A DNA stretch of 64,000 bases from Demequina maris (GTDB lineage Bacteria > Actinomycetota > Actinomycetes > Actinomycetales > Demequinaceae): assembly GCF_000971155.1 (NCBI RefSeq), contig NZ_BBLX01000006.1:124001-188000 (forward strand), read 5' to 3'. Below, piece after piece: positions 1 to 64,000 of the stretch (position 1 is its first letter; each line of letters begins with the position of its first letter). The notes beneath the pieces were generated by a model. That model was not told the origin of the DNA, did not search any database, and saw only the letters and a list, made by a program, of their open reading frames with translations. A program made the position numbers and the translations under genes.

Positions 1-191
1 TGCTCGGCAGCCTCGGGCAGGACAGCCCCGGTTCCCCGATGCGGAGGGTGTCCGGCAGGCGCGTCGAGGCGGAGCTCGATCGCGAGGTCCCGTTCCAGAT
101 CGACGGCGACACCGAGGGGTCCACGCGAGCGTTCTCGGCGGAGGTGCTTCCCGAGGCGCTCCTGGTGATGTCTCCGCGGCCTGCGGACTGA
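1..191 (+). CDS. Diacylglycerol kinase-family lipid kinase, C-terminal fragment
   Basis: Only the last 62 codons of an open frame are present; the start lies before the window. The readable end contains VEAELDREVPFQIDGD, then FSAEVLPEALLVMSP and a stop at 189-191. The string 'P-F-Q-I-D-G-D' followed by a short strand and 'V-L-P-x-A-L-x-V-x-x-P' is the usual C-terminus of bacterial diacylglycerol/lipid kinases of the YegS/BmrU/DagK family, which phosphorylate membrane lipids. The ATP-binding N-terminal domain cannot be checked, so the family call rests on this short motif alone. Confidence 0.5.
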   Translation, partial: LGSLGQDSPGSPMRRVSGRRVEAELDREVPFQIDGDTEGSTRAFSAEVLPEALLVMSPRPAD

Positions 192-491
192 GCGGGGATC
201 GCGCATCGTTCGGGTGCCTTTCGCGCCGTCCGGCGCACGATCCGTGCGAATTTGGTCACACAGGGCGACACGTGCCCTGAACCTGCCCGGAACCGTGCTC
301 CGGCGCCCATAACGTGGTCACGCGGCTCCTCGCCAGTTGCCCCCCAGCCTGGCGAGGAGTCGCCCACGTTGAGCCCTTCGCGTGCCGCCGCGCCGCAGGG
401 TCCCGTTCTTCGCAAACTCCCGGAATCCTCCGAGGTCGCTCCCTGCCTGGAGCGATGGAGTGAAGGGGTGAACACGCCTGAGGAGAACGCG
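192..491. other. 300-base intergenic region before the HtrA-like protease
   Basis: No convincing gene is present; long frames crossing it are composition shadows. It holds a perfect 11-bp inverted repeat (326-359) and a GGAAC element at 289-293 that could be the -35 of an ECF-sigma promoter, but no matching -10 is clear. The ribosome site AGGAG at 481-485 serves the ATG at 492. Confidence 0.5.
326..359. repeat. Perfect 11-bp inverted repeat in the protease leader
   Basis: CTCCTCGCCAG at 326-336 and CTGGCGAGGAG at 349-359 pair perfectly around a 12-base C-rich loop. No T-run follows. It lies 133 bases before the protease start, so it could be a leader hairpin, a terminator for the upstream gene, or a binding site. 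Confidence 0.45.
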
Positions 492-1814
492 ATGAACCCG
501 GACCTGCAGCCGCCCGCCGAGCCGACCGAGACCGAGGCGTTCGCGGACGCCGCACCGCGGCGCCGGTCGCGTCTGCGCCGCGTCGGCGTGGTCGCAGCGG
601 TCTCCGCGCTCGCGCTCGGGGGCGTGGTCGTCGGCGTCTCGGCCCGTGACACCGATGCGGTCGCCACGACGTCGGCGGAGTCCGCCGCGCTCGAGGCCGA
701 TGCGTCCGCGGGCCTCGGCGACGCCGCCGCACTGCCGGAGGCTCCGAGCGCGCCCGGCGGCGGCTCCGGCGCCCTCCCGTACCGCGGCGAGACGTGGCCG
801 GGCGACGGGTCCACCGCGGGCGGCGGCGCATCGTCCGACGCGACGGCCGCGACGCAGGAGGCGGCCACCTCGGCCGGCGACGACGAGTCCACCGGCGTCG
901 TGCTCATCGACACCGTGCTCGGCTACGACGACGCCGAGGCCGCGGGCACCGGCATGATCCTCACGAGCGACGGCCTCGTCCTCACCAACAACCACGTCAT
1001 CGAGGACTCGACCGAGATCATCGTGACCCTGGCCGACACCGGGGAGACGTACTCCGCGACCGTGGTCGGCGTGGACGACGCCGACGACGTCGCGCTGCTC
1101 CAGCTCGACGGCGCCTCCGGCCTCACCACCGTCACGATGGACGACGACGGGGTCACCGTGGGCGACGACGTCACCGCGGTCGGCAACGCCGAGGGTGGCG
1201 GCGTGCTGATGGCCGCGGACGGCTCGGTCACGGGGGTCGACTCCTCGGTCACCACCTCCGCCGAGTTCACGACAGCGAGCGAGACGCTCGACGGCATGAT
1301 CGAGTTCTCGGCCGACGTGGTGGCGGGGGACTCGGGCGGCGCGCTGCTGGACGACGAGGGCGAGGTGATCGGCATGACCACCGCCGCGTCGACCGGAACC
1401 GCGATCACGACCGCCTTCGCGATCCCGATCGAGGACGCGCTCGCGATCGTCGCCCAGATCCAGGCGGGCGACGAGTCCGACGGCGTGACCCTCGGCTACC
1501 CGGCGATGCTCGGTGTCGCCATCGCGAGCGACCAGCAGGTCGCGTTCCTCCCGGGCGGGAGGTCGTCGCAGGTGGCCACTGCCGAGGGCGCGCAGGTCGA
1601 GTACGTGTACGACGGCACCCCGGCCGCCGAGGCGGGCCTGGTGGCGGGCGACACCATCACCGCCGTCGACGGCACCGCGGTGGCGAGCGGCTCCGAGCTC
1701 GCGAGCCTGCTCGACGGCTACGAGCCGGGCGACACCGTGGCCCTCACGTGGATCGACGCGACCGGCGCGACGCAGACAGGCACCGCGACGCTCATCCAGG
1801 GCCCGGCGCTCTAG
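492..1814 (+). CDS. Membrane-anchored HtrA/DegP-like serine protease with PDZ domain
   Basis: 440 residues. A basic stretch (PRRRSRLRR) precedes one transmembrane segment at about residues 34-53, so the enzyme should be anchored with its protease domain outside. A low-complexity Ala/Gly/Ser linker follows. The trypsin-like S1C domain carries the triad: His168 in TNNHVIE, Asp199 in ADDVALL and Ser281 in GDSGGALL. A single PDZ domain occupies the last ~90 residues (GTPAAEAGLVAGDTI). Family role: envelope protein quality control and stress response. ATG 492 was chosen because AGGAG lies 6 bases upstream; an in-frame GTG at 468 is the alternative. The gene appears to be monocistronic. Confidence 0.9.
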   Translation: MNPDLQPPAEPTETEAFADAAPRRRSRLRRVGVVAAVSALALGGVVVGVSARDTDAVATTSAESAALEADASAGLGDAAALPEAPSAPGGGSGALPYRGETWPGDGSTAGGGASSDATAATQEAATSAGDDESTGVVLIDTVLGYDDAEAAGTGMILTSDGLVLTNNHVIEDSTEIIVTLADTGETYSATVVGVDDADDVALLQLDGASGLTTVTMDDDGVTVGDDVTAVGNAEGGGVLMAADGSVTGVDSSVTTSAEFTTASETLDGMIEFSADVVAGDSGGALLDDEGEVIGMTTAASTGTAITTAFAIPIEDALAIVAQIQAGDESDGVTLGYPAMLGVAIASDQQVAFLPGGRSSQVATAEGAQVEYVYDGTPAAEAGLVAGDTITAVDGTAVASGSELASLLDGYEPGDTVALTWIDATGATQTGTATLIQGPAL

Positions 1815-1935
1815 GCGCCCGCCCGGACGGGTCGGGCCAGGCCGGGCCAGGCCCTTTGGCCGACATTCGGTGACATAAAACGTGACTACGATGTCTCGGT
1901 TGCCCAGACCGGGCCCCTGACACGAAGGAACGCAC

Positions 1936-2397
1936 ATGCGCATCACCCCTGGCGCCAAGACGGCGCTCGTCGCCGCCGCCGCCGGCCTCCTCCTCTCCGC
2001 CTGCGCGGCCGACACCGACAGCGCCGCCGGCGCGAGCGCGAGCGCCTCCGCGGACGCCGCGCCCGACGTCGCGACGATCGTCGCCGACGTCAACACCGTC
2101 ACCGCGTGCGAGACCTTCGGTGGCGCCTGGGCCGGCGGCCGTGTCGCCGGCGAGGGCGTCGTGGCGGGCTGGGAGTACACGTGCGACGTGGACGGCGACG
2201 GCGTCGCCGAGACCACGCTCTCCATCTACAACGACGCGGCGGACCTCGAGACCGACCTCGCGACCATCGAGGCGGCCTCGGCCGACACCGCGATCGTCAA
2301 GGGTGCCGGCTACCTCGTCGCCACCACCGACTGGTCGCACCTCGCGAGCCTCACCGAGACCGACGTCGAGGTCGTGCGCGAGCTGCCCGCGGAGTAG
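1936..2397 (+). CDS. Lipoprotein with DxDGDG loop, paralogue A
   Basis: 153 residues. The signal peptide ends in a lipobox (LLLSAC, lipidated Cys23). An Ala/Ser-rich linker leads to a ~90-residue domain containing GGAWAGG, VAGWEYTC, DVDGDGVAE and EVVRELP. The DxDGDG segment looks like an EF-hand-type calcium loop, and two cysteines (ACE, YTC) may form a disulfide. The protein is clearly paralogous to the lipoprotein at 4324-4779. I recognise no named family. Upstream, two GTGAC half-sites at 1870-1874 and 1882-1886 are one helical turn apart and could bind a regulator. A strong hairpin terminator follows at 2424-2461. Confidence 0.75.
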   Translation: MRITPGAKTALVAAAAGLLLSACAADTDSAAGASASASADAAPDVATIVADVNTVTACETFGGAWAGGRVAGEGVVAGWEYTCDVDGDGVAETTLSIYNDAADLETDLATIEAASADTAIVKGAGYLVATTDWSHLASLTETDVEVVRELPAE

Positions 2398-2423
2398 CGC
2401 GGCGCCGCCCCCTCACCAGGCGC

Positions 2424-2461
2424 ACGACGGCCCGGATCCCTCCTCGGATCCGGGCCGTCGT
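2424..2461. terminator. 16-bp stem terminator between convergent genes
   Basis: Arms 2424-2439 (ACGACGGCCCGGATCC) and 2446-2461 pair perfectly around a 6-base loop. The hairpin sits between the ends of the lipoprotein (2397) and the convergent TetR gene (2483), so it can serve both strands. Confidence 0.8.
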
Positions 2462-2482
2462 CGTCTGCGCGGGGGCGGATGC

Positions 2483-3076
2483 TCAGGCGCGCGCGTGCGT
2501 GGACACGCGCAGCAGCGGCAGCACCACCTCGTCGACGATGCCCTCGATGTCGGCCGGGCGGCCAGCGCCGTACACGAAGAAGACCTCGTGACGCAGCAGC
2601 GCGACGATCGCCGCGACCACGCGGGCCGGCACGGGCTCCGGGCCCAGCTCGCCCGCGCCGCGCGCCCGCTCGAGGATTCCCGCCAGCCACGCCTCGAACT
2701 GCGCGAGCACCAGGCTCGACACCCGGGCGACCGTCGCATCGTCCACCTCGCCGATGACGCCGCGGAACGTCTTCACGCCCTCGGGCCCGAGCCGTTCCAT
2801 GATGCCACGCATGAGGGCGACGAGGTCCTCCCGGAGCGGGCCGTCGAAGGACGCCGGCGGCGTCCCGAGCCGCGCCGTGACGAGCGCGTCGATCACCATG
2901 TCCGCGCGGTTGTCGAACCGTCGGTAGAGGACCGTCTTGCTGGTGCCGGCCCGGCGCGCGACGCCCTCGAAGGTGACGTCCTGGTAGCCGCGCTCGCGCA
3001 GCTCCTCGAGGACCGCGGCGCGGATGGCGTCGAGGAGCTCTCCCGCGCGACGGCGCCTGGCACGGGGGACGGTCAT
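2483..3076 (-). CDS. TetR/AcrR-family transcriptional repressor
   Basis: 197 residues. A basic N-terminus is followed by a TetR helix-turn-helix at about residues 34-54 (TFEGVARRAGTSKTVLYRRF), then a helical ligand-binding domain. The gene is divergent from the membrane protein at 3181, with 104 bases between the starts. A GTACG-ttt-CGTAC palindrome (3140-3152) in that gap is the likely operator, so the protein should repress itself and its neighbour until an unknown ligand binds. AAGGAGG lies just upstream of the ATG at 3076. Confidence 0.88.
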   Translation of the reverse strand: MTVPRARRRRAGELLDAIRAAVLEELRERGYQDVTFEGVARRAGTSKTVLYRRFDNRADMVIDALVTARLGTPPASFDGPLREDLVALMRGIMERLGPEGVKTFRGVIGEVDDATVARVSSLVLAQFEAWLAGILERARGAGELGPEPVPARVVAAIVALLRHEVFFVYGAGRPADIEGIVDEVVLPLLRVSTHARA

Positions 3077-3139
3077 CGTGCCTCCTTCGCGGGCGGGTCG
3101 TGGGGGACGGTTGACGTCCTCTCCCCGAAATAGGATACG

Positions 3140-3152
3140 GTACGTTTCGTAC
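3140..3152. promoter_or_regulatory. Candidate TetR operator
   Basis: GTACG at 3140-3144 and CGTAC at 3148-3152 form a palindrome with a 3-base centre, in an A/T-rich patch between the divergent TetR and membrane-protein genes. Position and symmetry fit an operator covering both promoters. Confidence 0.45.
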
Positions 3153-3180
3153 TTAACATTTCCCCACCTGAGGAGTAGCG

Positions 3181-4191
3181 ATGTCCCAGCCTTCGACCGA
3201 GCGCCAGAGCTGGCGGCCCGTGATCGGCCTCGCCGTCGGACTCTCGCTCCTGCTCAGCGCCATGCTCATCGCGTTCGGCCTGCCCGCCGTCAGCTCGGGC
3301 CCGCACGACGTGCCGATCGCCGTCGTGGCGCCGGAGGAGGCCGCGACGCAGATCGCGGGCGCCCTCGAGCAGGCGCAGCCCGGCGCGTTCGACGTGACCG
3401 TGGCGTCGTCTCAGGACGAGGCGACCGAGATGATCCTCGACCGCGACGTCTACGGCGCGTTCGTGGTGTCCGCGGACGGCGTCACCGTCGACATCGCGAC
3501 TGCCGCGAGCCCGACGGTCGCCCAGCTCCTCACGGCGGTGGGCGAGGGGGTGGCCGCGCAGGCCGGCGCCGAGGCGACCGTGAACGACGTCGTGCCCACC
3601 TCGGCGGACGACCCTCGCGCGATCGGCCTGTCCGCAGGCGCGCTGCCCATCGCGCTCGGCGGCTTCATCGCCGGTGTCGCGACCACGCTGCTCGTCTCCG
3701 GCACCGGCCGGCGGCTCGTCGCGGTCGGCGCGTTCGCCGTGATCGCGGGCCTCGCGATGACCGCGATCCTGCAGTTCTGGTTCGGCACGTTCACCGGCAG
3801 CTTCTGGGCCACCTCGGCTGCGGCGATGCTCGGCATCCTGGCCACCAGCGCCACCGTGCTCGGCGTCGAGAGCCTGCTCGGCCGGCCCGGCATCGGCATC
3901 GCCGCCCTGCTCATCGTCTTCCTCGGCAACCCTCTGTCCGGCCTCACGTCGGCGCCCGAGATGCTGCCGACGCCGTGGGGCGCGATCGGCCAACTGCTCC
4001 CGCCCGGCGCGACCGGCACGCTGCTGCGGAACGTCGCGTTCTTCGACGGCGCCGCGACGGCGAAGCCGATCCTCGTGCTGCTGTGCTGGCTCGCGCTCGG
4101 CGCGGCGCTGCTCATCATCGCGGGCGCGCGGTCGCGGCGGACGGCGCGCGACCTCCCTGTCGACGCGGCGGAGCCGCTCGCCGCGGCGTAG
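3181..4191 (+). CDS. YhgE/Pip-like ABC-2-type membrane protein
   Basis: 336 residues. One N-terminal transmembrane helix (GLAVGLSLLLSAMLIAFGLP) is followed by an external domain of ~140 residues (HDVPIAVVAPEEAATQIAGAL...). A C-terminal block of about five more helices then contains NPLSGLTSAPEMLPTPWGAIGQLLPPGA. This architecture is that of the YhgE/Pip and ABC-2-type permease superfamily, often placed beside a TetR repressor as in drug-efflux loci. No ATPase gene accompanies it, so a transport role is inferred only. AGGAG at 3171-3175 supports the start. A 16-bp hairpin follows at 4206-4246. Confidence 0.6.
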   Translation: MSQPSTERQSWRPVIGLAVGLSLLLSAMLIAFGLPAVSSGPHDVPIAVVAPEEAATQIAGALEQAQPGAFDVTVASSQDEATEMILDRDVYGAFVVSADGVTVDIATAASPTVAQLLTAVGEGVAAQAGAEATVNDVVPTSADDPRAIGLSAGALPIALGGFIAGVATTLLVSGTGRRLVAVGAFAVIAGLAMTAILQFWFGTFTGSFWATSAAAMLGILATSATVLGVESLLGRPGIGIAALLIVFLGNPLSGLTSAPEMLPTPWGAIGQLLPPGATGTLLRNVAFFDGAATAKPILVLLCWLALGAALLIIAGARSRRTARDLPVDAAEPLAAA

Positions 4192-4205
4192 GCGTCGCCA
4201 GGCCA

Positions 4206-4246
4206 CGGGACGATGCGCGGGGCGCCCGGTCCCGCGCATCGTCCCG
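4206..4246. terminator. 16-bp stem hairpin built from two GGACGATGCG copies
   Basis: Arms 4206-4221 (CGGGACGATGCGCGGG) and 4231-4246 pair perfectly around a 9-base loop. Each arm carries one copy of the dispersed 10-mer in inverted orientation. It follows the stop at 4191 and lacks a T-run. Confidence 0.65.
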
Positions 4247-4323
4247 GGGATCGGCACATACTGAGGGGACCGGCGCGCGCCCGCTCCGCGGTGGCCGCCG
4301 TCCCCTCGAGGCAAGGAGCGCTC

Positions 4324-4779
4324 ATGCGGATCCACCACGGAGCCATGGCGGTGCTGACAGCCGCAGCCGCCGGGCTGGCCCTCACCGCCTGCACGTCGGG
4401 CTCGGACTCGGAGGTGAGCGCCGCCGCGAGCAGCGCCACCGACGCGATCTCGGCGGCCGCCGTCAACGTGTCCGGGATCGTCGACGACGTCCGCACCGCC
4501 TCGGAGTGCGGATCCTGGGCGGGCGGCAAGATGGCCGGCGACGGGGTCGTCGCCGGCTGGCAGTACACGTGCGACGAGGACGGCGACGGCGTCCCGGAGG
4601 CGACGGTGTCGATCTACCTCTCGCAGGACGATGCCGACTCCGACCTCGCGACCGTCGAGGCGGCGTCGTCCGACACGGGGATCGCGACGGGCGACCACTT
4701 CATCTTCACGACCACCGACGCGGACCAGCTCGCCGCGATCGCCGATCTCGGCGGGGAGGTCGTGCGCGAGGTGCCGTAG
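4324..4779 (+). CDS. Lipoprotein with DxDGDG loop, paralogue B
   Basis: 151 residues with a signal peptide ending LALTAC (lipidated Cys23). The mature domain parallels the lipoprotein at 1936-2397: SWAGGKMAGDGVVAGW, QYTCDEDGDGVPE, SDLATVEAASSDT and EVVREVP. It keeps the acidic DEDGDG calcium-like loop and the paired cysteines. The two copies flank the TetR/membrane-protein pair, which suggests a local duplication with a shared envelope role; the function is unknown. The start is set by AAGGAG at 4314-4319. A longer frame from 4213 runs through the hairpin and is not credible. Confidence 0.75.
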   Translation: MRIHHGAMAVLTAAAAGLALTACTSGSDSEVSAAASSATDAISAAAVNVSGIVDDVRTASECGSWAGGKMAGDGVVAGWQYTCDEDGDGVPEATVSIYLSQDDADSDLATVEAASSDTGIATGDHFIFTTTDADQLAAIADLGGEVVREVP

Positions 4780-4857
4780 CGGCGCGGGATCGCTCTAGAG
4801 GCGACCGCGACCTCTCTGGTAGGCATGGCGTGTCGCCCATGTCGAGGAGGACACGCG

Positions 4858-7251
4858 ATGACCGCTACCGCGCCCATGCCGGCACTGGCCCACCCCATCA
4901 GCGCGCTCGAGGGCGCCGTTTGGATCGCGCCGCACGAGCCCGACCCCGCGCCGCCCGGCGAGCGCCCCGCCCACCTGCTCCGCGCATCGTTCACCGTCGC
5001 GCGGGACCACGCGCCGCTCCGGCTCGTCGCCACCGCGCACGGGATCTACGAGGCCTTCCTCAACGGCGTGCGCGTGGGCGACGACGAGCTCGAGCCGGGC
5101 TTCAGCGCGTACCGCAAGCGCCTCCAGGTGCAGGAGCACGACGTCACCCCGCTGGTCCGCGAGGGCGAGAACACGCTGGTGCTCGTGCTCTCCGACGGCT
5201 GGTTCCGGGGCCGCCACGGCTTCCAGCGCCGCGCCGACGGCTTCGGCGACCGCACCGCGGCGCTCGCGGCGATCGTGGGCGAGGACGATGCGCCGGTCGC
5301 CGCGACCGGGCCCGGCTGGGAGTCGCGCCCGAGCCACATCACGCGGGCGGACCTCATGGACGGCCAGGCCGTCGACCTGCGCCTGCTCGACCCCGCCTGG
5401 TTCACCGGCGGCGGCGACGCCTGGCACGCCGTCGACATGCCGGACGATGCGCTGCTCGCCGACCGCGCGCGCCTCGTGACCGCCGAGGGCGCGCCCGTGC
5501 GCCGCGTCGAGGAGCTCGCGCCGGTCGCGATCACGATGCCGCGCCCGGGCACCGCGGTGATCGACCTCGGGCAGGACATCAACGGCTGGATGCGGTTGAG
5601 GGACCTCGGCCCGGCGGGCACGCGCCTGACGCTTACCCACGGCGAGATCCTCGACGCGGACGGCCTCGTGACCATGGAGCACCTCCGGGCCTTCAACTTC
5701 GACACGCACCAGATGCTGTCCGCGGGACAGGTCGACGCGGTGATCTCGGCGGGCCGCGCGGGCGACGTCTTCGAGCCGCGGCACACCACGCACGGCTTCC
5801 GCTTCGTCCAGGTCGACGGCGTGCCCGACGGCCTCGACCTCACGGCCGCTCGCGGAGTGATGGTGGAGACCGCCCTCGCCCGCACGGGCGAGTTCGCCTG
5901 CTCGGACCCGCGCCTCGAGCGGCTGCACGAGGCCGTGCGCTGGAGCCTGCGCGGCAACGCCTGCTCGGTCCCCACCGACTGCCCCCAGCGCGAGCGCTCC
6001 GGCTTCACGGGCGACTGGCAGATCTTCGTCGCGACCGGTGCGCTGCTCGCGGACGTCGACGAGTTCTCCCGTCGCTGGCTGCGTGACCTCGCCGCGGATC
6101 AGTGGGTGGACGGGCGCATCCCCACGGTGGTGCCCAACCCGCCGGGGGACCGGCCGTCGGGTGTGGCCTTCGAGGACATGTCCGCGGGCTCGGCCGGGTG
6201 GGGCGACGCCGCGGCCATCGTGCCGTGGGAGCTGTGGCGGGCGTACGGGTCCGTGGACGGGCTGCGCGAGGCGCTGCCAGCCGCGCTCGCGTGGATCCGC
6301 TACGCCGCGGGCCGCGCCGCGGCGGGGCGCCACCCCGATCGCGCCGCCGCCCGCCCGGAGCCGCTGCCGCACGAGCGCTACCTGTGGGACACCGACTTCC
6401 ACTTCGGCGAGTGGCTCGAGCCCGGCGAGGTGCCGAACCCGGACCCGACCGTGGACCACGGCATCGTCGCGACCGCCTTCCTCCACCGCTCGGCCCACCT
6501 GACGGCGCTCATCGCGGCGCTCGCCGGGGACGACGACGCGGCGGCCGAATGCCGCACGATCGCGGACGGGGCGCTGGCCGCCTGGCGCGCCGAGTACCTG
6601 CGCCCCGAAGGGGTCCTGTCGGAGGAGAAGCAGGCGCATTACGTCCGTGGGCTCGCATTCGGGCTCATCCCGGCCGACCTGCGTCCGGCCGCCGCGGCCC
6701 GGCTCGCCGTGCTGATCGACGCTGCGGACGGGCTGCTCGGCACCGGCTTCCTCGCGACCGGCCAGCTGCTGCCGGCCCTTGCGGACCACGGCCAGGCGGA
6801 CGTCGCGCATCGTCTCCTGGTCGAGACGCGGCTGCCGTCGTGGCTGGGGATGCTCGAGGCCGGCGCGACCACGATGTGGGAGTGGTGGGACGGCGTCGCG
6901 CCCGACGGGACCGCGCGCGGCTCCCTCAACCACTACTCGAAGGGCGCCGTCATCGCGTTCCTGCACACGCACGTGGTGGGGCTGCGGCTGCCCGACGAGC
7001 CCGCGCCGGGGGAGGAGGCCTACCGCCGGGTGACGATCGCCCCGATGCCGGGTCCCGCGCTCACCTGGGCGCGGAGCCGCCAGCTCACGCGGCGCGGACC
7101 GCTCGAGGTCGAGTGGCGGATCGAGGACGGGCGCTTCGCGCTCGCGGTCGACCTGCCGGAGGACACCGAGGCCCAGGTGGTGCTGCCCGACGGCTCGGAG
7201 CACCGGCTCGTCGGCGGGGCCCACGACCTCTCCTGCGCCTTCGCTCGCTGA
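4858..7251 (+). CDS. Alpha-L-rhamnosidase, GH78, cytoplasmic
   Basis: 797 residues. It removes terminal alpha-L-rhamnose from oligosaccharides or glycosides. Order of parts: a beta-sandwich region (residues ~1-330), an (alpha/alpha)6 catalytic barrel, and a C-terminal beta-domain. The catalytic motif DCPQRERSGFTGD gives Asp374, Glu379 and Asp386, with the spacing seen in GH78 enzymes. The MWEWWDG and SLNHYSKGAV motifs also match the family. There is no signal peptide, so it should act inside the cell on imported substrate. ATG 4858 was chosen because AGGAGG lies at 4845-4850; an upstream ATG at 4825 lacks a site. It shares the family, but not close sequence, with the enzyme at 12651. Confidence 0.9.
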   Translation: MTATAPMPALAHPISALEGAVWIAPHEPDPAPPGERPAHLLRASFTVARDHAPLRLVATAHGIYEAFLNGVRVGDDELEPGFSAYRKRLQVQEHDVTPLVREGENTLVLVLSDGWFRGRHGFQRRADGFGDRTAALAAIVGEDDAPVAATGPGWESRPSHITRADLMDGQAVDLRLLDPAWFTGGGDAWHAVDMPDDALLADRARLVTAEGAPVRRVEELAPVAITMPRPGTAVIDLGQDINGWMRLRDLGPAGTRLTLTHGEILDADGLVTMEHLRAFNFDTHQMLSAGQVDAVISAGRAGDVFEPRHTTHGFRFVQVDGVPDGLDLTAARGVMVETALARTGEFACSDPRLERLHEAVRWSLRGNACSVPTDCPQRERSGFTGDWQIFVATGALLADVDEFSRRWLRDLAADQWVDGRIPTVVPNPPGDRPSGVAFEDMSAGSAGWGDAAAIVPWELWRAYGSVDGLREALPAALAWIRYAAGRAAAGRHPDRAAARPEPLPHERYLWDTDFHFGEWLEPGEVPNPDPTVDHGIVATAFLHRSAHLTALIAALAGDDDAAAECRTIADGALAAWRAEYLRPEGVLSEEKQAHYVRGLAFGLIPADLRPAAAARLAVLIDAADGLLGTGFLATGQLLPALADHGQADVAHRLLVETRLPSWLGMLEAGATTMWEWWDGVAPDGTARGSLNHYSKGAVIAFLHTHVVGLRLPDEPAPGEEAYRRVTIAPMPGPALTWARSRQLTRRGPLEVEWRIEDGRFALAVDLPEDTEAQVVLPDGSEHRLVGGAHDLSCAFAR

Positions 7252-7258
7252 GCCTGGT

Positions 7259-7347
7259 GGTCGGATCGATCGACGTTCGATCCGACCGCCGGGTACGAAA
7301 GAGCCCGTATGTCGGACCGATCGAGGATCGGTCCGACATACGGGCTC
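7259..7347. terminator. Two tandem hairpins, bidirectional terminator
   Basis: The first hairpin pairs GGTCGGATCGA (7259-7269) with TCGATCCGACC (7277-7287). The second has perfect 22-base arms at 7301-7322 and 7326-7347 with a 3-base loop. They lie between the convergent ends of the rhamnosidase (7251) and the aldolase (7361). Both stems share GTCGGAyCGATC. Confidence 0.8.
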
Positions 7348-7360
7348 GTGGTGTGTCCGG

Positions 7361-8191
7361 CTAGGACAGCCAGGGGGAGTCGATCGAGAAGGTCTCCGCG
7401 ACGTCGCGGATCTCCTGCTTGGTGAGGCCCTCGGCGCGACCGCCGGCGACGAGGTCCATGTACTCGTACTTGGCGCCGGTCTCGGCGTACTCGACGCGGT
7501 CGACCGCGCGGTAGACCGAGATGTCCGAGCGGGACATGGTGCCGTGCTTGGACCACAAGGTGATCTCGAAGTCGCGCAGGCCCTCGACGTTCGCGGTGCC
7601 CATCTCCTCCGAGCCGGGGATGAAGAACGGCAGCACCGCGATGCCCTGCGACAGCGACACGATGCTCTCCGGCTCCCAGCGCAGGATCGCGGCGTTCATG
7701 CGCGCGGTGTCGCGGTAGGCGGGGATGTGGGAGAGGTACGTGAGGTGCGGCGGCTGCGCGTGGACGACCGCCTGGAAGTCGACGCCGCGGCGCTCGACCT
7801 GGTCCTGGTGCACGGCGAGGTGCGAGTTGAACTCCGAGGTGAGCCGCGCGAACTTGCGGGTGTTCGAGGTGTACAGCGTGCCGGTGAGGCCGCCCTCGTG
7901 GATCTTCACCGCGCCGATCGCGGCGAGGGGCTCCTCCTCGATCTGGCGCAGGCGGCGGCCCGAGCCGGTGGCGAGCACCGTGCCGCCGGCGAGCGCCGGG
8001 GCGGGCACGGGGAGCTCGATCTCCTCGGCGTTCGGGAAGTGGCGGCGCACCTCCACCTCCCAGCCCATGTAGACCGAGATGTTGCCGGCGCCGGCCTCGG
8101 ACGCCTCGATGTCGCAGATGCGCGCGCCCGAGTGGCCCATCTGGTTGATGATCTCGTCGAGCGTGGGCTTGGGCTGGTCGGTGATGGCCAC
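7361..8191 (-). CDS. rhaD: Class II aldolase, rhamnulose-1-phosphate aldolase-like
   Basis: 276 residues. It resembles RhaD, which splits L-rhamnulose 1-phosphate into DHAP and L-lactaldehyde. Shared landmarks are the phosphate-binding ATGSGR, TSEFNSHLAVH, VHAQPPHLTYLSH, the GIAVLPFFIPGSEEMG block and LWSKHGT. In E. coli RhaD the zinc site uses His-x-His; here the second position reads Gln (HAQ), so the metal ligands may differ. GTG 8191 was chosen because AGGAGGA lies just upstream. A LacI-type operator at 8249-8262 places the gene in the rhamnose regulon. The RhaEW protein at 21828 carries a second aldolase domain, so the substrate here could differ slightly. Confidence 0.7.
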   Translation of the reverse strand: MAITDQPKPTLDEIINQMGHSGARICDIEASEAGAGNISVYMGWEVEVRRHFPNAEEIELPVPAPALAGGTVLATGSGRRLRQIEEEPLAAIGAVKIHEGGLTGTLYTSNTRKFARLTSEFNSHLAVHQDQVERRGVDFQAVVHAQPPHLTYLSHIPAYRDTARMNAAILRWEPESIVSLSQGIAVLPFFIPGSEEMGTANVEGLRDFEITLWSKHGTMSRSDISVYRAVDRVEYAETGAKYEYMDLVAGGRAEGLTKQEIRDVAETFSIDSPWLS

Positions 8192-8248
8192 GAGGGTCCT
8201 CCTGTGATCGGTGGCGCGACCCCTGCGGCGCGCCGTCTCCCCTTGGGA

Positions 8249-8262
8249 ATGAAACGATTCAA
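8249..8262 (-). promoter_or_regulatory. LacI-type operator, ACGA-centre subclass
   Basis: ATGAAACGATTCAA matches TTGAAACGATTCAA at 13 of 14 bases. It lies 58 bases upstream of the class II aldolase start. Confidence 0.7.
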
Positions 8263-8343
8263 CCACACGACGCGCAGCGGCGCGCGCGGCCAAGGTCCCG
8301 GGTCCGGCGACCGTCCCGACAGGGGGACGATGCGGGGGGCGGC

Positions 8344-9075
8344 TCAGGCGGGCAGCGCCGCCTCGGCGGCGGCCCGGCCCGCGGCGACCACAGTGCCGAG
8401 GTCCCTCGTCTGCCACCACGTCCGCCCGCGCAGGTCGGGGGAGATGACGAGCACATCCGGCCTGGTCTCGAGCTCCCTGACGATCCTCGAGCTCGAGTAG
8501 CCGGGCACGTCCCAGTCGGGCGCGACGCGGACCGCGATCACGGGCGTCGCGCCCAGCGTGAGCGCCTCCTCGAGGGGCAGGTTCGCCTTGAGCCCGCCGT
8601 CGAGGAGCCGGCGCCCGTCGAGGCGGACGGGCCGGAACAGCCCGGGCACGGAGATGGTGGCGCGGAGCGCGTCGACGAGCGAGCCGCGCTCGATGATCGT
8701 CGAGCGGCGGGACGTGACGTCGGTCGCGACGGCCGCGAAGCGCATCGGCATGTCCTCGATCAGCACGTCGCCGCCGATGATCTCCGTCACCGAGGCGCGC
8801 AGCGCGTCCGCGTCCAGCAGTCCGGGTCCGGGGCGGCGAGGAACCGTGGCGACGTCCTGCCAGCGCACGTCGAGGAGGAGCTCCTCGAGACGGTAGGGGT
8901 CGACCCCCATCACGTAGGCGGCCCCCACGAGCGCCCCCGCCGACGTGCCGACCACCATCGCCGGGCGGATGTCGCGCTCGTGCATCACCTGCAGCACCCC
9001 GACGTGCGCGCCGGCGAGGGTCCCGCCGCCGCCCAGGCTGAGCCCCAGCGCGGGCGCGTGGCGCAGGTCGATCAC
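8344..9075 (-). CDS. Patatin-like phospholipase/esterase
   Basis: 243 residues covering a whole patatin domain. The oxyanion loop GGGGTLAGAHVG lies at residues 15-26. The nucleophile is Ser45 in GTSAG, and the dyad aspartate is Asp159 in DGG. There is no signal peptide, so it is probably a cytosolic lipid acyl hydrolase; the substrate is unknown. The GTG start at 9075 is preceded by TAGAGT with only 6 bases between, suggesting a leaderless transcript, although GAGGA in the same place could also serve as a ribosome site. An operator-like site at 9158 lies 83 bases upstream, so weak control by the rhamnose regulators is possible. Confidence 0.85.
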   Translation of the reverse strand: MIDLRHAPALGLSLGGGGTLAGAHVGVLQVMHERDIRPAMVVGTSAGALVGAAYVMGVDPYRLEELLLDVRWQDVATVPRRPGPGLLDADALRASVTEIIGGDVLIEDMPMRFAAVATDVTSRRSTIIERGSLVDALRATISVPGLFRPVRLDGRRLLDGGLKANLPLEEALTLGATPVIAVRVAPDWDVPGYSSSRIVRELETRPDVLVISPDLRGRTWWQTRDLGTVVAAGRAAAEAALPA

Positions 9076-9081
9076 GTCCTC

Positions 9082-9087
9082 ACTCTA
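9082..9087 (-). promoter_or_regulatory. -10 element of a probable leaderless promoter (patatin)
   Basis: TAGAGT on the minus strand, 6 bases before the GTG at 9075. Confidence 0.4.
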
Positions 9088-9157
9088 GGCGGGCATCGTC
9101 GTCGGCGGCCCCGGGAGGTGGCGCGGTCGCGGGGGAGCGCTCTCACAGGTTGCGCCT

Positions 9158-9171
9158 TTGTATCGATTCAA
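9158..9171. promoter_or_regulatory. Possible auxiliary LacI-type operator
   Basis: TTGTATCGATTCAA matches the TTGAA-nCGn-TTCAA pattern with one arm mismatch. It lies 250 bases upstream of the main operator at 9408, a distance compatible with looping, or it may act on patatin. Confidence 0.35.
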
Positions 9172-9372
9172 TAACGGCGTTCGTGATGGTGGCGTTCACA
9201 TCGCCGTCGCGCGCACCGGGCCGCGACGCCCTGCGTCCGGCGCAGCTGCATCGGGCCGTCGCGTGAAGTGCCTGGAAAGCGGCCATTTGCCGGTCATCTG
9301 GGACATGGATGGGGAGGCTTCCGGCCTGTCTGGAGCGGCCCATGCGGCGCGAAACGCCGAGGTTCGCAGGTG

Positions 9373-9421
9373 TTGACAAGCCCTCACCGCGGGCCTAGTT
9401 TCCGGAATTGAAGCGCTTCAA
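9373..9421 (+). promoter_or_regulatory. Promoter and LacI operator of the oligosaccharide import operon
   Basis: TTGACA at 9373-9378, a 17-base spacer and TAGTTT at 9396-9401 make a near-consensus promoter. The perfect palindrome TTGAAGCGCTTCAA (9408-9421) covers the expected transcription start, so a bound LacI protein would block initiation. Confidence 0.85.
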
Positions 9422-9452
9422 AGAGGTCGCGTTTCTGATTCAAGGAGGAATC

Positions 9453-10799
9453 GTGAAGCAGTCCCTTCGACGCGGTCGCCGGACTTTCGCGGCTGCCGCA
9501 TTCATCGGGGCGAGCGCCCTCGCGCTCGCCGCCTGCTCGGGGTCGTCGGACTCCGAGACGTCGTCGACCGCCGGTGGCGGAGGTGGGGCCACCGGGACCA
9601 CCAGCGACGAGTTCACCTACCTGGGCCAGACCCAGAACACGACCATCGTCGGCACCCTCGAGGCGCTCCAGACCGGCGCCTGCGCCGCAGCCGCGGACGG
9701 TACCCCGCTCGTGTCCGACGCGATCGACGGCACCACCTGGGACCAGCAGCTGCAGGTCTACGCGGCCAACGACGCGCTGTCCAACATGTCGATGGCCGCG
9801 GGTACGCCGTCGCTGATGCAGGACTTCATCTCGTCGGGCAAGGTGCTCAACCTCACCGAGGCCTTCGCGGACCTCGGCATCGAGGGCGCGATCCTGCCGG
9901 CGGCCGAGGCGACGCTCAAGCAGCTGTACAACTCGGACGACCTGTACGCGCTGCCCACCGAGTACAACATCGAGGGCTTCTGGTACAACAAGCAGCTGCT
10001 CGAGGACAACGGCGTCGAGCCTCCGGCCACCTGGACGGACCTCGTCGCGGCGGCGGAGACCCTCGACGCGGCGGGCGTGCAGCCCTTCGTCGCCGCGGGC
10101 GGCGACGGCTGGCCCGTCACCCGCCTGGTGGGCGACTACATCTTCCGCTCGCTCGGTGCCGACGCCCTCCAGAAGGTCGCCGACGGCGAGGCGAGCCTCA
10201 CCGACGCGGAGTACGTCGAGGCGGCGGACGCCGTGGCGGCGCTGGGCGAGGCCGGCTACTTCGGCGCGGCCGCGGGCTCGGTCGACTACAACACCGCGAT
10301 GAACCAGTTCCTCACCGGCGGCGGCGCCTTCTTCTACATGGGCAGCTGGGCGCTCGCCAACTTCAACGACGAGGAGCAGAACCAGATCGGTGTCGACAAC
10401 ATCGGCTACCTGCCGTTCCCCGAGGTCGAGGGCGGCGCGGGCAGCATCGACGAGGTCCCGGCGAACGCCGGCATCCCGGTGATGTTCACCACCGCCAACT
10501 ACACCGACGACATCGGCGAGTGGCTGCAGTGCATCACCGAGAACTACGGCAACGTGGCGCTCGCCGAGTTCGGCCAGGTCACCGGCTTCGAGGTCACCGA
10601 GATCCCCGAGGACCAGTCCGACCTCACCACCCTCGTGCAGGACACCATCGCCAGCGCGACCGGCTCGGTCCTGTGGTTCGAGGCGGCCTTCACGTCCGAG
10701 GGCACCACGGTCTCGCAGACCAACGGCGGCGGTCTCGCCTCCGGCAACCTGAGCGGCCAGGAGTTCATGGAGCTCGTCCAGGCGGCGAACGGCGGCTGA
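9453..10799 (+). CDS. CUT1 ABC importer, oligosaccharide-binding lipoprotein
   Basis: 448 residues. A signal peptide ends in LALAAC (lipidated Cys28), followed by a Ser/Gly linker and a family-1 extracellular solute-binding protein with YALPTEYNIEGFWYNKQLL and FFYMGSWAL. It captures sugar outside the membrane for the two permeases that follow. GTG 9453 was chosen because AAGGAGG lies 5 bases upstream; the longer frame from 9408 starts inside the operator. This is the first gene of a six-gene run (binding protein, two permeases, GH78, GH43-like, LacI). The linked rhamnosidase suggests a rhamnose-containing oligosaccharide as ligand, which is inference. Confidence 0.9.
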   Translation: MKQSLRRGRRTFAAAAFIGASALALAACSGSSDSETSSTAGGGGGATGTTSDEFTYLGQTQNTTIVGTLEALQTGACAAAADGTPLVSDAIDGTTWDQQLQVYAANDALSNMSMAAGTPSLMQDFISSGKVLNLTEAFADLGIEGAILPAAEATLKQLYNSDDLYALPTEYNIEGFWYNKQLLEDNGVEPPATWTDLVAAAETLDAAGVQPFVAAGGDGWPVTRLVGDYIFRSLGADALQKVADGEASLTDAEYVEAADAVAALGEAGYFGAAAGSVDYNTAMNQFLTGGGAFFYMGSWALANFNDEEQNQIGVDNIGYLPFPEVEGGAGSIDEVPANAGIPVMFTTANYTDDIGEWLQCITENYGNVALAEFGQVTGFEVTEIPEDQSDLTTLVQDTIASATGSVLWFEAAFTSEGTTVSQTNGGGLASGNLSGQEFMELVQAANGG

Positions 10800-10879
10800 C
10801 CTCACCCCGTGCCCCGGGCGACCCGCCCGGGGCACGGGCAGCCTGCCCCTCACCCGTCCCCCTCACGCAAGGAATCGCC

Positions 10880-11764
10880 GTGGACTCCGTCTTCCGCAAC
10901 CGCACCGCCGCGGTCGTGATGCTCACGCCGGCGCTGCTGGTCTACACATTCGTCATGCTGGTGCCGATCCTGTGGTCGGTCACCTACACCTTCCAGTCGG
11001 GCAACGCCATCACGGGCTTCGAGTTCGTGGGCTTCGACAACTGGATCAAGTTCTTCGGGGACGAGACGGCGATCGACGCGCTGCTCTTCACGCTGCGCTA
11101 CGCGGTCGTGATGACCGTCCTCCAGGTCGCCACCGGCTACGGGCTGGCCCTCCTCTACATCTTCTTCCTGCGCAACAAGTCGCCGCTGGTCCGCACCACG
11201 ATCTTCTTCCCGGTGATCCTGCCGACCGTCGCGGTCGCGCTGATGTTCTCGCGGATGTTCGAGGCCGCGCCCACCGTCGGCCCCGTCAACACGATCCTGC
11301 AGTGGCTCGGGGGAGACCTCACCGACTTCCTCGGCACGCCGAGCCAGGCGTTCTGGGTCGTGATCCTCATGGACGTGTGGCGATCGATGGGCTTCTACGC
11401 CGTGCTGCTCTACGCGGGCCTCGTCGAGATCCCCAACGAGGTGATCGAGTCCGCCCGCATCGACGGCGCGAGCGGCTGGAAGCTGGTGCGCCGCATCGTC
11501 TTCCCGCTGTCGCTGCCGGTCCTGCTCTCCGCGCTGATCTTCTCGATCAACGGCACCTTGAAGGTCTTCGACTCGATCGTGGCCCTGACCAACGGCGGTC
11601 CAGGATCCGCGACGACACCGTTGACCCTCTACATGTTCCGGACGTCGTTCGCGTACGGCCAGTACGGCTACGGCAGCACCGTGGCGTTCATGCTCACGCT
11701 GCTGTGCCTCATCGCGACGATCTTCGTCTTCCGCTCGATGCGACGGGATGTGACCACCTCATGA
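10880..11764 (+). CDS. CUT1 ABC importer permease 1 (MalF-like)
   Basis: 294 residues with six predicted transmembrane helices starting near residue 10 (AAVVMLTPALLVYTFVMLVP). The cytoplasmic EAA loop reads EVIESARIDGASGWKLVRRI, the contact for the ATPase. The GTG at 10880 is preceded by AAGGAA and starts 80 bases after the binding-protein gene. It overlaps the next permease by 4 bases (ATGA). No ATPase is encoded in this operon, so a shared MsmK-type ATPase from elsewhere must energise it. Confidence 0.9.
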   Translation: MDSVFRNRTAAVVMLTPALLVYTFVMLVPILWSVTYTFQSGNAITGFEFVGFDNWIKFFGDETAIDALLFTLRYAVVMTVLQVATGYGLALLYIFFLRNKSPLVRTTIFFPVILPTVAVALMFSRMFEAAPTVGPVNTILQWLGGDLTDFLGTPSQAFWVVILMDVWRSMGFYAVLLYAGLVEIPNEVIESARIDGASGWKLVRRIVFPLSLPVLLSALIFSINGTLKVFDSIVALTNGGPGSATTPLTLYMFRTSFAYGQYGYGSTVAFMLTLLCLIATIFVFRSMRRDVTTS

Positions 11765-12654
11765 CCACCACCGCCACCCCCGCCGCGACCGACGCGGCCC
11801 CCGCGAAGGCCTCCCGCAAGCCCCTGCGCGTGCGCCTGCGCCGCGTCCCGGGATGGATCGGCCTCGGGCTCGTGCTCCTCACCGTCGTGTACCCGATGTT
11901 CTGGATCCTGATGGGGTCCTTCAAGACGCAGCCCGAGTTCCTCTCCGAGCCGTTCTGGTCCCTCCCGCAGCAGTGGAGCTTCGACAACTACGTCTCCGCC
12001 TTCGTCGACGGCGGCCTCGGCACGTACATCCGCAACTCGATCGTCGCGGTCTTCCCGGCGCTCGCGATGGTCATCGTCTTCGGCACCATGGCGGCCTTCG
12101 CGCTGCAGGTGCTCGTCTGGAAGGGCCGCGGCATCGTGCTCGTGCTGTTCCTCGCGGGCATCATGGTGCCCGCGCAGATGATCCTGCTGCCGCTGTTCAC
12201 GGTGTACTTCAACCTGCACCTCACGAACTCGATCTGGCCGCTGATCATCACGTACACCGCGATCGGCATGCCGCTCACGGTGTTCATGCTCGCGACCTTC
12301 ATGCGGGCCATCCCGCGGGAGGTCTTCGAGGCGGCCACCCTCGACGGCGCCAGCATCTGGCGCATCTTCCTCAACGTCACGGTGCCGCTCGTGCGCAACG
12401 CGATCTTCACCGTCGCGCTGGTGCAGTTCTTCTTCCTGTGGAACGACCTGCTCATCGCGCTGACGTTCATCACCAAGCAGGACCTGCGCACCATCCAGGT
12501 GGGCCTGCTCAACTTCACCGGCCAGTACGGCGCCGTGGACTACGGACCCTTGTTCGCTGGCATCTCCGTCACGGTGTTCGGCACGCTCGCGATCTACATC
12601 TTCCTCAACCAGAAGGTGATGGCGGGACTGACCTCGGGGGCGGTGAAGGGATGA
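11761..12654 (+). CDS. CUT1 ABC importer permease 2 (MalG-like)
   Basis: 297 residues. A polar, Ala/Thr-rich N-terminal tail precedes six transmembrane helices. The EAA loop is EVFEAATLDGASIWRIF. It pairs with the permease ending at 11764 and is translationally coupled at both ends: ATGA at 11761 with the upstream gene and ATGA at 12651 with the downstream rhamnosidase. Role: half of the membrane pore for the imported oligosaccharide. Confidence 0.9.
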   Translation: MTTTATPAATDAAPAKASRKPLRVRLRRVPGWIGLGLVLLTVVYPMFWILMGSFKTQPEFLSEPFWSLPQQWSFDNYVSAFVDGGLGTYIRNSIVAVFPALAMVIVFGTMAAFALQVLVWKGRGIVLVLFLAGIMVPAQMILLPLFTVYFNLHLTNSIWPLIITYTAIGMPLTVFMLATFMRAIPREVFEAATLDGASIWRIFLNVTVPLVRNAIFTVALVQFFFLWNDLLIALTFITKQDLRTIQVGLLNFTGQYGAVDYGPLFAGISVTVFGTLAIYIFLNQKVMAGLTSGAVKG

Positions 12655-15233
12655 GCGCCGTCGTCGGTCTTCGCGCCGGGCTCCGCTCCGACTGCCTCGG
12701 CGCGCCGCTCGCGGCGCCCCGCGTGTCGTGGCGCATCGTCGACGCCCCCGCCGGCGCCTCGCAGGAGGAGGCCGAGCTGCGCCTCGAGCGCGAGGGCGAG
12801 GTCGACACCGTCGCGCTCGACGGGTCCGGACAGAACCTCATCGACTGGCCCTTCGCACCCCTGCGCTCGCGCGAGCGCACCGTGCTCGCCGTGCGGGCGC
12901 GGGTGGCGGGGGAGTGGACCGCGTGGAGCGAGCCGCTCGCCGTCGAGGGCGCGCTCTACGAGGCCGAGGCCTGGACTGCGTCGCTCGTGGTGGCGTCCGC
13001 GTCGGCGCCCCACCGCACGCGGCCGTCCTGGCTGCTGCGTGCCGCCTTCACGCTCGCCGAGGCGCCGGTGCGGGCGCGGCTCTACGCCACCGCGCAGGGC
13101 GTCTTCACCGCCTCGCTCAACGGCGCCGCCGTGTCCGACGAGGTGCTCGCGCCCGGCTGGACGAGCTACGACCACCGCGTCCGCTACCGCGTGCACGACG
13201 TCACGGACCTGCTGCGCGAGGGGGGCAACGCGCTCGGCGTCGAGCTCGCCGACGGCTGGTTCCGGGGCAACATCGGCTTCGACGGCGGCCTCTGGGACGT
13301 GTACGGCGCGCATGTCGGCGTCCTGCTCCAGCTCGAGGTCACGGGACCGGACGGCGTCACCCGCATCGTCCCTCTGGACGATGCGTGGCGTGCCGCACCC
13401 GGTCCCGCCACCTCCGCCGGCCTGTACGAGGGCGAGGCGCACGATGCGCGGCTGCTCCCCGCGGGCTGGGACGTCGCCGGCTTCGACGACTCCGCGTGGG
13501 ACCGGCCCGAGCTGCGGCCGGTCGCCGACCTCGCCGCGCGGCTCGAGCCCGCCATCAACGAGCCGGTGCGCGTGATCGAGACGCTCGCGCCGGTGGCGGT
13601 GGAGGTCCAGCCCGGCGGGCGCATCCGCCTCGACTTCGGCCAGAACCTCTCCGGTGTGCTCCGCATCCGCGTGGACGCGCCCGCGGGCCACACCGTCACG
13701 CTGCACCACGCCGAGGTGCTCGAGGACGGTCAGCTCGGCACGCGGCCGCTGCGCCGGGCGGTGTCGGTCGACTCCTTCACCTCGGCGGGCACGCCCGCCA
13801 CGTGGCAGCCCCGTCACACCATCCACGGCTTCCGCTACGCGGAGCTCGAGGGCTGGCCGGGAGCGCTCGCCGACGGCGACGTGGTCGCCGCCGTGATCCA
13901 CACCGACATGGAGCGACGCGGCTGGTTCGCCTGCAGCGACCCGCTGCTCGAGCGGCTCCACGAGAACGTGGTGTGGAGCATGCGCGACAACTTCGTCGAC
14001 CTGCCCACGGACTGCCCCCAGCGCGACGAGCGGCTCGGCTGGACCGGCGACATCCAGGTCTTCGCGCCCGCGGCCGAGTTCCTCTACGGCGCCGACGGCG
14101 TCCTCGCCTCGTGGCTGCGCGACGTCGCCGCCCAGCAGGGCCCGGACGGCTGGGTGCCCAACTTCGTGCCGTGGCTCGAGTGCGGCTTCCCGTCCGGGGC
14201 GTCCGCCGCGTGGGGCGACGCCGCCGTGGTGGTGCCGTGGACGATGTGGGAGCGGCGCGGCAACCGCGGCATCCTCGAGCGGCAGTGGCCGAGCATGACC
14301 GCGTGGGTCGACCATCTGGCGCTCCGCATCGGCCCGGACGACGTGGTCGCGGGCAGCATGGAGCTGGGCGACTGGCTCGACCCGGCCGCGCCTCCCGAGG
14401 ACCCGGGCGCCGCGCGCACCGACCGGTACCTCGTCGCGTCCGCGTACGCGGTCCGTTCGGCCCGCCTGGTCGCCCGCGCCGCCGCGGTGCTCGGCCGGCC
14501 GGCGGACCGGGACCGGTACGACGCGTTCGCGGACCGCGTGCTCGCGGGCATGCGCCGGCGCTGGCTGGACGACCTCGACGGGCTCGCTCACGCGCCCACC
14601 GGGCTCGCGCTGGTGGTCGAGTTCGAGCTGGCCAGGGACGAGGCCGAGCGGCAGCGCGCAGGCGACCTGCTCTCCACGGCCGTCCGCGAGGGCGGGCATC
14701 GGGTGCAGACGGGCTTCGTCGGCACGCCGATCATCTGCGACGCGCTCGCCTCGACGGGGCACCTCGACGACGCCTACGCGCTGCTGGCCCAGACGGAGTG
14801 CCCGTCGTGGCTGTACCCGGTGACGATGGGCGCGACCACGATCTGGGAGCGCTGGGACTCGATGCTGCCCGACGGCTCGATCAACCCCGGCGACATGACG
14901 TCCTTCAACCACTACGCGCTCGGCGCCGTGGTCGACTTCCTGCACCGGGTGGTGGCGGGGCTCGCCCCCGCGGCGCCCGGCTACCGCGAGGTCGCGATCC
15001 GGCCGAGCCCCGGTGGCGGCCTGACCTGGGCGAGCGCGCGGCACCTCAGCCCGTACGGCGAGATCGCGGTGGCCTGGCGCGTCGTGGGCGACGAGCTCTC
15101 GCTCGACGTCGAGCTCCCCGCCGGGGTCACCGGCACGGTCATCCTGCCCGACGGCACCTCCGAGGCCGTCGCCTCGGGATCCCACACGTTCCGCGGCGCC
15201 GCGGGCGCCGCCAGAGAGGAGACGCTGCGATGA
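12651..15233 (+). CDS. Alpha-L-rhamnosidase, GH78, operon-encoded
   Basis: 860 residues. An N-terminal Ig-like sandwich (APRVSWRIVDAP) is followed by the Bac_rhamnosid_N region, the catalytic barrel and a C-terminal beta-domain. The motif DCPQRDERLGWTGD starts at Asp454, with the catalytic Glu at 460. TIWERWDSMLPDG and FNHYALGAVVDF complete the family signature. There is no signal peptide, so it hydrolyses imported rhamnosides in the cytoplasm. It is coupled to the upstream permease (ATGA overlap at 12651) and to the GH43-like gene (ATGA at 15230). Compared with the enzyme at 4858 it has an extra N-terminal domain and one more residue in the catalytic motif, so substrate preferences probably differ. 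Confidence 0.92.
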   Translation: MSAVVGLRAGLRSDCLGAPLAAPRVSWRIVDAPAGASQEEAELRLEREGEVDTVALDGSGQNLIDWPFAPLRSRERTVLAVRARVAGEWTAWSEPLAVEGALYEAEAWTASLVVASASAPHRTRPSWLLRAAFTLAEAPVRARLYATAQGVFTASLNGAAVSDEVLAPGWTSYDHRVRYRVHDVTDLLREGGNALGVELADGWFRGNIGFDGGLWDVYGAHVGVLLQLEVTGPDGVTRIVPLDDAWRAAPGPATSAGLYEGEAHDARLLPAGWDVAGFDDSAWDRPELRPVADLAARLEPAINEPVRVIETLAPVAVEVQPGGRIRLDFGQNLSGVLRIRVDAPAGHTVTLHHAEVLEDGQLGTRPLRRAVSVDSFTSAGTPATWQPRHTIHGFRYAELEGWPGALADGDVVAAVIHTDMERRGWFACSDPLLERLHENVVWSMRDNFVDLPTDCPQRDERLGWTGDIQVFAPAAEFLYGADGVLASWLRDVAAQQGPDGWVPNFVPWLECGFPSGASAAWGDAAVVVPWTMWERRGNRGILERQWPSMTAWVDHLALRIGPDDVVAGSMELGDWLDPAAPPEDPGAARTDRYLVASAYAVRSARLVARAAAVLGRPADRDRYDAFADRVLAGMRRRWLDDLDGLAHAPTGLALVVEFELARDEAERQRAGDLLSTAVREGGHRVQTGFVGTPIICDALASTGHLDDAYALLAQTECPSWLYPVTMGATTIWERWDSMLPDGSINPGDMTSFNHYALGAVVDFLHRVVAGLAPAAPGYREVAIRPSPGGGLTWASARHLSPYGEIAVAWRVVGDELSLDVELPAGVTGTVILPDGTSEAVASGSHTFRGAAGAAREETLR

Positions 15234-16300
15234 GCGGCGAGCGGTACATCAGCTTCCGGCCCGGCCAGGAGTGGCTCGACACCGCGGGCAACCCGATCCA
15301 GGCGCACGGCGGCTCGATCATCGCGGTCGACGGCACCTACTACTGGTACGGCGAGAACAAGGAGCGCACCACCCCCGGCTCCGGCATCTGGCACTGGGGG
15401 GTGCGCTGCTACTCGTCGACGGACCTCTACAACTGGACCGACGAGGGTGTCATCATCCCGCCGGACGAGGACGACCCCACCTCGCCGCTGCACCCGGGGC
15501 GCGGCATGGACCGCCCCCACATCGTCCACAACCCGCACACGGGGAAGTACGTGTGCTGGATCAAGGTGATGTCGGGCTCGGTGCAGCTGTCGACCACGCT
15601 CGTCGCGGACTCGATCCTGGGCCCGTACGCCAAGGCGAAGGTCGACTTCCGGCCGCTCGGCATGTACGCGGGCGACTTCGACCTCGTCGTCGACCCCGAG
15701 GACGGCAAGGGCTACTACATCTTCGAGCGCGTCCACTCGGAGCTCATCATCGCGGACCTCACCGACGACTTCACGGACGTCACCGGCTACTACTCGACGC
15801 ACTTCCACCACGGACGGCCGCCGTTCACGCGCGAGGCCCCCGCGCACCTCCGCCGCCACGGCCGGCACTACCTCGTGACGAGCGGCACCACCGGGTACTA
15901 CCCGAACGCCTCCGAGGTCGCCACGGCCCGGACGATGCACGGGCCGTGGACCGTCGTCGGGGATCCCCATCCGGACGATGCGTCGCGCACCTCGTACCGG
16001 ACGCAGGTGAGCTCGGTGTTCAAGGTGCCGGACCGCGACCTCTACATCGCGTTGGGCGACCGCTGGCTGCCCGACTACGAGGCGGACGGCGCGGAGGCCT
16101 ACGACCTCTTCGACGAGTACTTCGCCCAGATCGAGGCCGGGATGCCCGACACCGGCATGCGCGAGCTCACGGTGCCCGACCCGTCGCGCGCGCGGTACGT
16201 GTGGCTCCCGATCCGCTTCGCGGACGACGGCCGCGTCCTCATCGACTGGCACGACGAGTGGACGCTCGACGACACGGGACCCGTGTCCGGCGGGCGCTGA
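15230..16300 (+). CDS. GH43-like glycoside hydrolase (exo-beta-1,3-galactanase-type)
   Basis: 356 residues. A five-bladed beta-propeller pattern starts with AHGGSIIAVDGTYYWYGENKE, then RGMDRPHIVHN, GDFDLVVDPEDGKGYYIFE and YPNASEVATA. The first blade reads HGG where most GH43 enzymes have the catalytic-base aspartate. Members of GH43 subfamily 24 (exo-beta-1,3-galactanases) are known to lack that base and have a similar HGG...YYWYG start. That suggests a galactan side-chain activity, but the subfamily call is tentative. There is no signal peptide. It overlaps the rhamnosidase by 4 bases (ATGA), so both enzymes probably act on the same imported oligosaccharide. Confidence 0.75.
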   Translation: MSGERYISFRPGQEWLDTAGNPIQAHGGSIIAVDGTYYWYGENKERTTPGSGIWHWGVRCYSSTDLYNWTDEGVIIPPDEDDPTSPLHPGRGMDRPHIVHNPHTGKYVCWIKVMSGSVQLSTTLVADSILGPYAKAKVDFRPLGMYAGDFDLVVDPEDGKGYYIFERVHSELIIADLTDDFTDVTGYYSTHFHHGRPPFTREAPAHLRRHGRHYLVTSGTTGYYPNASEVATARTMHGPWTVVGDPHPDDASRTSYRTQVSSVFKVPDRDLYIALGDRWLPDYEADGAEAYDLFDEYFAQIEAGMPDTGMRELTVPDPSRARYVWLPIRFADDGRVLIDWHDEWTLDDTGPVSGGR

Positions 16301-16312
16301 CGTACCTGGACC

Positions 16313-16318
16313 TACGAT
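16313..16318 (+). promoter_or_regulatory. -10 element of a probable leaderless promoter (LacI 1)
   Basis: TACGAT lies 7 bases before the ATG at 16326; an earlier ATG at 16317 overlaps the element. This favours the 16326 start. Confidence 0.4.
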
Positions 16319-16325
16319 GAGCGGC

Positions 16326-17381
16326 ATGGCGGAGGGCGGAGCAGGCACCGGGACCGGGCGCCGCGCCGTGCGTCGGACGAGCATCGCGGACGTGGCGCGC
16401 CTGGCGGGGGTGTCGCAGGGCACCGTGTCCAACGTGCTCAACCATCCCGACCGCGTGTCGGGCGACACCCTCGCCCGCGTCCAGGAGGCCATCGCGCTGC
16501 TCGACTTCGTGCCGCACGGGCCGGCGCGCTCGCTCGCGGCCGGGTCCACCCGCGCGCTCGGGCTCATCCTGTCCGACCTCACGAACTCGCTGTTCGTGGA
16601 CATCGGCAGGGGCGTCGAGCGCGTCGCGTGGGAGCGCCAGGCCTTCGTGCTCATCGCCAACACCGACAGCGACCTCGCGCGCGAGCGTCAGTACCTCGCG
16701 ACATTCGACGCGAGCCAGACCCTCGCCACCCTGGTGACCATCAACGACGCGAGCCACTACCAGACGCTGGTGGACCAGCATCGTCCCGGCCGGCCGCTCG
16801 TCTTCCTCAACTACCGGGGCCCGGCCGTCAGCCACTGCACGGTCGACATGGACAACCGGCAGGGCGGCCGGCTGGCGGCGCGCCACCTGCTCGAGACCGG
16901 CCGGCGGAGGCTGGCGCTCGTGAGCGGCCCGATGATGCTGCAGCCCGTCGCCGAGCGCGTGGAGGGCTTCGCGGCCGAGGCCGCGGCCGCGGGCGTGGCG
17001 TACTTCCACGAGGAGGTCGCGGACCTCGACCGCTCGCACGGCTTCCAGGCGGGGCTCGCGCTGCGCGCACGGGTGGAGGCGGGGGAGATCGACGGCATCT
17101 TCGCGGTCGCCGACCTCGTCGCCGCGGGGGTCGCGCAGGCGCTCGCGACGTCGCCCAGCATCGAGATCCCGCGCGACGTCGGGATCGTCGGATACGACGA
17201 CAACCGCGCGGCGTGGGACAGCCCGATGCCGCTCACGACCATCCGCCAGCCCGGCGACTCGATGGGCGCGGCCGGGGCAGAGCTCGCCTTCGAGGAGATC
17301 GAGGACCCCGCTCACCTGCACCGGTCGGTCACGCTCGAGCCCGAGCTCGTGGTGAGGCGCTCGACGGTCGATCCGGGCTGA
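16326..17381 (+). CDS. LacI-family repressor 1 (rhamnoside utilisation)
   Basis: 351 residues. The N-terminal helix-turn-helix (SIADVARLAGVSQGTVSNVLN, written from Ser at about residue 20) is followed by the hinge and a periplasmic-binding-protein-like effector domain (GLILSDLTNSLFVDIGRG, GIVGYDDN). It lies at the end of the import operon and just upstream of the MFS gene. Both of those carry GCGC-centred operators (9408, 17465), so it is the best candidate for binding them. Its recognition helix differs from that of the repressor at 30614 by Gln for Val. The start is uncertain between 16317 and 16326; a -10 7 bases before 16326 favours the latter. Confidence 0.9.
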   Translation: MAEGGAGTGTGRRAVRRTSIADVARLAGVSQGTVSNVLNHPDRVSGDTLARVQEAIALLDFVPHGPARSLAAGSTRALGLILSDLTNSLFVDIGRGVERVAWERQAFVLIANTDSDLARERQYLATFDASQTLATLVTINDASHYQTLVDQHRPGRPLVFLNYRGPAVSHCTVDMDNRQGGRLAARHLLETGRRRLALVSGPMMLQPVAERVEGFAAEAAAAGVAYFHEEVADLDRSHGFQAGLALRARVEAGEIDGIFAVADLVAAGVAQALATSPSIEIPRDVGIVGYDDNRAAWDSPMPLTTIRQPGDSMGAAGAELAFEEIEDPAHLHRSVTLEPELVVRRSTVDPG

Positions 17382-17424
17382 TCCTCCCCAGCGCCGAAGG
17401 CGTGCGGGTCTGCTGCCAGGCCAT

Positions 17425-17478
17425 TTGACATCTGTCGGTTTGGCCCACAACAATCTAGATACCACTTAAGCGCTTCAC
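17425..17478 (+). promoter_or_regulatory. Promoter and LacI operator of the MFS gene
   Basis: TTGACA at 17425-17430 with AACAAT at 17449-17454 (18-base spacer) is the likely promoter; TAGATA at 17456 is a second -10 candidate. CTTAAGCGCTTCAC at 17465-17478 matches the perfect operator at 9408 at 11 of 14 bases, including the GCGC centre. Confidence 0.65.
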
Positions 17479-17532
17479 CTCGGAGCGGCGGGCCCACGCA
17501 ACGGCGCGAACCCCTGAGAAGAGGAATCAACG

Positions 17533-18831
17533 ATGAGTCTCAACTCCGGCGCCCGCATCCCCGGTCGCATCTGGTACCGCACCACCGTGGCGGGCATGGC
17601 CTCGTATCTCGACGCCGCCGCGATCGTCTCCACCGGTACGGCGCTGGTGCTGTACAAGGACCCGATGGGCCTCTCCGACGGGCAGATCGGACAGCTGTCC
17701 GCGATCCTCACGTTCCTCATGGCGCTCGGCGCGCTCGTGGGCGGGCGCCTCGCGGACCTCTACGGCCGCAAGCGGGTGTTCCTCGCGACGATGGCCGTCT
17801 TCATCACGGGCGCGGGGCTGCTCGCGTTCGCGCCGTCGGCGGCGTTCCTCTACGCCGGCATCGCGCTGCTCGGCTTCGCGGTGGGCGCGGACCTGCCGGC
17901 GTCCCTCGCGATGATCGCCGAGGAGGCCCCGCCGGAGCACCGCGGCCGCCTCATCTCGTTCTCCCACATCCTGTGGCTGGTCGGCATCCTCGCCTCGCAG
18001 CTGTTCGGCATGATCGTCGGCGGCATGGGGGAGACGGGGGCCCGCATCCTCTACCTGCACATCTTCGTGGTCGCCGCGGTGGTCCTGATCCTCCGCGCGA
18101 GCCTCCCCGAGTCGCACAAGTGGCAGGCGCAGCACGACGCGGCGGGCGCGGGCCGGTCCGAGGAGATGGACCTCGGCACCCTCAAGCGCCTCGTCAAGGG
18201 CCCCTACCTGTGGCCCATGGTCTCGGTCGCGATCTTCTACGCGCTCGTCAACGTCGGCGCCAACACCGGCGGCCAGTTCTCGACCTACATGTACGTGGAG
18301 ATCGCCGGCGCCACCGTGTCCTTCGCCTCGGGCATCGGGCTCGTCACCTTCCTCATCGCGTTCGGTGCGACCTACCTCCTCATGCGCATCGTCGACGGCG
18401 CGAACCGCATGAGGTGGTTCTCCGTCATGGCGGTCCTGTACGCGGCCGGCTACCTCGTGCCCGTCGCGTTCGGCGTCAACGTGCTCCCGCTCGTCATCAT
18501 GGGCTTCATCGGCAGCATCGCCGGCGCCGTCGCCGGCGAGCCGATGTTCAAGGTGTGGGCCCAGGAGCTCATCCCCACCACGTACCGTTCGACCGCCCAG
18601 GGCGTGATGATCGGATTCACCCGCGTGGTCGCCGCGATCGTGGCGCTGTGGACCCCGACCCTTCTCGCCGCGAGCCCGAACGTGCTGTTCCTGTTCGTCG
18701 CCGCGTGCATCGCGGTGGCCGGCCTCCTCGGCGTGTTCGTGATCAACAGGTTCCCGCGCGTCGCCGACGCCGAGGACGACGTGGACGCCATCGAGGACCC
18801 GCTCGAGGCGGAGGCCGTCGAGGCCCGCTGA
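17533..18831 (+). CDS. MFS sugar/proton symporter
   Basis: 432 residues with about 12 transmembrane helices. It carries the family loop GGRLADLYGRKRV between helices 2 and 3 and RGRLISFSHILW after helix 4, as in the sugar-porter/metabolite-symporter group. AGAGGAA precedes the ATG. It has its own promoter and a GCGC-centred LacI operator, so it is probably induced together with the oligosaccharide importer. It may carry the free monosaccharide (rhamnose or another sugar released by the hydrolases); the exact substrate cannot be read. A strong hairpin terminator follows at 18987-19021. Confidence 0.82.
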   Translation: MSLNSGARIPGRIWYRTTVAGMASYLDAAAIVSTGTALVLYKDPMGLSDGQIGQLSAILTFLMALGALVGGRLADLYGRKRVFLATMAVFITGAGLLAFAPSAAFLYAGIALLGFAVGADLPASLAMIAEEAPPEHRGRLISFSHILWLVGILASQLFGMIVGGMGETGARILYLHIFVVAAVVLILRASLPESHKWQAQHDAAGAGRSEEMDLGTLKRLVKGPYLWPMVSVAIFYALVNVGANTGGQFSTYMYVEIAGATVSFASGIGLVTFLIAFGATYLLMRIVDGANRMRWFSVMAVLYAAGYLVPVAFGVNVLPLVIMGFIGSIAGAVAGEPMFKVWAQELIPTTYRSTAQGVMIGFTRVVAAIVALWTPTLLAASPNVLFLFVAACIAVAGLLGVFVINRFPRVADAEDDVDAIEDPLEAEAVEAR

Positions 18832-18986
18832 GGCCGGGACGCCGCACCGCGGCTCCGCGGGGGTCCTCCGACGGGGACGCGCGAGCCCGGGCGCCGATGG
18901 AGCGGGCGCTCGCCGCTCCGGCCGCGCTGCCTGCCTGACCTTCGCTCCCTCGCCGTCGCGGGCCCCCGGGTGCTGCGAGGACGACG

Positions 18987-19021
18987 AAGGCGGGCCCCTT
19001 CCGTGCGGAGGGGCCCGCCTT
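18987..19021. terminator. 13-bp stem terminator between convergent genes
   Basis: AAGGCGGGCCCCT (18987-18999) pairs perfectly with 19009-19021 around a 9-base loop. It separates the MFS gene from the end of the convergent rhamnose operon. Confidence 0.85.
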
Positions 19022-19039
19022 GTGGGAGGCGTCGGCGCG

Positions 19040-20407
19040 TCAGTTCTTCGGGCGGCGGGGACTCGCGACCAGGCCCTCGGAGGGCTTGGTCGTCTTCGCC
19101 GTCGCGGCGCGGGGCTTGGCCGCCTGCTTCGGTGCTGCGGCACGCCTCGCCGGTGTGCCGGGCTTCGCGGGCGCCGCGACGGGCACCATCCGCTGGAGCT
19201 GGGTGACGTGGTCGGGGTTCAGCTCGGCCACCGACGAGACGCCCAGCAGCTTCATCGTGCGGACGATCTCCTTGGACAGGATCTCGATCGCACGGTCGAC
19301 GCCCTCGCGGCCGCCGGCCATGAGCCCGTACAGGTACGCGCGGCCCACGAGCGTGAAGTCCGCGCCGCACGCGAGCGCCGCGACGATGTCGGCGCCGGCC
19401 ATGATGCCCGTGTCGACCACGATCTCCGTCTTGCCCTTGAGCTCCGCCGCGACGGACGGGAGGAGCCGGAAGGGGATGGGTGCGCGGTCGAGCTGGCGGC
19501 CGCCGTGGTTCGACAGCACGATGCCGTCGACCCCGCGGTCGACCACGGCCTTCGCGTCGTCGAGCGTCTGGATGCCCTTGACCGCGACCTTGCCGGGCCA
19601 CTGGTCGCGGATCCACTCGAGGTCGTCGAAGTCGACCGTCGGGTCGAAGAGGCTGTCGAGCAGCTCGCCGATGGTGCCGTTCCACTCGGACAGCGACGCG
19701 AACGTCAGCGGCTCCGTGGTGAGGAAGTTCCACCACCACTCGGGCCGGGGGATCGCGTTGAGGACCGTCTTGGGCGTGAGCTGCGGCGGGATGGTGAAGC
19801 CGTTGTAGCTGTCGCGCAGGCGCGCGCCCGCGGCCGGCACGTCGACCGTGACGAGCAGCGTGTCGAAGCCCGCGTCCGCGGCGCGCTGCATCAGCTGCAT
19901 CGACTTGTCGCGGTCCTTCTGCATGTACAGCTGGAACCAGTTGCGGCCGTCGGGGTTCGCGTCCCGCACGCCCTCGGGGGAGGTGGTGCCCAGCGTCGAC
20001 AGCGAGAACGGGATGCCCGCGGCGCCCGCCGCGGACGAGCCGGCCCGCTCGCCCTCGGCCTGCATCATGCGGGTGAAGCCCGTGGGCGCGATGCCGAACG
20101 GCATCGCCGACCGACCGCCGAAGATCTCGACCGACGTGTCGACGTCGGACACGTCGCGCAGGATCGCCGGGTGGAACTCGATCTCGCGGAACGCGCGCCG
20201 GGCGCGGGCGAGCGACAGCTCCTCCTCGGCGGCGCCGTCGGTGTAGTCGAACGCGCCCTTGGGAGTGCGGCGCTTCGCGATCGCGCGCAGGTCCGCGATG
20301 GTGTGGGCCTTGGCCAGGCGGCGCTTGCGGCCGTCCAGCTCGAGCGGCTTGAAGCGCATGAGCGGAGCCAGGTCCGCCGGCCGGGGGATGCGGCGCTCCA
20401 TCTTCAT
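19040..20407 (-). CDS. lldD: FMN-dependent L-lactate dehydrogenase/alpha-hydroxy-acid oxidase
   Basis: 455 residues, an FMN-binding TIM barrel. Landmarks are [55 protein letters not shown] and the catalytic SNHGGRQLD (His301). It should oxidise L-lactate to pyruvate. It is the last gene of the rha operon, starting 2 bases after the rhamnulokinase stop, and so would consume lactate made by RhaEW. The last ~50 residues form an Ala/Lys/Pro-rich basic tail ([20 protein letters not shown]) not needed by the family. The start is ATG 20407, with a second ATG two codons later. Electron acceptor (quinone/cytochrome or oxygen) cannot be told. Confidence 0.85.
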
Positions 20408-20409
20408 CT

Positions 20410-21831
20410 CTACTGTCCCTTCGGGGTGAACACTCGTGGGTTGAACGTACGCGCCACCAGGTCGCGCAGCGACTCGAGAGAGCCCGACACCGCGCCGAGG
20501 GCTCGGCCCTGGATGAGCACGTTGCCGATCGCCGTGGCCTCGACCGGGCCCGCCATCACGGGCAGCCCGGAGCGGTCCGCGGTGCGCTGGCACAGCAGCT
20601 CGTTGAGGGAGCCGCCGCCGGTGATGTGGATGCGGGAGACGTCCTGCGCGGACAGCGCCCCCGCATCGTGCACCGCGTCGGCGAAGGCCTGCGCGAGGCT
20701 CTCGATGATGCACCGCGCCATCTCGGCGCGGGTGGCGGGGACGCGGAGGCTGCGCTCGGACAGCCACGTGGAGATGCGTTCGGGCATGTCGCCGGGCGCC
20801 ATGAAGACCTCGTCGTTCGCGTCGAACACGGGCATGTCGTCCGGGACCGCCGCGGCCTGCGCGAGCAGCTTCTCGAGCTCGACCTTCTCGCCGTCGCGCT
20901 CCCACGTGCGGATGGTCTCCGACAGCAGCCACAGCCCCATCACGTTGTGCAGGAACCGCGTGCGGCCGTCGACGCCGCCCTCGTTGGTGAAGTTGGCGCG
21001 CTCCGCGGTGCGGGTCAGCACCGGCGCCTCGGTCTCGACGCCGACCAGGCCCCACGTGCCGCACGAGATGTACGCGCCGCCGGGCTCGGTCATCGGGGTC
21101 GCGACGATCGCCGACGCCGTGTCGTGCGAGCCCACCGCGATCACCGGGGTGTCCGTGGCGAGGCCGGTCGTCTCCGCGACGTGGGGGAGGACCGTGCCGA
21201 TGTCCTCGCCCGGCTGGACGATGCGGGGGAACAGGCCGCGCGGGAGGCGCAGCCGGTCCATCAGCTCGCCGTCCCAGCACTTGGTCGCGACGTCGAGCAG
21301 GCCGGTGGTGGAGGCGTTCGTCGCCTCCGCCACCGTCGCGCCCGTGAGGTAGTACGCCATGAGGTCCGGCACCAGGAGCATCCGGTCGGCGACGTCCAGC
21401 ATGCCGGCCTCCCGCTCCACCGCGAGCTGGTAGAGCGTGTTGAACGGCAGGAACTGGAGCCCGTTCCGCGCGTAGAGCAGGGAGAACGGCTCGTCGGCGT
21501 GAACGAGCTCGACGCCGTGCGCGGTGCGCTCGTCCCGGTAGTGGAACGGTTCGCCGAGCACGCGGCCGCCGCGGAGGAGGGCGTAGTCGACCGCCCACGA
21601 GTCGATGCCGATGGAGCGGATCCCTTCGTCCCAGCGTGCCGCCGAGCGCAGCCCGTCGAGGACGTGCGCGTACAGCTGCTGGAGGTTCCAGTGCAGGCCG
21701 TCGGGCGTGCGGACCGGACCGTTGGGGAAGCGTGCCAGCTGGCGCAGCTCGAGGGTGTCGGGGCCGATCTGCCCGACCATGACGCGACCGGAGGTCGCGC
21801 CCAGGTCGACCGCGGCGACCGCGGCTGTCAT
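20410..21831 (-). CDS. rhaB: L-rhamnulokinase
   Basis: 473 residues, FGGY carbohydrate kinase. The N-terminal ATPase motif is [13 protein letters not shown], with [13 protein letters not shown] and the C-terminal [13 protein letters not shown] typical of RhaB. It phosphorylates L-rhamnulose at the 1-hydroxyl. Its ATG overlaps the RhaEW stop by 4 bases (21828-21831), and the lactate dehydrogenase gene follows after 2 bases, so it is translated from the rha operon mRNA. Confidence 0.93.
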
Positions 21832-23864
21832 CGGAGGAAGGCGGCCGCCACGCCCGCGTCCACCGGGATGTGCAGCCCGGTGGTGTGGGTCATGTCGGGC
21901 CCGGTCAGGATGGCCGTGGCGTTGGCGACGTGCTCGGGGAGCACCTCACGCTTCAGGATGGTGCGCTGCGCGTAGAACTCGCCCAACTTCTCCTCCTCGA
22001 TCCCATAGGTCTTGGCGCGGTTGGCGCCCCAGCCGCCGGCGAAGATGCCGGAGCCGCGGACCACGCCGTCGGGGTTGATGCCGTTCACCTTGATGCCGTG
22101 CTCGCCGAGCTCGACCGCGAGCAGGCGCACCTGGTGCGCCTGATCCGCCTTGGTCGCCGAGTACGCGATGTTGTTGGGTCCGGCGAACAGCGAGTTCTTC
22201 GACGCGATGTAGACGATGTCGCCGCCCATCTGCTGCGGGATCATCACGCGGGCCGCCGCCTGGGACACCAGGAACGAGCCCTTCGCCATGACGTCGTGCT
22301 GGAGGTCCCAGTCCTTCTCGGTGGTCTCGAGCAGCGGCTTCGACAGCGACAGGCCGGCGTTGTTGACGATGAGGTCGACGCCGCCGAAGGCCAGCACGGC
22401 CTCGCCGATGGCCGCCTCGACGGCGGCGGGGTCGGCGACGTTCGCCGCCACGCCGACGGCGACGTCGGTCGAGCCGAGCTCGGCGGCCGCCGCCTGCGCC
22501 TTCTCGAGGTCGAGGTCCGCGATGACGACGCACGCGCCCTCCGCGGCGAGGCGGGTCGCGATCGCCTTGCCGATGCCCGAGGCCGCGCCGGTGACGAAGG
22601 CGACGCGGGTCGCGTGCGACTTCGGCTTGGGCATGCGCTGGAGCTTGGCCTCCTCGAGGGCCCAGTACTCGATGTTGAACTTCTCGGCGTCCGAGATCGG
22701 CGTGTACGTCGACAGCGCCTCGGCGCCGCGCATCACGTTGATCGCGTTGATGTAGAACTCGCCGGCCACGCGCGCGGTCTGCTTGTTCGCGCCGAACGAG
22801 AACATGCCGACGCCCGGCACGAGCACGATCGCCGGGTCCGCGCCGCGGATCGCGGGGGAGTCCTCGGTCGCGTGAGCGTCGTAGTACGCCTGGTAGTCCG
22901 TGCGGTACTCCTCGTGGAGCTCGTGCAGGCGCGCGATCGAGTCCTCGACCGAGGCGTCCGCCGGCAGGTCCAGCACCATCGGCTTCACCTTGGTGCGCAG
23001 GAAGTGGTCGGGGCAGGAGGTGCCCAGCGCCGCGAGGCGCGGGTGCTCCGCGTGCGCGAGGAAGTCGAGCACGACGTCCGCGTCGCTGAAGTGCCCGACC
23101 ATCGGCTTGTCGTACGACGCGATGCCGCGGATCACGGGAGCCAGCGCGATGGCCTTGGCCTTGCGCGCATCGTCCTCGAGCGCGCCGAAGCCCTCGAGCG
23201 CGGGCCCGAAGGGCTCGGCCTTGCCGTGCTCGGCGATGTAGCGGGCGGCGGTGTCGATGATCTCGAGCGAACGCGCCTCGCACTCGTCGGAGGTGTCGCC
23301 CCACGCGGTGATGCCGTGGCCGCCCAGAACGCAGCCGATCGCCTGCGGGTTGGCCTCCTTGATCTCCGCGATGTCGAGACCCAGCTGGAAGCCGGGGCGG
23401 CGCCACGGCACCCACACGACCTTGTCGCCGAAGATCTTCGCGGTGAGCTCCTCGCCGTCCACGGCGGTCGCGATCGCGATGCCCGCGTCGGGGTGGAGGT
23501 GGTCGACGTGGGCGGCATCGACGAGGCCGTGCATCGCGGTGTCGATCGACGGCGCGGCGCCGCCGCGGCCGTGGAGGCAGTAGTCGAACGCGGCGACCAT
23601 CTCGTCCTCGCGCTCGAGGCCGGGGTACGTGTCGACCAGGCCGCGCAGGCGGTCGAGGCGGAGCACGGCGAGGCCGTTGGTGCCGAGCGTGCCGAGGTCG
23701 CCGCCGGAGCCCTTCACCCACACGAGCTCGACGGGCGCGCCGGTGACGGGGTCGGTGTCGGTGCCCTTGGCGGACGTGTTGCCGCCCGCGTAGTTGGTGT
23801 TCTTGGGGTCGGAGCCGAGGCGGTTGGAGCGCGCGATGAGCTCTGCGGCGGTGGGGTGGGTCAT
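21828..23864 (-). CDS. rhaEW: Bifunctional rhamnulose-1-phosphate aldolase/lactaldehyde dehydrogenase
   Basis: 678 residues. The N-terminal ~400 residues are a class II aldolase domain ([40 protein letters not shown]). The C-terminal part from about residue 425 is a short-chain dehydrogenase with [20 protein letters not shown] and the YSATK catalytic motif. Such fusions split rhamnulose 1-phosphate to DHAP and L-lactaldehyde and oxidise the latter to L-lactate. AAAGGA precedes the ATG. The mutarotase gene lies 64 bases upstream and the kinase gene overlaps downstream. Confidence 0.93.
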
Positions 23865-23928
23865 GGGGAGGTCCTTTCCGGGGGCAGGAATCGGGTGCCG
23901 GGACCGGGGTCCGGCGGCAGGTCTGGTG

Positions 23929-24279
23929 TCAGGGCTCGAGGCCCTGGGAGGTCAGCTGGTCGGCGAGGTTGAAGACCTCGGGGAGCTGCGGTGCCCCCTG
24001 GTCGGCACGCTCGCCCTCGAGCGCGACGAAGAACGGCGCCATCGTCTCCTCCCAGCGCGCGGTGCGCGGGTCGGCGGCGAGGGCGGCCGCCGCGGCGGCA
24101 TCGTCGTCGGTCTCGTAGTAGCCGACGAGGAGCCCGTCCGGGCGCAGGAACAGCGAGTAGTTCCTGCGCCCGGCATCGCGGATGGCCTCGAGCATCTCGG
24201 GCCACACGGCACGATGCGCGTCGACGTACTCCTCCAGGCGGCCGGGGTCGACCTGGAGGGTGAAGCACACGCGGGCCAT
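23929..24279 (-). CDS. rhaM: L-rhamnose mutarotase
   Basis: 116 residues, one ferredoxin-like domain typical of RhaM/RhaU. It reads RVCFTLQVDPGRLEEYVDAH, WPEMLEAIRDAGRRNYSLFL and GYYETDDD. It interconverts alpha and beta L-rhamnopyranose, supplying the anomer used by the isomerase. It starts 5 bases after the isomerase stop. Confidence 0.92.
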   Translation of the reverse strand: MARVCFTLQVDPGRLEEYVDAHRAVWPEMLEAIRDAGRRNYSLFLRPDGLLVGYYETDDDAAAAAALAADPRTARWEETMAPFFVALEGERADQGAPQLPEVFNLADQLTSQGLEP

Positions 24280-24284
24280 GGGTC

Positions 24285-25451
24285 TCAGGCGCCCCAGCCC
24301 GCCTGCACGCCGCCGACGCGCTCATCGGCGATCGAGGTGAGGTAGCCGGAGTCGGCGAAGGCCGCCATCGGGTCGGCGGGCAGGCCGCGCTCCTCGCGCC
24401 AGGCGGCGAGGTCCGCGCGCACGTCGGTGTAGAAGGCGTCCATGAAGATGCCGTTCGCGGTGAGCACGTCGCCCTCGACCTGTGCCGAGGTGAGCGCCTC
24501 GCGGTCGAGCAGCAGCGCGCGCGCCGTCATCTCCTGGACGTTCAGCACCGACCGGATCTGGCCGGGGATCTTGTCCTCGACGTTGTGGCACTGGTCGAGC
24601 ATGAAGGCGGTGTCGCCGTCCTTGCCGTAGCCGCCGCCGCGGATCACCTCGACGATGATGCGGAACAGCTGGAACGGGTCCGCGGCGCCCACGATGAGGT
24701 CGTCGTCCGCGTAGTTGCGCGAGTTGAAGTCGAACGAGCCGAGCTTGCCCAGGCGCAGGAGCTGCATGACGATGAACTCGATGTTGGTGCTGGGGGCGTG
24801 GTGGCCGGTGTCGAGGCACACCGTCGCGCGCTCGCCGAGCGCCGCCACCTGCGCGTAGCTGGTGCCCCAGTCCGGCACGTCCATGTGGTAGAACGCCGGC
24901 TCGAAGATCTTGTACTCGAGCACCAGGCGCTGGTTCTCGCCGATGCGCGCGTAGATCTCCCGCAGCGACTCCGCCATGCGGTCCTGACGGCCGCGCATGT
25001 CGTCCTGGCCGGCGTAGTTGGTGCCGTCCGCGAGCCAGATCTTCAGGTCGCGCGACCCGGTCTCGTCCATGATGTCGATGCACTCGAGGTGGTGGTCGAT
25101 CGCCTTGCGGCGGATGCGGTCGTCGCGGTGGGCGAGCGAGCCGAACTTGTAGTCCTCGTCCTGGAAGGTGTTCGAGTTGATCGTGCCGAGCGCGACGCCG
25201 AGGTCCTCCGCGTGCTGGCGCAGCTCTGCGTAGTCGTCGACCTTGTCCCACGGGATGTGCAGCGCCACGGACGGCGACAGCCCCGTGTACTTGTGCACCT
25301 GGGCGGCGTCCGCGATCTTCTCGAACGGGTCGCGCGGGGTGCCGGGGGTGCCGAACACGCGGAAGCGGGTGCCGGAGTTGCCGAAGGCCCACGAGGGGAG
25401 CTCGATGGCCTGCTCCTCGAGGCGGCTGGCGACGTGGCTGCTGAAGGCCAT
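24285..25451 (-). CDS. rhaI: L-rhamnose isomerase
   Basis: 388 residues, a TIM-barrel isomerase of the RhaI type. Landmarks are SGTRFRVFGTPGTPRD, VALHIPWDKVDDY, NSNTFQDEDYKFGSL, KIWLADGTNY, EYKIFEPAFYHMD and DTGHHAPSTNIEF. It converts L-rhamnose to L-rhamnulose with a divalent metal ion. It is the first gene of the catabolic operon (rhaI-rhaM-rhaEW-rhaB-lldD) and is preceded by a promoter with an operator at 25523-25565, giving a ~75-base leader. Confidence 0.93.
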   Translation of the reverse strand: MAFSSHVASRLEEQAIELPSWAFGNSGTRFRVFGTPGTPRDPFEKIADAAQVHKYTGLSPSVALHIPWDKVDDYAELRQHAEDLGVALGTINSNTFQDEDYKFGSLAHRDDRIRRKAIDHHLECIDIMDETGSRDLKIWLADGTNYAGQDDMRGRQDRMAESLREIYARIGENQRLVLEYKIFEPAFYHMDVPDWGTSYAQVAALGERATVCLDTGHHAPSTNIEFIVMQLLRLGKLGSFDFNSRNYADDDLIVGAADPFQLFRIIVEVIRGGGYGKDGDTAFMLDQCHNVEDKIPGQIRSVLNVQEMTARALLLDREALTSAQVEGDVLTANGIFMDAFYTDVRADLAAWREERGLPADPMAAFADSGYLTSIADERVGGVQAGWGA

Positions 25452-25522
25452 GGGTCTCTCCTTCGAGATGGTGCCCAGGGGTGAGGCAGGTCGGCGTCGA
25501 CCGCTCGGCCCGAGGGGGGCTG

Positions 25523-25565
25523 TTGAAACGATTCAAATCTAGCGGGGGAACGATGCGGAGGTCAA
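25523..25565 (-). promoter_or_regulatory. Promoter and LacI operator of the rhaI operon
   Basis: On the minus strand TTGACC (25565-25560), an 18-base spacer and TAGATT (25541-25536). TTGAAACGATTCAA (25523-25536) directly follows and overlaps the -10 end. The arms are symmetric; only the central A/A pair is not. Confidence 0.85.
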
Positions 25566-25567
25566 GT

Positions 25568-25621
25568 CCGCCCCGAAAGGGCGGGGCCCGGCCCGGTGCG
25601 TCTCGCGCATCGGACCGGGCC
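25568..25621 (-). terminator. Double hairpin after the rhamnose-binding-protein gene
   Basis: GGCCCGGT (25590-25597) pairs with ACCGGGCC (25614-25621), and CCGCCC (25568-25573) with GGGCGG (25579-25584) around CGAAA. The pair separates the transporter operon from the rhaI promoter. Confidence 0.65.
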
Positions 25622-25635
25622 CCTGGAGACGGCTC

Positions 25636-26694
25636 CTAGAAGTCGAAGTCGCCGATGTTGTCCGCGTTGAAGCGGTACGGGTCGCCGAGCAGCACGCTGG
25701 CGTCCGCGCCGACCTCGTACGAGCCGAGCTCGCCGGCCTCGAAGGAGTCGCCCTCCGCGCCCGTGATCTCGCCCTCGATGAGCGCCTTGGCCGCGTAGGC
25801 GGCCAGGTAGCCGAGGTCCGCCGGGTTCCACAGCGCGAACTCGGTCACCGTGCCGTCCTCGACGTACTCGCGCATCTGGTTCGGGGTGCCCAGACCGGTC
25901 AGCGCGACCTTGCCCTTGTAGTCGGAGGTCGACAGGTAGCGAGCGGCAGCGGAGATGCCGACCGTGGTGGGCGAGATGATGCCCTTGAGGTCGGGGTACG
26001 TCTGCAGCAGCGCCGCGGTCTTGTCGAACGACGTCTGGTCGTCGTCGTCGCCGTAGACGGTGTCGACCAGCTCGATGTTCGGGTGGTCGGCCGCGAAGAT
26101 CTCCTCCATCATCGCGATCCACGCGTTCTGGTTGGTCGCGTTGGCGGAGGCGGACAGGATCGCCACCTGGCCCTCGTCGCCGATCTGCTCGGCGATCATG
26201 TCGACCTGCACCTGGGCGATGCCCTCCGCCGTGGCCTGGTTGATGAACAGGTCGCGGCACTCGGGGTTCGTGTCGGAGTCGAAGGTGACGACCTTGACGC
26301 CGTTGTCACGTGCCTCGTTGAGCGCGTCGCAGATCGCCGCCGGGTCGTTCGCGGAGACCACGATGCCGCCCACGCCCTGCTGGGTCAGCGTGTTGATGTA
26401 GCTGACCTGGGCGTCCGGGCCCGCCTCCGCGGGGCCGACCTCCTCGTAGGTGCCGCCGAACTCCATGATCGCCTTCTCGCCGCCCGCGTCGGACGTGTCG
26501 AAGTAGGCGTTGCCCAGGTTCTTGGGCAGGAACGTGATGGCGAGGTTGGCGTCGCCGCCACCGGTGTCGCCGCCGCCGGCGGAGCTCGAGGAGTCTCCGG
26601 TCGAGCTGTCCGAGGAGCAGCCTGCGACGGTCAGCGCGAGCGCTGCCGCGACGGCGACGATGCCGCCGCGGGCCTTGTTGATCGGGAACTTCAT
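25636..26694 (-). CDS. rhaS: Rhamnose ABC importer, substrate-binding lipoprotein
   Basis: 352 residues. The signal peptide ends in LTVAGC (lipidated Cys), followed by a Ser/Gly-rich linker and a CUT2-type periplasmic-binding-protein fold (ITFLPKNLGNAYFDTSD, GGIVVSANDPAAI, VVTFDSDTNPECRDLFINQ). The string 'N-P-E-C-R' and the overall order match RhaS-type rhamnose-binding proteins. It is the last of four transporter genes reading toward the catabolic operon; a double hairpin follows it. Confidence 0.88.
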   Translation of the reverse strand: MKFPINKARGGIVAVAAALALTVAGCSSDSSTGDSSSSAGGGDTGGGDANLAITFLPKNLGNAYFDTSDAGGEKAIMEFGGTYEEVGPAEAGPDAQVSYINTLTQQGVGGIVVSANDPAAICDALNEARDNGVKVVTFDSDTNPECRDLFINQATAEGIAQVQVDMIAEQIGDEGQVAILSASANATNQNAWIAMMEEIFAADHPNIELVDTVYGDDDDQTSFDKTAALLQTYPDLKGIISPTTVGISAAARYLSTSDYKGKVALTGLGTPNQMREYVEDGTVTEFALWNPADLGYLAAYAAKALIEGEITGAEGDSFEAGELGSYEVGADASVLLGDPYRFNADNIGDFDF

Positions 26695-26728
26695 TGTCTA
26701 CCCTCCCTGTTGTGGCTCGCCTCGAGCG

Positions 26729-27814
26729 TCAGCTCGAGGCCGCTGTCCCTGGGGTCGCACCCGCGGATGCGGGCGTCTCACCCTTTCTCTTCCCTCGCCT
26801 TCTGGCGCGCCGGGACTGGGCCCAGGCGAGGAGGCTCGGCATGACCACGGACAGGATCAGCAGGGTGCCCGTGATCACGTTGATCACATCGGAGGTGACG
26901 CTGGCGAGGCGCAGCGCGCTCGCCATGGCGCCGATGAGCAGCGCGCCGGCGATCGGGCCGTGGAGCGCGCCGCGCCCTCCGAAGATGCTCACGCCGCCCA
27001 GCAGCACGGCAGCGACGACGCTCAGCTCGAGGCCGGTGGCGTTGTCGCCGCGCGCGCTTCCGTAGCGCAGCGTGTAGTAGATGCCGGCGAGCGCCGCGAC
27101 GGCGCCGCTCAGCACGAACAGGATGAACTTGGTCCGCTCGACGCGGACGCCCGAGAAGTGCGCCGCCTCCTTGGACTGGCCGATCGCGAAGATGCCGCGT
27201 CCGAACGGCGTGAAGTGCAGCAGCCATGCGAATACGATGGCGAGCACCACGATCAGGATGACGACGCTCGGGATGGGCGTGCCCGGGATCTTCGAGGTGG
27301 CCAGGTCGCGCCACGTCTCCGGGAAGTCCGTGATCGCGGTGGTGCCGAGCAGCCCGACCGCGAGGCCGCGGAACAGCGCGAGCGTGCCGATCGTGACCGC
27401 GAGCGAGGGCAGCCCCACCACCGTCACGAGGAAGCCGTTGATCGAGCCTGCGACGGCGCCCGCGACGATCGCGACGAGCGCCGCGACGGGGAACGGCAGG
27501 CCCGCCTGGTGCAGCGTGCCCGTGAGCACCGACGACAGGCCCACCACCGACGCCACCGACAGGTCGATCTCGCCCGTGACGATGATGAGCGTCATCGGGA
27601 GCGCGATCAGCAGGATCGCGGCGATGTCGAGGAACAGGTACGTGTAGGTGATCGGTGCGCCGAAGTTCTTCACCGTGAGGCTCGCGTAGGCGATCACGAG
27701 GGCGAGGGCGCCGACCACGGCCATCTCGCGGGTGAGCAGCACCCGCTTCCACAGCGGCCGCTGGAAGTCGCGGTAGGTCCGCTCGCTCGGCGGGGCAAGG
27801 GTTGCGCTAGCCAT
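26729..27814 (-). CDS. rhaQ: Rhamnose ABC importer permease 2
   Basis: 361 residues with about ten transmembrane helices. The CUT2 permease signature appears as IIVTGEIDLSVASVVGLSS and NGFLVTVVGLPSLAVTIGT, and a late VLLGGVSIFGGRGALHGP block is present. A basic C-terminal tail (RRARRRGKRKG) follows. It starts inside the end of the other permease (8-base overlap), indicating coupled translation. Confidence 0.88.
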   Translation of the reverse strand: MASATLAPPSERTYRDFQRPLWKRVLLTREMAVVGALALVIAYASLTVKNFGAPITYTYLFLDIAAILLIALPMTLIIVTGEIDLSVASVVGLSSVLTGTLHQAGLPFPVAALVAIVAGAVAGSINGFLVTVVGLPSLAVTIGTLALFRGLAVGLLGTTAITDFPETWRDLATSKIPGTPIPSVVILIVVLAIVFAWLLHFTPFGRGIFAIGQSKEAAHFSGVRVERTKFILFVLSGAVAALAGIYYTLRYGSARGDNATGLELSVVAAVLLGGVSIFGGRGALHGPIAGALLIGAMASALRLASVTSDVINVITGTLLILSVVMPSLLAWAQSRRARRRGKRKGETPASAGATPGTAASS

Positions 27815-28847
27815 GGGACTTCTCCCTCTCCTTCGCGAGCCTGCGTTCCTGTCGGGTGGCGGCGAACCGGTCGAGGACGATCGCGCCGATGATGAGCGCG
27901 CCGACCACCGCCTGCTGCCAGAAGTCCTGGACGCCCAGCACGGGCAGCGCGCGGTTGATGGTCATGAGCAGGAACGCGCCGATCGCGGCGCCGAAGACCG
28001 TGCCGCTGCCGCCGAAGATGGCGACACCGCCGATCACGGCGGCACCGACGGCCTGCAGCTCGTAGCCGGATCCCACCTGGGAGTTCACCGTGCCGTAGCG
28101 CGCGGCGTAGAGGACGCCGGCGAGCCCGGCGAGCGCTCCCGACACCATGAACGCGGTGATGAGGCGGCGCCGCACCTGGAGGCCGTAGAGGATCGCGGCG
28201 TCGGGGTCCGAGCCCATCGCGTAGTACTCGCGACCGGCCCGCTGGGTGGACATGTACCAGCCCGCCGCGACCAGCACCACGAGCGCGATGATCGTGATGA
28301 CCGGGATCCTCCACACGGCGCTCGTGCCGAGGTCGAGGAAGCCGCGGGGCATGTCCGAGGCGTTGATGCGGTCGGAGCCGGTCCACATGACGTTGATGCC
28401 GCGGAACGCGTACAGGGTTCCGAGCGTGACCACGAGGCTCGGCACCTTCGCGTAGGCCACCACGAGTCCGTTGATGAGGCCCAGCAGGCCGCCGAACACG
28501 AGCCCGATGAGGAACACCGCGGGCCACGGGATCCACGGCATCTCGACGAAGACCGTGCCGACCAGGTACGCGGTGAGCCCCATCACCGATCCGACCGAGA
28601 GGTCGACGTTGCGGGTGATGATGACCATCGCCTGGCCGACGGCGAGGAGCATCAGGAGCGACGGCGTCAGGAGCAGGTCCCGGAAGCCGTCGTTCGAGAA
28701 CAGGAAGTTCGGGTTCTTGATGGTGGTCGCGACCACCACGAGCACGAAGGCGGCGAGCACGCCCACCTCGCGCTGCTTGAGCAGGTCGAGGGCGCGCGAG
28801 CCGAGCCCGCGCTGGGCGACGCTGTCGCGGACGTCGGTGAGGGTCAT
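27807..28847 (-). CDS. rhaP: Rhamnose ABC importer permease 1
   Basis: 346 residues, a CUT2 permease with VIITRNVDLSVGSVMGLTA, VAYAKVPSLVVTLGTLYAFRG truncated here to its core, and IGGVAIFGGSGTVFGAA. About ten transmembrane helices. Its ATG overlaps the ATPase stop by 4 bases (28844-28847). Together with the permease at 26729 it forms the rhamnose channel. Confidence 0.88.
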   Translation of the reverse strand: MTLTDVRDSVAQRGLGSRALDLLKQREVGVLAAFVLVVVATTIKNPNFLFSNDGFRDLLLTPSLLMLLAVGQAMVIITRNVDLSVGSVMGLTAYLVGTVFVEMPWIPWPAVFLIGLVFGGLLGLINGLVVAYAKVPSLVVTLGTLYAFRGINVMWTGSDRINASDMPRGFLDLGTSAVWRIPVITIIALVVLVAAGWYMSTQRAGREYYAMGSDPDAAILYGLQVRRRLITAFMVSGALAGLAGVLYAARYGTVNSQVGSGYELQAVGAAVIGGVAIFGGSGTVFGAAIGAFLLMTINRALPVLGVQDFWQQAVVGALIIGAIVLDRFAATRQERRLAKEREKSHG

Positions 28848-30385
28848 CGCGTCTCCTCCAGGCTGTGCGTCGCGGCGTGCATGACCGCCTCCGGCGTGGC
28901 CTCCTCGCGGGTGAGGTTCGCGGTGATCCGCCCCTCGTGGACCACGAGCACGCGGTCCGCCATGCCGAGCACCTCGGGCAGCTCGGAGGAGATCATGAGG
29001 ATGGCGAGGCCCTGGCCGGCGAGATCGGAGAGCAGGCGGTGCACCTCGGACTTGGTGCCGACGTCGATGCCTCGGGTCGGCTCGTCGACGATGAGCACGC
29101 TGGGCTCCGTGGCGAGCCACTTCGCGATGACGACCTTCTGCTGGTTGCCGCCGGAGAGCGTGCCGGCGAGCGTGTCGAGCGAGGGTGCTCGCACCTCGAA
29201 GCGCGCCGCCCATTCGCGCGCCGAGGCGTTCTCGGCGGCGTTGGTGAGCACGCCGAACCGGGTGAGGCGGTCGCGGATCGTGAGGGTGACGTTCCGGGCG
29301 ATCCCCGAGTCGAGCACGGCGCCCTGGCGCCGGCGGTCCTCGGGGATGAGGGCGAGGCCGCGGCTCATGGCCTTGGTCGGGTCGCCGCCGGGGAGGGGCT
29401 TGCCCGCGACCGTCACGGTGCCCGAGTCGTACGGGTCGACGCCGAAGGCCGCGCGGGCGATCTCCGAGCGGCCAGCGCCCACGAGTCCCGCAAGCGCGAC
29501 GATCTCGCCCGCGCGCACCTCGAAGCTGACGTCGTGGAACACGCCCGTGCGGGTGAGGCCCTCGACCTTGAGCAGCACGTCGCCCACGGGCGCGACCACC
29601 TTGGGGAACAGGTCCGTCACGTCGCGGCCGACCATCTGGCGCACGAGCTGGTCCACCGTGGTGTCGGCGATGGCGCTGGTCGAGATGTACTCGCCGTCGC
29701 GCATGACCGTGACGGTGTCGCACAGGTCGAAGACCTCGTCGAAGCGGTGGGAGATGAAGAGGATCGCGCGCCCCTCGTCGCGCAGCGCCCGGGCGACGCT
29801 GAAGAGCCGCTCGACCTCGACGCCCGAGAGGGCGGCGGTCGGCTCGTCCATGACGAGCACCTTCGCGTCGAGCGACATCGCCTTGGCGATCTCGACGAGC
29901 TGCTGGTCGGCGATCGACAGGCCGCGCGTGGGGCGGTCGGGGTCGACATGCACGCCCAGCTGCTCGAAGAGCGACACCACCTCGTCGCGCATCGCCTTCT
30001 TGTCGATGCGCCCGAACGACATCGTGGGCTGGCGGCCCATGAACACGTTCTCGGTGACGCTCAGGTCCGGGAAGAGCGTGGGCTCCTGGTAGATCACCGC
30101 GATTCCGGCGTCCTTGGACTCGGCTGTCGTGGTGAAGTCGACGGGCTCGCCGAGGTACTCGAACGTGCCCGCGTCTCGTTGGTACAGGCCCGCGATGATC
30201 TTCACCAGCGTCGACTTGCCGGCACCGTTCTCGCCGATGAGGGCGTGGACGGAGCCGGGCCTCAGGGTGAGGCTGCCGGAACGGAGGGCGACCACGGGGC
30301 CGAAGGACTTGGCCACGCCGTCGAGCACGAGCGTGGGTGCCGCCGGGGATGCGGCTGGGGGAGCTGTCATCGTCGACCTATCCAC
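28844..30385 (-). CDS. rhaT: Rhamnose ABC importer, tandem ATPase
   Basis: 513 residues with two ABC domains. Domain 1 has Walker A GENGAGKST, Walker B VLVMDEP and an atypical signature (LSIADQQ). Domain 2 has signature LSGGNQQ and Walker B VLIVDEP, but its Walker A region is degenerate (GLVGAGRSE), as usual in CUT2 ATPases. It powers the two permeases downstream. A GTG at 30385 with GAGGA upstream is the likely start; ATG 30370 is an alternative. The promoter at 30407-30458 carries an ACGA-centred LacI operator. Confidence 0.9.
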   Translation of the reverse strand: MDRSTMTAPPAASPAAPTLVLDGVAKSFGPVVALRSGSLTLRPGSVHALIGENGAGKSTLVKIIAGLYQRDAGTFEYLGEPVDFTTTAESKDAGIAVIYQEPTLFPDLSVTENVFMGRQPTMSFGRIDKKAMRDEVVSLFEQLGVHVDPDRPTRGLSIADQQLVEIAKAMSLDAKVLVMDEPTAALSGVEVERLFSVARALRDEGRAILFISHRFDEVFDLCDTVTVMRDGEYISTSAIADTTVDQLVRQMVGRDVTDLFPKVVAPVGDVLLKVEGLTRTGVFHDVSFEVRAGEIVALAGLVGAGRSEIARAAFGVDPYDSGTVTVAGKPLPGGDPTKAMSRGLALIPEDRRRQGAVLDSGIARNVTLTIRDRLTRFGVLTNAAENASAREWAARFEVRAPSLDTLAGTLSGGNQQKVVIAKWLATEPSVLIVDEPTRGIDVGTKSEVHRLLSDLAGQGLAILMISSELPEVLGMADRVLVVHEGRITANLTREEATPEAVMHAATHSLEETR

Positions 30386-30406
30386 TCATCCTCGTCTCAC
30401 ACCAGC

Positions 30407-30458
30407 GTGAAACGATTCATATATGTGCGAACCTAATGTCCGGTTCGGGAGGTGTCAA
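30407..30458 (-). promoter_or_regulatory. Promoter and LacI operator of the rhamnose ABC operon
   Basis: On the minus strand TTGACA (30458-30453), a 17-base spacer and TAGGTT (30435-30430). GTGAAACGATTCAT (30407-30420) follows, matching the operator consensus at 12 of 14 bases. Confidence 0.85.
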
Positions 30459-30613
30459 CGAAGTCGTGTCTCGAACGCGTAACGATGTGCCGAAACGTGA
30501 CCTCCGTCCCTGGTGCGCCGGCGCGGACTCCCACCCAACGCGCCGCGCTTCCCGTCGTGCTTGGAAGGTTTCAGTATCCTGACGGGACCATCCGTATCGA
30601 CGAGGAGGCCGGA

Positions 30614-31627
30614 ATGTCGGTGAGCGTGCGCGAGGTCGCCGCTCGGGCGGGCGTGTCCGTGGGCACCGTGTCGAACGTGCTCAATCGGCCCGACCAGGTC
30701 AAGGCCGAGACGGTCGAGCGTGTCCGTGCCGCCATCGAGGAGCTCGGATATGTGCCGAACGCCGCCGCGCGCCAGCTGCGCGCCGGCCGTAGCCAGAGCC
30801 TCGCGCTGCTGGTGCTCGATGTCGGCAACCCGTTCTTCACGGACGTCGCGCGAGGCGCCGAGGCGCGCGCGGCGAAGGAGGGCCTCACCGTCCTGCTCGC
30901 CAACTCCGACGAGTCGTCGGAGCGCGAGGCCAGCCACCTCGACGTCTTCGAGCGTCAGCGTGTGAGCGGCATCCTCGTCTCCCCGGTCGAGGGCGACTTC
31001 ACGCGGCTCGAGGAGATCCGCAAGCACGGCATCCCCGTGGTGCTGGTCGACCGGGGCGCCGACCAGGCCCGGTTCGCGTCCGTATCCGTCGATGACGTCG
31101 CCGGCGGCGCGCTCGCCGCGCGCCACCTGCTCGAGCAGGGGAGGAGGCGGCTGGCGTTCGTGGGCGGCCCCCTGCGCATCGGCCAGGTGGCCGACCGCTT
31201 CGCGGGCGCCTCGGCCGCGGTCGCGGAGCACGGATCGGCCACCCTGCAGCTCTTCGGCACCGACGAGATGTCGCTCGACGAGGGGCGTCGCGTGGGCGAG
31301 GCGCTGCGCCCGCTCATCAGGGACACAGGCATCGACGGCATCGTCGCGGCCAACGACCTGCTCGCGATCGGGGTCGAGCGCGCGCTGCTGTTCGGCCCGG
31401 ACCCGATCCGTGTCCCCGACGAGGTCGCGCTGGTCGGCTACGACGACATCTCGTTCGCCGCATCGGCCGTCGTGCCGATCTCCTCGATCCGGCAGCCTCG
31501 CGAGCTGATCGGCGCCACCGCGGTCGAGCTGCTGCTCGAGGAGGCCTCGCGCGCCAAGGGCGACGCGCCGCGGCACGTGGTCTACGCGCCCGAGCTCGTG
31601 GTGCGGGAGTCGAGCGTCTCGGGCTAG
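30614..31627 (+). CDS. LacI-family repressor 2 (rhamnose regulon candidate)
   Basis: 337 residues. The helix-turn-helix is at residues 4-24 (VREVAARAGVSVGTVSNVLN), followed by an effector domain with LLVLDVGNPFFTDVARGAEA and VGYDDISFAASAV. It is divergent from the rhamnose ABC operon, and the ACGA-centred operator at 30407 lies between them. That position makes it the likely regulator of the ACGA-type sites (8249, 25523, 30407), with rhamnose or a pathway intermediate as effector. AGGAGG at 30603-30608 fixes the start; a longer frame from 30452 has no support. Its end overlaps the convergent LacI gene by 4 bases. Confidence 0.9.
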   Translation: MSVSVREVAARAGVSVGTVSNVLNRPDQVKAETVERVRAAIEELGYVPNAAARQLRAGRSQSLALLVLDVGNPFFTDVARGAEARAAKEGLTVLLANSDESSEREASHLDVFERQRVSGILVSPVEGDFTRLEEIRKHGIPVVLVDRGADQARFASVSVDDVAGGALAARHLLEQGRRRLAFVGGPLRIGQVADRFAGASAAVAEHGSATLQLFGTDEMSLDEGRRVGEALRPLIRDTGIDGIVAANDLLAIGVERALLFGPDPIRVPDEVALVGYDDISFAASAVVPISSIRQPRELIGATAVELLLEEASRAKGDAPRHVVYAPELVVRESSVSG

Positions 31628-32619
31628 GCCGCCGGGCCGGTCGAGCCGCGCACGATGAGCCGCGGCTCGAGCGTGACCTCCGCCACCTCGCGGTCGCCGT
31701 CGATCCGTGCGCGGAGCAGCCGCATCGCCTCGCGTCCCATCGCCTCGCGCGGCTGCTCGACGGTGGTGAGCGCGGGGCGCATCAGCCGGCCGAACTCCGC
31801 GTTGTCGTAGCCCACCACGCTCAGGTCTCCGGGCACGTCGAAGCCCCGCTCGAGGGCGTCGGAGAGGGCCGTCGTCGCGATCCGGTCGTTGCCGGCGAAG
31901 CACGCGGTCGGGCCCCCGGGGCGGCCTACGAGATCGAGGAGCCGTGCGGTGCCCTCGGCCGCGTCGATGACGACGGGGTCGAGGCCGGCGTCGCGCATGG
32001 TCTCCTCGAAGCTGGAGCGGCGCGCCGTGGCGGCCGCGCGGCGGGATGAGGCGATGTGGGTGATCCGCCGGTGGCCGATGTCGAGCAGGTGGGCGACGGC
32101 GGCCTGCGCGCCATGCTCGTCGTTGTTGCGGACCACGCTGACGCGCCGCGGCGGCGCGAACGGCCGTCCGACCATCACGACCGGCCGGCGGGCCGCCGCG
32201 CGGTCGAGGGTCTCGGCGTCGAGCATGGCGGAGACGACCACGACGCCGTCGACGCCGAGGTCGAGGATCTCGTCGAGGCGGCGCTCGAGCACCTCCGCCG
32301 AGCCACGGCCGTGGCCGATGATCGTGCCGAGCCCCGTCGCCTCGGCGTCCGCCTCGATGCCGGCTGCGACGTCCGCGAAGTAGGGGTTCGCGAGGTCGCT
32401 CACCAGCATGCCCACCATCTGCGTGCGGCCGCGCGCAAGCCCGCGTGCCAGGGCGTTCGAGTGGTAGCCGAGCTCGGTCGCGACGTCGAGGATGCGCGTG
32501 CGGGTCGCGTCGGACACGCCTGCGTCCCCCCGGATCGCGAGCGACACGAGCGACTTCGAGACGCCCGCGGCGCGGGCGACGTCGACGATGGTCGGCGCGG
32601 GTCGTGGGGGCGAGGTCAC
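31624..32619 (-). CDS. LacI-family repressor 3
   Basis: 331 residues. The helix-turn-helix TIVDVARAAGVSKSLVSLAI differs clearly from the two rhamnose-region repressors, so a different operator is expected. The effector domain has GMLVSDLANPYFADVAAGIE and VVGYDNAEFGRL. It is convergent with and overlaps the previous LacI gene. The GTG start at 32619 is preceded by TAGAAC with 6 bases between, and a GTTCT-agc-AGAAC palindrome covers that element, which points to autorepression. Its targets are not evident. Confidence 0.88.
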   Translation of the reverse strand: MTSPPRPAPTIVDVARAAGVSKSLVSLAIRGDAGVSDATRTRILDVATELGYHSNALARGLARGRTQMVGMLVSDLANPYFADVAAGIEADAEATGLGTIIGHGRGSAEVLERRLDEILDLGVDGVVVVSAMLDAETLDRAAARRPVVMVGRPFAPPRRVSVVRNNDEHGAQAAVAHLLDIGHRRITHIASSRRAAATARRSSFEETMRDAGLDPVVIDAAEGTARLLDLVGRPGGPTACFAGNDRIATTALSDALERGFDVPGDLSVVGYDNAEFGRLMRPALTTVEQPREAMGREAMRLLRARIDGDREVAEVTLEPRLIVRGSTGPAA

Positions 32620-32625
32620 CCTGCA

Positions 32626-32638
32626 GTTCTAGCAGAAC
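32626..32638 (-). promoter_or_regulatory. Palindrome over the -10 of LacI repressor 3
   Basis: GTTCT (32626-32630) and AGAAC (32634-32638) with a 3-base centre. The minus-strand TAGAAC inside it (32631-32626) is 6 bases before the GTG, so it may be both a leaderless -10 and an operator. Confidence 0.35.
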
Positions 32639-32698
32639 GTCAGGTGAACGACGGGCGAACTTACGGGAACGGATCGGTGCCCGCCTGGAACGCTCCAG

Positions 32699-32704
32699 TA
32701 GCGT
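32699..32704 (+). promoter_or_regulatory. -10 element of a probable leaderless promoter (tandem HAD gene)
   Basis: TAGCGT lies 7 bases before the GTG at 32712. Confidence 0.4.
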
Positions 32705-32711
32705 CCAGGAC

Positions 32712-34349
32712 GTGACCTCATCCACCCTCTCCACCCCGGCCCCCAGGACCGTCGCCTCGGCCGCCCGCATGCCCCGGCCCCGCGCCCTGCTGCTCGACTT
32801 CGGCGGGGTGGTGATCACCACCGCGAAGCGCGCGCACGGCCTCGACGACGCCGCCGCGCACGTTGCCGCGATGCTCGAGCGCGGGCTCGTCCCGGTGCCC
32901 GTCGACGAGGTGCGCGCCAACCTCTCCGCGGGCCTCACCGCCCTCACGCACTGGAAGCACGCCGCGAGCCGCCGCCGTGAGCCCCGCGAGCTGACCCATC
33001 GTGAGATCGTGGGCGACTTCCTCGCCGCCGAGCTGCCCGAGCGCGCCCGGGCGCTCCTCATCGCGGAGGCCTCGGAGCTGCTCGACGCACTCCAGACGCT
33101 CATCACCGACCACCGCCTGCGCCCCGGCATCCGCCGCCTGCTCCAGGTCGCGCGCAGCCGCGCGATCCCGGTGGGCATCGTCTCCAACGCGCACTCGGGC
33201 CGCAGCCACCGCCGCATCCTCGCGGAGCTCGGGGTGATCGACTCCTTCGCGGTGCAGGTGTACTCCGACGAGGTCGGGATGCGGAAGCCCAACCCCCGCA
33301 TCCTCGAGCTCGCGGCCGCCGCGACGGGCGTCGCGCCGGCCGACTGCTGGTACGTGGGAGACACCCTCGACCGCGATGTGGTCGCCGCGCGGCGCGCCGG
33401 CATCGGAGCCGCGATCGTCACCCGCGACAAGCACACCGACCATCCGCCGTTCGCGGTGGCGCAGCGGCCCGACGCGGTGTTCGACACTCCCGCCGAGCTG
33501 GCCGACGCCTTCGAGGCCGCCCTCGCCGCACGTGCGGACGATGCGGGAGCGACGGCCGCCGCATCGTCCCGCGGGGACGCGCCGCGCAGGGGCGCCCTGC
33601 TGATCGACCACGGCGGTGTGATCTCAGCCTCGCACCCCGACGTCGACGCGCTGCTGTCCCTCGGGGACCACGTCGCGCGGCTGCTGTCGACCGCGGAGGC
33701 GCCCCTCACGGCGGACGCGGCCGTGGCGATGATCCGGGGCGCGCGCGAGCGCCGGGCGGAGCGCAAGGACGGCTCGCTCGCGGAGACGACGCCCTTCGAG
33801 TTCTGGGTCGAGTGCTTCGGTGCCGACCTCGACGACCGCGCTCGGGCCATCCTCACCGCCGAGGCCGTCGACCTCATGCACCGCTACGGCCGTGCGAAGA
33901 GCCGCCGCACCCTGCGCGCGGGCGTCGCCGAGGCGATGCAGCTCGCGCGGGCGATGGGCATGCCGATCGTGGTCGTCTCCAACACCCTGTCCGGACGAGC
34001 GGTGCGCGACGCGTGCGCGGCGCACGGGCTCGCGACGCTCATCGGCGCATACGTCTGCTCCGACGAGCACGGCATGCGGAAGCCGCACGCCGGGATCGTC
34101 CAGGAGGCGCTCCGGATAGCCGACGCGGACCCCGCGTCCTCCTGGTTCTACGGCGACAAGCCCCACGCTGACGCCGAGGCCGCGCTCGCGGCCGGCATCG
34201 GCCGCCGCGTCATGGTGCGCGGCGGGGCCGTCGTCGACGACGTGCTCGACTCCGCGTTGGCCGCCGGCATGGCGACCGACGTGGTGGACGACGCGAACGG
34301 CCTGCTCGCGCTCCTGCGACAGGCCAGCCCGACCCCTGCAGTCTCCTGA
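32712..34349 (+). CDS. Tandem HAD-domain hydrolase (two fused phosphatase domains)
   Basis: 545 residues made of two complete HAD-like domains of ~265 residues. Domain 1 has nucleophile Asp29 in LLLDFGGVVIT, IVSNAHSGRS (motif II), GMRKPNPRIL (motif III Lys) and WYVGDTLDRDV (motif IV). Domain 2 repeats them: Asp299 in LLIDHGGVIS, VVSNTLSGRA, GMRKPHAGIV and WFYGDKPHADA. In both, the usual second Asp of motif I is replaced by Gly, so phosphatase chemistry may be modified. The two halves are diverged, so the fusion is not recent. It ends 29 bases before the ECF S-component gene, suggesting it dephosphorylates or processes the imported compound. The start could also be ATG 32769. Confidence 0.8.
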   Translation: MTSSTLSTPAPRTVASAARMPRPRALLLDFGGVVITTAKRAHGLDDAAAHVAAMLERGLVPVPVDEVRANLSAGLTALTHWKHAASRRREPRELTHREIVGDFLAAELPERARALLIAEASELLDALQTLITDHRLRPGIRRLLQVARSRAIPVGIVSNAHSGRSHRRILAELGVIDSFAVQVYSDEVGMRKPNPRILELAAAATGVAPADCWYVGDTLDRDVVAARRAGIGAAIVTRDKHTDHPPFAVAQRPDAVFDTPAELADAFEAALAARADDAGATAAASSRGDAPRRGALLIDHGGVISASHPDVDALLSLGDHVARLLSTAEAPLTADAAVAMIRGARERRAERKDGSLAETTPFEFWVECFGADLDDRARAILTAEAVDLMHRYGRAKSRRTLRAGVAEAMQLARAMGMPIVVVSNTLSGRAVRDACAAHGLATLIGAYVCSDEHGMRKPHAGIVQEALRIADADPASSWFYGDKPHADAEAALAAGIGRRVMVRGGAVVDDVLDSALAAGMATDVVDDANGLLALLRQASPTPAVS

Positions 34350-34378
34350 CACCACCCGTTCCGATGGAGGAGCTCCTC

Positions 34379-35287
34379 ATGTCCCAGACCACCGCCCCCG
34401 ACGAGCGCACCGGCAGGCTGCGCGGCACCGTCGCCGGCCTGCCGCGCGACCTCACCGGCTCGCAGAAGCTCATGGTCTTCGTGCTCTCGATGGCGCTCTC
34501 GGGCGTCGCGAACCTCGTGCTCGAGATCATCCCCGACGTCACGATCGGCCCGGTCGACGTCTCCGTCAGCTACTTCGTCTTCGTGCCGCTCGCGCTCGTC
34601 GCGCTTCTCAACCCGTTCTGGGCCGCGCTCGGCGCCCCGATCGGCGAGGTGATCTTCGTCGACCTGCTCATGGGCGACTTCTCCGGCCTCGCCGAGATCG
34701 AGGGCATCATCCAGATGTTCCTCGCGCTGTACATCGCGGGCTCGCTCGTGCGGAACCCGCGCAACCGGATGCAGATCGCCATCGCCGCCGTCACCGTCGT
34801 GGTGATCGACAAGGCGCTGTCCGCGATCGTCGACCTGTCCAAGGTGTGGATCGGCGTCGAGGACGCCGAGTTCGTCGAGGGCCTGCCCGAGTCGATCCTG
34901 CTCCTCGAGGGCATCGGCTACGCCGTGGACATCCTCATGAGCGGTGTGCTGTTCGGCGTGATCCCCGCGATCTGGCTGATCCCGGCTTTGCACGGCCGCA
35001 TCGAGCCGCTGCTGGGCATGCGTCCGCGCGTGCCGGGCGAGCCCATCCAGGGCTCGGCGCCCCGGAACGGCCTGTTCGTCGGCGTCGCGGTGGCGCTCAG
35101 CGTCGCGTCCTTCTTCTTCGCCTTCCTCGAGGCCTGGGACATCGAGCTAGGCGTGTTCGAGCCCGAGTGGCTCGACACGTACGGTCCCGGCTTCATCTGG
35201 GTCGGCGTCGGCGCGGCGGCGATCGCCTTCCTCGTGGGCGTGGCGCTGGCGCGCGCGGCCCGCGGCAAGTCCGACGACGAGAACTGA
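34379..35287 (+). CDS. ECF importer substrate-binding (S) membrane component, unknown substrate
   Basis: 302 residues with about six to seven transmembrane helices (QKLMVFVLSMALSGVANLVL, FVFVPLALVALLNPFWAALG). It precedes a fused A-A' ATPase and an EcfT-like gene, so it takes the position of the S-component. It is longer than typical S-components (about 180-220 residues) and has an acidic external loop (EFVEGLPESILLLEGIGY). ATG 34379 was chosen because GGAGGAG lies at 34366-34372; an ATG at 34364 overlaps that site. No vitamin-binding signature is recognisable. A strong hairpin (35293-35326) separates it from the ATPase gene. Confidence 0.7.
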   Translation: MSQTTAPDERTGRLRGTVAGLPRDLTGSQKLMVFVLSMALSGVANLVLEIIPDVTIGPVDVSVSYFVFVPLALVALLNPFWAALGAPIGEVIFVDLLMGDFSGLAEIEGIIQMFLALYIAGSLVRNPRNRMQIAIAAVTVVVIDKALSAIVDLSKVWIGVEDAEFVEGLPESILLLEGIGYAVDILMSGVLFGVIPAIWLIPALHGRIEPLLGMRPRVPGEPIQGSAPRNGLFVGVAVALSVASFFFAFLEAWDIELGVFEPEWLDTYGPGFIWVGVGAAAIAFLVGVALARAARGKSDDEN

Positions 35288-35292
35288 ACAAC

Positions 35293-35326
35293 GGTCCGGG
35301 CAGGGGCGCACGCCCCGGCCCGGACC
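35293..35326 (+). terminator. Strong hairpin between S-component and ATPase genes
   Basis: GGTCCGGGC (35293-35301) pairs with 35318-35326, and inside it GGGGC pairs with GCCCC. It lies within the ECF operon without a T-run, so it could attenuate transcription or stabilise the upstream message. Confidence 0.55.
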
Positions 35327-35353
35327 CACCTCATCGAGAAAGCAGCACCCCGC

Positions 35354-37072
35354 ATGACCGCCATCATCGAGCTCGATCGGCTCAGCTTCCGGTATCCGGG
35401 AGCCGACCGGGACACCCTGCGCAACGTCTCCCTGACCATCGAGGAGGGCGACTTCGTCGCCGTGATCGGCGGCAACGGCTCCGGCAAGACGACGCTGTGC
35501 AAGACCTTCAACGGGCTCGTCCCGCACTACTGGGCCGGCGAGTTCGCGGGGGAGGCCCGCGTCGCGGGCGTCGACACCTACGAGTCGACCGTGGCCGAGC
35601 TGTCCGGCCTCGTCGGCTACGTCTACCAGGACTTCCAGAACCAGCTGGTGCGCCCGCGCGTGCGCGACGAGGTCGAGTTCGGACCCGTGAACTTCGGCAT
35701 GGAGGACTTCGCCGCCCGCGGCGAGGAGGCCATGCGGACCCTCGGGGTCGACCACCTCGCCGACCGCTTCGTATGGCAGCTCTCGGGTGGCCAGGCCCAC
35801 CTCACCGCGCTCGCCTCGGTGCTGTCGATGCGCCCGCGGATCATCGTGGTCGACGAGCCCGTCGCCGAGGTCGACCCCGCCGGCGCTCACGCCCTGTACG
35901 AGCGCCTCACGCAGCTCAACCGCGAGCTCGGCATCACCGTCGTGGTGATCGAGCACCACGCGCAGTTCATCACGCAGTACGCCAAGTCGGTGGTCCTCAT
36001 GGATGACGGCGCGCCCGTCTGGCACCTGCCCGCCGCCGAGGCCGCCGCCCGTGCCGACGAGCTCGCCGCCCACGGCATCCCTGCGCCGCAGATCATCGAC
36101 GCGTGCGCCGCGGCCGGCATCGAGGGCGCGCCGCGCACCGTCGCCGAGGCCGCCACGCTGCTACGCGAGGCCGGCGTCCGGCCCACCGGCGCATCGTCCG
36201 CCGGGACGGATGACGCAGGGGAGGGCGAGGCAGCCGAGCAGGCCCGCCCGGTGGTCACCGCATCGTCGCTCTCGCACGGCTACCGGACGGTCGCGGGCGA
36301 CCTGATGCCGGTGCTGCACGACGTCGACCTCACGGTGCGCGCGGGGGACCGCATCGCGCTTGTGGGCGGCAACGGCGCCGGCAAGTCCACGCTGATGCGC
36401 CTGCTCGGCGGCCTCCAGGTGCCGCGCGAGGGCAGCATCGTGCTCGACGGGGTCGACACCCGCAAGGCCTCGAGCTCGCGGCTCGCCGACCACGCGGCGT
36501 ATCTGTTCCAGCGGCCCGAGCAGATGTTCCTCAAGGACTCCGTCCGCGCGGACGTCCGCCTGCACCCCGCCGGCCGCGGTCGCGAGGACGTCGACGCGCT
36601 GGTCGACCACGTCCTCGACCGCGTGCGGCTGACCCCGCTCGCCGACCGTGACGGACGTACCCTCTCGGGCGGTCAGCAGCGGCGCGCGACCCTCGCGATC
36701 GGCCTCGCGATGAGCCCCGCGCTGATGCTGGCGGACGAACCCACCGCGAGCCTCGACGTCGCCAGCCGCGACAGCGTCATCGCGATGCTCGACGAGCTCT
36801 CCGGCACCATCGCCGCGGCCGTGGTCGCGACCCATGACATGCATCTGGTCGCTGAGTGGGCGACCCGCGTCATCGTCCTCGAACGGGGGCGCATCGTCGC
36901 CGACCTGCCGCCCCGCGAGCTCTTCGCGGACGACGCGCTGCTCGCCCAGGCGCGGCTGGTGCCGCCGCAGATCGTCGCCCTCGGGCGGGAGCTGGGCGTG
37001 GAACCGCTGCCGCTGTCGGTGGCCGACTGGCGCGACGCGGTCGCGCTGTCCGGGACGGAGGCGCTCGCATGA
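35354..37072 (+). CDS. ECF importer fused A-A' ATPase
   Basis: 572 residues with two ABC domains. Domain 1 has Walker A GGNGSGKTT (39-47), Q-loop YQDFQNQLV, signature QLSGGQAH and Walker B IIVVDEP. Domain 2 has Walker A GGNGAGKST (about 338-346), Q-loop FQRPEQMF, signature LSGGQQRR and Walker B LMLADEP. The 'FQ.P..Q' Q-loops are typical of ECF (CbiO/EcfA) ATPases. The domains are joined by a ~60-residue Ala-rich linker. It overlaps the EcfT gene by 4 bases (ATGA at 37069). Confidence 0.9.
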   Translation: MTAIIELDRLSFRYPGADRDTLRNVSLTIEEGDFVAVIGGNGSGKTTLCKTFNGLVPHYWAGEFAGEARVAGVDTYESTVAELSGLVGYVYQDFQNQLVRPRVRDEVEFGPVNFGMEDFAARGEEAMRTLGVDHLADRFVWQLSGGQAHLTALASVLSMRPRIIVVDEPVAEVDPAGAHALYERLTQLNRELGITVVVIEHHAQFITQYAKSVVLMDDGAPVWHLPAAEAAARADELAAHGIPAPQIIDACAAAGIEGAPRTVAEAATLLREAGVRPTGASSAGTDDAGEGEAAEQARPVVTASSLSHGYRTVAGDLMPVLHDVDLTVRAGDRIALVGGNGAGKSTLMRLLGGLQVPREGSIVLDGVDTRKASSSRLADHAAYLFQRPEQMFLKDSVRADVRLHPAGRGREDVDALVDHVLDRVRLTPLADRDGRTLSGGQQRRATLAIGLAMSPALMLADEPTASLDVASRDSVIAMLDELSGTIAAAVVATHDMHLVAEWATRVIVLERGRIVADLPPRELFADDALLAQARLVPPQIVALGRELGVEPLPLSVADWRDAVALSGTEALA

Positions 37073-37875
37073 GCCGCAAGACCAGGGACGTGCTGTCCGT
37101 CGAGTGGGTCAAGCTCGAGCTCATCCGCACCGCCTACGCGACGCGCGGCGGGCTGTTCGCCAAGATGGACGCCCGCATGGTGATCGGCTGGTACCTCATG
37201 CTTGCCGTCGCGCCGTGGCTGACCCACAACTTCACCACCATCCTCGCGCTGTTCGCGATCACGGCCGTGAGCGCGGCCCTCGCGCGGGTCGGTCCGCTGG
37301 TGCTCGGGCTGTTCCTCTTCGGCTTCCTCACCGACTTCCTCTACGCCTTCCTCGCCGCGTGGATGTTCGGCGGCGACGTCAACACCGCGATCGCGCTGAT
37401 CGAGATCAACCTCAAGCTCGCGACGGTGTCGCTGGCCTCCATCGCGGCCTTCGTGTCCCTCGACCCCGAGAAGCTCAGCACCGGTCTCCTCGCGCTGGGG
37501 GCGCCCGAGCTGCTGGCCTTCGGCGTGAGCTACGGCTACCGGATGATGCCCATCCTGTTCGAGGAGTTCGGCATCGTGTTCACCGGGCTGCGGCTGCGCT
37601 CGGCTCCCGGTGCGCGCGGGTTCCTCGGGATGCGGGCGCTGTGGCGCTGGGGGACGTACGCCGTGCAGGCGTTCTATCCGATCTTCCTCAACACCGCGAA
37701 GAGCGTGCGCACCACCGTGGAGTCGCTCGAGACGCGCGGCTTCACCGCCAACCAGGGGAGGGGCCTGCGGATCGCGCGGCTGAGCATCGGCGGTCTCGAC
37801 GTGGCCGTCGTCGCGGTGACGGTGGCGGCGGTGGCGGTCGCGTTCGGGCTAGGCGCCAGGTGGCCCCTGGGGTGA
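37069..37875 (+). CDS. ECF importer transmembrane (T) component
   Basis: 268 residues. Several hydrophobic helices are followed by a C-terminal cytoplasmic coupling region with TTVESLETRGF, equivalent to the conserved A-R-G coupling motif of EcfT. It links the ATPases to the S-component. It is translationally coupled to the ATPase gene. Confidence 0.82.
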   Translation: MSRKTRDVLSVEWVKLELIRTAYATRGGLFAKMDARMVIGWYLMLAVAPWLTHNFTTILALFAITAVSAALARVGPLVLGLFLFGFLTDFLYAFLAAWMFGGDVNTAIALIEINLKLATVSLASIAAFVSLDPEKLSTGLLALGAPELLAFGVSYGYRMMPILFEEFGIVFTGLRLRSAPGARGFLGMRALWRWGTYAVQAFYPIFLNTAKSVRTTVESLETRGFTANQGRGLRIARLSIGGLDVAVVAVTVAAVAVAFGLGARWPLG

Positions 37876-37927
37876 TGCGGACGGGGCTCGTCGCCGTGCC
37901 GCGGGGCCCCTCCGGCGAGACAATGAA

Positions 37928-37947
37928 GGAGGGGCATCCACCCCTCC
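37928..37947 (+). terminator. Small hairpin after ecfT
   Basis: GGAGGGG (37928-37934) pairs with CCCCTCC (37941-37947) around a 6-base loop. It is either a weak terminator for the ECF operon or part of the leader of the next gene. Confidence 0.4.
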
Positions 37948-37973
37948 GTGGAGTCGGAGAGAGGGTGATCGAC

Positions 37974-38438
37974 ATGGGCTCCACACTCGCAAGGATGCGG
38001 TTCACGATGCTGTGGCTGGTGGCCGCCGTCGCGCTGCTCGGATCGGCGGTGATCTTCTTCTACGAGCCGGACGTTCTCGCGGAGGGCGTCGCCGGTGAGA
38101 TGGAGGGCGAGGCCGTCACCATGGGCATGGCTCTCATGATGGCAGGCATGGCGCTCGCACCGCTGGTGCTGGCGACGGCCGTGCTGTTCATCCCGGGGCG
38201 CGCCAACGCCATCACCAACCTGGTCGGCGGCGTGCTGCTCGGAGGACTCGGGATCTTCTCGCTCATCAGCCACCTGGGCGGCGAGGGGTTCCACGCCCAC
38301 CTCGTCCCTGGGCTCGCCGCGGGCGCGATCGCGTGGCTCATCGCGGGCCTGAGCGTCGTCGCGCTGCGACGGCACTCGCTCGAGGCGGCACCACCGGGTT
38401 CGCTGAAGCTCGAGTTCACGGCCACGGCGCACGCCTGA
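37974..38438 (+). CDS. Four-helix membrane protein of unknown function
   Basis: 154 residues with four hydrophobic segments: LWLVAAVALLGSAVIFFY, MGMALMMAGMALAPLVLATAV, an ITNLVGGVLLGGLGIFSLI stretch and LVPGLAAGAIAWLIAGLSVV. The second helix is unusually Met-rich. No family was recognised. A GGAGAGAGG ribosome site supports ATG 37974; an in-frame GTG at 37965 is possible. Confidence 0.65.
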   Translation: MGSTLARMRFTMLWLVAAVALLGSAVIFFYEPDVLAEGVAGEMEGEAVTMGMALMMAGMALAPLVLATAVLFIPGRANAITNLVGGVLLGGLGIFSLISHLGGEGFHAHLVPGLAAGAIAWLIAGLSVVALRRHSLEAAPPGSLKLEFTATAHA

Positions 38439-38445
38439 CGTGCGC

Positions 38446-38468
38446 CCGGGCGGTCGCGAACCGCCCGG
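38446..38468. terminator. 9-bp stem terminator between convergent genes
   Basis: CCGGGCGGT (38446-38454) pairs with ACCGCCCGG (38460-38468) around cgcga, just after the stop at 38438. Confidence 0.65.
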
Positions 38469-38535
38469 CACCCGCCTCACCGGGCTCGCCGACGCATCGT
38501 CGCCGGCGGGCCCGACGCATCGTCCCGCCCGGCGG

Positions 38536-39225
38536 TCAGCCCTGCGGGCCGTGGATCTGGCGGTGCAGGCGCGCCATGCGCGCGTCGAGCTCCGCGGCGG
38601 TGGCGGCCGCCTCGCGCAGCTCGGTGGTGAGCTGCTCGGGGACCGCCGCGTCGTACTTGTAGTAGATCTTGTGCTCGAGGCTCGCCCAGAAGTCCATCGC
38701 GATGGTGCGGAACTGGACCTCGACCGGGACCGACGTGCGGCCGGTCGACAGGAAGACCGGGATCTCGATCACGGCGTGCAGGCTCTGGTAGCCGTTCGGC
38801 TTCGGGTGCGCGATGTAGTCCTTCACCTCGCGCACGGTGACATCGTCCTGCTGGGTGAGCAGGGAGAACAGGCGGTGCACGTCCGCGACGAAGGCGCATG
38901 TGACCCGCACGCCGGCGATGTCGGTGATGTGCGCGCTGATCGAGTCGAGGTCGCGGGGGACGCCCTTGCGGGCGACCTTCTCCAGCAGGCTCTCGGGCGA
39001 CTTCACGCGGCTCGAGACGTGCTCGATCGGGTTGTAGTCGTGGAGCTCGAGGAACTCGTCGCGGAGGATCGACAGCTTGGTCTCGATCTCGCGCAGCCCG
39101 AACTCGTACTTCAGCAGGAAGCGCTGGATGTCCTGACGCAACGCCTTGACCTGGTCCGCGGTGACCGGCGGGGCGCTCGCGTGGCCGAGGGTCGCCATGG
39201 TCTCGAACGGAGTGATCTGCGTCAT
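38536..39225 (-). CDS. Small alarmone (ppGpp) synthetase, RelA/SpoT-domain protein
   Basis: 229 residues, a stand-alone synthetase domain of the RelQ/YjbM type. Motifs are SSRVKSPESLLEKV, DIAGVRVTCAFVADVHRL, VKDYIAHPKPNGYQSLHAV and VEVQFRTIAMDFWASLEHKI. It makes (p)ppGpp from GTP/GDP and ATP in the stringent or cell-wall-stress response. There is no hydrolase, TGS or ACT domain. ATG 39225 was chosen because AGGGA lies upstream; an extension to 39318 is unlikely. Confidence 0.9.
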   Translation of the reverse strand: MTQITPFETMATLGHASAPPVTADQVKALRQDIQRFLLKYEFGLREIETKLSILRDEFLELHDYNPIEHVSSRVKSPESLLEKVARKGVPRDLDSISAHITDIAGVRVTCAFVADVHRLFSLLTQQDDVTVREVKDYIAHPKPNGYQSLHAVIEIPVFLSTGRTSVPVEVQFRTIAMDFWASLEHKIYYKYDAAVPEQLTTELREAAATAAELDARMARLHRQIHGPQG

Positions 39226-39338
39226 CGTGTCCCTGTCGTCGTCGACCGGACCGGTCCGGCCCCACCCAGTCTGACGCGCGCCGACGGCCCGGGGTTCCCG
39301 CGCGGCTGACGGGTCCACGACGTCCCTGGTGGGGCGCC

Positions 39339-39354
39339 TACTGCGATCGCAGTA
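39339..39354. promoter_or_regulatory. Perfect 16-bp palindrome upstream of the surface-protein gene
   Basis: TACTGCGATCGCAGTA is fully self-complementary and lies about 100 bases before the ATG at 39441. It is probably a dimer-protein binding site; the regulator is unknown. Confidence 0.45.
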
Positions 39355-39440
39355 CGCGGAAGTGCCTACGCCGGGACGATGTGCGGAGGGCCCCGGATCG
39401 CGAGGCTGGAGGCACCAAGAAGAAAGAGGAGATGAACACC

Positions 39441-40544
39441 ATGTCCGCCCCCACCGCCCGCCGGGTGATCCCCGGGATCGTCACCCTTGGACTCGCCGCC
39501 GGCGTCGTCCTCGTCCCCAACGCCGCGTTCGCCGCCTGCAAGTCGGGCGACTCGCAGACCCGTCCTGCTGCCGCCTCTCAGGGCCAGGGCCACGGGCCGT
39601 CCGTCCCCGGCCCCTCGGCAGGCGTGACCACGCAGATCGCGATTCCCGCTCCCGACGAGACCGCCGTTGTCGTCGAGCCGGAGCTGCCGCGTCAGCTGAG
39701 CCCCGAGCTGCTGAACTTCATTCCCGAGTCGGAGAGGCCGGCCGTCGTCGTGCCGCCGCGCCTCGAGCAGGGCGCTCCTTCGTCGCAGCCGGTCGTCGCT
39801 GAGGAGACCGTGGTGCCGGAGAAGCTCGTGCAGGGCACACCCGAGCCGCAGCCCGCCGTCGCGGCCGAGGTGGAGCGTCAGGTCCGTCCGGAGCGTCTCG
39901 CGCTTCTCGGTTCTGTGCCCGAGCCGTTGCCGGTCGCCGCAACCGAGACCGCGGTGCCGCCGCGCCTTGAGCAGGGCACGCCCGAGCCGCTGCCGGTGGC
40001 TACGACCGAGACTGTGGTGCCGCCCCGTCTCGAGCAGGGCACGCCCGAGCCGGTCGTCGTGGCTGAGGTGGAGCGTCAGGTCCGTCCGGAGCGTCTCGCG
40101 CTTCTCGGTTCTGTGCCCGAGCCGCTGCCGGTCGCTGCAACCGCGACCGTGGTGCCGCCCCGTCTCGAGCAGGGCACGCCCGAGCCGCTCCCCGTCGTCG
40201 CCGAGGAGGCACTCGTCCCCCAGATCGCCGAGCAGGGCGTCCCGACGCCGCTGCCGGTCGAGACGCCGTCCGTCGTGGACCAGCAGATCCCCATCCCTGC
40301 GACCACGACGGCCGGTGCCACCGTCGTCGACACCGACGTCGACGACACCCTCGCCACGGACGAGGTCGCTGATGCGCCGCAGTCCGAGGCGGTCGCGGAG
40401 GGCGCCCGCCTGGCAGCGGACGCCCCCGCGACCACCCTGTCGCACACCGGTGTGGACGGCTCGACGCTCGCCCTGGGCGGTGCGGGCCTCGGCGCCATCC
40501 TCCTCGGTGGTGCGATGCTCGCGATCCGTCGGGTGCGCGGCTGA
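39441..40544 (+). CDS. Repeat-rich surface protein with LSHTG sorting-like signal
   Basis: 367 residues. A signal peptide ends near VPNAAFA. The mature part is almost wholly Pro/Glu/Val repeats built from PPRLEQGTPEPLPV, including two 66-residue units starting VERQVRPERLALLGSVPEPLPV in truncated form here. The C-terminus reads LSHTG, a transmembrane helix and RRVRG, the layout of a sortase substrate with LSHTG in place of LPxTG. It is likely an extended wall-anchored stalk. ATG 39441 was chosen because GAGGAG (39426-39431) sits 9 bases upstream; the ATG at 39432 touches it. A perfect hairpin terminator follows. No sortase gene is in the window. Confidence 0.75.
   Translation: MSAPTARRVIPGIVTLGLAAGVVLVPNAAFAACKSGDSQTRPAAASQGQGHGPSVPGPSAGVTTQIAIPAPDETAVVVEPELPRQLSPELLNFIPESERPAVVVPPRLEQGAPSSQPVVAEETVVPEKLVQGTPEPQPAVAAEVERQVRPERLALLGSVPEPLPVAATETAVPPRLEQGTPEPLPVATTETVVPPRLEQGTPEPVVVAEVERQVRPERLALLGSVPEPLPVAATATVVPPRLEQGTPEPLPVVAEEALVPQIAEQGVPTPLPVETPSVVDQQIPIPATTTAGATVVDTDVDDTLATDEVADAPQSEAVAEGARLAADAPATTLSHTGVDGSTLALGGAGLGAILLGGAMLAIRRVRG
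39867..40188 (+). repeat. 198-bp direct repeat inside the surface-protein gene
   Basis: The segment starting GAGGTGGAGCGTCAGGTCCG at 39867 recurs at 40065 with nearly identical bases for over 100 nucleotides. Synonymous positions are also conserved, which suggests recent duplication or gene conversion. Confidence 0.85.
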
Positions 40545-40574
40545 GGGGCCCGCACACGCGCATGACGCGACACG

Positions 40575-40600
40575 GGAGCCCCGGGGAGACCCGGGGCTCC
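40575..40600 (+). terminator. 11-bp stem terminator after the surface-protein gene
   Basis: GGAGCCCCGGG (40575-40585) pairs with CCCGGGGCTCC (40590-40600) around gaga; TTGTCGT follows. Confidence 0.85.
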
Positions 40601-40720
40601 TTGTCGTGACCGTCGTCCACCTGCCCGTCGTCGAGAGTTCGCCCAGCGTTCACGTGGCGCTGGCACCACGCGCGCTCCCGGCCGGGGAACCTGGAGTCGA
40701 CGCCGACCCGGGGGGAAGCC

Positions 40721-40894
40721 ATGGACGCTCGACAGACGACCCGCACCGAGCAGGCGCGATCAGACAGCGCGCACGAGATCGCCGTGCTCGCGGCACGCAT
40801 CCGCCAGGTCTCATCCGAGGCGGCCGTCCAGGGGCTCGCGACCAAGATCGCGCGCATCGCCCAAGACATCGAACGCGAGCACACCGCGCGCTGA
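40721..40894 (+). CDS. 57-residue helical protein, unknown
   Basis: A short frame with ATG at 40721 and stop at 40892-40894. The product starts MDARQTTRTEQARSDSAHEI and continues with IAVLAARIRQV, AAVQGLATKIARIAQDIERE and a stop after TAR. It is a charged, Ala/Ile/Arg-rich sequence without breakers, so a single long helix or coiled coil is likely. GGGGGAAG lies 5 bases upstream. It sits alone between the surface-protein terminator and the LCP gene. No family is recognised; its reality rests on the ribosome site and composition. Confidence 0.5.
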   Translation: MDARQTTRTEQARSDSAHEIAVLAARIRQVSSEAAVQGLATKIARIAQDIEREHTAR

Positions 40895-40964
40895 CGGACA
40901 CCGCCGCCGGGGGTGAAGCGGGCCTCTCCGGTGCCGTCTCCGGCTCGAAGGTTCCACCACGCGT

Positions 40965-40970
40965 TACCCT
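40965..40970 (+). promoter_or_regulatory. -10 element of a probable leaderless promoter (LCP gene)
   Basis: TACCCT lies 6 bases before the GTG at 40977, and no ribosome site is present. Confidence 0.4.
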
Positions 40971-40976
40971 CGCACC

Positions 40977-42200
40977 GTGACAGACGACCGCGACGGCAGC
41001 TCGGGCTCCGGCGATCCGGTGCGCCGCATGCCGCCCTCGATCCAGCCCCGCAGCGGGCAGGAGCGCCCCGGTAGCGCGCGCCCCGCCCAGCCCGTGCGCC
41101 GCGAGAGCGTGCGCCCCCAGCCCGCGCCCGAGCGGCCCACGACCCGCCAGCCCCAGCCGCAGGCGTACTCGACGCCGCCGGGTCAGCAGCGGCCCGCATC
41201 GTCGCCACGACCCCAGCAGGCGCCGCCCGCGGAGCCCCCCGCCGCCACGGCTCCCCAGGCACGCAAGCGCAGGCGTCACCCGATCCGCAACACGCTCATC
41301 GCGCTGGTGCTCATCCTCGCGATCGCGGCCACGGTCTTTTACTTCTGGGTCGACTCGCGCATCAACCACGTCGACGCGCTCAGCGGGGCCGCCGACACTC
41401 CGGGGCTCACGGTCCTGATCGTCGGCTCGGACTCCCGCGAGGGGTGGGGCGACGACGGCACCGAGGGTGCGCGCACCGACACGATCATGGTGCTCCACAA
41501 GCCCGAATCGGGACCCACCGCGCTGATCTCCATCCCGCGTGACTCGTACGTCGAGATCCCCGGCTACAACCCGAACAAGATCAACGCGTCGTTCGCGTTC
41601 GGCGGGCCGCAGCTGCTGGTCGAGACCGTCGAGGGCGTCACCAACCTCACCATCGACCGCTACCTCGAGGTGGGCTTCACGGGCGTGGGTGAGATCGTGG
41701 ACGCGCTCGGCGGCGTCGAGCTCTGCTACGACAAGAACGTCAACGACAAGCTCAGCCGCCTCAAGTGGAAGAAGGGCTGCCACGTCGCGGACGGCGACAA
41801 GGCGCTCGCGTTCTCCCGGATGCGCTACTCGGACCCGCTGGGCGATATCGGCCGCACGCAGCGCCAGCAGCAGGTGGTGGGCGCCGTCGCCGACGAGATC
41901 ATGAGCCCCGCGACGATCCTCAACCCGTTCCAGCTGGTGCCGGTGGTCTCCGCGGGCCTGGACGCGTTCCGGGTCGACGAGGACGCCTCGCCGCTGGACC
42001 TCGCGCGCGTCGCGCTCGCGTTCAATTCCGCGCTTGGCGGCGACGCCGTCACGGGCACGCCGCCGATCGCGTCGATGGGCTACAGCGTCGCCGGCGTCGG
42101 CTCGACGGTCCTGCTCGACCCCGAGCAGGAGGACAAGTTCTGGAAGAAGATCGCGAACGGCAAGTTCAAGCCGGGCGCGGAGGTCGGCGGCGTCTCGTAG
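40977..42200 (+). CDS. LytR-CpsA-Psr (LCP) family cell-wall polymer ligase
   Basis: 407 residues. A Pro/Gln/Arg-rich cytoplasmic region (~95 residues) is followed by one transmembrane helix (TLIALVLILAIAATVFYFWV) and an external LCP domain. LCP marks are LIVGSDSREGW, the TDTIMVLHKPE strand, SIPRDSYVEIPGY, KINASFAFGG and FSRMRYSDPLGDIGRTQRQQ. Such enzymes transfer undecaprenyl-linked polymers to peptidoglycan. The start is GTG 40977 with a -10 only 6 bases before it. There is no C-terminal LytR_C domain. Confidence 0.92.
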   Translation: MTDDRDGSSGSGDPVRRMPPSIQPRSGQERPGSARPAQPVRRESVRPQPAPERPTTRQPQPQAYSTPPGQQRPASSPRPQQAPPAEPPAATAPQARKRRRHPIRNTLIALVLILAIAATVFYFWVDSRINHVDALSGAADTPGLTVLIVGSDSREGWGDDGTEGARTDTIMVLHKPESGPTALISIPRDSYVEIPGYNPNKINASFAFGGPQLLVETVEGVTNLTIDRYLEVGFTGVGEIVDALGGVELCYDKNVNDKLSRLKWKKGCHVADGDKALAFSRMRYSDPLGDIGRTQRQQQVVGAVADEIMSPATILNPFQLVPVVSAGLDAFRVDEDASPLDLARVALAFNSALGGDAVTGTPPIASMGYSVAGVGSTVLLDPEQEDKFWKKIANGKFKPGAEVGGVS

Positions 42201-42233
42201 CGCGTCGCCCGGCGGGCCTCGGACCGAGGCGGC

Positions 42234-43109
42234 TCAGTCGACGTTGCTCGTCGGGCGGGTCGCCTGGGCGCCCCAGCGGACGGCCCGCGTGACCAGGCCC
42301 GCGGCGACTGGGCCGAACGTCCGCGTCCGCCACCGGTCACGCCCGAGCGCGGCCCGCGCCCAGCCCGGCAGCAGGGCCACCGCGCCCGAGGCGAGCATCG
42401 CGTACGGCACCCGCATCGCGCGTGAGATCGGCGGCTCGCTCAGCAGGAAGTGCGCGGCGTCGAGCGCCTCGGCCGTCGCCTCGAGCTCGGTCCGGTAGCC
42501 CTCGATCGCCTCGCGCAGCTCCGCCACCGTCTCCGGCAGGTCCGTCGCCCCGAGCCGCCGCCCCACCTGCGCCGCCTGCGCGACGTACTCGTCGCACTGG
42601 GCGGGTGACAGCGGCCGCCGGCCGTAGCGCTGGTGCGCCGCGAGGAACGAGTCCGCCTCCGCCACGTGCACCCACCGCAGCAGGTGCGGGTCGCTGGCGC
42701 GGTACGGACGCCCGTCCGGCGCCTTGCCGCGCACGCGCTCGTGGATCGCGCGGATCCGGTCGACGGTCTCCTGCGCGTCGTCCTCGGTGCCGAACGTCGT
42801 GAAGGCCAGGAACGTCGCCGTGCGCGTGAGCCGCCCCCACGGGTCGCCGCGGTACCCGGAGTGCCCCGCGACGCCGGCCATCGCGAGCGGGTGCAGCGAC
42901 TGCAGCAGCAGCGCGCGCACCCCGCCCACGTACATCGACGAGTCGCCGTGCACGATGCGGATGGCCGCCCCCGGCGGGAACCATCGCGGCCCCGGGGTCT
43001 CGTGGACGCGCGCGCGGATCGCCGGCCCGTCCGCCCCGCCGATCCGCGCGAACATCGCGGCGCCCATCCGCGCGCGGACGCGCTCGACCGGGTTTGCGGT
43101 GGTCTGCAT
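42234..43109 (-). CDS. DUF2236 (oxygenase MpaB-like) family protein
   Basis: 291 residues. It has GDSSMYVGGVRALLLQSLHP, AGVAGHSGYRGDPWGRL, FGTEDDAQETVDRI and HVAEADSFLAAHQRYG, the characteristic order of DUF2236/MpaB proteins, some of which bind haem and act as oxygenases (latex-clearing relatives). The actual substrate is unknown. The ATG at 43109 is preceded by GATACT with 6 bases between, a leaderless-type promoter. Confidence 0.82.
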   Translation of the reverse strand: MQTTANPVERVRARMGAAMFARIGGADGPAIRARVHETPGPRWFPPGAAIRIVHGDSSMYVGGVRALLLQSLHPLAMAGVAGHSGYRGDPWGRLTRTATFLAFTTFGTEDDAQETVDRIRAIHERVRGKAPDGRPYRASDPHLLRWVHVAEADSFLAAHQRYGRRPLSPAQCDEYVAQAAQVGRRLGATDLPETVAELREAIEGYRTELEATAEALDAAHFLLSEPPISRAMRVPYAMLASGAVALLPGWARAALGRDRWRTRTFGPVAAGLVTRAVRWGAQATRPTSNVD

Positions 43110-43115
43110 GCGGTC

Positions 43116-43121
43116 AGTATC
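43116..43121 (-). promoter_or_regulatory. -10 element of a probable leaderless promoter (DUF2236 gene)
   Basis: GATACT on the minus strand, 6 bases before the ATG at 43109. Confidence 0.4.
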
Positions 43122-43290
43122 ACCCGGGCCCGCGCTCGCGGACGACGCGCGCCACCCGGCGGCGGCTGCGCGGCACCGGGTTAGGATGGCGCGCCGGTCT
43201 CACTCGGACGTGAGCTGACGCGAGGGCGGCAGCCTCTCCGCCTTGCCGGCCGTCGACGAGTACCGTCCCTGGTAAGGAGGATCCGACCGG

Positions 43291-44682
43291 ATGCCCATGA
43301 GATCAGCCGCGTCCCTGTACGCCCGCACCACGTCCCAGCGCGCCCGCGCGTGGGTGACGGTGTGGACCGTGGTGCTGCTGTTCTCGGGTCAGGGCTTCCG
43401 CTACCTCCTGGGCGTGCCGCTGTACTCGGCCCTCGTCGCGCTGACCGTCGCGGCGGTGATCGTGACGTTCCGCCGATTCCTCGGCAGCCTCCGCGTCCCG
43501 CCCCTCGTGGGGACGTTCACGGCCCTCGCCGCGCTGAGCGTGCTGTGGTCCCAGACCCGCGCCGTGACCGCGCTCGCGGCCGGCGTGCTCGCGGTCACGA
43601 CGTTCATCGCCGTGCTCATCGCCCGCGGCACCTCGCGCGGCCAGTTCATGGCCTTCCTGTACCGCGGCCTGCAGGTGAGCCTGTTCCTCGGCATCGCGTT
43701 CGAGCTGGTCGTCGCGTTCGTCGTGCGTGCCGACCTGCCGCCGCTCGCGACCGACCTGTCCAGCATCGCGAAGGTCGACGGCGGGGGAGAGCCGATCCTG
43801 TGGTCGCGCAACAACCTCCTCGTCGGCGGCCCCATCCAGGGCTTCGTGGGCAACCGCAACCCGTTCGCGGCGCTCGCGCTCTTCACCGCGATCGTCGCCG
43901 TCATCGTGCTCCTGGAGCGCCGCATCCGCCCGCTCGACGGCGCGATCACGCTCGCCGCCGCGGTGGCGGTGCACCTGCTCACGCTCTCGGCGACCGTCAC
44001 CGTCGCGGCGGTCTACCTCACCGCCCTCACCGTCGCGGCCCTCGTGATCCGACGCGTGCGCCCCTCGCTCAAGCGGCGGCTGTCGTTCGCGGTCCTCGCC
44101 TGCACAGCGATCGTCGCGGTGCTCACCCTGAAGTTCCGCGCCGAGATCTTCGCGATGTTCGACCGCGGCCCCGACGCGACCAACCGCACCATGATCTGGG
44201 ACCAGGTGGTCCACTACGCGTGGCAGCGCCCCGAGGGCTGGGGCTACGTGGGCTACTGGCCCATCTGGGAGGAGCCCTACGCCACCATCATCGACAAGGC
44301 GGGCGTGGTCGCGGCGCACGCGCACAACGCGTTCCTCGACGCGTGGCTGCAGCTGGGTCTCATCGGCATCACGCTGCTGCTCGTCATGGTGGTGCTGTCG
44401 TTCGGCAGCGCGTGGCGCCTGGTCGAGCGCGCGAGCCGCGGCGACACGTACATCCCGCTGGGGTGGGCGCTGCTCACCGCCGCGCTCGCCCTGCAGGCCC
44501 TCACCGAGTCGCGCCTCCTCGTCGAGGGCGGATGGTTCCTGCTGGTGGTCCTCTACTGCTCGGGCCCCGGCGTCTTCACGCTCGCGATCGTCGATCCGGA
44601 CCTGGTGCGCACCGGCGCCCCGGCCCACGACGAGGCCCACGCCGAGGACCCCGTGTCGGTGCTCAACCGGCCCGTCCTGTGA
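43291..44682 (+). CDS. O-antigen ligase/WzyC-family polymer ligase or polymerase
   Basis: 463 residues with about 11-12 transmembrane helices. The large external loop contains RNNLLVGGPIQGFVGNRNPFA and, near the C-terminus, AHAHNAFLDAWLQLGLIG, the conserved WaaL/RfaL-type segment. In a Gram-positive actinobacterium it would polymerise or ligate a surface polysaccharide, consistent with the LCP ligase nearby. AAGGAGG precedes the ATG. A TAGGAT at 43182-43187 could be the -10, giving a leader of ~100 bases. Confidence 0.8.
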   Translation: MPMRSAASLYARTTSQRARAWVTVWTVVLLFSGQGFRYLLGVPLYSALVALTVAAVIVTFRRFLGSLRVPPLVGTFTALAALSVLWSQTRAVTALAAGVLAVTTFIAVLIARGTSRGQFMAFLYRGLQVSLFLGIAFELVVAFVVRADLPPLATDLSSIAKVDGGGEPILWSRNNLLVGGPIQGFVGNRNPFAALALFTAIVAVIVLLERRIRPLDGAITLAAAVAVHLLTLSATVTVAAVYLTALTVAALVIRRVRPSLKRRLSFAVLACTAIVAVLTLKFRAEIFAMFDRGPDATNRTMIWDQVVHYAWQRPEGWGYVGYWPIWEEPYATIIDKAGVVAAHAHNAFLDAWLQLGLIGITLLLVMVVLSFGSAWRLVERASRGDTYIPLGWALLTAALALQALTESRLLVEGGWFLLVVLYCSGPGVFTLAIVDPDLVRTGAPAHDEAHAEDPVSVLNRPVL

Positions 44683-44742
44683 ACCTCGGGGTCTCCGGAG
44701 CCTCCTAGTCTGGTCCAGGCAACGGACCACCCAGGAGGCAGC

Positions 44743-45795
44743 ATGCGCGCGACGATCATCCACGGCGAGCGGGACATCCGTGTCGAGGACGTGCCGGACC
44801 CGGTGCTGTCGACGGGCGTCGACGCGATCGTCCGCGTGGTCGCGGCCTGCGTGTGCGGCTCCGACCTGTGGCCCTACCGGGGCGTCACCGAGGTCGCGGC
44901 CCCCAGGCGCATCGGGCACGAGTTCGTCGGCGTGGTCGAGGAGGTGGGCGACGCGGTCGAGCGCGTGCGCCCCGGCGACTTCGTGATCGCGCCGTTCTAC
45001 CAGTGCGACAACACCTGCCTGAACTGCCGGAACGGCATGACCGTCCACTGCCTGCACGGCGGCTGGTGGGGCCGCGAGACCGAGGGGCTCGGCTTCGCGG
45101 ACGCCGGCCAGGGCGAGCGTGTGCGCGTCCCGATGGCCGACGGCACCCTCGCCGTCGTGCCCGGCGGCATACCGGACGATGCGCTAATCCCGGGCCTCCT
45201 GACGCTGTCCGACGTCATGGGCACCGGCCACCACGCGGCCGTGTCCGCAGGCGTGACCGAGGGCTCGACCGTCGCGGTCGTCGGCGACGGCGCGGTCGGC
45301 CTGTGCGCGATCATCGCCGCCAAGCGCCTCGGCGCGTCGCGCATCGTCGCGATGTCGCGCCACGAGCCGCGCCAGGCGCTCGCGCGCGAGTTCGGCGCGA
45401 CCGACGTGGTCCCCGAGCGCGGGGACGAGGGCATCGCGCGGCTCAAGGAGATGTTCGACGGCATCGGCCCGGACATCGTGCTCGAGTGCGTCGGCACGAA
45501 GGAGTCCATGGACCAGGCGCTGCGCTCCGCGCGGCCCGGCGGCCAGGTGGGCTTCGTGGGCGTGCCCAACGGCGGGCCCGAGCTGCCCGTGCGCCAGATG
45601 TTCAACACCAACGTGGGCGTGCGCGGCGGCGTCGCTCCCGTGCGCGGCTACATCGACGAGCTGCTGCCCGAGGTGCTCGACGGCCGCATCCAGCCCGGCC
45701 GCGTCTTCGACCTCGAGCTCCCGCTCGAGGAGGCCGCGCAGGCGTACCGCGCGATGGACGAGCGCACCGCGATCAAGGTGATGCTGCGCCCGTAG
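44743..45795 (+). CDS. Zinc-dependent alcohol dehydrogenase (MDR family)
   Basis: 350 residues. The catalytic zinc site shows CGSDLW and GHEFVGVVEEVG. The structural zinc site is a four-cysteine loop C-x3-C-x2-C-x7-C (CDNTCLNCRNGMTVHC). The Rossmann motif is VVGDGAVGLCA. The family oxidises or reduces alcohols/aldehydes with NAD(P)H. AGGAGG precedes the ATG. It appears monocistronic; the substrate is unknown. Confidence 0.9.
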   Translation: MRATIIHGERDIRVEDVPDPVLSTGVDAIVRVVAACVCGSDLWPYRGVTEVAAPRRIGHEFVGVVEEVGDAVERVRPGDFVIAPFYQCDNTCLNCRNGMTVHCLHGGWWGRETEGLGFADAGQGERVRVPMADGTLAVVPGGIPDDALIPGLLTLSDVMGTGHHAAVSAGVTEGSTVAVVGDGAVGLCAIIAAKRLGASRIVAMSRHEPRQALAREFGATDVVPERGDEGIARLKEMFDGIGPDIVLECVGTKESMDQALRSARPGGQVGFVGVPNGGPELPVRQMFNTNVGVRGGVAPVRGYIDELLPEVLDGRIQPGRVFDLELPLEEAAQAYRAMDERTAIKVMLRP

Positions 45796-45944
45796 CTTCA
45801 CTCACCTCGCGCCCTGCCGGAGGTGGTAGGCCTTGGTCGCTCTGAGGCGATCTGTGCCTCCCATGGGTAGCCCAGTGTCGCTCGCGCCGGGACGGAGTCC
45901 CCGGCGGTAGCGTGGTGAGGCCCCCTTTCCGACCCGAGAGAACG

Positions 45945-46901
45945 ATGCGCCTCCCCACCTCCGCCCGCCTGCTTGCCGTCGTCGCGGCGTCGACGCTCGC
46001 GGTCGCGGCGTGCTCCACGCCGACGGGCACGGTGTCGCCGGTCGGGAGCCCCGTGCCCGTCACATCGTCCGCTGGCACCACGACGCCCGCCCCGACGCCG
46101 AGCGCGACCGCCACCGCGGAGAGCTCGCCCGCCCCGTCGCATGGCGACGCCTACGCGGCCGCCCTTGCGCTCACCGTGAAGGGTCGCGCGCCCAAGACGG
46201 GCTACTCGCGCGAGGAGTTCGGCGACGGGTGGCAGGACACCGACGGCAACGGCTGCGACGCGCGCAACGACATGCTCGCGCTGCGCCTCACGGACCTTGA
46301 GGTGCAGGGCGGCTGCATCGTGCTGGCGGGGACACTGGAGGACCCGTACACCGCGACCACCATCCGCTTCCAGCGCGGGGGCGCGAGCGAGGTCGACATC
46401 GACCACATCGTGGCGCTGTCGGACGCCTGGCAGAAGGGTGCCTTCGCGTGGGACGAGGACACGCGCGTGGAGTTCGCCAACGACCCGCTCAACCTCGAGC
46501 CGGTGGACGCGGGTGCGAATCGTCAGAAGGGCGACGCGGACGCGGCGTCGTGGCTGCCGTCGAACATTGCGGCGCGCTGCGGGTACGTCGCGCGCCAGGT
46601 CGCCGTGAAGACCGAGTACGCCGTCTGGGTCACGCAGGCCGAGCTCGACGCGATGCTCCTCGTGCTCGACACCTGCCCGGACGAGCCGCTGCCCGCGCGC
46701 GGGGTCGCGCTGGACCCCGGCGTCGCGCCGTCCACGACCGCGAGCCCCACGCCCACGGCCACCGCTGCATCGTCCGACCCGCGCTTCTCGTCGTGCGCGA
46801 AGGCGATCGACGCCGGCTACGGCCCGTACGTGAGAGGTGAGGACGAGGAGTACGGCTGGTACCGCGACGGCGACGGGGACGGCATCGTCTGCGAGCGGTG
46901 A
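45945..46901 (+). CDS. HNH (DUF1524) nuclease lipoprotein with excalibur domain
   Basis: 318 residues. A signal peptide ends in LAVAAC (lipidated Cys23), followed by a Thr/Pro/Ser linker. The DUF1524/GmrSD-C HNH fold shows DGNGCDARNDML, the catalytic DIDHIVALSDAWQKGA and FANDPLNLEPV. A second Thr/Pro/Ala linker leads to a C-terminal excalibur domain (FSSCAKAIDAGYGPY, DGDGDGIVCE), a calcium-binding module. It should be a surface-tethered DNase. GAGAGA precedes ATG 45945; an extension to 45912 is less likely. It ends directly against the convergent acyl-CoA ligase (46902). Confidence 0.9.
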   Translation: MRLPTSARLLAVVAASTLAVAACSTPTGTVSPVGSPVPVTSSAGTTTPAPTPSATATAESSPAPSHGDAYAAALALTVKGRAPKTGYSREEFGDGWQDTDGNGCDARNDMLALRLTDLEVQGGCIVLAGTLEDPYTATTIRFQRGGASEVDIDHIVALSDAWQKGAFAWDEDTRVEFANDPLNLEPVDAGANRQKGDADAASWLPSNIAARCGYVARQVAVKTEYAVWVTQAELDAMLLVLDTCPDEPLPARGVALDPGVAPSTTASPTPTATAASSDPRFSSCAKAIDAGYGPYVRGEDEEYGWYRDGDGDGIVCER

Positions 46902-48716
46902 TCAGGCCTTCGCGTAGATGCCGTCGATGATGTCGGCGAAGTGGTCCTCCACCTGCTTGCGGCGGACCTTGAGCGAGGCGGACATCTCCTCGTGGGCCTC
47001 GCTGAGCTCACGGGGGAGCACTCGCCACTCGCGGATCGCCTCCGCGCGCGAGACCAGGGCGTTCGCTCCGTCGATGATGTGCTGGATGTGCTCCCGCACG
47101 GTCGCGTCCTTCGCGGCCTCGGCGGCGGACATGAGCGACAGGCCCTTGGACTTGAGCCAGCCGGGCAGCATCGCCTCGTCGATCGACAGCAGCGCGCCGA
47201 TGAACGGCTTGCCGTCGCCCACGACCACGACCTCCTGGATGAGCGCGTAGGGGCGGATCGCGTCCTCGAGGCTCGCGGGCTGGACGTTCTTGCCGCCCGC
47301 CGTCACGAGGATCTCCTTCTTGCGGCCGGTGATCGAGAGGAAGCCGCCCTCGTCGATCGCGCCGAGGTCGCCGGTACGGTACCAGCCGTCGGTCATGACC
47401 TCGGCGGTCGCCTCGGGGTTCTTCCAGTACCCCGAGAAGAGGTTCGGGCCCTGGGCGAGCACCTCGCCGTCCTCGGCGATCCGCACGGCGCCGCCGGGGT
47501 AGGGGTAGCCGACGGTGCCGACGCGCACGTCGGTCGGCGGGTTGACGGTCATGGGGCCGGCGAGCTCGGTGGTGCCGTAGCCCTCCATCACCGCGATGCC
47601 GAGGCCGCCGTAGAAGTGGGAGACGCGGGGCACGAGCCGGGCGCCGCCGCACACGATGTGGCGCAGGTTGCCGCCGAGCGCCGCGCGCACCTTGTTGAGG
47701 ACGAGCGCGTTCGCGACCGCCATCTGCGCGCGCAGGACGATGCCGTGGCGGCCGCGCCGCACGCGCGCCTCGTCGACCTTGCGCGCGACGAAAGCGCTCC
47801 AGCGGAAGAGCTTCTGCTTGATGCCGCCGCCGGTGCGCTCGTCGACCACGTTGTAGAAGGTCTCGAGCACGCGGGGGACCGCCATGAGCCAGGTGGGCTT
47901 GAAGGTCTGCAGGTCCGAGGCGAGCGTCTTGTGCGTGGGCGCGAAGCCGATCACGGCCTCGCACGCGAGGGCGAGGATCTCGACGTGGCGCGCGAGCACG
48001 TGCGCGAGGGGCAGGAACAGCAGGATCCGGGCGTCGTTGTGGGCGAGCGTGCCGAACTCCGAGTGGGCGGCGCCGTTGAGCGCGTGCTCGACGAAGGCGC
48101 GGTGGCTCAGCGCGACGCCTTTGGGGCGGCCGGTGGTGCCCGAGGTGTAGACGATGGTCGCGACGTCGTCGGCGCGGACGTCCTTCGACGCGTCCGCGAG
48201 GGTCGCGTCGTCGATGATCGCGCCGGCCTCGGCGAGCACGTCGAGCGCGGGCTCCTCGTCGCCGTCGATGATGAGCAGGCGCGGGGGCGTATCCATCTCG
48301 CGCACCGCGGCGGCCATGGTGTCGTTCTCGACGATGAGCATCGCCAGGTCCGCGTCCTCGCGGATCCACGCGAGCTGGTGCGCCGACGAGGTCGGGTACA
48401 CGGGCACCGTGATGGCGCCGGCCGCCTGGATGGCGAAGTCGAGCACCACCCACTCGTAGCGGGTGTTCGCCTGCAGGCCGACGGTCTGGGTGGGCGCGAT
48501 GCCGTACGCGAGCAGGCCCTTCGCGACGCGCGAGACGTCGGCTTGGAAGCGGGCGCGGGAGACCATCACCCAGGCACCGGACTCGTCCTTGTACTCGCCG
48601 AAGATGCGCTCGGGATCCTCGGTCACGCGATCGCGCAGCAGCGAGGTGAAGGTGTAGTCGTCGGGCTTGCGGACCAGCTGAGGCGTCGCCGACTCGGTGC
48701 GGGGGGACTCGCTCAT
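46902..48716 (-). CDS. Long-chain fatty-acid-CoA ligase (AMP-forming)
   Basis: 604 residues, ANL superfamily. The P-loop is IVYTSGTTGRPKGV, followed by LPLAHVLARH, the GYGTTELAGP motif, GWYRTGDLG and the C-terminal TGRKKEILVTAGGKNVQP. It activates long-chain fatty acids to acyl-CoA via acyl-AMP. No signal peptide. ATG 48716 was chosen because TAGGAT lies 7 bases upstream with no ribosome site, a leaderless arrangement; the frame extends to 48734. Confidence 0.9.
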   Translation of the reverse strand: MSESPRTESATPQLVRKPDDYTFTSLLRDRVTEDPERIFGEYKDESGAWVMVSRARFQADVSRVAKGLLAYGIAPTQTVGLQANTRYEWVVLDFAIQAAGAITVPVYPTSSAHQLAWIREDADLAMLIVENDTMAAAVREMDTPPRLLIIDGDEEPALDVLAEAGAIIDDATLADASKDVRADDVATIVYTSGTTGRPKGVALSHRAFVEHALNGAAHSEFGTLAHNDARILLFLPLAHVLARHVEILALACEAVIGFAPTHKTLASDLQTFKPTWLMAVPRVLETFYNVVDERTGGGIKQKLFRWSAFVARKVDEARVRRGRHGIVLRAQMAVANALVLNKVRAALGGNLRHIVCGGARLVPRVSHFYGGLGIAVMEGYGTTELAGPMTVNPPTDVRVGTVGYPYPGGAVRIAEDGEVLAQGPNLFSGYWKNPEATAEVMTDGWYRTGDLGAIDEGGFLSITGRKKEILVTAGGKNVQPASLEDAIRPYALIQEVVVVGDGKPFIGALLSIDEAMLPGWLKSKGLSLMSAAEAAKDATVREHIQHIIDGANALVSRAEAIREWRVLPRELSEAHEEMSASLKVRRKQVEDHFADIIDGIYAKA

Positions 48717-48723
48717 GCCTGCA

Positions 48724-48729
48724 ATCCTA
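48724..48729 (-). promoter_or_regulatory. -10 element of a probable leaderless promoter (acyl-CoA ligase)
   Basis: TAGGAT on the minus strand, 7 bases before the ATG at 48716. Confidence 0.45.
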
Positions 48730-48903
48730 AGCAACGCGACCGTAAGTTACGGCGCCGTAGGTCCCGCCTCGCCACACCCTCCCGACAGTCCCAACGGAGT
48801 GGATCCCGACACGCCGGGTGCGCGGGCACGATGCGCCGGTCGCGGCAGCCTGTCGCGGCGGGATCCGTTGGCGGTGTCGTGGCCGATGGGGGTTGTCAGC
48901 GCG

Positions 48904-48927
48904 GCTATCGCGATATATCGTGATAGC
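48904..48927. promoter_or_regulatory. 24-bp near-perfect palindrome, candidate PadR operator
   Basis: GCTATCGCGATA and TATCGTGATAGC are mirror arms with one mismatch. The A/T-rich core (CGATATATCG) is striking in this G/C-rich DNA. It lies 33 bases before the PadR-family gene and is probably its own operator. Confidence 0.65.
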
Positions 48928-48959
48928 GCAACGATAGATACGACAGAAGGGAGCGGGTC

Positions 48960-49658
48960 ATGAGGCACTCGCACCAGCACCCCGGGCCGCGCGGTTTCCG
49001 CGGCGACATCCCCGGCCCCGTGTGGGCCGACGGCACCGAGTCCGCCGCGCCGGGCGCGCGGCGCCGACGCGGTGGCTTCGGTGACCACGACGAGGCGGAG
49101 GGGCTCGATGGCCCGCGGGGCCGCGGCCGCCGCGGCGGTCCGGGTCACGGTCCCGGCGGCCATGGCCACGGGCCCGGTGGCGGTCGAGGACGCGGCCGCG
49201 GTCGCAGCGGCGGACGGCCGCGGGGCGACGTCCGCGTCGCGATCCTGCTGCTGCTCGCCGACCAGCCGCGCCACGGCTACGACCTCATCCGCGAGATCGA
49301 GGAGCGCAGCGGGGGAGCATGGGTGCCCAGTCCCGGCTCGATCTACCCGACGCTCCAGGCGCTCGAGGATGAGGGCCTTGTCGCGGTCGACACGGTCGAG
49401 GGGCGCAAGGTCGCCTCGCTCACCGAGGCCGGCGACGAGTGGGCCGCCGAGCACGCCGCCGAGCTCGACGCGCTGTTCGAGGTCGACGACCGCGAGCAGC
49501 AGATGATGGCGCTGCGTCGCGAGCTCGACGCGTTGCGCGACGCCGCCTCCCACGTGATGCGCCATGACCACGGCGCCGAGGTCGCCGCGAAGGCGGTCGA
49601 GGTGGTCTCGACGGCGCGTCGCGACCTCTACCGGCTCCTGGCCGACGCGGACGGCTGA
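48960..49658 (+). CDS. PadR-family regulator with Gly/Arg/His-rich N-terminal extension
   Basis: 232 residues. The first ~88 are unusual: low-complexity Gly, Arg and His (GPGHGPGGHGHGPGGGRGRG), which may bind metal or nucleic acid. A PadR winged helix follows: RVAILLLLADQPRHGYDLI, GSIYPTLQALEDEGLVAV and GRKVASLTEAG. A C-terminal helical dimerisation region ends the protein. It is probably autoregulated through the palindrome at 48904-48927. GAAGGGAG precedes the ATG. The ligand is unknown. Confidence 0.85.
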   Translation: MRHSHQHPGPRGFRGDIPGPVWADGTESAAPGARRRRGGFGDHDEAEGLDGPRGRGRRGGPGHGPGGHGHGPGGGRGRGRGRSGGRPRGDVRVAILLLLADQPRHGYDLIREIEERSGGAWVPSPGSIYPTLQALEDEGLVAVDTVEGRKVASLTEAGDEWAAEHAAELDALFEVDDREQQMMALRRELDALRDAASHVMRHDHGAEVAAKAVEVVSTARRDLYRLLADADG

Positions 49659-49665
49659 CCCGGTC

Positions 49666-49721
49666 CGCGCATCGTCCCTGCTAGGCGGGCGAACCGGCGG
49701 CGAGCCGCGGGACGATGCGCG
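49666..49721. terminator. 13-bp stem hairpin built from two inverted GGACGATGCG copies
   Basis: CGCGCATCGTCCC (49666-49678) pairs with 49709-49721 around a 30-base loop. It covers the junction of the convergent PadR and acetyltransferase genes. The right arm lies inside the acetyltransferase C-terminus. Confidence 0.5.
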
Positions 49722-50292
49722 CCTCGAGCCCGCTACGCACGGCGGGCCATTCGCGGTCGAGGATCGAGAACACGACGGTGTCGCGAAGGGTGCCGTCGTG
49801 CCACCGCTGGTGCTGGCGCAGCACGCCGTCCTGGTGCGCGCCGAGCCGCGCGATCGCGGTCCGCGACTGGTGGTTGTGCCAGTGGGTGCGGAACTCGACG
49901 GCGATGCATCCGAGGTCGTCGAAGGCCCGTGACAGGAGCAGCAGCTTGGCTGCCGGGTTGACCCCCGTGCCCTGCGCGTCCCGGCCCAGCCACGTGCTGC
50001 CGATCTCGAGGCGCCCGTTGACCTCGTCGAGGTTGAGGTACGTGGTCATGCCGACGGCCCGACCGATGGCCGCGTCGACGATCGCCCACGGAGCGACCCG
50101 GCCGGCGCGCTGCGACGCGAGGCGCGCCTCGATCTCCTCGGCCATGCCGTCGGGCGAGGGGATGCGCGTGTACCAGGTGCGCCACAGGTCGCCCGGCGTC
50201 ACCGCGGCCGCGAGGTCGTCGCGGTGGGCGAGGGAGAGCGGCTCGAGGCGCACGAGCGGGTGCTCGAGCGTCGGGGCATCGTGGAAGGCCAT
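49681..50292 (-). CDS. GNAT-family N-acetyltransferase
   Basis: 203 residues. The RimJ/RimL-like order is seen: VRLEPLSLAHRDDL, GRLEIGSTWLGRDAQGTGVN (acetyl-CoA binding) and FRTHWHNHQSRTAIARLGA. It transfers an acetyl group to an amine, possibly a protein N-terminus or small molecule. The ATG at 50292 has TAGGCT 6 bases before it, a leaderless pattern. The last residues (RIVPRLAAG) encode one copy of the dispersed 10-mer. Confidence 0.85.
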   Translation of the reverse strand: MAFHDAPTLEHPLVRLEPLSLAHRDDLAAAVTPGDLWRTWYTRIPSPDGMAEEIEARLASQRAGRVAPWAIVDAAIGRAVGMTTYLNLDEVNGRLEIGSTWLGRDAQGTGVNPAAKLLLLSRAFDDLGCIAVEFRTHWHNHQSRTAIARLGAHQDGVLRQHQRWHDGTLRDTVVFSILDREWPAVRSGLEARIVPRLAAGSPA

Positions 50293-50298
50293 GGCGCG

Positions 50299-50304
50299 AG
50301 CCTA
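50299..50304 (-). promoter_or_regulatory. -10 element of a probable leaderless promoter (acetyltransferase)
   Basis: TAGGCT on the minus strand, 6 bases before the ATG at 50292. Confidence 0.4.
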
Positions 50305-50324
50305 GGGCCTCGGCGTCGCTGGGC

Positions 50325-51161
50325 TCAGGCCTTGGAGCTCGCCTTCTCGGCGGCCTTCTCCTGCTTCTTGCTGGCCTTCTCGGCGGCCTTCTCCTCCTCG
50401 CGCTCCCGCTTCGCCTCGGCGGCGGCCGCGGCGGCGGCACCGACGATGCCTGCGCCGTTGAGCAGCTCGGCCGGGACGATCGGGGCGCGCAGGCGCAGCT
50501 TGGGCAGGAACATGTGGTGCGACTTCGAGACGCCGCCGCCCACGATGAAGAGGTCGGGCCAGAACAGCCGCTCGATCTCCGAGTAGTACGTCTGCAGCTG
50601 CTCGATCCACTGGTCCCAGTCGTAGCCGTAGCGGTCGCGCGCGGACTCGGCGGCGCGGTCCTCGGCGTCGTGGCCGTCGATGATGAGGTGCCCGAGCTCG
50701 AGGTTCGGCACGAGCGTGCCGTCGACGATCATCGCGGTGCCGATGCCGGTGCCCAGGGTCGTCATGAAGATCGACCCGCTCCGGCCGTTCGCGGCGCCGA
50801 ACTTGTACTCGCCGTAGCCCGCGGCGTCCGCGTCGTTGAGGACGTGCACGTCGTGGCCTGCGTAGTCGCGGATGATCGCGCGCAAGTCCGTGCCGATCCA
50901 CGAGTCGTCGACGTTGGCCGCGGTCTTGACGATGCCGTGCTGGACCACGCCGGGGAAGGCCACGCCGATGGGTACCTTCTTGGACGGGTTGAACTTGGCG
51001 ATCACCTTCGCGACGGTGCGCGCGATCGCATCCGGGGTCGACGGCTGGGGCGTCGGGATCCGGTAGCGGTCGTCGGTGAACTTGCCGTTCTTGAGGTTGA
51101 CGGGTGCGGCCTTGATGCCGGTGCCGCCGATGTCGACGCCGATCGCGATGTTCTTGGTCAT
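50325..51161 (-). CDS. ppgK: Polyphosphate glucokinase with Lys/Ala/Glu tail
   Basis: 278 residues, ROK/PPGK fold. Motifs are GVDIGGTGIKA, GVAFPGVVQ, VLNDADAAGYGE, TTLGTGIGTAM and LELGHLIIDG. It phosphorylates glucose with polyphosphate (or ATP), an actinobacterial hallmark. The last ~35 residues are an Ala/Glu/Lys tail (EREEEKAAEKASKKQEK) that probably forms a charged helix and is not part of the catalytic fold. Its ATG overlaps the methionine aminopeptidase stop by 4 bases, so the two are co-transcribed. Confidence 0.92.
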   Translation of the reverse strand: MTKNIAIGVDIGGTGIKAAPVNLKNGKFTDDRYRIPTPQPSTPDAIARTVAKVIAKFNPSKKVPIGVAFPGVVQHGIVKTAANVDDSWIGTDLRAIIRDYAGHDVHVLNDADAAGYGEYKFGAANGRSGSIFMTTLGTGIGTAMIVDGTLVPNLELGHLIIDGHDAEDRAAESARDRYGYDWDQWIEQLQTYYSEIERLFWPDLFIVGGGVSKSHHMFLPKLRLRAPIVPAELLNGAGIVGAAAAAAAEAKREREEEKAAEKASKKQEKAAEKASSKA

Positions 51162-52039
51162 GGCAGCGTGAGGACCTCCGGTCCGGTCTCCGTGATGACG
51201 ATGGTGTGCTCGAACTGCGCGACCCACGAGCCGTCGTCGGTGACGACCGTCCAGCCGTCCTTCCACTCGTGGTTCTCCTCCGAGCCCATGCACAGCATCG
51301 GCTCGACGGTGAAGACCATCCCGACCTCGATGACGTCGTCGTGGTACGGCGCGGCGTCGTAGTGGGGGATGACCAGGCCGGTGTGGAACGCGGGTCCCAC
51401 GCCGTGTCCGGTGTAGCTGCGGACGGACTCGAAGCCGTGGCGCGCCGCGAACTTCTCGATGACGCGGCCGATGACGTTGACCTCGCGGCCCGGCTGCGCC
51501 GCCTTGATGCCGCGCATCATCGCCTCGTGGGTCACCTCGACGAGCTTGACCGCCTCGGGCGAGCCCTCGCCCGCGATGAACGAGCCGCAGTTGTCACCGT
51601 GGACGCCGTTCTTGAAGGCCGTGATGTCGACCTTGACGATGTCGCCCTCCTCGACCACGGTCGAGTCCGGGATGCCGTGGCAGATGACCTCGTTGACCGA
51701 GGTGCACAGCGACTTCGGGAAGGCCGGCCGGCCGGCGGCGCCCGGGTAACCCAGGGTGGACGGGTACGCGTCGTGGTCGAGGACGAACTCGTGGCCGATG
51801 CGGTCCAGCTCGTCCGTGGTGACACCGGGGACCACGTGGCGGCCCACCTCCGCGAGGGCCTGCGCGGCGATCCGAGCGCTGATGCGGATCTTCTCGATGG
51901 TCTCGGCATCGTGGACGTCGCCGCCGCCCCACGTGGAGGCGCGCTTGCGGCCCACGTACTCCGGCCGTGCGATCGAGGCGGGCACTTCGAGGATGGAGGA
52001 CACGGCGCCCTTGGTGATGCTCTCGCGTACGGGGCTCAT
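51158..52039 (-). CDS. map: Methionine aminopeptidase, type I with N-terminal extension
   Basis: 293 residues, pita-bread fold. Metal ligands appear in VDITAFKNGVHGDNCG (two Asp), YTGHGVGPAFH (His), FTVEPML (Glu) and QFEHTIVI (Glu). It removes initiator methionine from nascent proteins. The ~40-residue N-terminal extension (ILEVPASIARPEYVG) is like that of MetAP1c enzymes of actinobacteria. TAGACT 7 bases before ATG 52039 suggests leaderless transcription. ppgK follows with a 4-base overlap. Confidence 0.93.
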   Translation of the reverse strand: MSPVRESITKGAVSSILEVPASIARPEYVGRKRASTWGGGDVHDAETIEKIRISARIAAQALAEVGRHVVPGVTTDELDRIGHEFVLDHDAYPSTLGYPGAAGRPAFPKSLCTSVNEVICHGIPDSTVVEEGDIVKVDITAFKNGVHGDNCGSFIAGEGSPEAVKLVEVTHEAMMRGIKAAQPGREVNVIGRVIEKFAARHGFESVRSYTGHGVGPAFHTGLVIPHYDAAPYHDDVIEVGMVFTVEPMLCMGSEENHEWKDGWTVVTDDGSWVAQFEHTIVITETGPEVLTLP

Positions 52040-52046
52040 GCCTGGC

Positions 52047-52052
52047 AGTCTA
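52047..52052 (-). promoter_or_regulatory. -10 element of a probable leaderless promoter (map)
   Basis: TAGACT on the minus strand, 7 bases before the ATG at 52039; it lies only 19 bases from the divergent small gene. Confidence 0.45.
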
Positions 52053-52070
52053 TTCACGGAGGCGATGCCG

Positions 52071-52271
52071 ATGTCACCCGAGAGCGACCAGCCGGTCGAG
52101 TACTTCTTCAACACCCGGACCAAGATGGTGGAGAAGGGGCGCCAGTCCTCGTGGGAGCACCTCCTGGGTCCGTATCCCTCCTACGAGGAGGCGGCCGGCG
52201 CGCTCGAGATCGCGAAGGCGCGCAACGAGCAGTGGGAGGACGACGACGACCGTTGGCGGAACGAGTCGTAG
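52071..52271 (+). CDS. Small SPOR-like protein next to map
   Basis: 66 residues: EYFFNTRTKMVEKGRQSSW, LLGPYPSYEEAAGALEIAKA and an acidic end (WEDDDDRWRNES). The pattern G-x-Y-x-s-x-e-E-A-x-x-A-L resembles a minimal SPOR-like domain, and similar small proteins are common beside map in actinobacteria; that comparison is from memory. GGAGG at 52058-52062 is 8 bases from ATG 52071; the ATG at 52065 is too close. Divergent from map with 31 bases between. Function unknown. Confidence 0.7.
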   Translation: MSPESDQPVEYFFNTRTKMVEKGRQSSWEHLLGPYPSYEEAAGALEIAKARNEQWEDDDDRWRNES

Positions 52272-52312
52272 GCCCCGCGTCGGTGGATCCGCCTCAACGA
52301 GGAGGCACTGTC

Positions 52313-53260
52313 ATGGCGATCCGAGTGAACGTCGACACCTTCGTGCGCGCCGAGACCGACCGCATGTTCGCGGACATCCAGCGCGGCGCCGGCGGGCTGG
52401 GGGTGCTGATGCACCATCGCGCGCCCACGCCGATCGACCAGCAGACCGTCATCCGCATGAACCGCGACACCCTCTACAGCTTCGGGGTCGTCGACCTCGC
52501 GAGCCCGGTCACGCTCACCCTGCCGGACGCGGGCGCCCGGTACCTGTCCGCGATGATCGTGAGCAACGACCACCACATCCCCGTGATCCTGCACGATGCG
52601 GGGGAGCACGTCCTCGACGAGGCGACGGTGGGGACCCGGTACGCCCTGGTCGCGCTGCGGATCCTGGTGGACCCCGCCGACGCCGCCGACGTCGCCGCGG
52701 TCGGCGCGCTCCAGGACCACGTGTCGCTGTCGGGCGGCGGAGGTGAGCCGTTCGTCTACCCCGACTACGACGGCGAGAGCCTCGACGCGACCCGCGCCGC
52801 GCTCCTCGCCCTCGCCGCGGGGCTGAGCAACTACACGGGCGCGTTCGGCCGGGCCGGGGAGGTCGACCCGATCCACCACCTCATCGGCACCGCGTCGGGC
52901 TGGGGCGGGCTGCCCACGAGCGAGGCCGTCTACGTGTCCCTCGCGCCGGACGATGCGACCGTCGACCACGAGATCGTGCTCGCCGACGTGCCCGTCGACG
53001 CGTTCTGGTCCATCTCCGTCTACAACGGCGACGGCTTCTTCGAGCCCAACGCCTACGACCGGTACACGGTCAACAGCGTCACCGCGACGCCGGACGATGC
53101 GGGGGCCGTGGTGGTGCGCCTGGTGCACGGCGAGCCCGCGGGGCCGAACGACGTCCCGCTGCCCGAGGCCTGGGGGATCGTGCTGCGGCTCTACCGGCCG
53201 CGGCCCGAGATCGTGGACGGGACCTGGGAGGCGCCGGCGCTCACGCCGCTGGAGGGATGA
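52313..53260 (+). CDS. DUF1254/DUF1214-type protein
   Basis: 315 residues. It reads VNVDTFVRAETDRMFADI, TVIRMNRDTLYSFGVVDL and GGLPTSEAVYVSL, then the C-terminal FWSISVYNGDGFFEPN and RLYRPRPEIVDGTWE. This order matches DUF1254 followed by DUF1214, a widespread pair of unknown function. GAGGAGG precedes the ATG. No signal peptide. It contains two copies of the 10-mer (52948, 53092). Its end overlaps the convergent membrane-protein gene by 20 bases. Confidence 0.8.
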   Translation: MAIRVNVDTFVRAETDRMFADIQRGAGGLGVLMHHRAPTPIDQQTVIRMNRDTLYSFGVVDLASPVTLTLPDAGARYLSAMIVSNDHHIPVILHDAGEHVLDEATVGTRYALVALRILVDPADAADVAAVGALQDHVSLSGGGGEPFVYPDYDGESLDATRAALLALAAGLSNYTGAFGRAGEVDPIHHLIGTASGWGGLPTSEAVYVSLAPDDATVDHEIVLADVPVDAFWSISVYNGDGFFEPNAYDRYTVNSVTATPDDAGAVVVRLVHGEPAGPNDVPLPEAWGIVLRLYRPRPEIVDGTWEAPALTPLEG

Positions 53261-53717
53261 CCTCTTCCGCGGTGCGACGCGGCGGCAGGCGGTCGATCCA
53301 CGCGCCCCCGAAGCCCGCGATCGAGGCGAAGGCGTGGACGATCGCCAGCCACAGGGCGAACACGAAGCCGAGGATGCCCAGCCCTGACTCCGGATAGTCC
53401 CAGCTCACGACGACGATCGCCGCGACGAGCTCGACGGCGGCCGCGACGAGACCCGCGACCGAGGTGCGCCAGGACGCGCGTGGTCGGGCGGCCACGACGG
53501 TGAGGACCACGACCGCCGCCATCGCGGCGAGCAGCAGCGCGAGCCACGGCGCCGCCGTCTCCAGACCCGTCGCGTTGCCAAGCCAGCCGCGGTTCCTCGA
53601 CTCCGCGAAGCCCTGCGCCGCCTGCACCAGCAGCACCCACAGCACCGCGCCGGCGGATGCGGCGACCCACGCGCCGGCGCGTGCCGCACGCCCGGTGACC
53701 GCCGCATCGTCCCTCAT
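53241..53717 (-). CDS. Four-helix membrane protein, unknown
   Basis: 158 residues. Four hydrophobic segments are visible: WVAASAGAVLWVLLVQAAQG, WLALLLAAMAAVVVLTVVA, VAGLVAAAVELVAAIVVVSW and LGFVFALWLAIVHAFASIAG. No family recognised. TAACTT is 7 bases before ATG 53717 and overlaps the stop of the epimerase gene upstream, so it may have its own leaderless transcript. Confidence 0.7.
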   Translation of the reverse strand: MRDDAAVTGRAARAGAWVAASAGAVLWVLLVQAAQGFAESRNRGWLGNATGLETAAPWLALLLAAMAAVVVLTVVAARPRASWRTSVAGLVAAAVELVAAIVVVSWDYPESGLGILGFVFALWLAIVHAFASIAGFGGAWIDRLPPRRTAEEVIPPAA

Positions 53718-53724
53718 ACGAGGG

Positions 53725-53730
53725 AAGTTA
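53725..53730 (-). promoter_or_regulatory. -10 element of a probable leaderless promoter (membrane protein)
   Basis: TAACTT on the minus strand, 7 bases before the ATG at 53717 and overlapping the epimerase stop codon. Confidence 0.35.
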
Positions 53731-54579
53731 CACGTGGTGGCGCCAGGAGTGTTGAGGCTCGTAGCCGAGCAGGCGGCGCGCCTTGTCGATGCTGAGCATC
53801 GTCTCGTGCTCGCCGAGCTCCTTGACCACCGGGACGCCGGGGAACTCCGCGGCCGCCAGGTCCGCCGAGGCGCGCGACATCACCGTGTCGGCGTTCGCGA
53901 CGATGAAGCGGTCGAAGCCGCGCGGCTCGTAGTCGAGCGCCCTCGCCACCGCCTGCGCGCCGTCGCGGCCGTCGATGTAGCCCCAGAGGTTCCACCGGCG
54001 GGCCTGGGGGTCCTCGTCGAAGGCCGGGAAGGCGGCGTAGTCCTCGATGTCCATGACGTTGGAGAAGCGCAGCGCGATGATCTTGAGCGCGGGGTCCCAG
54101 CGGCACAGCTGGATCGCCATCTGCTCCTCGAGGTGCTTCACCAGGGAGTAGTTCGACTCCGGGCGCGCGTCGTACTCCTCGTCGACGGGGATGTACGGCG
54201 GGGGAGTCTCGAACGGCAGGCCCAGCACGGTCTCGGACGAGGCGTAGACGACATTCGTGATGCCGGCACGGCGCGCGCCCTGGAACACGTTGAACGTCGC
54301 GAGCATGTTGTTCTGGAACGTCGCCGTGTCCGTCATCTGGCCCGGCGCGGGGAGAGCCGCGAGGTGGACCACGGCGTCGACGCTCCCGTAGCGGTCCTGG
54401 ACGCCGAACATCGCGTCCATGGCCTGGCCCGCGTCCGCGAGGTCGATGCGCGTGTAGTCCATCGCGGGGGCGATGGGCTTGGCGTCGAGGCGGTGGACCT
54501 GGTGGCCGTCCTCGCGCAGGCGCGCGACGACGTGACGGCCGAGCTTGCCCTCGGACCCGGTGACGACGATCGAGGCCAT
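53728..54579 (-). CDS. NAD-dependent epimerase/dehydratase (extended SDR)
   Basis: 283 residues. The Rossmann motif is VTGSEGKLGRHV. The NAD-binding HLAALPAPG and active-site SNYSLVKHLEE (Tyr-x3-Lys) are present, plus ALRFSNV. The family acts on nucleotide sugars or sugar acids; the closest feel is a uronate dehydrogenase or UDP-sugar epimerase, but the substrate cannot be fixed. It starts 4 bases after panB ends, so the two are probably one operon. Confidence 0.82.
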   Translation of the reverse strand: MASIVVTGSEGKLGRHVVARLREDGHQVHRLDAKPIAPAMDYTRIDLADAGQAMDAMFGVQDRYGSVDAVVHLAALPAPGQMTDTATFQNNMLATFNVFQGARRAGITNVVYASSETVLGLPFETPPPYIPVDEEYDARPESNYSLVKHLEEQMAIQLCRWDPALKIIALRFSNVMDIEDYAAFPAFDEDPQARRWNLWGYIDGRDGAQAVARALDYEPRGFDRFIVANADTVMSRASADLAAAEFPGVPVVKELGEHETMLSIDKARRLLGYEPQHSWRHHV

Positions 54580-54583
54580 GGGC

Positions 54584-55390
54584 TCAGGACTCGAACGTGT
54601 GCTCGGCGGCGGGGAACGTCACGGCCTTGACCTCATCGACGTACGCGGATGATGCGTCGATCATGGCCTGGCCCACCGTGCCGAACTGCTTCGAGAAGCG
54701 CGGGTGCCACTCGCCGACGCCGGCCATGTCGAGCCACACCAGGACCTGGCCGTCCGTGTCCGGGCCCGCGCCGATGCCGATGGTGGGGATGTCGAGCGCC
54801 TCGGTCACGGCCTTCGCGGCGGGCGCGATCACCATCTCGAGGACGACGGCGAAGGCGCCGGCCTCCTGGAGCGCGAGCGCGTCCGCGACGAGGTCCTCGA
54901 TGCCGTGCTCGCCGCGGCCCTGGATGCGGCGGCCGCCCAGCGCGGTCTCGGACTGTGGGGTGAAGCCGAGGTGGCCGCAGAACGGGATGCCCGCATCGGT
55001 CACCGCCTTGACCTGGCGGGCGATGCGGCGGCCGCCCTCGAACTTGATCGCGTGCGCGCCCGAGAGCTTGACCATGCGGATCGACGACTCGACGGCCTGC
55101 TCGGGGGAGACCTCGTAGGACCCGAAGGGGAGGTCGGCGACCACGAACGCGTGCTCGGCGCCGCGCACCACGGCGCGGGCGAACGGGATCATCTCGTCGA
55201 GAGTCAGCGGGACCGTCGACTCCATGCCCAGCATGTTGTCGCCCAGGGAGTCGCCCACGAGGAGGATGTCCGCGCCGCCGGCGTCGAACGCGCGGGCGGT
55301 GGGGAAGTCGTAGGCCGTCAGCATGGCGATCTTCTCGCCCCGCTGCTTCATCTCCTTGAAGTGGTGGATCCTGACCTTCTTGCGGCTCAT
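54584..55390 (-). CDS. panB: 3-methyl-2-oxobutanoate hydroxymethyltransferase
   Basis: 268 residues, TIM barrel. Signatures are MLTAYDFPTARAFD, LLVGDSLGDNMLG, ADLPFGSYEVSPEQA, IKFEGG, GHLGFTPQS and PTIGIGAGPDTDGQVLVW. It catalyses the first step of pantothenate synthesis, adding a hydroxymethyl group from methylene-THF to 2-oxoisovalerate. No other pan gene is nearby. Confidence 0.95.
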   Translation of the reverse strand: MSRKKVRIHHFKEMKQRGEKIAMLTAYDFPTARAFDAGGADILLVGDSLGDNMLGMESTVPLTLDEMIPFARAVVRGAEHAFVVADLPFGSYEVSPEQAVESSIRMVKLSGAHAIKFEGGRRIARQVKAVTDAGIPFCGHLGFTPQSETALGGRRIQGRGEHGIEDLVADALALQEAGAFAVVLEMVIAPAAKAVTEALDIPTIGIGAGPDTDGQVLVWLDMAGVGEWHPRFSKQFGTVGQAMIDASSAYVDEVKAVTFPAAEHTFES

Positions 55391-55434
55391 GGCTCCACTG
55401 TCTCACGCGGCATGACGCGGCTGCGACGCCAGCG

Positions 55435-55628
55435 ATACCGCTGGTGGTGCGCTTCATCGCGGTTCAGGGGTCCCCGGTACCGCTGGTGGTGCGGCGGCCG
55501 GCTTGAGGCCGGGGATCGTGTCGGTGGCCGGGGCGGACCGGCCACCTACCGCCATCTCCGCACGCGACCGTCGCTCAGTTCCCCGCAGGAGTCCCAAACC
55601 TTCGGAAACCGTCGCTGAGTTCCCCGCA
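55435..55628. repeat. Two interleaved direct-repeat pairs in a 284-base gap
   Basis: TACCGCTGGTGGTGCG occurs at 55436-55451 and 55479-55494, 43 bases apart. ACCGTCGCTnAGTTCCCCGCA occurs at 55567-55587 and 55608-55628, 41 bases apart. No gene is evident in the gap between panB and nadE. Confidence 0.7.
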
Positions 55629-55674
55629 CCGCGCAGGACGGGGCGGAGCCCGGCGGGGCGAGGGCAAGGAGGCC

Positions 55675-57309
55675 CTACTCCACCCAGCGGCTCGTGATCG
55701 GCAGCCGCCGGTCACGGCCAAAGGCGAGCGCCGTCACCTTGGGACCCGGCGGGTACTGGCGACGCTTCCACTCGGCGCGGTCGACCAGCGACAGCACCTT
55801 GTCGACCACGGCCGCGTCGAAGCCGCGCGCGAGCAGCTCCTCGCGGCCCTCGGCGTGCTCCACGTAGGCGTCGAGCACCTGGTCGAGCAGCTCGTAGTCG
55901 GGCAGCGAGTCGCTGTCACGCTGGTCGGGGCGCAGCTCCGCGGACGGCTCCTTGTCGATCGAGCTCTGCGGGATCGGCTCCACCTCGCCACGGGAGCGCG
56001 CGAACGCGTTGCGCCACCGCGACAGCTCCCACACGCGGGTCTTGTCGAGGTCCTTGATGGGGGCGAAGGCGCCGACGGCGTCGCCGTAGACGGTCGAGTA
56101 GCCGACCGCGAGCTCCGACTTGTTGCCGGTCGCGAGCGTGAACACGCCCTCGGAGTTCGAGATCCCCATGAGGATCATGCCGCGCACGCGCGCCTGGATG
56201 TTCTCGGCCGCCACCGCGGACAGGTCCATCTGCTGCTCGAAGGCCTCGACCATCGGCATGATGTGCTGCACCCGGTAGTCGGCGCCGATGCGGTGCGCCA
56301 GGTCCATCGCGTCGTCCCGCGAGTGCGGCGACGAGTAGCGCGAGGGCATCGAGACGCCGATGACGTTCTCGCCGCCCAGCGCATCGGCCGCGATGGCCGC
56401 GACGAGCGCGGAGTCGATGCCGCCCGACAGCCCGAGCACCACCTTGGACATCCCGCTCTTCAGCACGTAGTCGCGCAGGCCGGTCACGCAGGCCCAGTAG
56501 GTCTGCTCGTCGAGGGACTCGTCGGGCGCGATCCCGGACGGCGCTGCGGGCACACCGGCCTCGGGCACGTCCCAGATCATGAGCGCGTCGGTGAAGCCCG
56601 GCGCGGAGGCCACGACCTCGCCCTCGGCGGACACGATGAACGAGTGGCCGTCGAAGACCAGGTCGTCCTGCCCGCCCCACATGTTGACGTAGGCGAGCGG
56701 CGCGCCCACCTCGCGGGCGCGCCTGGCGGCGAGCTCGACGCGCGTGTGACCCTTGCCCTCCTCGAACGGTGAGCCGTTGAGCACCACCAGCAGGCGCAGG
56801 TCGCTCCCCGACAGCGCGGCGACGGTGCCGCCCTCCTGCCAGATGTCCTCGCAGATCGCGAGGCCCACCGGGGACGATGCGGCGGAGACCACGCAGGCCT
56901 CCTTGCCGGCGGCGAAGATACGGCGCTCGTCGAAGACGCCGTAGTTGGGCAGGTGGTGCTTGTTGTAGCGGGCGACGACGTCCCCGCCGGACAGCACGAC
57001 CGCCTGGTTGAACGGCATCCCGCCCTCGGACACCCCGAGCGTGCCGAGGATCACCATGAGCTCGCCGAGGCCCTCCGCGGCGAGCGTGGCCGCGATGTCG
57101 TCGACGGACCGTGCGGCGGCGCGCTGGAAGCTCTCGCGCAGCGCGAGATCCTCGATCGGGTAGCCGGTCGTGGTCATCTCGGGGAACGCCACGACGTGCG
57201 CGCCGAGCGCGTGCGCGGCGCGGCAGCGGTCGAGGATGAGGGCGGCGTTACCTGCGATGTCGCCCACGCAGGTGTTGATCTGGGCGAGCGCGATGCGAAG
57301 GTCGGACAT
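55675..57309 (-). CDS. nadE: Glutamine-dependent NAD+ synthetase
   Basis: 544 residues in two domains. The N-terminal nitrilase-like glutaminase has the triad Glu44 (FPEMT), Lys117 (RYNKHHL) and Cys153 (AICEDIW). The C-terminal synthetase has the PP-loop SGGIDS at 295-300 and ATGNKSELAVGYSTVYGD. It amidates deamido-NAD+ with ammonia from glutamine. ATG 57309 has TACGCT 6 bases upstream and no ribosome site. Length is somewhat shorter than the ~680-residue mycobacterial enzyme. Confidence 0.95.
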   Translation of the reverse strand: MSDLRIALAQINTCVGDIAGNAALILDRCRAAHALGAHVVAFPEMTTTGYPIEDLALRESFQRAAARSVDDIAATLAAEGLGELMVILGTLGVSEGGMPFNQAVVLSGGDVVARYNKHHLPNYGVFDERRIFAAGKEACVVSAASSPVGLAICEDIWQEGGTVAALSGSDLRLLVVLNGSPFEEGKGHTRVELAARRAREVGAPLAYVNMWGGQDDLVFDGHSFIVSAEGEVVASAPGFTDALMIWDVPEAGVPAAPSGIAPDESLDEQTYWACVTGLRDYVLKSGMSKVVLGLSGGIDSALVAAIAADALGGENVIGVSMPSRYSSPHSRDDAMDLAHRIGADYRVQHIMPMVEAFEQQMDLSAVAAENIQARVRGMILMGISNSEGVFTLATGNKSELAVGYSTVYGDAVGAFAPIKDLDKTRVWELSRWRNAFARSRGEVEPIPQSSIDKEPSAELRPDQRDSDSLPDYELLDQVLDAYVEHAEGREELLARGFDAAVVDKVLSLVDRAEWKRRQYPPGPKVTALAFGRDRRLPITSRWVE

Positions 57310-57315
57310 GGGTCC

Positions 57316-57321
57316 AGCGTA
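57316..57321 (-). promoter_or_regulatory. -10 element of a probable leaderless promoter (nadE)
   Basis: TACGCT on the minus strand, 6 bases before the ATG at 57309. Confidence 0.4.
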
Positions 57322-57383
57322 GGGCGCGCGGCGCGCCTCACCAGGACACACGTTCGTCACATGGATGGGGCAGGATAGGCCGC

Positions 57384-58718
57384 ATGGACAAGCAGCAGGA
57401 ATATGTGCTCCGCAGCGTCGAGGAGCGCGACATCCGGTTCATCCGCCTCTGGTTCACCGACGTGCTCGGGATCCTGAAGTCGGTGGCGATCGCTCCGGCG
57501 GAGCTCGAGAACGCGTTCGCGGAGGGCATCGGCTTCGACGGCTCCGCGGTCGAGGGCCTCACGCGCGTCTACGAGGCGGACATGATCGCCAAGCCCGACC
57601 CGGCGACGTTCCAGATCCTGCCGTGGCGCGGCGAGCGCCAGGGCGCGGCCCGCATGTTCTGCGACATCTTCACGCCCGACGGCGAGCCCGCGCTCTCGGA
57701 CCCGCGCCAGGTCCTCAAGCGCACGCTCGACAAGGCGTCGGCGCAGGGGTTCAGCTTCTACACGCACCCCGAGATCGAGTTCTACCTGTTCAAGCAGTTC
57801 GAGAGCGGGCAGCAGCCGGTCCCCGTCGACCGCGCCGGCTACTTCGACAACGTGCCGCGCGGCACCGCGCACAACTTCCGCCGCGAGGCGATCACGATGC
57901 TCGAGAACATGGGCATCTCGGTCGAGTTCAGCCACCACGAGGCGGGCCCCGGCCAGAACGAGATCGACCTGCGCTACGCGGACGCGCTCACCACCGCGGA
58001 CAACGTCATGACGTTCCGCACGGTCATCAAGGAGGTGGCGCTCGAGCAGGGCGTGTTCGCCTCGTTCATGCCCAAGCCGCTCTTCGAGGCGCCCGGCTCG
58101 GGCATGCACACCCACATGAGCCTGTTCGAGGGCGACCGCAACGCGTTCCACGAGCCCAGCGGCGAGATGGGCCTGTCGCTCGTCGCCCGCCAGTTCATGG
58201 CCGGCCTGCTCCGGCACGCGCCGGAGATCACCGCGATCACCAACCAGTACGTCAACTCGTACAAGCGCCTGTGGGGCGGCGCGGAGGCGCCGTCGTACGT
58301 GTGCTGGGGCTCGAACAACCGTTCCGCGCTCGTCCGCGTGCCGGTCCACAAGCCCGGCAAGGGCCAGTCGGCGCGCGTCGAGTACCGCGCCATGGACTCC
58401 GCGGCGAACCCGTACCTCGCGTTCTCCGTCCTGCTGGCCGCGGGCCTGAAGGGCATCGAGGAGGGCCTCGAGCTGCCCGAGGGCGCCGAGGACGACGTGT
58501 GGGAGCTATCCAACGCCGAGCGTCGCGCGATGGGCTACGAGCCGCTGCCGACCTCGCTCGCCGAGGCGATCACCGAGATGGAGCGCTCCGAGCTCGTCGC
58601 GGAGACGTTGGGGGAGCGCGTGTTCGACTTCGTGCTGCGCAACAAGCGTGCCGAGTGGGAGTCCTACCGCGCCCAGGTCACGCCATACGAGCTCGACACC
58701 TACCTCTCGGTCCTCTAG
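57384..58718 (+). CDS. glnA: Glutamine synthetase, GlnA2-type
   Basis: 444 residues, a full type I glutamine synthetase. Signatures are GFDGSAVEGL, HPEIEFYLF, HHEAGPGQNEIDL, PGSGMHTHMSLF, NSYKRL and RVEYRAMDSAANPYLAF. It makes glutamine from glutamate, ammonia and ATP. The adenylylation-tyrosine motif (N-L-Y-D-L-P) of GlnE-controlled enzymes is absent, and the length fits the GlnA2 group. glnE follows after 10 bases, an order usual in actinobacteria. Confidence 0.94.
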   Translation: MDKQQEYVLRSVEERDIRFIRLWFTDVLGILKSVAIAPAELENAFAEGIGFDGSAVEGLTRVYEADMIAKPDPATFQILPWRGERQGAARMFCDIFTPDGEPALSDPRQVLKRTLDKASAQGFSFYTHPEIEFYLFKQFESGQQPVPVDRAGYFDNVPRGTAHNFRREAITMLENMGISVEFSHHEAGPGQNEIDLRYADALTTADNVMTFRTVIKEVALEQGVFASFMPKPLFEAPGSGMHTHMSLFEGDRNAFHEPSGEMGLSLVARQFMAGLLRHAPEITAITNQYVNSYKRLWGGAEAPSYVCWGSNNRSALVRVPVHKPGKGQSARVEYRAMDSAANPYLAFSVLLAAGLKGIEEGLELPEGAEDDVWELSNAERRAMGYEPLPTSLAEAITEMERSELVAETLGERVFDFVLRNKRAEWESYRAQVTPYELDTYLSVL

Positions 58719-58728
58719 AAGGGGCGCC

Positions 58729-61728
58729 ATGAGCGCGCGCGAGGTCTCCTTCACCACGCTGCTGCGGCGTGCGGGTGCCGCCGACCCCACGCGGGCGGCG
58801 GGGCTCGTCGAGGAGATCCAGGAGATCGTCGGGATCGAGTTCCAGGACCCCGCGACGCTGGTGTCGTACCTGGCGGACCCCGACGCCGGCCTGCTCCAGC
58901 TCGTCCGCCTCGCGGAGGCGGCGCGCGACGCGGGCCACGTCGACACCCTCCGCGGGCTCGCCGCCACGGAGGCCGGCGCCAAGCTGGGCGTCCTGCTGGG
59001 CGGCTCGCTCGCGCTCGGCGACTTCCTCATCCGCCACCCCGAGCTGCTCGGTGACTTCGAGGCATGGGCGGACGCGCCGCCCTTCCCCGAGATCGACGTG
59101 CGGGCGGCGCTCCTCGAGGCCGTCGGCGCCGACCCCGCGGACGATGCGCCGGTCGCCGCGATCGGCGGCGCCGAGGGGCAGCGCGCCATGAGGGTGGCGT
59201 ACCGCCGCGCGCTCATGCGCGTCGCCTCCGAGGACCTCTACTCGCACGCGCCGCCCACGCTCATGCCCGCGGTCGGGGCCGCGCTCGCGGACCTCGCCGG
59301 CGCCGCGCTCGAGGCCGGCCTCGCGATCGCGCGCCACGACGAGCCGGACCACGCCGCAACGCGCCTCGCGATCATCGCGATGGGCAAGTGCGGGGCGCGC
59401 GAGCTCAACTACGTGTCCGACGTCGACGTCATCTACGTCGCCGAGCCCGCCGAGGGCGTCGAGGACGACCGCTCGCTGCGCGTCGCCACCCGGCTCGCGG
59501 TCGCCGCCGCGAAGACCTGCTCGGGGATGGGCGTCGAGCCCGCGCTGTGGGAGGTCGACCCGAACCTGCGTCCCGAGGGACGTGACGGGCCGCTCGTGCG
59601 CAACGTGTCCGCGCATCGTGCCTACTACGAGAGGTGGGCGGAGACCTGGGAGTTCCAGGCGCTGCTCAAGGCGCGACCCGTCGCCGGCGACCCCGAGGTG
59701 GGCGAGCGCTACATCGAGGCGATGTGGCCCATGGTGTGGAGCGCGGTCGAGCGCGACGGCTTCGTCGAGTCCGCGCAGGCGATGCGCCGCCGCGTCGAGC
59801 AGCACGTCCCGGCCGCCGAGGCGGACCGCCAGATCAAGCTGGGTCCCGGCGGCCTGCGCGACGTCGAGTTCACCATCCAGATGCTGCAGCTGGTGCACGG
59901 CCGCGCCGACGAGTCGCTGCGCGTGCGCGGCACGCTCGACGCGCTCGCGCGGCTGCGCGCCGGCGGGTACGTCGGCCGCCCGCAGGCCGCGACGATGGAC
60001 CGGTCGTACCGCCAGCTCCGCGTGTGGGAGCACCGGCTGCAGATGCGCAAGCTCACCCGCACCCACCTCATGCCCGAGGGGGACCAGGAGCGTCGCGTGC
60101 TCGCGCGCGCGTCCGGCTTCGCGACGGTGCACTACATGGACGAGGTGTGGACGGACATCCGCCGCGACGTGCGCGCGATGCACCTCGAGATGTTCTACCG
60201 GCCCATCCTCCCGGTAGTCGCGCGGCTGTCCGCCGACGAGGCGCGGCTGGACGATGCGGCGGCCCGGGCCCGCCTCGCGGCGGTGGGCTTCGTCGACCCG
60301 GCGGGCGCCTACCGGCACATCCAGGCGCTCACCGAGGGCGTGTCCCGGTCGGCGGCGATCCAGCGTCAGCTCATGCCGGCGATGATCGGCTGGTTCGCGC
60401 AGGGCGCGGACCCGGACGCGGGCCTGCTCGCGTTCCGTCAGCTGTCCGAGCAGCTCTCGAGCTCGCAGTGGTACCTCAAGCTGCTGCGCGACTCCGCCAC
60501 GGCGGCCGAGCGACTGGCGCGGCTGCTGTCGACCTCCGGCTACGTGGCGCGGGCGCTGCTCGCCTCGGGCGAGGCGGTGACGTGGCTCGACCGCGACGAG
60601 GACCTCGTGCCGCGCGCCTACGACCGGCTGTGGGGCGAGGCCGACGCGGTACTGCGCCGCTCGAACGACCCGCCGCAGGCGATCACGGCGCTGCGCGGTC
60701 TGCGCCGGCGCGAGCTGTCGCGCGTCGCGGCGGCGGACGTGCTCGGCATGATCAACGCCTCGCGCGCCGCGCTCGCGGTGTCGCACGCGGCCGACATGGT
60801 GATCGAGGGCGCGCTGCGCATCGCCCAGCACCAGGTGCGGGAGGCCCGCGGCCTCGACGCGCTCCCCATCCGCTTCGCGGTGATCGCGATGGGCCGCTAC
60901 GGCGGGCTCGAGATGGGCTACCAGTCCGACGCGGACGTGCAGTTCGTGTGGGACGGCGACACCAAGGACGGCCAGGCGATCGCGGTGCAGATCGCGCAGG
61001 AGCTGCGCACCCTCCTGCAGAAGGTGGGGCCGCAGCCGCCGCTCGAGATCGACGCCGACCTGCGCCCCGAGGGTCGCAACGGGCCGCTGGCGCGCTCGCT
61101 CGCCTCGTGCACCGAGTACTACGGCCGCTGGGCGGACCCGTGGGAGGCGCAGGCGCTGCTGCGCGCCCGCCCCTGCGCCGGCGACACCGACCTGCGCGAG
61201 GCGTTCGTGCGCATGATCGACGGGGTCCGCTACCCGGAGCGGCTGCCCGACGGCGCCCTCAAGCAGATGCGTCTGCTCAAGGCCCGCATGGAGGCCGAGC
61301 GGCTGCCGCGCGGCATCGACCCGCGCCGCCACCTCAAGCTCGGACCCGGCGGGCTGTCCGACGTCGAGTGGGTGGTGCAGCTGACGCAGCTCCGGCACGG
61401 TCACGCCCACCCCGAGCTGCGCACCACCATCACGCTGGAGGCGCTCGCCGCCGCCGCGGACCTCGACCTCATCTCGCGTCCGGACGCGACGCAGCTGCGC
61501 TCCGCCTGGGTGCTCGCGACGGACCTGCGCGGCGCCCTCGCGCTGCGCGGCAACGTGCGCGACACGGACGTGCTGCCGGGCGACGTGCGCGAGCTCGGCG
61601 TGCTCGCGGGGATCCTGGGCAGCAGCCTGACCGGCTCGCAGCTCGACGAGCGCTACTCGCGCAACGCCCGCCGCGCCCGCGGGGTCACCGAGCGGCTGTT
61701 CTTCGGCTGGGACGAGGACGCCCGGTGA
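58729..61728 (+). CDS. glnE: Glutamine synthetase adenylyltransferase/deadenylyltransferase
   Basis: 999 residues, full length. Two nucleotidyltransferase domains are visible: MGKCGARELNYVSDVDVIYV near residue 220 and MGRYGGLEMGYQSDADVQFV near residue 720, each followed by a GlnD-type helical region (KLGPGGLRDVEF, KLGPGGLSDVEW). One end removes and the other adds AMP to a tyrosine of glutamine synthetase. Its substrate is presumably a GlnA1 elsewhere, since the neighbour lacks the target motif. ATG 58729 is preceded by AGAAGGGG. Confidence 0.95.
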   Translation: MSAREVSFTTLLRRAGAADPTRAAGLVEEIQEIVGIEFQDPATLVSYLADPDAGLLQLVRLAEAARDAGHVDTLRGLAATEAGAKLGVLLGGSLALGDFLIRHPELLGDFEAWADAPPFPEIDVRAALLEAVGADPADDAPVAAIGGAEGQRAMRVAYRRALMRVASEDLYSHAPPTLMPAVGAALADLAGAALEAGLAIARHDEPDHAATRLAIIAMGKCGARELNYVSDVDVIYVAEPAEGVEDDRSLRVATRLAVAAAKTCSGMGVEPALWEVDPNLRPEGRDGPLVRNVSAHRAYYERWAETWEFQALLKARPVAGDPEVGERYIEAMWPMVWSAVERDGFVESAQAMRRRVEQHVPAAEADRQIKLGPGGLRDVEFTIQMLQLVHGRADESLRVRGTLDALARLRAGGYVGRPQAATMDRSYRQLRVWEHRLQMRKLTRTHLMPEGDQERRVLARASGFATVHYMDEVWTDIRRDVRAMHLEMFYRPILPVVARLSADEARLDDAAARARLAAVGFVDPAGAYRHIQALTEGVSRSAAIQRQLMPAMIGWFAQGADPDAGLLAFRQLSEQLSSSQWYLKLLRDSATAAERLARLLSTSGYVARALLASGEAVTWLDRDEDLVPRAYDRLWGEADAVLRRSNDPPQAITALRGLRRRELSRVAAADVLGMINASRAALAVSHAADMVIEGALRIAQHQVREARGLDALPIRFAVIAMGRYGGLEMGYQSDADVQFVWDGDTKDGQAIAVQIAQELRTLLQKVGPQPPLEIDADLRPEGRNGPLARSLASCTEYYGRWADPWEAQALLRARPCAGDTDLREAFVRMIDGVRYPERLPDGALKQMRLLKARMEAERLPRGIDPRRHLKLGPGGLSDVEWVVQLTQLRHGHAHPELRTTITLEALAAAADLDLISRPDATQLRSAWVLATDLRGALALRGNVRDTDVLPGDVRELGVLAGILGSSLTGSQLDERYSRNARRARGVTERLFFGWDEDAR

Positions 61729-62600
61729 GCGCGCTGCGGACCGTGCTGTCCGCCCTCCTCATCATCCTCGGCGGCTCGCTCATCGCGCTGTGGGCGGTGA
61801 GCGGCGTCGTGGTGAAGGCTGTCGAGGACGGCACCGCGGTGCAGGGCATCGCCGAGCGGGCGCTCGCGAACGACGTGATCGTCGACGCGGTCGGCACCGC
61901 GATCGCGGACGGCACGCTCGACGCGCTCGCCGACGCCGGCCTCGACCTGTCGATCCTCGGCCTCGACGACGTCGTCCGCAACGCGATCGAGGGCGCGGCG
62001 CGCACGCGCGACTTCCGCGAGGCGGTCCTCGACCAGGTGGACGATGCGCACGGCCAGCTCGCGGCCGAGCTCACCGCGGAGGACAGGGACCCGGGACCGC
62101 TCGTCATCGAGATCGACGCGTCCGCGTACGTCAACGGGCAGATCGACCAGATCCCCGTGGTGGGGGAGCGTGCGCCCGAGGTGACGATCGCCCCGGTGCC
62201 CGTCGAGGTCATGGACGCCGACACGTTCGACGACGTCCGCACCGGCTACCGCCTCATGGAGCTCGCGGAGCGGTGGGCGCTGTGGGCCGGGATCGCGCTC
62301 ATCCTGGTCGGGCTCGTGGTGACGCACCGCACCCGCTGGTTCATGGCGAAGGCGGGGCTCGCGGTCGGGGTCATCGCCGGCGGCCTGTGGCTCGCGCTGC
62401 GGTGGTGGGGAGTCGACGGTATCGCCGCGGTGCTGCCCGGCGGCGCGGAGGGCACGGCCGGCAGCGCGCTGATCCGCATCGTGAGCGAGGACACGGTGGC
62501 GATGCTCGAGGACCGGCTGAGCGTCGTCGCGCTCGTGGCCTTCGCGGTGGCGGCGGTGTTCCTCGTGGTCGCGCTGGTGGCCCGCCCGCGGGCGGCGTAA
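61725..62600 (+). CDS. Membrane protein of unknown function after glnE
   Basis: 291 residues. An N-terminal helix (LSALLIILGGSLIALWAVSG) is followed by a ~150-residue external domain (ERALANDVIVDAVGTAIADG, PGPLVIEIDASAYVNGQI) and three C-terminal helices. This layout is common in actinobacterial uncharacterised membrane proteins. The GTG start overlaps the glnE stop by 4 bases, so it is translationally coupled. Function unknown. Confidence 0.75.
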   Translation: MSALRTVLSALLIILGGSLIALWAVSGVVVKAVEDGTAVQGIAERALANDVIVDAVGTAIADGTLDALADAGLDLSILGLDDVVRNAIEGAARTRDFREAVLDQVDDAHGQLAAELTAEDRDPGPLVIEIDASAYVNGQIDQIPVVGERAPEVTIAPVPVEVMDADTFDDVRTGYRLMELAERWALWAGIALILVGLVVTHRTRWFMAKAGLAVGVIAGGLWLALRWWGVDGIAAVLPGGAEGTAGSALIRIVSEDTVAMLEDRLSVVALVAFAVAAVFLVVALVARPRAA

Positions 62601-62643
62601 CGCGGCAGCTCCAACCCGCCCGCCCCAACCCTCGCCCCAGGTT

Positions 62644-62725
62644 CGCAAGTCACACATCTGACGCCGGGTGTGCGCGCGATCGTGCGGCGGTGCGGAGCCA
62701 CCGGTCGCCAGATGTGTGACTTGCG
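62644..62725. repeat. Perfect 17-bp inverted repeat between convergent genes
   Basis: CGCAAGTCACACATCTG (62644-62660) and its exact complement (62709-62725) flank 48 bases of G/C-rich sequence. The arms are A/T-richer than their surroundings. It could be a terminator, or a small REP/MITE-like element. Confidence 0.75.
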
Positions 62726-62761
62726 GTGGTGGGGGTCGGTGGTGGGGTCCGCGGCGGCGGG

Positions 62762-63670
62762 CTACGGCCGCGGCGCGCGCGGGGCGTCGAGCAGCGGGGA
62801 CAGCTGGCGGCTCGTGATCGCGCGGACCGCCTGCGCGGACCCCGCCTCGAGCGCCTCCCACAGCGCGTCGCCGGTGAGCGCGGCGGCGCCTCCCACGCGC
62901 AGCGCGTGCGACATCACGCCGGCGGCGAAGGCGTCGCCGGCGCCGTTGGGGTCGACCACGTCGACCTTGGGCGCCTCGACCCGCGCGAAGGACCCGTCCG
63001 GGCCGACGGCGATCGCACCCCGCGCGCCCAGCGTGCAGACCGCGAGCGTCTTGCCGTCGGCGACGAGGCCGCGCAGGTACGTGGACGGTGCGTCGATCCG
63101 GTCGCCGTTCATCAGCACCACGTCCGCGGCCTCGAGGAAGGGCCGATGGAAGGCCTCCTCGCCGTCGTAGTCGTGGAGGTCCACCCACACCTCGTGCGCG
63201 AGCGCGGACACCTCGGGGATGAGGCGGCGCGACAGCTCGGACAGGTCGAGGAAGACGGCGCGGGCCTGCGCGAGAGCCTCCCGCGCGGTGGCGCGGGCAC
63301 GCCGCAGCTCCTCCTCGGGGATCGCGCCGGCGGCCTGGAGGTAGATGGACACGCGCTCGCCCCGCGCGGACATGAGGTTGAGGTGGCGCTCGCTCGGCCC
63401 GTCGGTGCGGACGGCGCGCAGATCGATGCCGCAGCCGCGCAGGGCGTCCATGAGGCCCTCGCCCGTCGCATCGTCCCCCTGCGTGGTGAGGAGCATGGTG
63501 GCGACGCCGCGATCGACCAGGTGGAGCGCCTTGCCTGCGGACGTGCCGCCGAGCGCGGTGGTCGTGGAGCGTGCGAAGACGGTGTGCGGCTCGGGGCGCG
63601 GGAGCTCGTCGAGCAGGACGATCTGGTTCTCGCTCGTGGGGCCCACGACGAGCACGTCGACGTCAGTCAT
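62762..63670 (-). CDS. PfkB-family carbohydrate kinase
   Basis: 302 residues, ribokinase fold. GGTSAGKALHL and TTQGDDATGEGL lie in the N-terminal half, and the catalytic/anion-hole motif VVDPNGAGDAFAAG in the C-terminal half. It phosphorylates a sugar or nucleoside with ATP. It overlaps the upstream LacI gene by 8 bases, so the pair forms a sugar-specific unit whose substrate is not visible. An uncommon Ser/Glu-rich start (GPTSENQIVLLDELP) replaces the usual GE motif. Confidence 0.85.
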   Translation of the reverse strand: MTDVDVLVVGPTSENQIVLLDELPRPEPHTVFARSTTTALGGTSAGKALHLVDRGVATMLLTTQGDDATGEGLMDALRGCGIDLRAVRTDGPSERHLNLMSARGERVSIYLQAAGAIPEEELRRARATAREALAQARAVFLDLSELSRRLIPEVSALAHEVWVDLHDYDGEEAFHRPFLEAADVVLMNGDRIDAPSTYLRGLVADGKTLAVCTLGARGAIAVGPDGSFARVEAPKVDVVDPNGAGDAFAAGVMSHALRVGGAAALTGDALWEALEAGSAQAVRAITSRQLSPLLDAPRAPRP

Positions 63671-64000
63671 GGTGGCCCGGCGCGACGGCGGTGGAGCGGC
63701 GCACGGTGAGGTCGTAGGGGAGCTCGCGCGCGGTGTGCTCGTGCGGGCCCTGGGGGCGCAGCTCAGCGAGCAGCAGCTCGGCGGCCAGGCGGCCCTGCTC
63801 GACGGGCCGCTGGTCGACGGTGGTGAGGCCGAAGAACGTGCCCAGCTCGTGCCCGTCGATGCCGATCACCGAGAGGTCCTCGGGCACGCGCAGCCCGAGC
63901 GAGCGAGCGGCGAGGATCGCGCCGATCGCCATCTCGTCCGACGCCGCGAAGATCGCGGTGGGCCGGCGGCGCGGGTCGCCGAGGATCTGCAGCGCCGCCT
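63663..64000 (-). CDS. LacI-family repressor 4, C-terminal part
   Basis: The window holds the last ~112 codons; the DNA-binding N-terminus lies beyond 64000. The readable end has PTAIFAASDEMAIGAILAAR, PEDLSVIGIDGHELGTFFGL and TTVDQRPVEQGRLAAELLL, the standard C-terminal half of a LacI effector domain. It overlaps the PfkB gene by 8 bases and should regulate it. Confidence 0.88.
   Translation of the reverse strand, partial: AALQILGDPRRRPTAIFAASDEMAIGAILAARSLGLRVPEDLSVIGIDGHELGTFFGLTTVDQRPVEQGRLAAELLLAELRPQGPHEHTARELPYDLTVRRSTAVAPGHHD

Follow-up and report, generated by a model that had tools for sequence, protein, structure and literature searches.

In the window, that is, the whole 64,000-nucleotide stretch of the Demequina genome analyzed here, four open reading frames follow each other head to tail between positions 32712 and 37875. 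They encode a predicted double HAD phosphatase (HAD-HAD), an ECF S-component (S), a fused ATPase (A-A′) and a transmembrane component (T). Both the frames and their compact order agree with the first-pass annotation, which had been made from the sequence alone (table 1). For S, an alternative start at the upstream ATG at 34364 would give a product of 307 aa.

Two other features of the window lie close to this cassette. A sugar ABC importer with its own divergent LacI gene (30452-31627) adjoins it at 27807-31627 (ATPase 28844-30385, permease beyond), and the same importer is found beside the cassette in one close relative (L003). At 39381-40544, a surface protein with long internal repeats is predicted (a 198-base unit repeated 2 times and a 63-base unit repeated 2.2 times).

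Table 1. Genes and regulatory features of the cassette, in positions of the window
Feature	Position	Strand	Details
Divergent LacI-family repressor	31624..32619	-	Pfam LacI 3.8e-14, Peripla_BP_3 7.5e-34
PHO box, three GTTC units with 11-nt spacing	32632..32660	-	GTTCGCC, GTTCACC, GTTCTGC; 1-mismatch site at 32643-32660
LacI operator CTGGAACGCTCCAG	32685..32698	.	Near-perfect palindrome, at the same place in other genera
Probable -10 hexamer TAGCGT	32699..32704	+	7 nt 5′ of the GTG start of HAD-HAD
Double HAD-IA phosphatase (predicted)	32712..34349	+	GTG start, 545 aa; Pfam Hydrolase 2.5e-36
ECF S-component	34379..35287	+	302 aa; ATG start preceded by GGAGGAG
Fused EcfA-EcfA′ ATPase	35354..37072	+	572 aa, two ABC domains
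EcfT transmembrane component	37069..37875	+	Pfam CbiQ; start overlaps the stop of A

The fused ATPase exceeds the cut-offs of both EcfA models (TIGR04521, 338.4 bits with a cut-off of 330; TIGR04520, 337.4 bits with a cut-off of 315), and T passes the Pfam CbiQ model PF02361 with 35.7 bits (cut-off 25). In the structure model of S, which has a pLDDT of only 73, the core (approximately residues 21-227) aligns to ECF S-components. The top 17 rows are all S-components with Z 9.1-12.6; FolT is the best match (Z 12.6, VIA-align), chains of PanT, ThiT, RibU, and BioY are among the other top rows, and the first row after these 17 drops to Z 6.7. Genes for S, A, and T are encoded together at all 71 loci used. 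In detail, the cassette has every feature of a group I (dedicated) ECF-type ABC importer that could be tested: the S fold, two EcfA ATPases, EcfT, and co-encoding.

The S sequences of relatives are 94-96% identical to that of the window. No ECF S family was found among the Pfam matches of 17 S members, up to E 10, or in NCBIfam for the window S and two distant relatives, and no solved structure in the PDB matched S by sequence. Judged by its modeled fold, S is a new sequence family with the ECF S-component architecture. The absence of a vitamin-type signature, already noticed in the first pass, is thus borne out, and S was not assigned to any known vitamin family: it matched none of the curated S-component families, the operon has no riboswitch either in the window or at 8 other loci, and the neighborhood survey showed no conserved vitamin gene near the cassette. 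The length of about 300 residues, likewise described as greater than usual, is due to two C-terminal helices (approximately residues 231-300) that follow the six-helix core.

Near its presumed outer face, S has residues that do not vary between bacteria and archaea; most of these are acidic (E49, E90, E108, D152, E164, and E177), and one is a Lys (K155). With the topology taken from the fold, they map largely to loops and to the ends of helices, the ligand-binding regions of S-components. Such a conserved acidic face is unusual for an anion site and constitutes the chief objection to a plain phosphate anion as cargo. Together with K155, it is compatible with an amine or with hydroxyls; speculatively, the acidic face could be reconciled with phosphate if the cargo were an aminosugar phosphate or a metal-bound phosphate.

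Two more distant S sequences were met in the survey. An orphan homolog of 37% identity in a Bacilli genome (L154:8699-9580) has no adjoining A, T, or phosphatase gene, and has lost several otherwise invariant residues, so that it may be in decay or have taken on another role. An S-like stretch (L155:7400-8050, 35 bits) in a further genome from the order of Demequina lies with a T gene and a fused ATPase (32%) of its own, and possibly represents a sister S family.

The two HAD domains of the first gene (approximately residues 23-272 and 293-540) are related to each other with 32% sequence identity (E 8e-24). Each retains the nucleophile Asp (D29 and D299), the Ser of motif II, the Lys of motif III, and the GD...D of motif IV, and these catalytic motifs are invariant in 28-29 of the 29 orthologs. 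In the structure model (pLDDT 87), two complete domains with helical caps are formed. Both domains have Gly two positions after the nucleophile (DFGG and DHGG), as do those of nearly all orthologs; alignment and model therefore agree with the earlier description of two complete but diverged domains with Gly at the second motif-I position. The usual Asp+2 acid/base of HAD enzymes is consequently absent from both domains, which counts against the organophosphate-importer reading proposed below. As the protein carries the HAD-IA phosphatase motifs (Asp, Ser/Thr, Lys, GD..D), it is predicted to be a phosphatase.

By sequence, HAD-HAD matches structures of YihX, an enzyme which also has Gly two residues after its nucleophile. 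The HAD-IA fold is common to HAD-HAD and the YihX-type alpha-glucose-1-phosphatase (PMC4251788), but HAD-HAD differs in consisting of two fused domains and in being encoded within an ECF operon.

A search through 84,980 species genomes provided 30 loci, to which whole-genome searches added further loci from Actinomycetes, Bacilli, and Coriobacteriia, and plasmid records one from Streptomyces, one from Niallia, and three from haloarchaea. Orthologs of S-A-T are thus distributed in Actinomycetes, Bacilli, Coriobacteriia, and haloarchaea. A plasmid search with A alone returned the same five plasmids, that is, S, A, and T travel together, and none of the viral contigs searched carried the cassette. 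The cassette is accessory: it occurs in 41/396 genomes sampled in the order of Demequina (one of them, G1502, by a weak 35-bit match), and in 22/399 sampled Bacilli and 10/199 sampled Coriobacteriia, the labels of these two classes being partly deduced from the loci at the center of each search (Sporolactobacillus and Collinsella).

A phosphatase gene is located close by in 71/71 loci (about 67 distinct genomes, as approximately four were counted twice where two collections overlap): HAD-HAD in 39, PHP in 29, ComB in two, and IMPase in one. These assignments were backed by Pfam checks and annotated records, and the orphan S of L154 was left out of the 71. The order of divergent LacI, HAD-HAD, S, A-A′, and T is kept in 27/27 actinobacterial loci, one of which ends inside S at a contig end, and this is far beyond chance. 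In the larger actinomycete set, the neighborhood survey proposed with the first-pass annotation showed that HAD-HAD is conserved at 39/39 loci, with the operon order and LacI in 38/39. The single exception (L168, 7250-12644) has a convergent HAD-HAD gene and no LacI, and is the only such actinomycete locus seen. Beyond genus level, no other widely shared neighbors such as kinases or hydrolases were found.

Outside Actinomycetes, the partner changes. The places of LacI and HAD-HAD are taken in Bacilli and Coriobacteriia by an RpiR/SIS regulator and a PHP-domain enzyme. The metal ligands of the PHP enzyme are invariant (H8/H10, E43/H44, E80, H88, H135, and D192/H194); among solved structures, the Bacilli protein is most closely related to PsfC. 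Halobacterium and Halostagnicola have a ComB-type phosphatase as partner, accompanied in Halobacterium by a HisJ-like PHP, and in Halopiger the partners are inositol-monophosphatase-family genes. The HAD-HAD, PHP, and haloarchaeal forms fall in separate clades of the S+A+T tree. Since loci are related within clades, the exchanges of phosphatase amount to three or four events and not 71.

The presence of unrelated phosphatase folds beside orthologous S-A-T genes is an indication that dephosphorylation is a shared need, and from these comparisons the fold-swapped recruitment would be hard to explain unless dephosphorylation were part of the function. The repeated exchange beside one importer is in this sense a natural experiment which indicates the class of the cargo. 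The proposal that the linked phosphatases process a phosphorylated compound before or after import is accordingly supported. Handling of a phosphorylated compound is strengthened by the PHP, ComB, and IMPase replacements outside Actinomycetes and by the PHO boxes described below; processing before import is unlikely, as no signal-peptide-like N-terminus was seen in HAD-HAD or PHP when their N-termini were read by eye.

Three specific cargos were considered from the neighbors and rejected. For histidinol phosphate, models of histidinol phosphatases give the highest scores for the Halobacterium PHP and the Halopiger IMPases, though short of the cut-offs, and are not the best match of the Bacilli PHP or of HAD-HAD. 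For a cobamide-related compound, one haloarchaeal neighbor resembles CbiR (70 bits, cut-off 105) and is not conserved. For a methionine-related compound, met genes and a SAM riboswitch lie beside the Sporolactobacillus loci and are conserved nowhere else; the riboswitch (L027:7242-7356) is located 5′ of the methionine genes adjoining the cassette.

LacI and RpiR/SIS regulators usually respond to sugars or sugar phosphates, and the occurrence of both families points to a sugar- or polyol-like cargo. LacI is found at 27/27 HAD-type loci of the smaller set. The LacI-HAD-HAD intergenic region carries the palindrome CTGGAACGYTCCAG in most actinomycete loci, in up to three copies, and the subgroup of Brachybacterium and Brevibacterium has different palindromes and more diverged LacI proteins. 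The operator of the window, CTGGAACGCTCCAG, has its sole exact copy in the genome at this locus. LacI therefore looks like a local regulator, and the search for further genes of its regulon gave no clue to the substrate. In some genera (L022, L023, and L058), the 5′ end of the HAD-HAD coding sequence contains a second operator-like copy, a hint that repression may involve looping or a roadblock.

In the same intergenic regions of Actinomycetes, GTTCACC units are arranged in an 11-nt register. The PHO motif of Streptomyces coelicolor is GTTCACC in 11-nt direct repeats (PMC4415409). At the matching place in most HAD-type promoters there is a TA[AG]CGT hexamer, and the PHO units stand at fixed distances from it. 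Counted from this -10 hexamer for units scoring at least 6/7, GTTCACC-like units lie 38 nt upstream in 25 loci, 27 nt in seven, 49 nt in six, 16 nt in five, and 42 nt in two, with no other distance across 14-61 nt.

In the 2.97-Mb genome of the window, the pattern GTTCACCNNNNGTTCACC is matched exactly only upstream of pstS; five further sites carry one mismatch and include this promoter, the phoU/histidine kinase intergene, and a DUF4956 gene. The box of the cassette is thus among the six best of the genome, along with those of pstS and phoU. A reversed control pattern gave 3 hits versus 38 for the PHO pattern, and within the window 4 hits were observed versus 0.25 expected. The Demequina loci carry their PHO box on the opposite strand, directed toward the LacI gene, which makes activation of the Demequina operon less sure. 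The DUF4956 gene (L186:1565-2170) shares one of the six best boxes, and this suggests that it may also be a member of the Pho regulon.

Repeats of TTHACA spaced by 11 nt are the form of the PhoP site in Bacillus subtilis. In Bacilli promoters, 11-nt-spaced TTHACA pairs score 11 or 12/12 in 18/19 loci versus 7/261 control upstreams, which are other upstreams of the same loci, intra-operon regions included, in a comparison that takes no account of relatedness; 11 nt is the best among spacings of 7-19. In Coriobacteriia promoters, no PHO box was detected. Based on its promoter boxes, the cassette is a candidate member of the Pho regulon in Actinomycetes and Bacilli, where it would probably be induced by phosphate starvation.

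The reading preferred here, with a probability of roughly 0.58, is that the cassette encodes an ECF importer dedicated to a small organophosphate, most likely sugar- or polyol-like, which would be used mainly as a phosphate source and cleaved by a cytoplasmic phosphatase. Sequence comparison provides the ECF parts, the conserved phosphatase partner of unrelated folds, the conserved operator, and the PHO-type boxes. We infer expression under phosphate starvation, a phosphorylated and sugar-like cargo, and the direction of the reaction. When phosphate runs short, a PhoP-type regulator would bind the PHO box, and LacI (RpiR in Bacilli and Coriobacteriia) would add control by the substrate or its product, with expression when phosphate is scarce and the cassette's own substrate is present. 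S would then capture the organophosphate outside the cell, A-A′ and T would power its import, and the cytoplasmic partner phosphatase would free inorganic phosphate and the dephosphorylated product.

The chances are about even, leaning slightly in favor, that this is the first ECF family devoted to phosphorus nutrition, characterized by import of an intact organophosphate, PhoP-type control in Gram-positives, occurrence in haloarchaea, and independent recruitment of phosphatases (HAD, PHP, ComB, and IMPase). If true, ECF transporters would extend past vitamins and metals to phosphate nutrition.

It is rather doubtful that the cargo is a non-phosphorylated sugar-, polyol-, or amine-like compound, with the phosphatase acting on an intracellular phospho-derivative (detoxification or salvage) and the PHO box serving phosphate sparing. 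The Glu/Asp-rich outer face of S would suit cationic ligands or sugars, the phosphatases seem to be cytoplasmic, and LacI and RpiR regulators fit sugars. However, a kinase would be needed to produce the phospho-form and none is conserved beside the cassette, and Pho-type sites in two phyla better fit phosphate supply.

Salvage of a phosphorylated vitamin or cofactor (e.g., thiamine phosphate, pyridoxal phosphate, or phosphopantetheine), dephosphorylated after import, is improbable. ECF S-components typically bind vitamins and the core of S aligns with FolT, RibU, ThiT, PanT, and BioY, but S has no vitamin-family match, riboswitches are absent from the window and the 8 loci, and the regulators are of the LacI/RpiR and PhoP types and not those of vitamins. 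Membrane remodeling in phosphate starvation, with import of a phosphorus-free headgroup and a phosphatase degrading phospholipid-derived phosphates, would account for the Pho-type boxes and the phosphatase partner; it is very improbable, as no lipid-synthesis gene is conserved nearby and unrelated phosphatase families would all need one lipid role. That the phosphatase is a chance or hitch-hiking neighbor and the PHO-like repeats something other than PhoP sites is hardly credible: HAD proteins are abundant in every genome and neighborhoods are inherited within a clade, but a phosphatase accompanies every locus, from unrelated families in separate clades, and the repeats show 11-nt phasing with pstS and phoU as positive controls.

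Compared with known systems, the organophosphate importer proposed here shares with the ECF vitamin transporters (FolT, RibU, ThiT, PanT, and BioY) the S core fold (Z 9-12.6), EcfA-type ATPases, and an EcfT with CbiQ. It differs from them in having no common sequence family, two extra C-terminal helices, a dedicated phosphatase, and control by LacI/RpiR and PhoP-type sites in place of a riboswitch. The first-pass annotation knew of no characterized system of this composition, and none was found in the open-license literature searched, where no ECF transporter was linked to phosphate starvation, to RpiR/PHP, or to LacI/HAD.

In its proposed role, the cassette resembles the Ugp glycerol-3-phosphate ABC importer of Escherichia coli and Corynebacterium glutamicum, which likewise imports an organophosphate under Pho control and has an enzyme gene, UgpQ/GlpQ, in its cluster (PMC4415409, PMC7866108). 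The second control of E. coli Ugp by carbon status is similar to the dual control proposed here (PMC4415409, PMC7866108). Ugp consists of a solute-binding protein and ordinary ABC permeases, whereas S and T are ECF components, and no genes for a Ugp-type solute-binding protein or for UgpA/E permeases are found in the cassette. By analogy, the cassette would work like Ugp, yet it is no member of the Ugp family.

The antiporters UhpT and GlpT import intact sugar phosphates or glycerol phosphate, as the cassette is proposed to do, but they are MFS antiporters and not ATP-driven. Streptomyces is without a uhp system, and S. coelicolor and C. glutamicum are without glpT (PMC7866108). In the 2021 review of actinobacterial phosphate transport, no evidence of intact sugar-phosphate import in Streptomyces was reported, glycerol-3-phosphate uptake was left open, the use of sugar phosphates was described as PhoP-dependent, and ECF systems are absent from the text (PMC7866108). 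For the lineages that carry it, approximately a tenth of the sampled genomes of its order and one Streptomyces plasmid, the cassette is a concrete candidate for organophosphate uptake.
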